Virus record (IMG/VR): IMGVR_UViG_3300027754_000401
Coordinates: 1-25,291 of that record
From: a virus
Strand: one strand, 5' to 3'
Length of the DNA stretch: 25,291 nucleotides
Shown: in pieces, positions 1 through 25,291 of the stretch
Layout: the number at the start of each line of letters is the position of its first letter
Numbering within the stretch: position 1 is the stretch's first letter
Notes under the pieces: generated by a model
The model's input: the letters and a program-made list of their open reading frames with translations, nothing else
Told to the model about the DNA's origin: nothing
The model's database searches: none
Program-made: the position numbers and the translations under genes

Positions 1-154
1 GTGGCCGTGGTCAGGTATCCAGGCACCACCGGGGTGCCCGTAAAGGTGGGGCTGGCCAGTGGGGCATAGGTAGAGCCTGCGGTGGCCGTGGTCAGGTATC
101 CAGGCACCACCGGGGTGCCCGTAAAGGTGGGGCTGGCCAGTGGAGCATAGGTAG
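1..154. repeat. 81-bp tandem repeat inside the fibre gene
   Basis: Two copies start at 1 and 82. They match over about 72 nt with a single mismatch (position 63 versus 144) and then diverge. The period of 81 bp is exactly 27 codons, so copy-number change keeps the fibre frame. The array probably continues beyond base 1. Confidence 0.85.
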
Positions 155-353
155 TGGCGGCCACCGATGCTTTCAAAAAGGCCTGGTTAATCACAAAGGC
201 CGTGGTGGCCAGCTGCGTGGTGCTGGTATCCACGGCCGCAGTGGGGGCCGTGGGGATCCCAGTCAGGGTGGGGCTTTTCAGGGCCGGGGCCACAGGGTCT
301 GCGGCGGCCGTGGTCAGTAGAAAAAGCAGGATGGTTAAAAGGCGGGATTTCAT
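1..353 (-). CDS. Tail-fibre-like repeat protein, N-terminal part (runs off left edge)
   Basis: An open frame starts at ATG 351-353 and stays open to base 1, giving at least 117 residues of the N-terminus. It begins with a basic, hydrophobic segment resembling a Sec signal (MKSRLLTILLFLLTTAAA). It then has fibre-type repeats built on SPTLTGIPTAP and YAPLASPTFTGTPVVPGYLT, the 'ASPTFTGTP' pattern common in phage tail fibres. A TTQLATTAFV segment between them is also typical of fibre proteins. Two near-identical 27-residue repeats occupy the leftmost part. It lies 19 nt downstream of the preceding structural gene, so it is probably co-transcribed with the tail genes. A role in host recognition is inferred. 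A signal peptide on a tail fibre is odd; the segment could instead be an assembly-specific hydrophobic tip. Confidence 0.75.
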   Translation of the reverse strand, partial: MKSRLLTILLFLLTTAAADPVAPALKSPTLTGIPTAPTAAVDTSTTQLATTAFVINQAFLKASVAATTYAPLASPTFTGTPVVPGYLTTATAGSTYAPLASPTFTGTPVVPGYLTTA

Positions 354-372
354 GGTGGCGGGGCGGGTGAAA

Positions 373-1125
373 TTAGAGGGCGGACAGGGTAACGTAAACG
401 GTGCGGTTGGCGGTGGCGGGGGCGGAAAATTCCAGGGTGTCCTGGTCGGCGGGGGTCGTGCCCAGGTAATGCAGGCCGTCGTCATTGCGGGCCATGGCGG
501 CGGCCGTCACCACTTCCGTGCCCGTGGGGGCATCGGCCCCGGCCAGGGTCAGGGTTTGCGCACCAGACAGCAGGGTGGCCGTGATGATACGGCTGGCCGT
601 CATCCCCGCCAGGAGGGCGGCCATTTGCGCGTTGGTCGGGTAAAGGGCCTCTGGGGTTTCCGTGGGGCCGTCCCCACCGGCGGCGGACCGCAGCAGGAGG
701 ACCGGGCCGGATCCCAGGTTGACTCGTTCCCCGTCGTCGGTGCGGATCCCGTAAATGGTGGCCCAGCAGTGGCGGGCGGCCCTTTCCATGGCCACGTTGG
801 TGACGGTGCCGGACAGGGAAAGGGTGGCATTCTGGTGGGTGCCGGCGGTCCAGTTTGGAGCAGTCAGGGTGACAATGCTGGCGGTGGCAACGGCGTCCAT
901 GATGGTGGCCGTGGCAGTGCGGCTGGCGTAGATTTCCAGGGTGATGGTGGCCAGATCCGTGGGGGTGCCCTCCACGGCGTCGGTGTCGGTGGGGTCGAAA
1001 ATGCCCAGTTGAATGTCCAGGGCGTCCCCGGCCACGATGGTCAGCAGGCGGTCCCGGGCCACGTCCCAGAGTGCTTTATCGCCAATGGCCTGCGTGAGTT
1101 TGATTCTGGCGGTCGGGGTGTTCAT
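373..1125 (-). CDS. Putative baseplate/tail structural protein
   Basis: A 250-residue protein starting at ATG 1123-1125, which overlaps the upstream stop as ATGA. The first half (about residues 25-110) alternates short beta-type strands, with LDIQLGIFDPTDTDAV and ATITLEIYASR-like stretches. This resembles BppU-like N-terminal domains that attach fibres to baseplates. The C-terminal part (about 160-250) is Ala/Thr-rich, with a helix-like TNAQMAALLAGMTASRI segment followed by beta-rich sequence ending in RTVYVTLSAL. It sits directly before the fibre gene, so a fibre-attachment or tail-tip role is a reasonable inference. I do not recognise a specific family. Confidence 0.6.
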   Translation of the reverse strand: MNTPTARIKLTQAIGDKALWDVARDRLLTIVAGDALDIQLGIFDPTDTDAVEGTPTDLATITLEIYASRTATATIMDAVATASIVTLTAPNWTAGTHQNATLSLSGTVTNVAMERAARHCWATIYGIRTDDGERVNLGSGPVLLLRSAAGGDGPTETPEALYPTNAQMAALLAGMTASRIITATLLSGAQTLTLAGADAPTGTEVVTAAAMARNDDGLHYLGTTPADQDTLEFSAPATANRTVYVTLSAL

Positions 1126-1724
1126 GGTTGGGGGGCGTCAATGGTGGCGGCCAGCAGGTCCCCCAGGGCCACGGCGGTGGCCTCCAGGACGGTGGCCGGC
1201 GGGGGTAAAATCTGGGGGTCGGGCAGGTGGGTGGTCTGGCGGGCCAGGGCAAAAATGCGCGGGTCGGTGGTGGCCTTTTTCGGCCCCTCCATGCGGAATA
1301 GGCCACCCGGCCGCCAGTAGAGGCCGGGCATTTCGGCGGGGACTTTGCCGTGGGCCTCGGGGACCACCGGGAAGGCCAGAAATTTAATCGGTTTGCCTGT
1401 CACTTCGGAAATGCGGCCGGTGGGGCGGACAATGCCCCCATAATAGCGCAGGCGCAGTCCGACCTGGGTCAGGGAAATGGTCACGTTGGTGCCGTCGCTG
1501 GTGGCCTCGGCCGATTCCAGCACCTTGCGATAAAACCCCGTGGAAGGTGCCCCCAGTTTATTCGGGCGGGTTGCGTAGTGCTCGGTTAAATGGTCCTTCA
1601 CGGCGGCCATGCCGGCCAGTTCCACGGCCGCGTTGATTTCATCCTGGGCCACGAAAAGGTGGCGCAGGCGGGCCAGGGTATTCTGGGCGGCCTCCATTCC
1701 ATCCAGGGCCAGGTTTATATTCAT
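1122..1724 (-). CDS. Virion morphogenesis / tail completion protein (Mu gpG-like)
   Basis: A 200-residue protein starting at ATG 1722-1724, chosen because it overlaps the upstream stop as ATGA. It has an N-terminal helical segment, then HLTEHYATRPNKLGAPSTGFY (around residues 48-68) and LRLRYYGGIVRPTGRISEVTGK (around 94-115). The 'YYGGIVRPTG' motif matches the H/Y-x-GG-x-I-x-P signature of the phage virion morphogenesis/tail completion family (Mu gpG, PF05069). Such proteins act at the head-tail joint during assembly. It follows the MuF-like gene, reproducing the Mu F-G pair, although the pair lies far from the portal gene. Confidence 0.55.
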   Translation of the reverse strand: MNINLALDGMEAAQNTLARLRHLFVAQDEINAAVELAGMAAVKDHLTEHYATRPNKLGAPSTGFYRKVLESAEATSDGTNVTISLTQVGLRLRYYGGIVRPTGRISEVTGKPIKFLAFPVVPEAHGKVPAEMPGLYWRPGGLFRMEGPKKATTDPRIFALARQTTHLPDPQILPPPATVLEATAVALGDLLAATIDAPQP

Positions 1725-2530
1725 TCGGCCACCCCCTCCACGAATTCCAGGATTGGCCCCACCCATGCGGCCATGCCTGCCAGGGCCTTGCCCAGTCCGG
1801 CCATAATGCCCGGATCCGAAACCCGGGGCGTGGATTGCAGTCCGGCGTTAAATGAGGCCGCCGGCGCGGGCGTGGCGGCGGCAGCTGGTGGCGCGGGCAG
1901 GGTCAGGCCTGCGGCCAGGGCGGCGGTGCGGCCCACGGCACGGGTGCCCATGCCAGAGTTGAAATCAAAGGGGGCATAAGGCGCACCAAAGCGGGAAATG
2001 GCGGCCCAGATCGGACTGCCCACCACGGCCACGGCCGGATCCAGGGAGGCCCCTTTTTTGTCGGTGTCGGACAGGCCGGCGTAGGCGTCGGCCCAGCGGG
2101 TTTCCCAGTCGCGGGGTTCCAGGCGGTTTTGGAGGCGCACCAGTTGCTTGGCGGGAAAGGCTTTAATGGCCCGCAGCTGGGCCTGTTCGGCGGCGTAGTT
2201 CCGGGCCATGGAAAGGTTGGTTTCCAGGACCAGGTTCTGGCGGCGGGGGGCGGAAAGGTCGTGGATGCCACCCACTTCTGTGGGGTCCGGTTCATACCCC
2301 AGGGCCGCCAGCTTTTCCCGCAGCATGCGGCGGGCCTCCTGAATGGATAGGTCCCCGGCCATGGTTTCGTGGGTCGTTTCCCGGAAAACTTGCAGGATTT
2401 CCGCATGCGTCACCTGGGCCATAAAAAAAGCCCGCTGGCGCAGCTGCAAGGGCAGCAGTTCCAGTTCGGCCGTGGTCAGGGCCGTGGGAAAATTCACCTT
2501 GGCGGCGAAAAATGTTTCGGCTTTGGTCAT
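1721..2530 (-). CDS. MuF-like minor head protein
   Basis: A 269-residue protein starting at ATG 2528-2530, overlapping the upstream stop as ATGA. Residues about 30-130 are mainly helical, with RQRAFFMAQVTHAEILQVF, DLSIQEARRMLREKLAALGY and LETNLSMARNYAAEQAQL. This arrangement is typical of the phage head morphogenesis (MuF/SPP1 gp7) domain, in which an 'F-x-aq' helix precedes long helices. An Ala/Pro-rich linker (about 205-235) leads to a C-terminal Gly/Ala-rich hydrophobic stretch. MuF proteins bind the portal and are packaged in the head. The position after the tail-tube gene is unusual, because F normally follows the portal gene. Confidence 0.5.
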   Translation of the reverse strand: MTKAETFFAAKVNFPTALTTAELELLPLQLRQRAFFMAQVTHAEILQVFRETTHETMAGDLSIQEARRMLREKLAALGYEPDPTEVGGIHDLSAPRRQNLVLETNLSMARNYAAEQAQLRAIKAFPAKQLVRLQNRLEPRDWETRWADAYAGLSDTDKKGASLDPAVAVVGSPIWAAISRFGAPYAPFDFNSGMGTRAVGRTAALAAGLTLPAPPAAAATPAPAASFNAGLQSTPRVSDPGIMAGLGKALAGMAAWVGPILEFVEGVAE

Positions 2531-2898
2531 GCGGCGGAGAGCGTTCCCACGGCGGTGTAGGAGTGAAAAGTGACGCTGCCCTTGTAAACTCCCTGGGTGG
2601 TCACTGTGGCAGGGTCCAGGACCAGGGCAGCGTCAAATGAGAGCGTCCCGGCCTCTGTGAATTCCTGGGCATGGGACAAAATAAAGGCCTCGGCGGTGGC
2701 CACGTCGGCGTGGGCGCGGGCCACGGTCCAGCTGGCCGTGTAATGCCTATTCCCCCGGTGATGCAATGCCGGCGCAGCGGCCCGAATCAAGCTGGCCAGC
2801 TGCGTTTCGTCCACCAGATCCAGGCGGAAATTTTGCGGCCAGTCGAATTCGTCCGCACTGGCCCCGCCCAGGGAAATGGCATCGAATGTAATAGTCAT
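2527..2898 (-). CDS. Small phage structural protein, unknown
   Basis: A 123-residue protein starting at ATG 2896-2898, 8 nt after the tail-tube gene ends. It is predicted mixed beta/alpha: an N-terminal strand (MTITFDAISLGG), a central RHYTASWTVARAHADVATAEAF segment and a beta-rich C-terminus (YKGSVTFHSYTAVG). The composition suits a small virion or tail assembly protein. The location next to the putative tube gene suggests a tail-assembly or tube-associated role. No family is recognised, and no programmed-frameshift partner is obvious. Confidence 0.6.
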   Translation of the reverse strand: MTITFDAISLGGASADEFDWPQNFRLDLVDETQLASLIRAAAPALHHRGNRHYTASWTVARAHADVATAEAFILSHAQEFTEAGTLSFDAALVLDPATVTTQGVYKGSVTFHSYTAVGTLSAA

Positions 2899-2906
2899 AG
2901 AGGGGA

Positions 2907-3881
2907 TTAATCATTGATGACGAGGGCAGCCAGGGGCAGCTGGGCACCGCCAGAGAATCGGCGCAGGACGTGCCATTCCAATTCGCCCACCCGGTTTTTC
3001 CCACTGCCCCAGGCGGCTTTGCCGGCCACCAGGGCGGCCGTGTTGAAAGTGAACTGGTAATAGTTCAGCACGTCGGCCAGGTAAAGTTTCCGGGCCGTCG
3101 GCAGGGCGGCCGCCATGGAGGCCCCGCGCACTTTGGTGCCAGAGGCGTTTTCCTGCGTATGCAGGGCGGCCAGCACCTCGTCCACGGTGACGGTAAGGGG
3201 CGTGGCCTTTATGACAATGCCCGTATCCATGCGGGTCATGCCAGACAGGCCGCCGGCGTCACTGGTATTTTCCGAAAGGGCCTGGTTGAAATCAATGGTC
3301 CACCCGTCGGCGGTCTGGATCCCCGTCCACACGGCGTGGTCGGGGTCGGTGGGGTCGGCGTCCCATATCCCGGTAAATGCCCGGGTGACAATTTCGCTTT
3401 GCTCGGGGGTGTCGGTCACGGCCCCGTAGGCCAGGCTGGTGACAATGCTGTCGGCCGTCCCGAATTCATCCACCCGCACCGCCGTGAAGGTCAAGGCCCC
3501 CCAGTTTTGTTTGGTGGCGGACAGCATGAGGGAGGGCAGTTTTGTGAGGGCCACGTTGTGGAAAGTGAAACCCGTCTGGCCGGAAAGCAGGGGTTTAATG
3601 GTCAGCACTTTGGGGGATCCCGTGGTGAATAATTGGCTGCCGGGCTGGGCGTTAATGGAGGCCAGGACTTTTGTAATCAGCGTATTGTCCAGGGACCCCG
3701 TGGGGGTGAAGGAAATTGTATAGTAGGCATCCCCCAGGCGTTCGTCCACGGTGCCGTGGGCGTCGGTCTGAATTCCAAAGGTGCGGGTGCGCAGGTCGAT
3801 TTCTACGCCAGCCTGGGACCAGAGTTTCTGGCCGTCGAACGTGATTAAGCAAGGGCCTTTAATGAAGGTGGGGAGGGACAT
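2907..3881 (-). CDS. Putative major tail tube protein
   Basis: A 324-residue protein from ATG 3879-3881. It is predominantly beta-rich: LITFDGQKLWSQAGVEIDLRT near the N-terminus, DAYYTISFTPTGSLDN at about 50-66, and LMLSATKQNWGALTFTAVRVDEFG at about 118-141. This matches the N-terminal tube domain of siphovirus tail tube proteins, which stack as hexameric rings around the DNA channel. It is longer than a minimal tube protein (about 150-250 residues), so a C-terminal decoration or Ig-like region is possible. It follows the tail-terminator-like gene, as in many siphophages. The leader is A/C-rich and lacks a Shine-Dalgarno sequence. Confidence 0.5.
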   Translation of the reverse strand: MSLPTFIKGPCLITFDGQKLWSQAGVEIDLRTRTFGIQTDAHGTVDERLGDAYYTISFTPTGSLDNTLITKVLASINAQPGSQLFTTGSPKVLTIKPLLSGQTGFTFHNVALTKLPSLMLSATKQNWGALTFTAVRVDEFGTADSIVTSLAYGAVTDTPEQSEIVTRAFTGIWDADPTDPDHAVWTGIQTADGWTIDFNQALSENTSDAGGLSGMTRMDTGIVIKATPLTVTVDEVLAALHTQENASGTKVRGASMAAALPTARKLYLADVLNYYQFTFNTAALVAGKAAWGSGKNRVGELEWHVLRRFSGGAQLPLAALVIND

Positions 3882-3908
3882 GGTAATGGGTGGGCTGGGG
3901 GTTTTTTA

Positions 3909-4418
3909 TTAGGTTTCCGGGTCTGGGAAAGTGTCGAATTCGCGGCGGACGGGTTCGTGCATGAGGCCGCCGGATAGGGAGAAAATGAGATCCCAGGCGG
4001 TGATGCCTGGCACGTCGTCACCTGGTTGGATGGCCACCAGGACAATGCCCCCGCCGGTCAGGGTCTGGCCTTCCGTGCCCAGGGGGACGTAGTTTTTCAG
4101 CAGGCAGCCGCAGACTTCGGCCACGTAGTCCGCTGGCTGGCCGGTGCCGGTGTCGGTCCGGTTAATGGGGATATTTTCCCGCACTCGGCAGACGAATTTT
4201 GCCCCGTTATAGTAAGGCGTGGGGATTTCCGGCAGGCCGTGGTCCCCGGAGAGCGGGGCCACCATGACGGCCAGGCCCAGCGTGCCCACGGCGGCGGACA
4301 TTTTGGGCAGGAGGTCCTTGTCATTCTGGGCCACCACGGGAATGGGCGGATCCGCTGCGAAAAAATCATGGCCGGACAGATAGCGGGCCACGGATTGCTG
4401 GACTTCGGTCAGAAACAT
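3909..4418 (-). CDS. Tail terminator-like / neck protein (Mu gp37-like position)
   Basis: A 169-residue protein from ATG 4416-4418, sharing one base with the stop of the glycosyltransferase gene (TAATG). N-terminal helix MFLTEVQQSVARYLSG is followed by alternating strands, including NGAKFVCRVRENIPINR at about 71-88 and TAWDLIFSLSGG near the end. The size, fold pattern and position just before the tube gene fit a tail terminator or minor tail protein (compare DUF1834/Mu gp37). The assignment rests on context and secondary-structure pattern, not on a clear motif. Confidence 0.45.
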   Translation of the reverse strand: MFLTEVQQSVARYLSGHDFFAADPPIPVVAQNDKDLLPKMSAAVGTLGLAVMVAPLSGDHGLPEIPTPYYNGAKFVCRVRENIPINRTDTGTGQPADYVAEVCGCLLKNYVPLGTEGQTLTGGGIVLVAIQPGDDVPGITAWDLIFSLSGGLMHEPVRREFDTFPDPET

Positions 4419-5713
4419 TACGCGGCCCCCCTTTCGAGTTTGGCCCAGCTGGCGGCCCAGTGGTGGACGGCGTAGGCGCGGGGGAAGTTGGCGGCGCGGA
4501 ATTCGGCGGGGTTTAATTCGCCCATCCAGTAAGGGTAAACGGTGGCGGGCAGGAGGCCGACCATTTGCGCGGCCGGCCAGTGGATGGCCACCTGGCCCTG
4601 GTCATCATAAAGGGCGGTCTGCCGGTTGTGGCGGGTCCATTCATGGACGGCGCGGCCGAAAAATCCCGGCCCGGTAATCTGCACAATGTCCCAGATGTTT
4701 TCCGGCTTGCGCGGGGCCACGGCCGCCAGCCTGGTCAGCAGGAAATCCCAGAAGGGATGGCCGGCGGGGCTGCGCAGCAGGCCGATGGCTGGCTGGTCGA
4801 TCTGTTGGAACCCAAAGTGGACGGCCCCGGGGATCCAGAGGGCATCCATGGGGCGCAGAATTTGAAAATCAGTATCCAGATAAAGGCCCCCGAAAAGGCG
4901 CATTAAATTGTAACGGATGGCATCGGCCCGCATGCCCAGCGGGGAGGCCTGGGACAGGCAGAGGTCCGGGGCCATCAGCCACGGGGCCAGCTTTTGCACG
5001 TCGGCGTCCCTCCATAGGCGCAGCTGGTGGTCGGGCAGGTGGGTGGTAATGCTGGCCTGCCAGGCCACCATTTCCGCCGGCAGGGGATCCGGCCCCAACC
5101 AGAGTTGGTGGACGGTGCGGTGGGTGGACAGGGGCATGGGTCCCCGCCAGGCCCAGAGCAGGGAGGCGTCCACCGTCACGGTATAACCGGCCAGGCGCAG
5201 TTCCCCGGCCAGATCGGCCAGGGGTGCCCGGCTTTGCCGGTGGATGGCCAGGAGGGTGGGCCGGGCGGTGGGGGAGGTCCCGTCAAAGGAGGCGGCCACG
5301 GCCGGCCACTGGTCGGGCGTCATAAAAATGGCGTCGGCCTGCATGGCATGGAGGCGCAGGAGGGTGGTCAGGGTGGACAGTTCCACGGCCGGCGTGGTGA
5401 CGGGCATGGCCCCGGCGTGGCAGTTGTCAAAAGGTCCGGGCACCGGGTGCGTGACAAAATGGGCCTGCTGTTCGGTCCAGTCGGCGGCCAGGCCACCGTG
5501 GTGGATGGTCACACCTTGCAGGCCGGCGGCGGCCATGGCCAGGGCGGCAGCCTGCTGGGCCAGGGGTTCCACCAGCAGGACCCGGCACGGCGTGGCCACG
5601 GCCTGCATTTCCAGGGCCACGGCCAGGGCGGGCGTGGCCAGCTGCGGGGCCAGGACCACCACGTGCGGCGGGGCATTCAGGAGGGCGGCCAGTCTGGACA
5701 GGTGCGGTTTCAT
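4418..5713 (-). CDS. Fused FkbM-like / GT32-like (OCH1-type) glycosyltransferase
   Basis: A 431-residue protein starting at ATG 5711-5713, overlapping the upstream stop as ATGA; a TTG at 5759-5761 would add 16 residues but is less likely. Residues 200-431 carry GT32/Gly_transf_sug hallmarks: HQLWLG at 202-207, ADAIRYNLMRLFGGLYLDTDF at 263-283 with the nucleotide-sugar/metal-binding DTD at 280-282, TGPGFF at 347-352, and a closing YAVHHWAASW-type motif near 414-423. Residues about 15-190 have a Rossmann-like pattern (HVVVLAP, RVLLVEP, then GYTVTVD) reminiscent of FkbM methyltransferases, but without a clear SAM glycine motif, so this half may be non-catalytic. It lies between head-tail genes. 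Glycosylation of virion proteins or of host surface glycans is inferred. Confidence 0.75.
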   Translation of the reverse strand: MKPHLSRLAALLNAPPHVVVLAPQLATPALAVALEMQAVATPCRVLLVEPLAQQAAALAMAAAGLQGVTIHHGGLAADWTEQQAHFVTHPVPGPFDNCHAGAMPVTTPAVELSTLTTLLRLHAMQADAIFMTPDQWPAVAASFDGTSPTARPTLLAIHRQSRAPLADLAGELRLAGYTVTVDASLLWAWRGPMPLSTHRTVHQLWLGPDPLPAEMVAWQASITTHLPDHQLRLWRDADVQKLAPWLMAPDLCLSQASPLGMRADAIRYNLMRLFGGLYLDTDFQILRPMDALWIPGAVHFGFQQIDQPAIGLLRSPAGHPFWDFLLTRLAAVAPRKPENIWDIVQITGPGFFGRAVHEWTRHNRQTALYDDQGQVAIHWPAAQMVGLLPATVYPYWMGELNPAEFRAANFPRAYAVHHWAASWAKLERGAA

Positions 5714-5946
5714 TCGGCGGGGGGCATCCAGCGGTAAAAGCTGGCGCGTTGCGTCGTGCAAGGGATCGGCTTTTGGCGGTGTTCAATCACGTGGCCACCA
5801 GGGTGGCGCAGTTCGGAAATGCGGGAATGGACGGCAAAGGCCCCGGACACGGCGGCCAGTTCGGGCATGGGCACCCATTCCCCTGGGGTTTCCATGAGTC
5901 GGGCCAGCACGCGGGCGGCCTGGGTGGTGGCTTTGTTCGGGTCCAT
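5710..5946 (-). CDS. Small helix-turn-helix protein (HTH_39-like)
   Basis: A 78-residue protein from ATG 5944-5946, 2 nt after the connector gene and overlapping the glycosyltransferase start as ATGA. The layout is a compact winged helix: ARVLARLMETPGEWVPMPELAAVSG, AFAVHSRISELRHPGG (recognition-helix region, residues about 37-52), then HVIEHRQKP and SFYRWMP as the wing. This matches the HTH_39-type phage domain, where 'HSRISELR' is the key stretch. A DNA-binding gene embedded in the structural operon could regulate late expression, but no target site is evident. Confidence 0.7.
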   Translation of the reverse strand: MDPNKATTQAARVLARLMETPGEWVPMPELAAVSGAFAVHSRISELRHPGGHVIEHRQKPIPCTTQRASFYRWMPPAE

Positions 5947-5948
5947 GG

Positions 5949-6395
5949 TCAGCGCAGGGGGGTAAAATCAATGGTATCCTCCCCGCCGTAGTCGCCACCG
6001 TCGGGCACGGGGGAGTCGGTGGCGGAAGTGGTCGGGGGGGAAATATAAAAATCACACTTGGCCACGGCGGCCAGGCGTTCGCGTGCGGCCCGCAGCAGGT
6101 CCTTGCGCACGTCGTCAAAGACAATGGACGCGGCCGGCAGGCGGCTGGCCAGCGTGGCCCGCAGGATTTCCAGGGTGGTGGAAACTAACTCGGGGGGAAT
6201 GGTCCCCTCGGTGCCGGCGGCATTGCGGGGGCAGGAAAGCACACTGCCCACCACTTCGGCGCACACGTCCCGGATGGTCGTCGTAATCACGTCCTGCCCA
6301 CTAATCGCTTTGGCGGCAGTGGTGAAGGCGGTCCATTCGGTCTGGGAAAACCGGCTGGCCAGCAGGGTGGTGGTGATTTCAATCCAGGCGGGCAT
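5949..6395 (-). CDS. Head-tail connector (Mu gp36/DUF1320-like)
   Basis: A 148-residue protein from ATG 6393-6395. Helical pattern: ITTTLLASRFSQTEWTAF, DVITTTIRDVCAEVVGSVLS (about 35-54), LVSTTLEILRATLASRLPA and DLLRAARERLAAVAKCDFYI (about 103-122), then an acidic tail. Small all-helical proteins of this size immediately downstream of the capsid gene are usually head completion/adaptor proteins of the gp36/DUF1320 or gp6 type. The family call depends on position and helix spacing. The gene is separated from the capsid gene by an 84-nt gap containing a hairpin. Confidence 0.5.
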   Translation of the reverse strand: MPAWIEITTTLLASRFSQTEWTAFTTAAKAISGQDVITTTIRDVCAEVVGSVLSCPRNAAGTEGTIPPELVSTTLEILRATLASRLPAASIVFDDVRKDLLRAARERLAAVAKCDFYISPPTTSATDSPVPDGGDYGGEDTIDFTPLR

Positions 6396-6437
6396 GGGGG
6401 CGGAGGTGGTGGGGAGTGTTTAAAAGGAGGCCGTGCG

Positions 6438-6463
6438 GCCCCCCGCCAGGGATGGCGGGGGGC
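6438..6463 (-). terminator. Strong hairpin just downstream of the capsid gene
   Basis: Perfect 11-bp inverted repeat, 6438-6448 against 6453-6463, with a GGGA loop (plus strand). It lies 17 nt past the capsid stop codon. On the transcribed strand it is followed, about 10 nt further, by a short TTTT. It could be a partial terminator or an mRNA 3'-end stabiliser for the capsid message. Confidence 0.6.
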
Positions 6464-6479
6464 GCAGGGCGTGGGCGTC

Positions 6480-7409
6480 TTAGGTATTGATATTGACGCG
6501 AACCCCGGCCACGGAATTCGTGACGCTGGGGAGCGCATACCAGTCAAACTTGGCAATTTCCTGGCGGCCGTCCGGGGACGTGTAAGCACCTGGCACCATG
6601 AATTTTCCGGCAAGGCGGAAAGTTTTCATAAAGCTGGGGTCGTGGCGGGTCGGGTTCGCCATGGTGGCAAACACGATAACCGACGTGTCCAGAATAAAGC
6701 CCATGGCGGCGGTGAGGCCGTCGGCGGCCGAATCGTAAACCGTCATTGCAATCTGATTCTGGGGGGCACCCATGAGCAGGCTTTGAATGTCGGCAATGGT
6801 CGGGTTGACCATTTCCTTTTTCCCGCCGGACGCAAAGCGGCCTTTTACGCTGGAATGATTCTTAAACCGACGGAAGGCCGTTGGCCCCCAGAGGATCCGA
6901 ATATTCATCAGGCTGCCGGACTTGGCGGCCTTGGCCACGGCAATGATTTTCTGGTCGAGTTCGTCCACCAGGTCAATGTTGGCGGTGGCGAGGGACAGAT
7001 CCGTGCCGGCTCCCAGAGTGGTAAGGGCCAGGTTTACGGTTTCGTATTCATGGGCCAGGCCGCCCAGCTGGGCGCAAATGTCGGCACCTTCCTGCAAGGA
7101 AACTTGCAATTCAGGGCCGGCCAGGGTTTCGATTTCGTCAATGGGGAAATCCAGTGCATTTGCCACCAGGTTGGCGGTGGTTTCCGTTCCAGAAAGGCCC
7201 ACGATAGTGGCGGCACCATTGGCGGCGCGTTTGGTCTGCGGGATTTTGAAACGGGTTTTTTCGTCGAAGGTCCAGTAACGGAAACGGGTCCCGGGGACGT
7301 TGACGGTAGGGGAAAGGAATTCGGCCAGGGCACCAATGGCGGCCTGGGCGGCACCTTGCGAATAGTTCTTAATGGTGGCCGTCATGGCGGCGTCGGAGAG
7401 TTTAGACAT
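6480..7409 (-). CDS. Major capsid protein
   Basis: A 309-residue protein from ATG 7407-7409, within the usual 300-350 range for Mu gpT and B3/D3112-type capsid proteins. It has an N-terminal helix (AAMTATIKNYSQGAAQAAIGALAEFL), then VPGTRFRYWTFDEKTRFKIPQTKRA (about 38-62), resembling the extended arm region. DQKIIAVAKAAKSGSLMNIRILWGPTAFRRFKNH (about 151-184) resembles an A-domain core with the typical 'vlwG-p-afr-f' turn. The C-terminus (PSVTNSVAGVRVNINT) is beta-rich. It follows protease and decoration genes in canonical order. Hairpins flank the gene, and its A/C-rich leader has no Shine-Dalgarno sequence; both may support high expression. Confidence 0.8.
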   Translation of the reverse strand: MSKLSDAAMTATIKNYSQGAAQAAIGALAEFLSPTVNVPGTRFRYWTFDEKTRFKIPQTKRAANGAATIVGLSGTETTANLVANALDFPIDEIETLAGPELQVSLQEGADICAQLGGLAHEYETVNLALTTLGAGTDLSLATANIDLVDELDQKIIAVAKAAKSGSLMNIRILWGPTAFRRFKNHSSVKGRFASGGKKEMVNPTIADIQSLLMGAPQNQIAMTVYDSAADGLTAAMGFILDTSVIVFATMANPTRHDPSFMKTFRLAGKFMVPGAYTSPDGRQEIAKFDWYALPSVTNSVAGVRVNINT

Positions 7410-7441
7410 ATTTTTTTAGGGTTTGGGTTTTTGGGTTTGTG

Positions 7442-7467
7442 CCCGCAGGCCCGTGGGGGCCTGCGGG
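7442..7467 (-). promoter_or_regulatory. Hairpin in the leader between decoration and capsid genes
   Basis: Perfect 11-bp inverted repeat, 7442-7452 against 7457-7467, with loop GTGG (plus strand), placed 17 nt after the decoration stop and about 32 nt before the capsid ATG. No T-tract follows on the transcribed strand, so it is unlikely to be a simple terminator there. It may act as an RNA processing or stabilising element. On the plus strand it is followed by GCTTTT, a weak terminator shape. Confidence 0.6.
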
Positions 7468-7484
7468 GCTTTTGGGGGGATCGG

Positions 7485-8018
7485 TTAGGAGGCGGAAATC
7501 AGGCCTTGAGAAACCAGGGCAGCGTGGAGGGCGCGGAGATCGTCCCCCACTTTTTCCGTTTCGGCCGCAAGGTTTGCAAGGTTTGCAGAGGCCGCAGCGG
7601 CCGTGCCGTTGGTGCTGGTCAGCACCACGGAAATGGCGGGCAGACTGCGGCGGCCCGTAAGTGGCCGCACTTTCACCAGGCCGCCAGTGGCCACGGTGGT
7701 TTCGGCAATACCCCACGCTGGCCCAGTGTCCTGGGTGCGCACGGTGCCGGGGTTCACGGTGTCAAGTTGCACCAGGTCCCCCATGGTAACGGTGCCGGTG
7801 GCCACTACGGAAACCTGCTGGTCGGGAGAAAGCGGCAGCACGTCGGCACGTTCAGCGGCGGCGGCCCCGCAGATAACGACAAAGGCGGGCACGTCAGTAA
7901 TGGCCGCAGTGAGGGCCACGGATCCGGCGGTGTTGAGTTTGACTAGATACCCCTCCTTATTAACGAGGGAAGCGATGGCCACTTTTGAAATGAGGCCTTT
8001 AATGGTGTTCGATTGCAT
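7485..8018 (-). CDS. Capsid decoration/cement protein (DUF2190-like)
   Basis: A 177-residue protein from ATG 8016-8018. The central beta-rich part contains VVATGTVTMGDLVQLDTVNPGTVRTQ (about 69-94) and then a GIAETTVATGGLVKVRPL-like segment (to about 120). This matches the DUF2190/RecA-x-gp-like decoration fold, where 'G-d-l-v' and 'G-v-a-...-G-...-v-v' strands recur. Residues 137-177 form a predicted amphipathic helix (AAAASANLANLAAETEKVGDDLRALHAALVSQ) that may trimerise the protein. Decoration proteins bind the capsid exterior after expansion. The position between protease and capsid genes supports the call. Confidence 0.65.
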   Translation of the reverse strand: MQSNTIKGLISKVAIASLVNKEGYLVKLNTAGSVALTAAITDVPAFVVICGAAAAERADVLPLSPDQQVSVVATGTVTMGDLVQLDTVNPGTVRTQDTGPAWGIAETTVATGGLVKVRPLTGRRSLPAISVVLTSTNGTAAAASANLANLAAETEKVGDDLRALHAALVSQGLISAS

Positions 8019-8046
8019 GTTGGATTTTTGGGTTTTGGGTTTCGTG

Positions 8047-8064
8047 GCCGGCCACCTGGCCGGC
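8047..8064 (-). promoter_or_regulatory. Hairpin in the gap between protease and decoration genes
   Basis: Perfect 8-bp inverted repeat (GCCGGCCA at 8047-8054 against TGGCCGGC at 8057-8064) in the 63-nt gap. No T-run follows on the transcribed strand. It resembles the other head-gene hairpins and is followed by an A/C-rich leader before the decoration start codon. Confidence 0.5.
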
Positions 8065-8081
8065 GGGAATTGTTCGGGGCC

Positions 8082-9149
8082 TTACTTGACTGCGGCGCGG
8101 ATTTCGGCCTCGGCTGCGGCCCAGGCTTGTTGTTGGGAATAACCGTTTTCCTTGCGCAGGATGGTGGCGCGGGCGGCCACGGCGGCGGCCTGCGGTTCGG
8201 TCAGGGCTGCGGCGGCCTGGACGGTGCCCGGACGTTCGGCGGCGGGGATATTGCTATCGGCCGGCACGGCACTGGTGAGGGCCAGGGAGTTCATGGCCTG
8301 GACGGCGGCGGCACCGTCGCGGATGATGGTGGTCTTCCACCATTCCTGGGTGGCGGTGTCTTTCGGGGCGATGCGGCCGGCAGTCACGGCTGCGGTCACG
8401 GCCTTTTCGGCGTCGTCTTTATCCCGCAGGGCGCATTTGGCCTTGAGTGCTTCCAGTTCCTGCATGGCCTCGGCGGCGCATTCGGCAGCGGGTTCGGCGG
8501 GTTTTTGGAGTTCGGCCAGGCGGGTGGCCAGGAGTTCGGCGGCGTTGTCGGCGGTGGATTCCGCCTCGGTGAGGAGGCCGGAGGCCACCAGGGTTTTCAT
8601 CAGTTCGGGGTTCATGGGATCAGGGGTCTGGGGTTGGTTTTCAGGGTTCGCCAGATCATCCGGCAAAGTTTTCTTGGCCGTCAGTGCGGCCATGGTGCGG
8701 AAAGCGGGGTCGTTCACCAGGCCGCCAATCGGGCCGGTGGGCAGCAGGCCCAAGACGGTTTCCGTTGCAGGGTCATAGGCAAACTGGGGGGAAAAGTAAT
8801 TGTGCTCCTTGGCTTCCACCGCCGCGCGGCCGCCGGGCGTCCAGCCTGCAAAGAGCATCACCCCTTTGCCTTCGTGCCAGGAGAACTGCGTGGGCCATCC
8901 GCTGGCGCGTTTGCCTTCGTGGTCGAAGTCAATAAATGGCAAGATGGTGCCCTCCCGGCGGGCCATTAAATCGGCCTGCAGTTTCGCGGCGGTGGCGGCG
9001 GTCACGGTCACTTTCAGCCGGGCAGGCTCGCCATTCAGGCTGGCGTCAATGGTGGATTTCCCGGCAGGCAGGTAAAGGATCCAGTCGGAAAGTTTCCCGG
9101 GGGGCAGCGGCGTGGCCAGGGAGGCGGAAAGGGTGGCGGGAGGGTTCAT
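8082..9149 (-). CDS. Head maturation protease/scaffold (Mu I-like)
   Basis: A 355-residue protein from ATG 9147-9149, directly abutting the portal stop. Residues 1-150 match the Mu I protein (gp32) protease domain: LSDWILYLPAG, GTILPFIDFDHEGKRASGW (68-85), and EHNYFSPQFAYD followed by TVLGLLPTGPIGGLVNDPAF (131-150). The latter two are the conserved 'yfSP-f-...-G...gaLtNdPa' pattern of PF10123. Residues 180-300 are acidic and Ala/Glu-rich with coiled-coil potential, as expected of the fused scaffold. An internal ATG at 8613-8615 (Met179) could yield a separate scaffold like Mu gpZ, but no Shine-Dalgarno sequence supports it. The protein directs capsid assembly and is cleaved on maturation. Confidence 0.85.
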   Translation of the reverse strand: MNPPATLSASLATPLPPGKLSDWILYLPAGKSTIDASLNGEPARLKVTVTAATAAKLQADLMARREGTILPFIDFDHEGKRASGWPTQFSWHEGKGVMLFAGWTPGGRAAVEAKEHNYFSPQFAYDPATETVLGLLPTGPIGGLVNDPAFRTMAALTAKKTLPDDLANPENQPQTPDPMNPELMKTLVASGLLTEAESTADNAAELLATRLAELQKPAEPAAECAAEAMQELEALKAKCALRDKDDAEKAVTAAVTAGRIAPKDTATQEWWKTTIIRDGAAAVQAMNSLALTSAVPADSNIPAAERPGTVQAAAALTEPQAAAVAARATILRKENGYSQQQAWAAAEAEIRAAVK

Positions 9150-10742
9150 TTATTCGGCGGGGGTTTCGGCGGTGGCCATTTTCTGGAATTCTTCCCAGCC
9201 CAGTTCCATGGCGTAGGCCAGGGCGGTTTCGTAAACGTCAGCCAGATCCTTGACAAAGGTCTGCGGGGTGGTGGCAGCAGCCTGGGCGGCGGCGGCACGG
9301 GCGTTGGCGGCGGGGTCGGCGGGTTCCCCGCGTTCCTCGGCGGTGAGGGGGCCGGGGTGATCCTTGCCCGCCGGCACGGCGGTGGGCTGGTGGGTGGTGG
9401 GTGCTCCCATGCCCGACCCCGGGGCCTGCGGCGGCGGTGGGGGGGCGGTGAATTTGAATCCCAGGGACGGTTCGGCGGCATCCGGCAGCGGCACCCCGTG
9501 CCGTTCATAGAGCCAGGCCTCGGGCAGGGGCATGCCCATGGATAGCAGAATGCGGTCCCGTTCGGCCTCGCTTTTGGCGTCCTTTGTTTCGGGCATGTCC
9601 ACCCGGATTTCCGGGCAGAGTTCGGGCACGGTGCCCAGATTCAGGTGCAGGACGGCGGGCACGAGTTGTTCGGTCAGGACGACGGCCACTTCCCGGCAAA
9701 TGCTTTCCAGTCGCTGGGAACGGACGGATCGGTGGACGGCCCCCAGGGCATAGGATCCCCCACCGTCCCCGGCGTCACTGGTCAGGGTTTGGCCCAGCAG
9801 GAGAATATCACAAGCGGCGTCGGCAATGTCGCCCAGGAGTTTGGCGGGCAGATCCCCGGCGGATTTCTGGGCCTCCAAAAACTGCATTTTCACCCCCTCG
9901 GGGAAGGCGGCCCAGCCTGCGGTCCCGATATTGGCCAGCATGCCGGCCACGGCGTCCCGGGCGGTTTTATCCCCCTTGGGGTAATTGGCCCACCGGAAGG
10001 GGATATTAAAAAGCTGGGCGTGCGACATCATCCATTCCAGGCCGAAAACTGCGGCCACCCAGTATTTGGCCAGGCTGCGCAGGGTGGCGGAAACGGCCGG
10101 GTGGCCGGCGTGGCCTGGTTGGATGGAAACCAGAAACTTGTTGGCGGGGAAATCTTCCAGGGCCCTGGTGCGGGGTCCCCCTGGGCGCAGTTGCAGGCGG
10201 TCCGTGGGGTCCTCCATGTCCGACGTGATGCCGTAGGGGTAGGAATACCACCCGGCGGAAACGGCCCGGAAGGCGCGGGGCAGCAGGGCCTGGTCCTGGG
10301 TGCGGTGCCAGAGGATTTCCACCACGGCGTGGCCGGTGGCCGTGCTTTCGGCAATGGCAGAGCAGGCTTTTTCAAATCCCACTTCCAGGCGGCGGGCGTC
10401 GGGTTTCAGGCCATACATGGCGCGTTCCAACAGGGAGGCGGCGGCCTCCTGGGCGGGGTCCGGTTTGGCCCCGGCGTAGCTGGCGGCGTGGACGGCAAAG
10501 GGGGCGGAGGCGGCAGCATCCCGGATGGTGCGCAGGTTGTGCTGCAATCTGGGCCAGGTGTCGGCCATGATTTCAAATAGGCGGGACTGGTCCCGCAGGT
10601 CCCCCTGCATGGCGGACACTAGAATGGTTTCCACTTCGTTGGGAAGGAGGCGGCGGCGCATGTCCTCCGCCCATCTATCTTCCGGCCGGGCGGCGGTGCT
10701 GCTGGTCAGCAGGGGATCCTGATAATTTGGGGCGTCAGTCAT
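9150..10742 (-). CDS. Portal protein (DUF935, Mu gp29-like)
   Basis: A 530-residue protein from ATG 10740-10742, overlapping the terminase stop as ATGA; Mu gp29 is of similar length. The N-terminus has the family pattern RRLLPNEVETILVSAMQGDLRDQSRLFEIM (about 30-59), then TWPRLQHNLRTIRDAAASAPF. Later come SAIAESTATGHAVVEILW (about 127-144), KFLVSIQPGHAGHPAVSATLRSLAKYWV (the conserved 'hp...g-lR-l...w' region) and AACDILLLGQTLTSDAGDGGGSYALGAVH. These are typical DUF935 portal blocks. The C-terminus (about 420-530) is Pro/Ala-rich low complexity. The portal forms the dodecameric vertex through which DNA is packaged and binds the terminase encoded upstream. Confidence 0.9.
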   Translation of the reverse strand: MTDAPNYQDPLLTSSTAARPEDRWAEDMRRRLLPNEVETILVSAMQGDLRDQSRLFEIMADTWPRLQHNLRTIRDAAASAPFAVHAASYAGAKPDPAQEAAASLLERAMYGLKPDARRLEVGFEKACSAIAESTATGHAVVEILWHRTQDQALLPRAFRAVSAGWYSYPYGITSDMEDPTDRLQLRPGGPRTRALEDFPANKFLVSIQPGHAGHPAVSATLRSLAKYWVAAVFGLEWMMSHAQLFNIPFRWANYPKGDKTARDAVAGMLANIGTAGWAAFPEGVKMQFLEAQKSAGDLPAKLLGDIADAACDILLLGQTLTSDAGDGGGSYALGAVHRSVRSQRLESICREVAVVLTEQLVPAVLHLNLGTVPELCPEIRVDMPETKDAKSEAERDRILLSMGMPLPEAWLYERHGVPLPDAAEPSLGFKFTAPPPPPQAPGSGMGAPTTHQPTAVPAGKDHPGPLTAEERGEPADPAANARAAAAQAAATTPQTFVKDLADVYETALAYAMELGWEEFQKMATAETPAE

Positions 10743-12502
10743 GCTGAAAGGAGGGGAAAGCGGGCGGTTTGGCGCAGAGGGGCGGGGAGAATGAAACAGG
10801 GCAGGCGTTTAATGGCCCTTAAACGCTCGCGTAAGGCCGTGGCCACCCCTCCCGCGAAACGAGACAGGGGGCGGGGGGCCTCGGCGGGCCTCTGCGGGCA
10901 AATTTGGGCGGACTGGTGAAACCGGATAAATGGCACGGGGGAAATGGACTGGCCGCCCAGTATCGTGTCCTCGGCATCCTGGGCGGTCCAGGAATCGGCG
11001 GGCGCGGATCGGTGGGCATGTTCGGCCAGGGCCATGGCCCAAAATCCGTCAGCGTGGCCGGCGGCGTCACGGGTGGCGGCGATGGTCACGCGGCCGGTGG
11101 CCGTGGTGACACGTTCGGGTTTCCGCAGGTCCTCCCGCAGCCAGCGGTCATAAGGGATGGAAATCATGCCGTCATCGAAAAGGGTGGATAGATCCAGGGC
11201 CATGATTTCGGTAATGGCGGCGGTGACGGCCCGGCGGCCGTCGGTCAGCAGTTCGGGCCGGGCCTCTATGGGCACGCGGGTGGAAAAATTAATGCCCATG
11301 ACTTTGGCCCCGTGCTTTTCCTGGGCGTATTCGTAAAGGCCCAGGCCCAGGCCGGTGGCATCGTAGGCAATGCGGACCATGTTCGGGAAATCCATGATTC
11401 GGTCAATCTGGGCCTGCTGGGCGGGCAGTCGCATGCCCCGCATTTTCAGGATGGCCACCACGTGCCGGCGTTTGTCCGGGCCGATAGCATAGACCACCAC
11501 GCACGTGAAATCCCCCACCCGGGCCACGTCGCAGCCAGCAAAAAGTTCCTGGCTGCCGGGCAGCCTGTAAAGGCGGGCCAGGGTGGCCTGCGTCCAGGCT
11601 TGTTCGTCAATGGCAAACGGCAGCTGGTGCTCGGCGGCCTGGATGGCCTCCCACGAAAGCACGCTGCCCAGTTCGTCGGATGATTCACATTCGTAGTTCT
11701 GGCGGTAGGCTTTTCTATCGACGGCCTCGGCCTCGGCCTCGGCCGGCGTCAGCAGGGTGCCGGGGCGTTTTAGGCTGGCAATTTTGATTTCACCGGCGGC
11801 CCAGGCGTCGGACCGGCGGACCCGATTAACAGGGAATTCCCCATTTGTGGCGAAACCGTGGAACAGTTTTTTCGTGCCGTTGCGGGTGCTGCAAATGCGG
11901 CACAGAAAATCCGGGTTGGCGGAAATGATCGGTTCGGCGGCCTCCCAAATGGCCCGGTCATCTTCATGGAAAGCGAATTCATCCAGGATCAGATCCCCGG
12001 AAAATCCCCGGGCGGTGCGGGGGGATGCGGCCAGGACCAGGATGCGGCCCAGTTTCCCGCCCACCGTGATGCGAATCTGAAATTTCATGTCCTCAAATTT
12101 CACGGTGTCCAGATCCTCGGGGAATTCCTGGACCACGGCCTGGCCCATCTTCCGGCAGACTTCGGCGGCCTTCATGGCGAATTCCTGGCCGTTGTCTTTG
12201 GAGTTGGACAGCACTACAACCAGCCATTCGGACGTTTCCGGCTTTGCCAGCTGCGTCAGGATCCGGCGCACGGCCCAGTTGGCCATGGTGAAACTTTTGC
12301 CAATCTGGCGGGACCAGTCCACCACCAGGACCTTGCTCTCCATATCATTGAACACGGGCATTTGATAACCGCGCAGCTGGATGCGCGGCGCAGGGATGGC
12401 CACCCCCAGCAGGCCGCAGGCCAGCAGGGCCGGGGCCAGGCCCAGGAAGGAAAGCAGGAGCACGGCAACGGGCACCAATAACCACAAAAGAACCTGTTTC
12501 AT
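10739..12502 (-). CDS. Terminase large subunit (Mu gp28-like) with hydrophobic N-terminus
   Basis: A 587-residue protein from ATG 12500-12502, overlapping the small-terminase stop as ATGA. ATPase motifs: adenine/Q-like LRGYQ (43-47), Walker A SRQIGKS (64-70), Walker B LILDEFAF (171-178) and STRNG coupling motif (205-209). RNaseH-like nuclease acids are likely D325 in CDVARVGD, D381 in YDATGLG and D485 in HADGFW. The enzyme pumps DNA into the capsid and cuts at headful. Unusually, residues 1-36 are strongly hydrophobic, forming one or two membrane-like segments ahead of the normal start of the fold. An in-frame GTG near codon 34 could be the true start, but it has no better ribosome signal. 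Confidence 0.88.
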   Translation of the reverse strand: MKQVLLWLLVPVAVLLLSFLGLAPALLACGLLGVAIPAPRIQLRGYQMPVFNDMESKVLVVDWSRQIGKSFTMANWAVRRILTQLAKPETSEWLVVVLSNSKDNGQEFAMKAAEVCRKMGQAVVQEFPEDLDTVKFEDMKFQIRITVGGKLGRILVLAASPRTARGFSGDLILDEFAFHEDDRAIWEAAEPIISANPDFLCRICSTRNGTKKLFHGFATNGEFPVNRVRRSDAWAAGEIKIASLKRPGTLLTPAEAEAEAVDRKAYRQNYECESSDELGSVLSWEAIQAAEHQLPFAIDEQAWTQATLARLYRLPGSQELFAGCDVARVGDFTCVVVYAIGPDKRRHVVAILKMRGMRLPAQQAQIDRIMDFPNMVRIAYDATGLGLGLYEYAQEKHGAKVMGINFSTRVPIEARPELLTDGRRAVTAAITEIMALDLSTLFDDGMISIPYDRWLREDLRKPERVTTATGRVTIAATRDAAGHADGFWAMALAEHAHRSAPADSWTAQDAEDTILGGQSISPVPFIRFHQSAQICPQRPAEAPRPLSRFAGGVATALRERLRAIKRLPCFILPAPLRQTARFPLLSA

Positions 12503-13065
12503 GCCTCTGCCCTCCTTTCTGCGTCTGGCGGTCCCCAGAGGGCCAGCACCAGCTGGGCCACCCGTTGGTCGTCGGTAAGTTTCGTATTGCCGGCCAGATC
12601 CCGCAAAAGTTGCGGGTGTTCCTTGGCGGCCTTTAGCACGCGGCCGGCGGCGTCCCACTGGAAACGATCCGTGGCCAGGGCCAGTTCCTTTTGTTTCACT
12701 TCCAGCTTTCTTTCGTCCAGGTCGGCCCGGGCGAGTAACATCATTTCCCGCACGGACAGGTCCCGAAAACTGGCCTCGTAAATTTGCTTTGCCAGTCCCT
12801 GGCGGGCGGCCCTGGTGACGTTGCCCAGCTTTAATTTTTTCAGTTCGGCGGCGGTGCCGGTGGCGCGTTGCACTCTCCAGGTCAGGCCGTGCCGGCCCAG
12901 CAGGTTGGACAATGCCCCGGCACTGGTATGAATGCCCAGATCATGCAAATGGCCGCCCACGGCCTCCAGGCTTTGGCCTTCCACCAGGAGCATGAAAAGC
13001 ACGTCCTCCCGCTGGGCGGGGGTCAGTTTCGCATAGAGCGAATCACTGCGGGGTTTCTGGGCCAT
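12499..13065 (-). CDS. Terminase small subunit (DUF3486, Mu gp27-like)
   Basis: A 188-residue protein from ATG 13063-13065, which has a GGGAGG-rich stretch upstream and is one of few plausible Shine-Dalgarno cases here; a GTG at 13090-13092 would add nine residues. Residues about 8-62 (SLYAKLTPAQREDVLFMLLVEGQSLEAVGGHLHD, then TSAGALSNLLGRHG) form an HTH DNA-binding region. A helical body follows with SFRDLSVREMMLLARADLDERKLEVKQKELALATDRFQWDAA, which fits the DUF3486 pattern. The family recognises phage DNA and loads the large subunit, whose gene overlaps it. The order gp25-gp26-gp27-gp28 matches Mu. Confidence 0.8.
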   Translation of the reverse strand: MAQKPRSDSLYAKLTPAQREDVLFMLLVEGQSLEAVGGHLHDLGIHTSAGALSNLLGRHGLTWRVQRATGTAAELKKLKLGNVTRAARQGLAKQIYEASFRDLSVREMMLLARADLDERKLEVKQKELALATDRFQWDAAGRVLKAAKEHPQLLRDLAGNTKLTDDQRVAQLVLALWGPPDAERRAEA

Positions 13066-13069
13066 GACT

Positions 13070-13318
13070 TTACCGGCCCCCTCCCTGGACACGTTTTTTC
13101 CCCCTGGCGGTGATGGTCAGCATTTGGTCCCCGGTCAGGGTGTCCCGCTTGGCCGTCACCATGCCGGCGTCCCGCAGCTGGGCCACGGCCGTGGCAAATT
13201 CCTGGTTGCCCACGGTGCCCACGGTGATGGAATATTCCACTTGCGCCACGGTGGTGGTGAGGCCGCCGGGGTAAAGGCGGGATAGGATCCGCAGGAGTTG
13301 GTCAGCGATGGAAAGCAT
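13070..13318 (-). CDS. Small winged-helix phage protein (Mu gp26-like)
   Basis: An 82-residue protein from ATG 13316-13318. QLLRILSRLYPGGLTTTVAQVEYSI, then NQEFATAVAQLRDAGMVTAKRD and a wing strand DQMLTITARGKKRV form a small winged helix. This resembles the VpaChn25_0724/Mu gp26 family encoded just before the small terminase gene in Mu-like phages. Its function is unknown; DNA binding linked to packaging is plausible. Its leader shares AAATAATTTTCC with the transposase gene leader. Confidence 0.65.
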   Translation of the reverse strand: MLSIADQLLRILSRLYPGGLTTTVAQVEYSITVGTVGNQEFATAVAQLRDAGMVTAKRDTLTGDQMLTITARGKKRVQGGGR

Positions 13319-13327
13319 GGGGGAAAA

Positions 13328-13702
13328 TTATTTAGGGATGCGCATGGGGAGGGCCATGATGATCTGGCCCAGGCGGGCGTGGATGGCGTCGGCACGTTCG
13401 GCCCCGGCCTTCATTAGGGACGTTTCCACCCGGTGGATTTCATCCTTAACTTGACTCATGCCGGTGCGGATTTCGTGGACTTCGGCCCGCAGGGCCTCCA
13501 GTTCCCGACGTTCCACCAGGTTGGTGGCGGCCTTCACCGTCATGGGCTGGGGCAGGCGCATTTCGGCAGGGCCTTTAAAATGGGCCACCAGTTTAATGAC
13601 GGCCAGGGCACCCCCGACCAGGAAAAAAAGGATGGACAACCATTCCCCCACGGCCGGCGGCGGGGCACCGGGGATTTCTGAAAGGAAAAGGGGGCGGGGC
13701 AT
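13328..13702 (-). CDS. Membrane-anchored coiled-coil protein (DUF2730/Mu gp25-like)
   Basis: A 124-residue protein from ATG 13700-13702, sharing bases with neither neighbour (4-nt gap to the endolysin). One transmembrane segment (about residues 18-40, GEWLSILFFLVGGALAVIKLVAH) is followed by a long charged helix, about 58-112, with coiled-coil heptads (VERRELEALRAEVHEIR, QVKDEIHRVETSLMKAG). That architecture matches DUF2730 (Mu gp25), found at this position in Mu-like phages, and also an inner-membrane spanin. Given the lysis genes upstream, a spanin-type role cannot be excluded. Confidence 0.65.
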   Translation of the reverse strand: MPRPLFLSEIPGAPPPAVGEWLSILFFLVGGALAVIKLVAHFKGPAEMRLPQPMTVKAATNLVERRELEALRAEVHEIRTGMSQVKDEIHRVETSLMKAGAERADAIHARLGQIIMALPMRIPK

Positions 13703-13706
13703 GGGA

Positions 13707-14276
13707 TCAGGAGGGCAGGAGGGAAAGGCAAAATTCCAGGCGGGCATTCCATCGGTTGACCAGGCCCCGCCAGAATTTGGCGCGTTTGCCCACCGGTGGG
13801 GCAATCCTGCGCTCGTAAGTTTCGGCGGCGGCGTGGAGTTCGCGCAGCAGGCGGCGCGGATCCTGTTCGGCATCCTTCACGGCGGCCAGGGTGCGGGGTC
13901 CCACCTGGCCGTCCACGTGAAGGCCCAGGGCAATCTGCAAGCACCGGGCGGCCCCGGCGCGGCCGCGATTAAACACGGCATCCCGCAGCCAGGCCTCTAT
14001 GGCCGGGCAGCTGGTCCAGAGGGCGGCGGCGGCCGTGTTGGTGGCATAGTAGGCCAGGGCCAATTCCTCGGCGGCGGTGGGCAATTTTTTATTCAGCAGG
14101 ACCACCAGCTGGTTGACCACGGCGTTGTCGTATTTTTCATTAATGCCGGCCACTTCATAGCGGCCGCCACCGTCCCCGGCCGGCAGCTTGTAAACCACCA
14201 GGTGGCCGTTGCCGTCCCGGCGGGCCTCTGCATTCAGAATAAACTGGCAGGTTTCTTTTAGCTGTTCGGCGTTCAT
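13707..14276 (-). CDS. Endolysin, GH108-like with peptidoglycan-binding domain
   Basis: A 189-residue protein from ATG 14274-14276. N-terminal helix CQFILNAEARRDGNGHLVVY places E17 where GH108 muramidases have the catalytic Glu of 'lEGG'. The C-terminal half fits the PG_binding_3 pattern: VFNRGRAGAARCLQIALGLHVDGQVGPRTLAAV (101-133), then RRLLRELHAAAETYERRI and FWRGLVNRWNARL (168-180). The EGG motif is degenerate (EARRDGNGH), and a YEVAGI/YDNAVVNQ region sits where the fold's substrate cleft would be, so the catalytic detail is uncertain. It would cut host peptidoglycan at lysis. It lies in a block with holin-like and lipoprotein genes. Confidence 0.75.
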   Translation of the reverse strand: MNAEQLKETCQFILNAEARRDGNGHLVVYKLPAGDGGGRYEVAGINEKYDNAVVNQLVVLLNKKLPTAAEELALAYYATNTAAAALWTSCPAIEAWLRDAVFNRGRAGAARCLQIALGLHVDGQVGPRTLAAVKDAEQDPRRLLRELHAAAETYERRIAPPVGKRAKFWRGLVNRWNARLEFCLSLLPS

Positions 14277-14308
14277 GGGGACGGGTGGCGGCGGCGTGGT
14301 GGGGGAAA

Positions 14309-14548
14309 CTATTTTTGCAGGCTGCCCCGGATCCATGCCAGGGCCAGCTGCCGCAGGGTGTCCTGGACCCAGAGGGGCAGGTTGCCCCAGGTGCGGGCGA
14401 TCCATTCGCCCACGTGGCCGGCCTTGGTGCTGCCGGAAATCTGGGGCATGCCTTCGTATTGCTGGACCAGCTGGACCAGCTGCAAAAAATCGGCCTTGGT
14501 GATGCCGGCCAGATACTGGGCGATTTTGGAAATGAGGAATTTAAACAT
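14309..14548 (-). CDS. Unknown small protein in the lysis block
   Basis: A 79-residue protein from ATG 14546-14548, ending in TAG. It looks mostly helical and amphipathic (MFKFLISKIAQYLAGI, then DFLQLVQLVQQYEGM, and a C-terminal VQDTLRQLALAWIRGSL). Aromatic and hydrophobic residues recur without a full membrane span. It sits between a lipoprotein and the endolysin gene, so an accessory lysis role is possible, but no family is recognised. Confidence 0.55.
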   Translation of the reverse strand: MFKFLISKIAQYLAGITKADFLQLVQLVQQYEGMPQISGSTKAGHVGEWIARTWGNLPLWVQDTLRQLALAWIRGSLQK

Positions 14549-14562
14549 GGCGGGGGTGGGGG

Positions 14563-14802
14563 TCAGTGGGTGACGAGTTGCTGGAAAAGGTGAAAGGCGG
14601 TGTCCTCGTCATAGGCCTGCCGTTCCAGGGGGGTGGGGGCGGCGGCCGGCGGGCGGACAAAGGCGGCGGTGGTCTGGGTGGCGGGGTGCGGTGCGTCCCC
14701 CCGCAGGATCCGGCGGGCCTCCTTCCACTGGCCTGCGCAGCCTGCGCAGAGCAGGGAGGCGCAGGCCAGGGCGGTGGGAAGGAGGGGCGGGCGGTGGGGC
14801 AC
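14563..14802 (-). CDS. Small lipoprotein (Rz1-like o-spanin candidate)
   Basis: A 79-residue protein starting at GTG 14800-14802. An N-terminal hydrophobic segment, LLPTALACASLLCAGC, ends in a lipobox-like CAGC with the acylatable Cys at 22. The mature part is short and Pro/Ala-rich (FVRPPAAAPTPLERQ). Size, lipobox and proline content match outer-membrane spanin subunits such as Rz1. A membrane coiled-coil partner (13328-13702) could be the inner-membrane component. The lipobox -3 residue is Cys rather than Leu, which lowers certainty. Confidence 0.6.
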   Translation of the reverse strand: MPHRPPLLPTALACASLLCAGCAGQWKEARRILRGDAPHPATQTTAAFVRPPAAAPTPLERQAYDEDTAFHLFQQLVTH

Positions 14803-14823
14803 TGGGGGGAATTTCTTGGGGGG

Positions 14824-15024
14824 TCAGGATCCGGTCAGGGTGACGCGGCCTTTCGTGATAAACCGCAGGGCCACGTTTATGGCGGCCACGGTCATGAGAA
14901 TGGCACCGGCATGGGAGGCCAGAAAGGCGGTGGCGGGTTCGTTCCAGGTGCCCAGGGCACCGACCACGGCAGTGAGGGCAGCGGCCAGGGCGGTTTTCGA
15001 TTTGAAAATGGTTTTCGTTTGCAT
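14824..15024 (-). CDS. Holin-like two-membrane-segment protein
   Basis: A 66-residue protein from ATG 15022-15024. There is a basic N-terminus (MQTKTIFKSK), then membrane segments at about 10-26 (TALAAALTAVVGALGTW) and 34-54 (FLASHAGAILMTVAAINVALRF). It ends with a short basic, polar tail (ITKGRVTLTGS). This is the class II holin layout, and it is encoded two genes upstream of the endolysin. It would permeabilise the inner membrane to release or trigger the endolysin. Short holins share little sequence, so the call rests on topology and context. Confidence 0.65.
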   Translation of the reverse strand: MQTKTIFKSKTALAAALTAVVGALGTWNEPATAFLASHAGAILMTVAAINVALRFITKGRVTLTGS

Positions 15025-15054
15025 GGGATCGGCGGGTGGGTGGTGGAGGGGAAA

Positions 15055-15303
15055 TCAGGCAAAGGCGTGGCGCACTCCACTGGCATGCGCACGGCGGCGG
15101 GCCTTGCGGCGTTGCCGTTGGTTCGGGCTGGTGCCGTGGTAGGGAATGCCGGTGGCCATATGGCGGGGGCTGGGCGGGTTCGGGTTCCACCCTCCCAGGC
15201 CGGTGCCGTCCAGGCTGGGGGTGGGCGCGGCCTTGGTGAAGGTGGCGGGGGCCAGGGCGGACCCGGCAAAAAGGAATGGGAGAAACCGGCGGAAAAAGCT
15301 CAT
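15055..15303 (-). CDS. Small secreted, arginine-rich protein
   Basis: An 82-residue protein from ATG 15301-15303. A signal peptide is likely (SFFRRFLPFLFAGSALAPATF, with an Ala-x-Ala-type end near 24-26). The mature part is Gly/Pro/Asn-rich (SLDGTGLGGWNPNPPSP) and finishes with a strongly basic RQRRKARRRAHASGVRHAFA-like tail. No family is recognised. It sits in the lysis block, so an effect on the envelope is possible but unproven. Its leader has the CATAACCACCC motif seen at other starts. Confidence 0.6.
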   Translation of the reverse strand: MSFFRRFLPFLFAGSALAPATFTKAAPTPSLDGTGLGGWNPNPPSPRHMATGIPYHGTSPNQRQRRKARRRAHASGVRHAFA

Positions 15304-15336
15304 GGGCGTGGGTGGTTATGGGTGAGGGCGGACAGA

Positions 15337-15789
15337 TCAGGGGGCGGGGACCACGGCGGCCGGCAGGGCCTCGGCGGGCGGCTGCGCGGCGGCGGCCTCG
15401 GCGGCAATGCGGGCCTGGTCGGTGCCGGCCTGGGATTTGGTGCGCAGGCGGGCGGTCAGTTGGTTGGCCTTGTAGGCCTGGGAGGCTGCGGAAAATCCCG
15501 ATTTCAGAATGCTGGCCCCTTGCGTCCACCGGGTGATGGTCTGCCCCAGGGACATGGCCGACCCAAAGGCCTGGGAATTATTCTCAGAATCCACGATTAG
15601 AATCTGGTCGGCCTGGATGCTGGTCCCGTCGGCGGCCGTGATGCTGGCCCCTCTGGCGGAAACCATTCCCCGCACGTCCGACCCCACCCGCATGGTAGTG
15701 CCAAAAGGCGTGGACGTGCTGCTACAAGATGAGCAGGCAACGGCCATGAATGCTGCGAAAAGGCAAGGCCGGACGGTGAGGAAATTCAT
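15337..15789 (-). CDS. Putative lipoprotein, first gene of the late region
   Basis: A 150-residue protein from ATG 15787-15789. The N-terminal export signal MNFLTVRPCLFAAFMAVACSSC offers candidate lipidation cysteines at 19 or 22. The body is beta-rich and Ser/Thr-rich (TTMRVGSDVRGMVSARGASITAADGTSIQADQILIVDSE), and a low-complexity Ala/Pro tail closes it (PPAEALPAAVVPAP). It is the first gene after the early-operon terminator. Its role is unknown; candidates are superinfection exclusion and lysis. Confidence 0.65.
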   Translation of the reverse strand: MNFLTVRPCLFAAFMAVACSSCSSTSTPFGTTMRVGSDVRGMVSARGASITAADGTSIQADQILIVDSENNSQAFGSAMSLGQTITRWTQGASILKSGFSAASQAYKANQLTARLRTKSQAGTDQARIAAEAAAAQPPAEALPAAVVPAP

Positions 15790-15994
15790 AGGTCTGGGTG
15801 GTTATGGTTTCGGCGGGGGTGACCGGGCCGCCGGTGCGTTTCCGCCGTGCATAAAACCACACAAAAAAGAGGACCGCATTTTCTGCGGCCCCCTTGGGGA
15901 TTGGTTTCTAGGCTATTACGGCCAGGCGGGATTTTTGTTTACTGGGCGGCCACTAAATCCGGGGCGGCCGGGGTGTTTTTGTTGAGGGGGGGCT
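15790..15994 (-). promoter_or_regulatory. Early/late junction; terminator plus presumed late promoter region
   Basis: This 205-nt gap is the only sizeable non-coding stretch besides the control region and separates the early operon from the late genes. It contains the hairpin terminator at 15863-15890 and a CCCCAAGGGG palindrome on the minus strand at 15891-15900. No convincing -35/-10 pair is visible, so the late promoter may need an activator or a different consensus. Confidence 0.5.
15863..15890 (-). terminator. Rho-independent terminator of the early operon
   Basis: The stem CCGCA/TGCGG (15874-15878 and 15884-15888), with G/C bases outside it, is followed on the minus strand by TCCTCTTTTTTG. 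The T-run lies at 15863-15868. The site is about 100 nt after the ParB-like gene's stop and in the correct orientation to end leftward transcription. Confidence 0.7.
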
Positions 15995-16885
15995 TTATTT
16001 CGTGGAAGGTTCGTTGCCTGTTTTGACCAGGAACAGGTCCGTTAGTTCCTTGATTTTGGACGATTGCTTTTCCCTTACATAAGTTTCTGCTTTTTCTTGG
16101 TTGGCGGCTTTGTAGATCTTGGCCCCGGGGACGGATTGCTGCTGGCAGAGGATTGCGGTGATGCAGAGGCCTGTGCGCGACGGGCCTGCGGCGGCCGTCC
16201 CGTTGGTCAGGGCATTGCGCAGTTCCAACAGGGCACTCGCTGCCTCCAGGTTTGCACCACTAGTCAGTCGTCCCAAGTATTCCCGCGTAAGGGATGGGTT
16301 GACGGCGGCGGAAAGTATGAATGCGGCGGCGACTGGGGCATTGCGGGACGGCTTGAAATTCGCTTTGTCGAGGACGGGCATAATGTAAGCCAGTTCCGAA
16401 TTCCAGATGGCGATGATGTCCATCGTGGTGGAAAGGGAAATGCGACGCGCTGCCCTGGATCCGTGCATCACAAAAATGGCCAGAGCGCGGGCGGTTGAGC
16501 ATATTAAGTTCGGGTTGCCTGCATAACATCCCATGAGTTTAAGCCGGTCTGGAAGGGACCGCAGCGCACCGCAATCCACAATGTCCATGGTTTTGACCTT
16601 GCCCTGCTCCACGGGAAATCCTTGTAGCACCAGCATAGGCACCGTCACCCCTGCCCGACGGACGGCATGGAGCCGGTGCTGCCCGTCAAAAAGTCGGCCC
16701 TCGGCATCGAACGCGATGCCCTGCGGGGAGAGTTTCCAATTCCCGTTTACCATGTCGTTGGCATACATAGCCACCGATGATTGCTTTACTGTGCGGTTCC
16801 TCCCCATCGACGCCAGCCATTCCCGGGCCATGGACGGAGAGACGTTTTTAATAGTGGCGAGAATTTTTGGATGGGTGGTTTTCAT
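15995..16885 (-). CDS. ParB/Srx-fold (DGQHRL) domain protein
   Basis: A 296-residue protein from ATG 16883-16885, overlapping the upstream stop as ATGA. Residues about 45-92 contain NWKLSPQGIAFDAEGRLFDGQHRLHAVRRAGVTVPMLVLQGF. DGQHRL (67-72) is the phosphate/nucleotide-binding signature of ParB/sulfiredoxin-like domains common in phages and actinobacterial elements. The rest (about 110-296) is mostly helical and may bind DNA. Possible roles are a CTP- or ATP-dependent DNA switch or a nuclease; none is proven. The nucleotide composition looks lower in GC and less C-skewed than its neighbours, hinting at separate acquisition. It is the last gene before the early terminator. Confidence 0.75.
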   Translation of the reverse strand: MKTTHPKILATIKNVSPSMAREWLASMGRNRTVKQSSVAMYANDMVNGNWKLSPQGIAFDAEGRLFDGQHRLHAVRRAGVTVPMLVLQGFPVEQGKVKTMDIVDCGALRSLPDRLKLMGCYAGNPNLICSTARALAIFVMHGSRAARRISLSTTMDIIAIWNSELAYIMPVLDKANFKPSRNAPVAAAFILSAAVNPSLTREYLGRLTSGANLEAASALLELRNALTNGTAAAGPSRTGLCITAILCQQQSVPGAKIYKAANQEKAETYVREKQSSKIKELTDLFLVKTGNEPSTK

Positions 16886-17160
16886 GGGATGCGTGGAAAT
16901 GGCACGGGGGCCGGGGTGATTTTGTTTATGGCAGTATGCAAGGCCTCTTTCACCAGTCCGTAGGCGGTGGAAAGTGTCTGGTTGGGGGTCAGGCGCAGGC
17001 CCACGGCCAGGCGGGTGGCCTCTGCGATCATGGCCGGCAGATCCAGCTGGAAACGCAGGGCCAGGGCCTCGTAGCAGAGGGCAATGTTTCCCTCGGGCTG
17101 GTGGCGGTGGGCGGCCATCCATTCATGGACGGCGGCGGGGGTGATTATTTCAAAGGCCAT
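16882..17160 (-). CDS. Hypothetical early protein
   Basis: A 92-residue protein from ATG 17158-17160; upstream in-frame sequence is proline low-complexity read-through and is excluded. It is mostly helical: ITPAAVHEWMAAHRHQPEGNIALCYEALALRFQ, then LPAMIAEATRLAVGLRLTPNQTLSTAYGLVKEALHTAIN. It overlaps the preceding gene by 11 nt and the ParB-like gene by 4 nt, so translation is probably coupled. No family is recognised. Confidence 0.65.
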   Translation of the reverse strand: MAFEIITPAAVHEWMAAHRHQPEGNIALCYEALALRFQLDLPAMIAEATRLAVGLRLTPNQTLSTAYGLVKEALHTAINKITPAPVPFPRIP

Positions 17161-17434
17161 TGGTGCTGGGGCGTTTGGAGGCTGGGGCGGGGGTGGACTT
17201 GGCGGCGGCGGTGGCCTTGACCATGCCCCGCAGCTGGTTAAGGGCATCCGACGGGGAAATACCGGCCTGGGAGCATACGGTGCGCAGGAGAATGGCGCAG
17301 GTGGCCAAAATTTCCTGGTGGGTGGCCCCCAGGTTTTTTCCTTGGTCCCAGGTGGCGCGGGCCAGGGTTTCGTAAGTGGAGGCGGGGGCCTTGGTGGGGG
17401 CCGGGGTGGTGGTTTTTTTTCTGAAAATGGACAT
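17150..17434 (-). CDS. Hypothetical early protein
   Basis: A 94-residue protein from ATG 17432-17434. A basic, Pro/Thr-rich N-terminus (about 1-18) precedes a helical core (YETLARATWDQGKNLGATHQEILATCAILLRTVCSQAG, then DALNQLRGMVKATAAA) and a basic, Ser/Pro-rich tail. The leader contains a 15-nt element (17445-17459) identical to one before the gene at 18922-19194. It has no recognisable family. Confidence 0.65.
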   Translation of the reverse strand: MSIFRKKTTTPAPTKAPASTYETLARATWDQGKNLGATHQEILATCAILLRTVCSQAGISPSDALNQLRGMVKATAAAKSTPAPASKRPSTNGL

Positions 17435-17472
17435 GGTTTTTACGGGTGTTTTTTGGGTGGATTAAGGGGCCT

Positions 17473-17745
17473 TTATCTGGCCCCCAGTTTAATGAAATTA
17501 TGGATTTCCCGGGCGGGAAATCGCAGCTTGCACCGTGGCCCCAGCTGGCGGGCACCCAGGGCCGGGGCCAGGTGGCGGACGTGGCGGGGGGAATACCCCG
17601 TCATTTCGGCCACCTGGGAAACGGTCAGCATTTGGTCCACCAGAATGGCCTTGCCGGGAATGAAAAGCACGGCCCCGTCGGCGCGGCCAGTCGGCACCAC
17701 GGTGGGGTGAAAAAGTAGCAGTTGCTCGGGGTTTTCAATTTTCAT
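17473..17745 (-). CDS. Excisionase/MerR-like HTH DNA-binding protein
   Basis: A 90-residue protein from ATG 17743-17745. The C-terminal half is a clear helix-turn-helix of the HTH_17/excisionase type: MLTVSQVAEMTGYSPRHVRHLAPALGA (about 39-65), followed by a CKLRFPAREIHNFI wing. An N-terminal arm of about 38 residues is unassigned. In Mu-like phages, small HTH genes in the early-middle region often encode regulators, so a transcription or recombination-accessory role is inferred. No target site is evident. Confidence 0.7.
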   Translation of the reverse strand: MKIENPEQLLLFHPTVVPTGRADGAVLFIPGKAILVDQMLTVSQVAEMTGYSPRHVRHLAPALGARQLGPRCKLRFPAREIHNFIKLGAR

Positions 17746-17778
17746 GGTGGCGGGATCCGGTGGCGGGTGGGTGGGGGT

Positions 17779-18432
17779 TTATCCCTCGGGGGTTTCGGTG
17801 GGATCTGCCAGGAGGGCGGCCACCAGGCGGTCCACGTTGGTGGTGGTGGACACGGCCACGGTTTCGTCCTTCCCGGGCACCACGGTGACGCCAATCTGGG
17901 CCAGCTGGGCGTCGGTGAGGGTGCCCAGGGCGGCCTTGGCCAGTTCGGGGGCCGGCTGGCGGACCAGGGCGGGGGCCAGGTCCGGCAGGTGGGTGCGGAT
18001 AATCTGGATGGTGTCGGCCACGTTGGTGACTTCCAGCTTGTCCTGGCCCTTTTTGAAACCGCAGCGGATCCCATGAATTACCAGGGTGCGGGGTTTCACG
18101 AAAAGGTGGGGCATGGATTCCACCATGGCCAGCAGGTTGGCCCGGGCCTCCTGGGCTTTGGCCACGGCCTTGGTGAGGGGGCGCAGGTGCTGGCGGCGCA
18201 CCATTTCCATGAGTTCGTGGGCCTCGCCTACTCTTTCGGCCAGGGCGGCGTGGGCAGTGGCGAATTTTTCCGCCAGGTTGGAAATCAGATCAATGGCGGC
18301 GGTAGGTGGGTGGACTTTGGACTGGGTGGCGTTGTCGGTTTCGGTGGGCATGGTGGTGGTGGCGGTGTTTTGGTTTTGGTTTTGGGTTTCGGCTGCGTCG
18401 GCAGCCAAAAATTTTTCGTGTTCGTAGTGCAT
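17779..18432 (-). CDS. Gam-like host-nuclease inhibitor (tentative)
   Basis: A 217-residue protein from ATG 18430-18432, sharing one base with the upstream stop (TAATG). A low-complexity Gln/Asn/Thr N-terminus includes a QNQNQN stretch from a GGTTTT repeat. A long helix follows (SNLAEKFATAHAALAERVGEAHELMEMV, to about residue 75). The C-terminal domain reads VKPRTLVIHGIRCGFKKGQDKLEVTN (about 112-137), later AQLAQIGVTVVPGKDETVAV. A long coiled-coil helix followed by a 'G-x-i-x-f-r' strand pair and closing 'lGv.v...e.f.v' resembles Mu Gam (PF07352), which binds DNA ends and blocks RecBCD. Gam sits in a similar early position in Mu. Confidence 0.5.
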   Translation of the reverse strand: MHYEHEKFLAADAAETQNQNQNTATTTMPTETDNATQSKVHPPTAAIDLISNLAEKFATAHAALAERVGEAHELMEMVRRQHLRPLTKAVAKAQEARANLLAMVESMPHLFVKPRTLVIHGIRCGFKKGQDKLEVTNVADTIQIIRTHLPDLAPALVRQPAPELAKAALGTLTDAQLAQIGVTVVPGKDETVAVSTTTNVDRLVAALLADPTETPEG

Positions 18433-18902
18433 TATTCCAAGTGGCTGCGGAATTCGGCGGCGGCGGATTCGGACAGGGCGCGGGGGACGGTGCGGCGGCG
18501 GGCGTTGGCGCAGCGGCGGCGGAGTTTCAGGAGTTCGGCCGGCGGCAGGGTGCGCCAGGCCCCGGGTTCCATGAGGCCGTAAATGTCCACCAGGACGGCC
18601 CGCAGCCAGGCGTCCCCCAGTGAATCCTTTTCAATTCCCCGGATCAAGCGGGCGCGTTCGGCGGCCTCCTGGCGCAGCTGGCCGTCGAGGTCGTCGGGAT
18701 CGGTGACGGCCCGGAAGTGGGCCAGCATCATGTCCAGGTCCCGGTTGGTCAGGTCCCGGGAGGACACGGCGCGGCCGCAGGCTTTTAGCGTGGTTTCGGC
18801 CCTCCAGTCCTCACATTCGGCGGTGGAATATCCGTGGGATTGCAGCACCTTGGCGGCGGCGTTGAATTCGGCCCAATATCGGCGGTTTTGTTCGGGTGAC
18901 AT
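18432..18902 (-). CDS. Hypothetical early protein
   Basis: A 156-residue protein from ATG 18900-18902. It is all-helical and rich in charged residues: NRRYWAEFNAAAKVLQSHG, DLTNRDLDMMLAHFRAVTDPDDLDGQLRQEAAERARLIRGIEKD, and a basic LLKLRRRCANARRR near 124-137. The WLRAVLVDIYGL segment (99-110) may form a hydrophobic core. The length and helical layout recall other early Mu-type accessory proteins such as GemA, but the characteristic GemA motifs are absent. The function is unknown. Confidence 0.65.
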   Translation of the reverse strand: MSPEQNRRYWAEFNAAAKVLQSHGYSTAECEDWRAETTLKACGRAVSSRDLTNRDLDMMLAHFRAVTDPDDLDGQLRQEAAERARLIRGIEKDSLGDAWLRAVLVDIYGLMEPGAWRTLPPAELLKLRRRCANARRRTVPRALSESAAAEFRSHLE

Positions 18903-18921
18903 GGCGGTGGTGGGTGGGTGG

Positions 18922-19194
18922 TTAGAATCGGCGGCGGCGGCGGGCCAGGGCCTCGGCCTGGATCCGTTCCAGGATTTCCTGCCTCTGGCGGGTGGGGATG
19001 CTGTCCAGGCCCTGGGCGGCGGCGGAAACCAGCCAGATGGCCGGCACATAGCAGGCCAGGCCCAGAAGCATGGACAGCAGGCCCTTGGTGGTGGTCAGGG
19101 TGTCGCAAATGTAATGGATGGCGCAGAGGATAATGGCCATTCCCAGGCCTATGCAGGCACAGAGAAAAAGGGTCAGTTGGGTGGTGGGTTTCAT
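18922..19194 (-). CDS. Two-transmembrane small membrane protein
   Basis: A 90-residue protein from ATG 19192-19194. There are two hydrophobic segments, about 7-28 (LTLFLCACIGLGMAIILCAIHY) and 39-60 (LLSMLLGLACYVPAIWLVSAAA), followed by a charged cytoplasmic-type tail ending in ARRRRRF. Inner-membrane location is inferred. A membrane protein inside an early operon could serve superinfection exclusion or host takeover; nothing more specific can be said. Confidence 0.65.
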   Translation of the reverse strand: MKPTTQLTLFLCACIGLGMAIILCAIHYICDTLTTTKGLLSMLLGLACYVPAIWLVSAAAQGLDSIPTRQRQEILERIQAEALARRRRRF

Positions 19195-19222
19195 TTTTTT
19201 CGTGGTGTTTTTTGGGTGAATT

Positions 19223-19834
19223 TTAGAAGCGTTCGGCGGGGTCCAGGTAGGGCAGGCCCAGGGTTTCAAAGGCGTGGGGTTCGTCCATAATTTGGATTTT
19301 CTGCCAGCCATTCAGGAATCCCGGCTGGTCCCTGGACGGGGACCACTTCATGCCCTTTTCCTGGGCACGCTGGGCCAGGTGGATATTGTGGGCCAGGGGG
19401 CCAGTTCGGCACAGGACCAGGGACCAGAAACTGGCCGGCGTGGCCCGGAAAAAATCCACGGGAATGCCGGTGCCCCGGTCCACCATGTAGTGAATCCATG
19501 GGCCATTGGCCGGGGTGCCCTTTTTACCGGTGCGCCAGGCCAGGATCCCGTCCCTCACCAGGTGATCGAGGGCGGCGGCCATTAGATTCTGGCCGGGCAT
19601 GGGCAGGAGTTCCCCAGGGGGGCAGGCCTCACCGATCCGTGGGCAATAAACCATGTCCACGTCCCCGACCATTTCCAGGCCTCGGCGGATGGATCCGCAG
19701 ACCATGAGGCCGGGCATGGTGGGGGTGTCGTCGGTGGGGCCATTCACGGGTCCGCAGTGCTGGGCCAGGACGGCCAGGAGGCGGCCGGCCACGGCCTGGG
19801 CCTGGGCCAGGGGGTAACGGGTGGCGGTGCTCAT
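19223..19834 (-). CDS. Minimal PolX-like nucleotidyltransferase
   Basis: A 203-residue protein from ATG 19832-19834, chosen because it overlaps the upstream stop as ATGA; longer in-frame sequence is antisense-like low complexity. CGSIRRGLEMVGDVDMVY (46-63) is the GS...R...gDxD signature of family X polymerases, with D58 and D60. The third acid is likely D127 in IPVDFFRA. The C-terminus repeats PolX thumb features: FWSLVLCRTGPLAHNIHLAQRAQEKGM (136-162) and a closing FETLGLPYLDPAERF (189-203), the family's 'LGLpyi-P-eR' ending. The N-terminal 8-kDa/HhH and fingers parts of PolX are absent. It may fill gaps left after transposition or modify ends; the substrate is unknown. Confidence 0.8.
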   Translation of the reverse strand: MSTATRYPLAQAQAVAGRLLAVLAQHCGPVNGPTDDTPTMPGLMVCGSIRRGLEMVGDVDMVYCPRIGEACPPGELLPMPGQNLMAAALDHLVRDGILAWRTGKKGTPANGPWIHYMVDRGTGIPVDFFRATPASFWSLVLCRTGPLAHNIHLAQRAQEKGMKWSPSRDQPGFLNGWQKIQIMDEPHAFETLGLPYLDPAERF

Positions 19835-20217
19835 ACTGCGGCCCCCTTTCGGCTTGCAATTGCGCTTAGGTTGGCCGGCACCAGGCCCATGAGAATGGCC
19901 CAGCGGCCCAGTAATTCCTTGGGCTGCCGCACCTTGGTGGCGGCGGCGTAGGCCCCGACCCGTTCCCGGTCCACCATCCACTGGTGGACGGCGGCCTGCT
20001 GGTCGGGCGTGGGGTAGGCAATGGGGGCCACGGCGTGGCGGTCCCGGGCCAGGCTGGGGACGGCCACCTGCATGCGGCCGGCCCAGTAGCGCAGGACCCC
20101 GGTCTGCTCTCCTACTTCGCGGGCGGCGCGGGTGCATCCTATAACGGGGCGGCGGGCCAGCCAGGTCATTACCTGGTGGCGGATTTTATCAGTAATCGGT
20201 TTGTATGGTTTGGCCAT
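19831..20217 (-). CDS. Putative small HTH protein
   Basis: A 128-residue protein from ATG 20215-20217. Helical throughout: DKIRHQVMTWLARRPVIG, then CTRAAREVGEQTGVLRYWAGRMQVAVP, which looks like a helix-turn-helix at about 28-55. A second helical part follows (TPDQQAAVHQWMVDRERVGAYAAATKVRQPKELLGRWAILMGL). It overlaps the PolX-like gene by 4 nt, so their products may be made together. The exact family is not recognised. Confidence 0.6.
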   Translation of the reverse strand: MAKPYKPITDKIRHQVMTWLARRPVIGCTRAAREVGEQTGVLRYWAGRMQVAVPSLARDRHAVAPIAYPTPDQQAAVHQWMVDRERVGAYAAATKVRQPKELLGRWAILMGLVPANLSAIASRKGAAV

Positions 20218-20229
20218 GGTATTGGGTGG

Positions 20230-20463
20230 TTATTGGTTTTCGGTGGCGGCCTCGGGGCCGGTGATTTTGTAAATGCGCAGGCCCCGCTGGGACACTTGCG
20301 CAGGGTGGACGGGTGCCCAGATTTCCCCGGTGGTGGAATGGATGGCCGGCGGCCACCCGCCGTCAGGCCGGCGGGGGAGTTCCTGTCCGTCACCGGACCC
20401 GCCCAGCAGGACCAGTTCGGCAATTTGCAGGCCGTCGTTTACAAGTGGAATGGTGCGTTTCAT
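20230..20463 (-). CDS. Hypothetical small early protein
   Basis: A 77-residue protein from ATG 20461-20463, 21 nt after the MuB-like gene. The N-terminus is beta/hydrophobic (RTIPLVNDGLQIAELVLLGG), the middle is Gly/Pro-rich (RRPDGGWPPAIHSTTGEIW) and a short strand (GLRIYKIT) closes it. No family is recognised. The leader carries the AATAACCAC motif, formed here with the MuB-like stop codon TAA. Confidence 0.55.
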   Translation of the reverse strand: MKRTIPLVNDGLQIAELVLLGGSGDGQELPRRPDGGWPPAIHSTTGEIWAPVHPAQVSQRGLRIYKITGPEAATENQ

Positions 20464-20484
20464 TGTCGTGGGTGCTGGGGGTGG

Positions 20485-21555
20485 TTATTCGGCGGTGTCG
20501 GCCAGCGCATAGCCTTCATGAATCAGCGATTCATGAGCGGCCTTAAAGGCTGCGGCCATGGGCTTGTCGGCCAGGGCCGGGGCCTGGTGGAAATCGGCGG
20601 CCACCCGCAGGTGGTGTTTGAGGCTGCGCAGGTGGCCACGTTCGGCTGCCACCTGGCGGGCCAGCTGGCGCAGCTGGCCGGCGTGGGCCGGGGCCTCCCG
20701 GGCCAGCATGGCGTCCACGGCCGTGCGCAGGTCGTCGGGCTTGTATTTGGCCTCCCGGCGCAGGCCGACGCGGGAAAAAAGCTGGTCATCGGTCCGCAGC
20801 TTCATAATCATGGCGGGATTTCCCACCAGGACAATGGGGCACCCGGTCCGGTCATGCAGATCAAAAAGGAGGGAAAAGGCCCCGACGGTCATCTTGTGCG
20901 CGTTGTCAATTACCAGGACCCCGGCACGGTCCTGCAAGCGGGCGCAGATCCAGTCGGCCTTGGTATCGGTGCGGCGGTTGAAACTGCGGGTTTCCATTTG
21001 CTGGAAAATGGAATTCAGCACGGCGTCCCGGCCGCCGGACCAGGCGAAAATGGCCAGAGTGATGGCCAGGGGATTGGCCGCCTTGTAACGTGCGATCCCT
21101 TCCGTTTTGCCCAGGCCGGCCTGGCCGTGGAAAACTCCAATTCCCTTGACGGATTTCACGGCGGAAATAAACCGGTCCAGGCTGCGGGAAACCGACGTTT
21201 CAAAGCTGGCATCGTCGGCCACTTTGCGGGTGGCCAGAGTCTTAAGAAAATCTTCCAGCTTGCTTTCAAATGCGCCAATGGATCCGGGGAAATCCGGGGG
21301 GGCGGCGTCCCCCTGGCGGGCGTAAAGGGACACGTAGGCGGTATTTTGCCCCAGGGCCTTGGCCACCCGGTTGCGGGACCACTCGGGCACCCCGTCGGGG
21401 CCGGCGTGGGCCAGGAGGCGGGAGAGTTGGCCCACCAGGTCCAGGCGGGCCTTGGGGCGCAGGGCCAGGGCGGCGGCGGGGCCGATGCCGTCAAAGGTGG
21501 CCATCACGGCGGGTCTGCCGTTTTTGTCATTGTAGATGCGGGGTGATTCAATCAT
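20485..21555 (-). CDS. MuB-like AAA+ ATPase (target selection / transposase activator)
   Basis: A 356-residue protein from ATG 21553-21555. The N-terminal HTH-like part (about 35-80, with WSRNRVAKALGQNTAYVSLYAR) matches the MuB DNA-binding region. The AAA+ core has Walker A GQAGLGKT (144-151), Walker B VLVIDNAH (213-220) and a sensor-like IVLVGNP (241-247). The usual Walker B glutamate (DEAD in Mu) is replaced by Asn218. A helical C-terminal domain follows (RQLARQVAAERGHLRSLKHHLRVAA). MuB forms ATP-dependent filaments on target DNA and stimulates MuA. The gene lies 39 nt downstream of the transposase gene, as in Mu. Confidence 0.88.
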   Translation of the reverse strand: MIESPRIYNDKNGRPAVMATFDGIGPAAALALRPKARLDLVGQLSRLLAHAGPDGVPEWSRNRVAKALGQNTAYVSLYARQGDAAPPDFPGSIGAFESKLEDFLKTLATRKVADDASFETSVSRSLDRFISAVKSVKGIGVFHGQAGLGKTEGIARYKAANPLAITLAIFAWSGGRDAVLNSIFQQMETRSFNRRTDTKADWICARLQDRAGVLVIDNAHKMTVGAFSLLFDLHDRTGCPIVLVGNPAMIMKLRTDDQLFSRVGLRREAKYKPDDLRTAVDAMLAREAPAHAGQLRQLARQVAAERGHLRSLKHHLRVAADFHQAPALADKPMAAAFKAAHESLIHEGYALADTAE

Positions 21556-21594
21556 GGTCGTGGTTATTGGAGTTTGTGGTTTTTGGTTTGCCGG

Positions 21595-23682
21595 TTACTC
21601 ACCGGAAAAGGGGTCGAATTCGGCCGGGGCCGGCAGGGCCTCGGCGGGGGCTGCGGCCAGGGCCATTTCCGCCAGGGCGGCGGCCCCGGATTTGGCGGCC
21701 TGGGCTGCGTGTTCGGTGGGGGTCAGGGGGGCGGAATTCAGGAGGCGGGCATTCCAGGCGGCGTCACTGGTCCGGCGGTGGACTTCCCCGGCGGCGCGGC
21801 GTTCCACGTCCATGCGTTCGGGGGTGGTGGCAGCCACGGCGCGGCCGTAATTCATCATCAGCGCGTCCACGTCTTTTCTGGACGGGGTGACAAAGGCCGG
21901 GGCCTCACCGATCCATGCCCCCCGTCTGGCCCCGTGGCCCTCGCAGACCTGGACGCGGGAAGGGTCCTGGGGATTGAGAAAGCAAAGGTATTTTTCCCCA
22001 CGTTTTAACTGGATCCGGTGGCCGTGTTCATTCTTGACGCTGGCCAGGTAAACCATGGGGTCGGCGGAAATGGTGCGGTCCTCAAATAGGATTTCCAGGC
22101 GGTCCGAAACCGTCCTTTCAATGGCCGATTCCATGCCCATGAGGGCCACACAATCCCGGGGGGCCAGGCGCACCAGGTCCCCGGCCCCGGCCTGCCATGC
22201 TTCCCGCCGGCTGCGGCGGCGGATCCGGGAAAATCCAGGTTGCTGGACAAAGGCGGACACGGCGGCGCGGGCCTCGGTGGGCATTTCGGCCAGCTTTTCC
22301 TGCCCCCACCAGCTGGACCCGTCCAGGGTGAATTCAGAAACGAGATTTCCGCAGTCCTCCCATTGCGTCAGTTCGTGGTCGGTGCGGTCCTCCAGGCCTC
22401 CAATAATCTCATTGGCCAGGGTGACGAATTGGCCCCAGGGCATGACGGGCAGGGCCATGAGTTGCTGGCGTTCAAAGGGCAGGGCCTCCATGGCCTTTAG
22501 GTAAAATTTATTGGCCCGCAGAATGCCCTCGTTTTCCTCGGGGGCGTGGTCCCGATTAATGCCCGTGGCACCAGGGAGGGCGGAAAACTCCGTGCGGTGG
22601 ATGGAAAAGCTGGATTCCAGGGGGGCCTTGTATCTGAAATTTCCCGTGCGTTGGCCGGGGTAAAGCATTCCCTTAAAAGCAGGATCCCCAAAGCGGCCGG
22701 ACCGGTCAATGGTGACGGCCCCTTTTGTCAGGAAATGCAGTCTTTCCTCAAATGCTTTGGACCCGCTGGCCGTGCCGTGTTCCCAGACCAGGGTGGTGCC
22801 CGTTTTGCGATACCCAAAATTGGTCAGCAGGTGAATGACAAACCACTCGAAAGTGGCCTGCGTCAGGCCCCTTTTAATGCCGGTGCCGGCATCCAAAATG
22901 GTGGGCTGGTATCCCCTGCAAATATTGTGCGCACTGGCATAGTCCAGGGCATGGAATGCCTGGGGGCGGGTGGCCTGCTGATTGATGCCCAGGAAGTTCA
23001 CGTAAACGTCCACCTGTTCGTCGTCAAAAAAGATGATTTCCCCAGGCAGGACCCCCACCCGGCTGGCGCGGATGGATGGCAGATAATTGCTAGCGGCCTT
23101 GGTTCCCTGGTGGCGCAGGGCCAGCTGGTAATTGCTGGGCTTGTGGCGGGAAAGTGTCTTATAGGACCAGGCTGCCGGCAGGCCGGTGGCCAGGGTGCGT
23201 TTCGGCGGGGTGGAATAGCCAGGGATTGCCATGGCCGTGTCCCCCTTTTCCCATGCTGCCAGGCGCAGCTGTAAACTGCGCCAGGCCTTTTTGCGGGTGC
23301 GGTCCCGTTGGAAACTTTCCACCATGCCCAGCCAGAATTGAAGGAATGCCTCGGGCAGCTGGGAGGTGTTGGGGGATTTCGCCCGGTTGACCAGTCCCTG
23401 CCACCCCTCGGCCAGCCATTTGTCATATTTCCGCCGGATGGTGGGGACCGACTGCCCCACGATGGCCGCCACCCGGGCCACGGCGGCCGCCCTGGTGCCG
23501 TGGCCGGCGGCGTGGATGCCTTCCAGATGCGGGATCAGGGCCAGCACTTCGGCCCGGGCCTTGGGGGCCACCCGGTGCCAGTCTGCATTATCACCCATGG
23601 GGATGATTTTAGCAGGTTCGGCGGCGGGCAGCATTTGCAGGCCGGGGGCCTGGTCGGGGGTGGTGGTAAGGATGGAAAGCAT
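21595..23682 (-). CDS. Mu-type DDE transposase (MuA-like)
   Basis: A 695-residue protein from ATG 23680-23682; MuA is 663 residues. The N-terminal part contains helix-turn-helix end-binding regions (for example RAAAVARVAAIVGQSVPTIRRKYDKWL at 64-90). The RNaseH-like core includes EIIFFDDEQVDVYVNF (215-230, first catalytic Asp at 220 or 221) and KAPLESSF (352-359, catalytic Glu356). The segment aligned with the second Asp, LVWEHGTASG (298-307), has Glu301 instead; 301 to 356 is 55 residues, like MuA's 56. A beta-barrel domain (about 490-585) and an Ala-rich tail follow. The enzyme joins phage ends to target DNA for integration and replicative transposition. Confidence 0.92.
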   Translation of the reverse strand: MLSILTTTPDQAPGLQMLPAAEPAKIIPMGDNADWHRVAPKARAEVLALIPHLEGIHAAGHGTRAAAVARVAAIVGQSVPTIRRKYDKWLAEGWQGLVNRAKSPNTSQLPEAFLQFWLGMVESFQRDRTRKKAWRSLQLRLAAWEKGDTAMAIPGYSTPPKRTLATGLPAAWSYKTLSRHKPSNYQLALRHQGTKAASNYLPSIRASRVGVLPGEIIFFDDEQVDVYVNFLGINQQATRPQAFHALDYASAHNICRGYQPTILDAGTGIKRGLTQATFEWFVIHLLTNFGYRKTGTTLVWEHGTASGSKAFEERLHFLTKGAVTIDRSGRFGDPAFKGMLYPGQRTGNFRYKAPLESSFSIHRTEFSALPGATGINRDHAPEENEGILRANKFYLKAMEALPFERQQLMALPVMPWGQFVTLANEIIGGLEDRTDHELTQWEDCGNLVSEFTLDGSSWWGQEKLAEMPTEARAAVSAFVQQPGFSRIRRRSRREAWQAGAGDLVRLAPRDCVALMGMESAIERTVSDRLEILFEDRTISADPMVYLASVKNEHGHRIQLKRGEKYLCFLNPQDPSRVQVCEGHGARRGAWIGEAPAFVTPSRKDVDALMMNYGRAVAATTPERMDVERRAAGEVHRRTSDAAWNARLLNSAPLTPTEHAAQAAKSGAAALAEMALAAAPAEALPAPAEFDPFSGE

Positions 23683-23701
23683 GGCGGGAAACGGTGGAAA
23701 A

Positions 23702-24340
23702 TTATTTGGCGGCGCGGGCGGCGCGGATTTCTTTAATCAGGTCCAGACTGCCCCGCAGTTTGGTTTCCATGCCGGCCAGGCTGGGCTGCGTGGGATCCGC
23801 AGAAACCAGGGGCAGGTGCCACAAGGCCGTGGCCGTGGGGGCCGTGGGGCTGGCCGCGTCGGCCAGCTGGTCCCAGAGGGGCAGCCATAGCTGGCAGGCC
23901 GCAGCCTGGGCGGAAATCTGGGGGGCTTTTTCCGGGGTCCCCTTGGGGCCGTCCAGCTTGTAAAGGTCGGTTGCCTTCCGGCCGACCAGATCCAGGGCGG
24001 CCAGGTCGGCGTCCGTGCTGCCAGGCCCCAGGCCCATGCGGCCGGCGGCCGCCATATAGTTGTAGGCCGTGCGGCGGGAAATGCCCAGGGGCAGGACATT
24101 TTCGGCCATCCACTGGTCGAAACCTTCATTCCCAGAATCAAGTGCAACGGTTGCACTTGATTTCCGGCCCTGCCCACGCTGGCCGGCCGGCAGGGTGAAA
24201 ATGGCCTGGGCCTGGACCAGGTGCTGGCCCATGCCCAGAATGCCCCGCAGGGCATGGCCAGACTGGGCGCGGATCCCGGCCAGACACGTTTCCAAAGTAG
24301 GGGCGGCGGCCAGGGTGGTGGTGGTGGTGATTTCGCGCAT
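23702..24340 (-). CDS. DUF3102-like early DNA-binding protein
   Basis: A 212-residue protein from ATG 24338-24340. An N-terminal helix (RGILGMGQHLVQAQAIF, 32-48) resembles the 'G..L.eAk...' element of DUF3102. It is followed by GFDQWMAENVLPLGISRRTAYNYMAAAGRM (73-102), a helix-turn-helix with the 'S-R-R-T-A-Y-N-Y-M' recognition region. The C-terminal part contains a Leu-rich helical stretch. It lies between the leftward RHH gene and the transposase gene, which suggests early regulation. A 27-bp perfect palindrome lies inside its coding sequence. Confidence 0.7.
   Translation of the reverse strand: MREITTTTTLAAAPTLETCLAGIRAQSGHALRGILGMGQHLVQAQAIFTLPAGQRGQGRKSSATVALDSGNEGFDQWMAENVLPLGISRRTAYNYMAAAGRMGLGPGSTDADLAALDLVGRKATDLYKLDGPKGTPEKAPQISAQAAACQLWLPLWDQLADAASPTAPTATALWHLPLVSADPTQPSLAGMETKLRGSLDLIKEIRAARAAK
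24136..24162. repeat. 27-bp perfect palindrome inside the DUF3102-like gene
   Basis: Arms of 13 bp (AATCAAGTGCAAC at 24136-24148 and its exact reverse complement at 24150-24162) flank a single G. It codes for SATVALDS within a linker between the two recognisable parts of the protein. Length and perfection suggest a regulatory protein-binding site or a strong hairpin. Confidence 0.85.
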
Positions 24341-24359
24341 GGTATGACTGGGTTATACC
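24341..24359. promoter_or_regulatory. Putative RHH operator (second site)
   Basis: GGTATGAC and GTTATACC are inverted around TGG, one mismatch from perfect, using the same heptamers as the main operator but in the opposite order. The site ends one base before the 24340 start codon on the left and covers the stop codon of the leftward RHH gene. Confidence 0.6.
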
Positions 24360-24538
24360 GTTGGCGCGGGTGATTGGAGGCGGGCCAGATGTTCCCGCAG
24401 GGCGCGGCGAATTACTTTGGACCGGTCCAGATCCAGCATGCGCACGGCCACGTCCAGGCGGGCGATGGTTTCGGTGGGGATCCAGACGGCCACAAGGCCA
24501 GTGGCCTTCCGGGTGGAGGGGGGTTTTGTCGAGTTCAT
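24353..24538 (-). CDS. Small ribbon-helix-helix regulator (leftward; Cro/Ner-like position)
   Basis: A 61-residue protein from ATG 24536-24538. A short basic, Ser/Pro-rich arm (1-13) precedes a complete RHH fold: strand LVAVWIPTE (about 15-23), helix TIARLDVAVRMLDL, then DRSKVIRRALREHLARL. The 'RSKVIRRALREH' block is typical of Arc/CopG/MetJ proteins, which bind operators as dimers of dimers through the paired strands. As the first leftward gene after the divergent promoter, it occupies the place of Mu ner. It probably represses one or both early promoters through the GTTATAC sites that flank it. Confidence 0.8.
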   Translation of the reverse strand: MNSTKPPSTRKATGLVAVWIPTETIARLDVAVRMLDLDRSKVIRRALREHLARLQSPAPTV

Positions 24539-24577
24539 GGTTTAACTTGGTTATACCAAGTATAACATGCCGTCAAT
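24536..24577 (-). promoter_or_regulatory. Early leftward promoter with short leader
   Basis: On the minus strand, TTGACG (plus 24571-24576) and TATAAC (plus 24550-24555) form a good -35/-10 pair with a 15-nt spacer. Each element is one base from the sigma70 consensus. The predicted start, around 24543, is only about five bases from the ATG of the leftward RHH gene, so the mRNA may be nearly leaderless. The main operator overlaps the spacer and -10. Confidence 0.65.
24550..24566. promoter_or_regulatory. Main GTTATAC operator in the divergent control region
   Basis: A perfect inverted repeat GTTATAC-CAA-GTATAAC (7-3-7) overlies the -10 and spacer of the leftward promoter. CTTGG/CCAAG around TTATA gives a second, overlapping palindrome (24546-24560). 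A half-site, GTTATAC, recurs at 24602-24608. Binding by one or both RHH proteins is the natural inference. Confidence 0.75.
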
Positions 24578-24601
24578 ATTTATTTGCTTTTTTCTGTGAA
24601 T

Positions 24602-24608
24602 GTTATAC
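24602..24608. promoter_or_regulatory. Operator half-site before the rightward RHH gene
   Basis: GTTATAC heptamer, identical to the arms of the main operator, ending 10 bases before the GTG of the rightward gene. It also looks like a -10 element (TATACC) for rightward transcription, with a weak TTGCTT upstream at 24584-24589. Confidence 0.5.
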
Positions 24609-24618
24609 CTGCGGGCTT

Positions 24619-24933
24619 GTGAAATCCCCCCGTGATGGCCTCTCCCTGATAGCGTTTAAGCTGGACCCCGAATTATTGGAGGCCATGGATAGCGCACGGG
24701 GGCGGCGTGGCCGGTCCGAATTCATCCGGGAGGCCCTGGCGGCCACTCTCCAGAAAATGGGCGTCCCCCTTTCCCCCAACGCGGAAACCGTGCCGGACCG
24801 TGTTTTTACCCACCGGGCAAAGGTCCAGAATTCCGGCTTAGATGAGCGCAGTTCGCCCTTTTCTGCCCCCCCTAAAAATGGCCCCGTGGGGACCGGTTCC
24901 ACGTCCCCTTTCACCGGTAAAAAAAGGCCATGA
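24619..24933 (+). CDS. Ribbon-helix-helix repressor candidate (rightward)
   Basis: A 104-residue protein starting at GTG 24619-24621; no in-frame ATG precedes the fold, and the next ATG lies inside it. The RHH fold is residues about 7-46: strand GLSLIAFKLDPEL, then helices LLEAMDSARGRRG and RSEFIREALAATLQKM. The C-terminal half (50-104) is Pro/Ser/Gly-rich and basic at the end, likely disordered, perhaps a flexible protease or partner-recognition tail. It is transcribed away from the early operon, the position of the Mu c repressor, so a lysogeny repressor role is inferred. It overlaps the next gene as ATGA. Confidence 0.7.
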   Translation: MKSPRDGLSLIAFKLDPELLEAMDSARGRRGRSEFIREALAATLQKMGVPLSPNAETVPDRVFTHRAKVQNSGLDERSSPFSAPPKNGPVGTGSTSPFTGKKRP

Positions 24934-25232
24934 TTCCCACCACTTTTTCCACCCGCCACTGGTTGGCCTGCGCGGCCGGCTTTGCCGCCGCCGTGGCCCT
25001 CATTGTCTGGCCCGATTCTGGCCGGCCGACGGTGGACATTACGGCCGAAATGCTGGACGTGCGCCAGGCTCAGGCGGAAATGGAAACCCTGGCCGGCCCG
25101 GCCGCAGCTGGGGATCCCACGGCCCGGAAAAAATACCTCGGCAGCCTGGCGGCGGCCGGCGGATCCCCGGCAGAGGCCCGGCAGATTCAAATGCAATGGG
25201 CCGGCATGGACCAGGCCCGGAAGGCCCATTAA
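24930..25232 (+). CDS. Small membrane-anchored protein beside the repressor
   Basis: A 100-residue protein from ATG 24930-24932, overlapping the RHH gene by four bases. One transmembrane segment (about 10-27, HWLACAAGFAAAVALIVW) follows a short polar N-terminus. A helical domain then extends to the C-terminus (ITAEMLDVRQAQAEMETLAG, and a second AEARQIQMQWAGMDQARKAH helix). Co-transcription with the putative repressor suggests expression in the lysogen, for example as an immunity or superinfection-exclusion factor; this is inference. No family is recognised. Confidence 0.65.
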   Translation: MIPTTFSTRHWLACAAGFAAAVALIVWPDSGRPTVDITAEMLDVRQAQAEMETLAGPAAAGDPTARKKYLGSLAAAGGSPAEARQIQMQWAGMDQARKAH

Positions 25233-25267
25233 TTGGCCCCCTTTTTAATGCCCACCACGGCCCCCCC

Positions 25268-25291
25268 ATGCCCTCCCAAAGTTATCAGACC
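25268..25291 (+). CDS. Possible start of another rightward gene (cut by right edge)
   Basis: ATG at 25268-25270 opens a frame of eight codons (MPSQSYQT) to the window end. It is preceded by a CCCACCACGG-type C-rich leader resembling those of the other genes. Another ATG at 25249 in a different frame is a rival, so this is tentative. Confidence 0.3.

Follow-up and report, generated by a model that had tools for sequence, protein, structure and literature searches.

What is a glycosyltransferase doing among the head and tail genes of a phage? The question is raised by a gene on the minus strand of a virus record of 25,291 nucleotides, all of which was analyzed and is referred to here as the window. 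The gene encodes a protein of 431 amino acids. An earlier note on this DNA, whose coordinates for the gene proved exact, had described the product as an OCH1-type glycosyltransferase fused to a Rossmann-like FkbM-type region and had suggested that it may decorate virion proteins or alter host glycan receptors. We analyzed both halves of the protein, the surroundings of the gene and the occurrence of similar genes in related and unrelated phages.

The phage and its head-tail operon

The window (25.3 kb) represents a Mu-like transposable phage, as it carries MuA- and MuB-like genes together with a terminase, a phrog_113 portal, a head protease and a major head protein (Table 1). The best cultured match of the portal is that of Akkermansia phage Chantilly (33.6%). 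Portals with 40-45% identity occur in Verrucomicrobiota genomes (G644, G526, G344 and G215), and a portal match at E 1e-15 is present in 16 of the 288 genomes of one Verrucomicrobiota order. These closest portals point to a Verrucomicrobiota bacterium as the probable host. Three further genes on the minus strand were noted in addition. A weak match to Mu Gam at positions 17782-18432 (17.3 bits, below the cut-off) fits a Mu-like early region. The small protein encoded at 19226-19840 matches the thumb of DNA polymerase beta-type enzymes (33.5 bits) and, weakly, their palm, and is a predicted PolX-like nucleotidyltransferase. The gene at 15995-17122 strongly matches phrog_5931 (E 1e-43), a phage family whose function is unknown, and is for the most part without a Pfam family.

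Table 1. Features of the window that bear on the glycosyltransferase gene and its phage.
Feature	Position	Strand	Evidence or detail
324-aa ORF, conserved in syntenic phages	2907..3881	-	no family match
Conserved 169-aa ORF, bounding the variable slot downstream	3909..4418	-	
Fusion of an orphan N-terminal domain and a GT32 glycosyltransferase domain, 431 aa	4418..5713	-	ORF list, overlaps
GT32 (Och1-like) GT-A glycosyltransferase domain, residues 196-431	4421..5128	-	Pfam, hhalign, model
Residues 1-195, N-terminal domain without detectable relatives	5129..5713	-	coding by codon statistics, GC3 0.86
Internal ATG, residue 193, start point of free-standing GT32 proteins	5135..5137	-	
78-aa ORF directly upstream, overlaps the GT start	5710..5946	-	resembles a winged helix by eye only; without Pfam match
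Head-tail adaptor, bounding the variable slot upstream	5949..6395	-	phrog_195
Major head protein	6480..7409	-	phrog_1005
Portal protein	9150..10742	-	phrog_113
Large terminase	10739..12658	-	
Mu-type transposition genes	20485..23682	-	MuB-like 20485-21555, MuA-like 21595-23682

The gene lies between connector and tail genes, as the earlier note had stated. Its start overlaps the stop of the upstream ORF (ATGA) and its stop overlaps the start of the downstream gene (TAATG). On the head side, the 78-aa ORF stands between it and the adaptor, which is 38-40% identical to the adaptors of five related contigs (L007, L008, L026, L194 and L200). On the tail side, it is followed by the 169-aa ORF, which also precedes the tube-like ORF in four of these contigs (L007, L008, L194 and L200) and is possibly a tail-completion protein, and then by the 324-aa ORF, which is tube-like by reading only and on that basis probably the tail tube. 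Codon statistics back the frame of the gene in both its N-terminal and its C-terminal half (GC3 0.86 and 0.82, respectively). Codon use is phage-like, the frame is unbroken and every conserved catalytic position is retained.

An Och1-type enzyme with an orphan N-terminal domain

The gene matches PF04488 with 26.7 bits against a curated cut-off of 23 (29.5 bits in a second search), and hhalign of the C-terminal half to phage GT32 proteins reached 99.89% over 197 columns. All the motifs noticed earlier are present, namely HQLW (residues 202-205), DTD (280-282), TGP (347-349) and HHW (417-419). In an alignment of 27 GT32 rows, R267, G276, D280 and D282 are invariant and H202, D264, G275, G348, P394 and W419 nearly so. 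A structure model built with this alignment, with pLDDT values mostly of 85-97 for residues 200-425, matches Och1 (PDB 9n3s) with a Z score of 17.6 over 217 residues, YeGT (8ovt) with 18.4 and Legionella SetA with 16.3, and the DTD motif, located in conserved columns, sits in the GT-A fold. The Pfam match, the hhalign comparison and the likeness of the model to Och1 thus bear out the OCH1-type assignment, and residues ~195-425 are a bona fide GT32/Och1-type GT-A glycosyltransferase. Judging from its motifs and modelled fold, the C-terminal half is probably an active, metal-dependent (DxD) enzyme. With the alpha-1,6-mannosyltransferase Och1 it shares the GT-A fold, the DxD motif, H202, D264, R267, the GG pair, TGP and HHW at an identity of only 14-19%. 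It differs from Och1 in that it is encoded by a phage and fused to an orphan N-terminal domain, and no signal or membrane anchor was found; no transmembrane segment was seen in the 431-aa protein, in which the best 19-residue hydropathy is 1.7.

Identity as a glycosylating toxin was considered and rejected. Fold and profile matches to toxins arise because the GT-A fold is common to both, and the protein has no delivery or binding domain. Prediction of the structure from the single sequence gave a mean pLDDT of 32. Peptide-pattern searches of viral_contigs and genome_contigs yielded no close relative of the whole protein, and an alignment of six distant phage GT proteins was too divergent to be used as a search query.

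Residues 1-195 behaved differently from the confidently modelled C-terminal half, with pLDDT values of 26-60. Pfam yielded nothing for them even at E 10, tblastn and genome searches gave no convincing match, and no solved structural relative came to light; two weak genome matches that were inspected belong to an IclR-type regulator and an iron-type alcohol dehydrogenase and are therefore attributed to chance. At E 0.1, PF05050 matched control genomes but nothing in the window. In hhalign, residues 1-195 scored 12.6 against 66 phage FkbM sequences, whereas the best of 40 shuffles scored 14.4-16.9. Direct comparison with the FkbM sequences of L003 and L075 shows that they lack both the motif I (SAM-binding) glycines and the DVEG (D-x-E-G) motif. 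The FkbM-type assignment of the earlier note is thus unsupported, and a by-eye pattern likeness to the FkbM of MW202462 was not borne out. In residues 1-62, the succession of predicted helices and strands is compatible with a Rossmann fold in low-confidence models and by-eye alignment only. The N-terminal half is best described as a divergent domain, perhaps a decayed methyltransferase-like module. It is very improbable that the protein is a bifunctional enzyme in which an N-terminal FkbM methyltransferase methylates the sugar that the C-terminal half transfers. The adjacency of GT32 and FkbM genes in many phages (also in L072, L075, L082 and L083) and the Rossmann-like order of residues 1-62 in the low-confidence models would suit such an enzyme, but the lack of both FkbM motifs, the empty Pfam search and an hhalign score no better than shuffles speak against it.

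The internal ATG at residue 193 is possibly a second start or a trace of the fusion point. It coincides with the start point of free-standing GT32 proteins, which would suit a fusion of formerly separate frames, and a short GT32-only product from this ATG is possible.

Distribution and origin of the gene

Related contigs were collected via the portal (36 contigs, 37 loci) and via the terminase (80), about 117 in all, with a few records in both sets. Many are fragments, and the strongest cases are those that span the slot itself. Our own GT32 profile, applied at E 1 with filters off, detected no GT32 in either set. A PF04488 search of 36 related records was likewise empty; it had found no match in its control genomes either, and as a positive control the family search was applied to the window and to three further records, in all of which it succeeds. 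Nor was GT32 present in eight Verrucomicrobiota prophage regions of 20 kb. Phage Chantilly and the Mu-like Verrucomicrobiota prophages share a related portal, protease and other head genes with the window but, unlike it, have no GT32 in the regions read. Behind the adaptor, L007, L008, L026, L194 and L200 carry a fibre-like gene and small ORFs instead, and several other related contigs a gp10-like gene. The same slot of L187 is occupied by a D12-class DNA adenine methylase (8066-8887). Homology between the protein encoded at 373-1125 of the window and the fibre-like genes of L007 and its kin was not found. The conservation sought by the earlier note is thus missing at the locus, and the GT gene is not core to this phage group. 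It is dispensable for assembly, because phages with the same structural genes do without it.

The nearest relative found is a free-standing GT32 of 248 aa on a Verrucomicrobiota chromosome (G634:C6:18342-19037; L257), which is 38% identical over ~230 aa to the GT domain of the window, including the C-terminal HHW end, but has no N-terminal domain. It lies close to a gene that, by reading only, probably encodes a UDP-galactopyranose mutase, a surface-glycan setting. In a GT32 tree that was made before this relative was found and does not include it, another chromosomal Verrucomicrobiota GT32 (L052) stands beside that of the window on a long branch with support of 95/80. Acquisition from the GT32 genes of other phages was rejected, since the tree neighbour is chromosomal and the G634 protein is closer still in identity. 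The lack of GT32 in related phages, together with a chromosomal nearest relative, identifies the gene by sequence comparison as captured cargo, horizontally acquired in this phage lineage. The simplest interpretation is that the phage took it over from a GT32 on the host side.

GT32 genes of unrelated phages were surveyed in the 31 viral loci nearest to that of the window, picked by sequence and not by position. In L060, the gene directly follows the major head protein and precedes the head-tail adaptor, and in L075 it lies between the major head protein and a structural protein, together with an FkbM and another methyltransferase. It also follows the major head protein in L066, L072, L087 and L088, precedes the adaptor in L064, L074 and L083, precedes the tail tube in L070 and is found between terminase and portal in L077. 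In five loci (L061, L065, L067, L086 and L090) it is not, or not visibly, in the head module. Beyond this set, closely packed adjacent GT32 and FkbM genes were seen in more than 40 further viral contigs (L091-L143; also L003), and the annotated member MW202462 (ct2t2046) has such a pair upstream of the terminase. These pairs, like those of L075 and L083, resemble the window in having GT32 beside or within head or packaging genes. They differ from it in that they consist of separate genes with an intact FkbM, whereas the upstream part in the window is fused and unrecognizable as FkbM. In four of the loci (L064, L066, L070 and L071), GT32 is fused to a second glycosyltransferase domain of the GT2/GT7 type. 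In Microbacterium phage Magritte, a GT32 gene precedes the terminase and portal at a distance of a few genes. The earlier note had considered absence from related phages, combined with random cargo in unrelated places, to be evidence against its proposal. Much of this holds: related phages lack the gene, and GT32 is mobile cargo in many unrelated phages, but its placement looks less than random, several copies being located inside the head-connector module. This recurrent placement fits the idea of virion decoration.

Possible roles of the enzyme

The reading we favour, with a probability of roughly one half, is that a captured late-operon GT32 with an acceptor-choosing N-terminal domain glycosylates a phage virion protein. 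Produced together with the head and tail proteins in the late phase of infection, the enzyme would use a nucleotide-sugar of the host as donor in the cytoplasm. In a metal-dependent reaction, it would pass the sugar on to a simultaneously synthesized protein, for which the capsid, adaptor and tail proteins of the phage are the likeliest candidates. The N-terminal domain would probably bind or position this acceptor. Operon position and the recurrent pattern in other phages make a virion protein a more likely acceptor than a host glycan. The surface-glycan setting of the G634 relative argues against it, as does the success of phages that have the same structural genes but no GT32, and a late-expressed GT32 could act on anything in the cell. 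Glycosylated capsids have been described for mycobacteriophages (Freeman et al., 2023, cited in PMC11256854). As proposed for the window, the phage-encoded glycosyltransferases of Che8 and Rita are considered to modify proteins of the virion, and for these phages glycans on the capsid are reported; in the related mycobacteriophage Maravista, the genes lie near the 3' end of the genome and not in the head-tail operon as in the window (PMC11256854).

The enzyme may instead modify the host surface, which we regard as possible but less likely, by adding a sugar to lipopolysaccharide, capsule or another cell-surface glycan precursor; the receptor would thereby be masked against superinfection or altered in lysogens. 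GT32 and FkbM enzymes are usually part of surface-glycan clusters, the G634 relative is found near the probable mutase gene and the phage, being Mu-like, is probably temperate. However, conversion genes of temperate phages usually stand apart with their own promoter, whereas this gene is embedded among late structural genes and overlaps both of its neighbours at its start and stop. No promoter-like site was detected on its strand in the region scanned, and no flippase or bactoprenol partner gene was seen in the window. The gene could also be a passenger, recently captured into a slot of gene exchange and as yet without a selected role. Its absence from all related phages read would agree with this, as would the occupation of the same slot by fibre-like genes in five contigs and by the D12 methylase in L187. 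Such a passenger is nevertheless unlikely in view of the intact frame and catalytic positions, the phage-like codon use and the recurrence of GT32 in the head module of unrelated phages.

The virion reading can be extended to a more general proposal, namely that a new N-terminal domain directs GT32 to virion proteins while the particles assemble, and that this exemplifies a common phage habit, in which GT32, with or without FkbM, encoded among the capsid, connector and portal genes of unrelated phages glycosylates the particles. We consider this extension doubtful at present. Taken alone, the gene makes a modest point, as an enzyme of host type that was captured and bears an unexplained domain at its N-terminus. 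The enzyme domain itself is ordinary and well identified; it is the location that is interesting. Most known cases of virion glycosylation in phages come from mycobacteriophages. Should the repeated occurrence of GT32 and FkbM genes next to those for capsid and connector reflect decoration of virions, this modification would be far commoner in environmental phages than reported.

What the first reader, a model, noticed from the sequence alone, without database searches (positions are those of the whole stretch)
19223..19834. Minimal PolX-like enzyme in a transposable phage early operon
The protein keeps the family X GS...R...GDVD motif, a likely third Asp and the closing LGLPYLDP signature, but it is only 203 residues and lacks the N-terminal HhH/8-kDa region. 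A phage-encoded gap-filling or end-adding polymerase beside MuA/MuB could repair the gaps left by transposition, or perform another nucleotidyl transfer.
Basis: partly seen in the sequence, partly recalled or inferred. Interest (0 to 1): 0.75.

Follow-up and report, generated by a model that had tools for sequence, protein, structure and literature searches.

The report
Stripped-down DNA polymerase in Mu-like phages
A phage that copies itself by jumping around its host's DNA carries a very small DNA polymerase next to its jumping genes, and so do at least 22 other diverse Mu-like phages or prophages, which makes it possible to ask whether such phages bring their own enzyme to fill the gaps left by each jump.

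Summary
The 203-residue ORF at 19223-19834 (-) is a genuine family X polymerase core: Pfam thumb domain above cut-off, AlphaFold model mean pLDDT 85, and 173 residues aligned to the palm and thumb of human Pol lambda at Z 19. D58, D60 and D127 align with the three catalytic aspartates. The N-terminal 8-kDa region is absent.

The setting also holds: MuA, MuB, Gam and a Mu portal protein lie around it. It is not a one-off. I found 23 distinct Mu-like records, the window and one bacterial MAG included, with a short PolX in the early region, usually downstream of MuA-MuB on the same strand. A MuA-based search found one in 13 of 62 Mu-like loci, against 0 of 69 control loci.

None of 29 relatives matches a PHROG family, and no cultured Mu-like phage was hit. 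The group shares substitutions: Pol beta R283 becomes a small residue in 30/30 relatives but is kept in 26/26 other PolX; the aromatic Y271-F272 pair becomes small-Arg in most.

Best explanation: an active minimal PolX that fills short gaps at transposition joints or tailors DNA ends. The enzyme class is well supported; activity and role are inferred. New variant of a known kind.

The parts
19223..19834 (-). Minimal family X DNA polymerase (palm + thumb, 203 aa); catalytic D58, D60, D127; GSIRR...GDVD; CRTGP in place of YFTGS; A154 in place of Pol beta R283
21595..23682 (-). MuA-like transposase (695 aa)
   Evidence: phrog_310 E 3.2e-16; alignment A3 with other MuA
20485..21555 (-). MuB-like transposition ATPase (356 aa)
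   Evidence: phrog_296 E 9e-34; AAA_22, TniB
19831..20217 (-). orf128, unknown; its stop overlaps the polX start codon (ATGA), suggesting translational coupling
   Evidence: no family match
18432..18902 (-). orf156, all-helical protein of unknown function; a recurrent neighbour of polX in Mu-like phages (14 records)
17779..18432 (-). Mu Gam-like (Ku-like) DNA-end protection protein
   Evidence: phrog_491 E 5.3e-6; Pfam Phage_Mu_Gam 0.0049

Best explanation
The gene encodes a minimal family X DNA polymerase, made of palm and thumb only, in the same transcription unit or region as the transposition proteins of a Mu-like phage. Shown: it is homologous to PolX, has the PolX fold in the model, keeps the dNTP-binding and catalytic residues, and belongs to a phage group repeatedly found in the MuA-MuB-Gam early region. 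Inferred: it is active as a nucleotidyl transferase on DNA and adds a few nucleotides to a 3'-OH. The most likely place is the strand-transfer joint, where MuA leaves about 5-nt gaps with a target 3'-OH and a 5' flap. An enzyme without the 8-kDa 5'-phosphate-binding domain would suit a gap whose 5' side is a flap and not a clean phosphate. Loss of the R283 and Y271/F272 equivalents suggests lower fidelity or looser template and sugar selection than ordinary PolX. Rough probabilities: PolX palm-thumb enzyme 0.95; catalytically active on DNA 0.75; main role in transposition gap or end repair 0.4.
For: Fold and homology: Pfam thumb, PDB sequence, profile of 29 sequences hits Thermus PolX at 5e-36, Pol lambda 2e-27, Pol beta 3e-18, AlphaFold pLDDT 84.9, Foldseek E 1.4e-12, VIA-align Z 19.1, 173 residues, 2.5 A. 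Active site: S48, R51, D58, D60, D127, G145, N150 kept. Context: short PolX co-directional with MuA/MuB in many records; MuA in 8/38 PolX-pattern records against 0/50 control records (Fisher p 8e-4); PolX in 13/62 MuA loci, all on MuA's strand, against 0/69 control loci (p 3e-5). Purifying selection: dN/dS 0.06-0.33 in five close pairs of relatives. The window copy groups with two other Mu-phage copies at 99/99. Substrate: MuA strand transfer leaves 5-bp gaps that need filling (PMC3325207).
Against: No biochemical data. In E. coli the Mu gaps are repaired by host PriA-DnaT/RecABC and polA is dispensable (PMC3325207). Most Mu-like loci (48 of 62 show none and one a remnant, though many are truncated) have no intact PolX, so it is an accessory gene. 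No phage ligase was found nearby. Some relatives vary at catalytic positions (Asp2 to Glu in four Mu copies, Asp3 to Glu in one; Asn/Gln outside the Mu group), and one Mu copy is a remnant (L306). The conserved Arg that contacts the template strand in Pol beta (R283) is gone, which in Pol beta costs activity and fidelity (own knowledge).
Confidence: 0.45

Rival explanations
1. A general DNA repair polymerase for the phage: it fills short gaps from base damage, like African swine fever virus Pol X, and sits among early genes only because DNA-metabolism genes accumulate there.
For: [quoted passage not shown] Larger phages carry PolX outside transposition operons. Related short PolX occur in phages without detected MuA.
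Against: Strong enrichment in Mu-like phages and repeated proximity to MuA/MuB; no AP endonuclease or ligase family among 83 neighbouring proteins.
Confidence: 0.25
2. An end-joining partner of the Ku-like Gam protein: it extends or fills incompatible DNA ends, with template-independent or microhomology-directed addition.
For: Gam is encoded near polX in the window and several relatives. Substitution at the Y271/F272 and R283 positions is compatible with relaxed templating. PolX family members work in NHEJ (own knowledge).
Against: Gam is present in nearly all transposable phages (PMC8705779), so co-occurrence is weak evidence; no ligase nearby; TdT keeps the Arg equivalent to R283 (own knowledge).
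Confidence: 0.12
3. A nucleotidyl transferase acting on something other than DNA (tRNA, protein or small molecule), for example in counter-defence.
For: The palm fold is shared by many such enzymes; catalytic Asp2/Asp3 drift in relatives.
Against: The PolX-specific thumb matches in all 29 aligned sequences and its closing P-x-x-R signature is invariant; best fold matches are DNA polymerases over the full length. MNT/AbiEii-type families did not appear in the Pfam or NCBIfam hits.
Confidence: 0.1
4. A catalytically dead or decaying PolX without current function.
For: Long branch of the window copy; remnant and frameshifted copies elsewhere (L306; L009).
Against: The window copy keeps all three Asp and the dNTP-binding residues; close pairs of relatives show dN/dS 0.06-0.33.
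Confidence: 0.08

Closest known systems
African swine fever virus Pol X
   Same: Stand-alone minimal PolX without an 8-kDa domain (PMC5537341); a short 'DNA polymerase beta-like protein' of 178 aa (PDB 5hrk), which I take to be it, is hit by the family profile at 4e-18.
   Different: Different virus class and setting; the ASFV entry in BFVD matches the model only weakly (E 1.6e-4). The phage group has its own R283-to-small and small-Arg-T-G signature and sits in a transposition region.
Bacterial PolX (e.g. Thermus thermophilus PolX)
   Same: Best fold and profile match of the core; same catalytic triad and thumb.
   Different: About 575 aa, with N-terminal 8-kDa/HhH and C-terminal PHP exonuclease; these are absent here. 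Bacterial PolX keep Y-F-T-G-S and the R283 equivalent.
Human DNA polymerases lambda and beta
   Same: Palm and thumb superpose over 173 residues at 2.5 A for lambda, 167-170 for beta.
   Different: Have an 8-kDa lyase domain, the intact YF pair and the template-strand Arg.
PolX of large phages (YerA41 DNAP03, Rhizobium phage RHph_TM39, Escherichia phage vB_EcoM_IME392)
   Same: Phage-encoded PolX, about 25-31% identical to relatives of the window protein.
   Different: 252-318 aa with N-terminal extension, in phages of over 100 kb; DNAP03 yielded no protein when expressed (PMC9023294).

Membership tests
Family X DNA polymerase (PolX) | Nucleotidyltransferase palm with GS-x-R-R...G-D-x-D and a third Asp | tested here: met
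   Sequence alignment and fold match; D58, D60, D127 align with the PolX carboxylates. Distances in the model not measurable here.
Family X DNA polymerase (PolX) | PolX-type thumb with TG(S/P) turn and LGL-Y-P-R closing signature | tested here: met
   Pfam DNA_pol_B_thumb 33.5 bits vs cut-off 25; 29/29 aligned sequences match
Family X DNA polymerase (PolX) | N-terminal 8-kDa/HhH region (usual, but absent from ASFV Pol X) | tested here: not met
   Protein starts one helix before the palm; model aligns with Pol lambda palm and thumb (about 377-574 in most rows). Not a strict requirement: ASFV PolX lacks it too (PMC5537341).
Family X DNA polymerase (PolX) | Metal-dependent gap filling or nucleotide addition | not testable with these tools
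   Needs an enzyme assay
Terminal transferase (TdT/Pol mu type) | Gly-Trp in place of Tyr-Phe before TGS (own knowledge) | tested here: not met
   Window has Cys-Arg (C142-R143) at these positions; Mu group mostly small-Arg
Mu-like transposable phage (context) | MuA, MuB, Mu portal and Gam genes | tested here: met
   phrog_310, phrog_296, phrog_491; Portal_Mu 6.9e-68

The most novel reading that the evidence does not exclude
A lineage of minimal PolX specialised for transposable phages: an accessory polymerase of the Mu transposition machinery that fills or tailors the strand-transfer gaps itself, with altered template and sugar selection (R283 and Y271/F272 equivalents replaced), so that such phages do not depend on host gap repair.
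Probability: 0.35. Interest if true: 0.8.

Novelty: new variant of a known kind. Interest (0 to 1): 0.62.

Why it matters
How the short gaps left by transposition are repaired is an old question. It was widely assumed that a host gap-filling polymerase does it, and for Mu in E. coli this proved to be recombination and replication restart instead (PMC3325207). A polymerase carried in the transposition region of many Mu-like phages offers a concrete system in which the gap-filling idea can be tested. It also extends the minimal, 8-kDa-less PolX, for which a 2017 paper named ASFV PolX as the only known exception (PMC5537341), to a broad and unannotated phage group, with natural variants at residues that set fidelity in Pol beta.

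Tried and rejected
tblastn of the window protein against annotated phages, and scans for close relatives of it and of its MuA in IMG/VR, found nothing; relatives appeared only with degenerate motif patterns or through an alignment of MuA. A single alignment of all relatives was too divergent for a collection scan. The genome-contig scan returned mostly full-length cellular PolX; one Mu-like element (L130, Desulfobacteraceae MAG) and one short archaeal copy (L113) were useful. Searching for MuA kin of single phages returned almost only the seed records. Whether the Mu-phage copies form one clade is not settled (p-AU 0.12 with 23 rows; 0.35 earlier), so one or several recruitments remain open. 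I considered that polX might lie near MuA by chance and rejected it on the controls. The idea that a 10-residue insertion after the Asp3 strand marks all Mu copies was dropped: the window, L305, L345, L310, L288 and L292 lack it. The structure of the neighbour orf156 gave no significant PDB match, so it does not explain the function.

Full report
What is there. The ORF at 19223-19834 (minus strand) is 203 aa, starts with ATG at 19834 in an ATGA overlap with the preceding ORF, has AAGGGGG upstream, and shows the codon-position composition of a real high-GC gene. Pfam finds the DNA polymerase beta thumb above its cut-off and the palm weakly; NCBIfam finds only a partial, sub-threshold PolX match; PHROGs finds nothing. 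phmmer against PDB puts Thermus PolX first (9e-8).

Fold. AlphaFold2 with 28 relatives gives mean pLDDT 84.9 and pTM 0.82, with poorly predicted loops at about 70-80 and 109-111. Foldseek's top hits are Thermus PolX and human Pol lambda (E about 1e-12). VIA-align superposes 173 of 203 residues on Pol lambda at 2.5 A, Z 19.1; most of the top rows cover its palm and thumb, residues 377-574. The protein is therefore palm plus thumb with no 8-kDa domain. D58 and D60 align with Thermus PolX 198 and 200, and D127 with the third carboxylate, in the HMMER alignments. I could not measure distances in the model.

Relatives. No annotated phage genome matched the window protein. A degenerate DNA pattern for GS-x-RR-x4-VGDxD in IMG/VR returned 48 contigs, of which most encode a short stand-alone PolX. 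All 29 aligned sequences, window included, match the Pfam thumb and none matches any PHROG. The cultured phages hit by relatives of the window protein are mostly large, and those I opened (over 100 kb) have PolX of about 240-320 aa, longer than the 167-203 aa typical here.

Context. The window carries MuA, MuB, Gam and a Mu portal. Of 38 records with PolX-pattern hits, 8 including the window's kin have MuA by phrog_310, against 0 of 50 control records drawn with an arbitrary 16-mer (Fisher p 8e-4). jackhmmer from window proteins finds MuB, portal or terminase in further records and shows polX on the same strand as MuA/MuB in the early region. One prophage-like element is in a Desulfobacteraceae MAG (L130). 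In the other direction, a MuA alignment found 62 Mu-like loci in IMG/VR; 13 carry an intact short PolX and one a remnant, all on MuA's strand, 12 of the 13 downstream of MuA, against 0 of 69 control loci (p 3e-5). The seeds were MuA of PolX-bearing phages, and two of the 13 (L301, L302) carry identical PolX, so 13/62 is not a census; many loci are also truncated. In all I count 23 distinct Mu-like records with polX, the window and L130 included. A conserved all-helical protein (orf156) recurs near polX in 14 of them, adjacent or overlapping in several; it has no Pfam or PDB match.

Sequence signature. In the group that holds the window protein, the residue equal to Pol beta R283 is Ala, Val, Cys, Leu or Ser in 30 of 30 relatives, and Arg in 26 of 26 other PolX (11 phage, 15 cell-type). 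Position 272 is Arg in 20 of 22 Mu copies and Phe in 15 of 15 cell-type sequences; position 271 is Cys, Ala, Thr, Ser or Ile in the Mu copies and Tyr or His in the cell type (similar). The equivalences come from sequence alignment. An Arg two residues on (R156) is common in the Mu group and could partly compensate; this is untested. Catalytic Asp2 is Glu in four Mu copies (including the two nearest to the window), and Asp3 is Glu in one.

Phylogeny and selection. The window copy groups with L305 and L345, both in Mu-like phages, at 99/99. A single clade of all Mu copies is neither shown nor rejected (p-AU 0.12). Five close pairs of relatives have dN/dS of 0.06-0.33, so the gene is under purifying selection in those lineages; this was not testable for the window copy itself.

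How it probably works. From established knowledge, MuA joins Mu 3' ends to target phosphates 5 bp apart, leaving 5-nt gaps and, on infection, 5' flaps; repair in E. coli needs PriA-DnaT and RecABC, and polA is dispensable (PMC3325207). A phage-encoded PolX could fill these gaps directly. The missing 8-kDa domain, which binds the 5'-phosphate of a gap (PMC5537341), would not matter at a flap. This step is inference. General repair, Gam-linked end processing, non-DNA transfer and loss of function remain possible and are listed as rivals.

What is known. PMC5537341 calls ASFV PolX the only known exception to the usual domain make-up; the 2024 structural survey PMC11646218 mentions viral PolX in ASFV and giant viruses (passages read, not the whole text). 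A survey of transposable prophages treats MuA, MuB, Gam and GemA as near-core, and its text mentions polymerase only for RpoB (PMC8705779). Searches of the open library for phage family X polymerases, alone or with Mu-like phages, found none of this kind. Subscription papers were not searchable.

Verdict. The recurrence beside MuA/MuB and the shared substitutions are the new part.

Noticed in passing
L011, L019, L021, L034, L036, L040, L042, L017 (viral contigs): A second group of short phage PolX carries a C-terminal CxC...CxH SWIM-type zinc finger (one aligned member reaches Pfam SWIM, E 4e-4) and falls nearer to cellular PolX in the tree.
   Followed up: partly
L004, L011, L021, L037, L033, L025, L007, L038; L305, L345, L288, L292: Catalytic carboxylates vary: Asp3 is Asn, Gln or Glu in the first eight, Asp2 is Glu in the last four, raising the question of which relatives are active.
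   Followed up: partly
window 18432-18902; L301, L345, L288, G006: orf156, an all-helical protein without known relatives, is a recurrent neighbour of polX in Mu-like phages; it may be the local equivalent of GemA (not tested).
   Followed up: partly
L009 (record G005) 37665-38311; L306 5808-6455: Broken polX copies: one split over two reading frames, one reduced to a remnant in a Mu-like locus.
   Followed up: no
window 4418-5761: A 447-aa ORF with a DXD glycosyltransferase sugar-binding motif (Pfam PF04488, E 1e-5) sits in the structural gene region of the phage.
   Followed up: no
L113 6877-7539: A short stand-alone PolX of 221 aa in a Bathyarchaeota MAG groups with the phage sequences, perhaps from an archaeal virus or element.
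   Followed up: no
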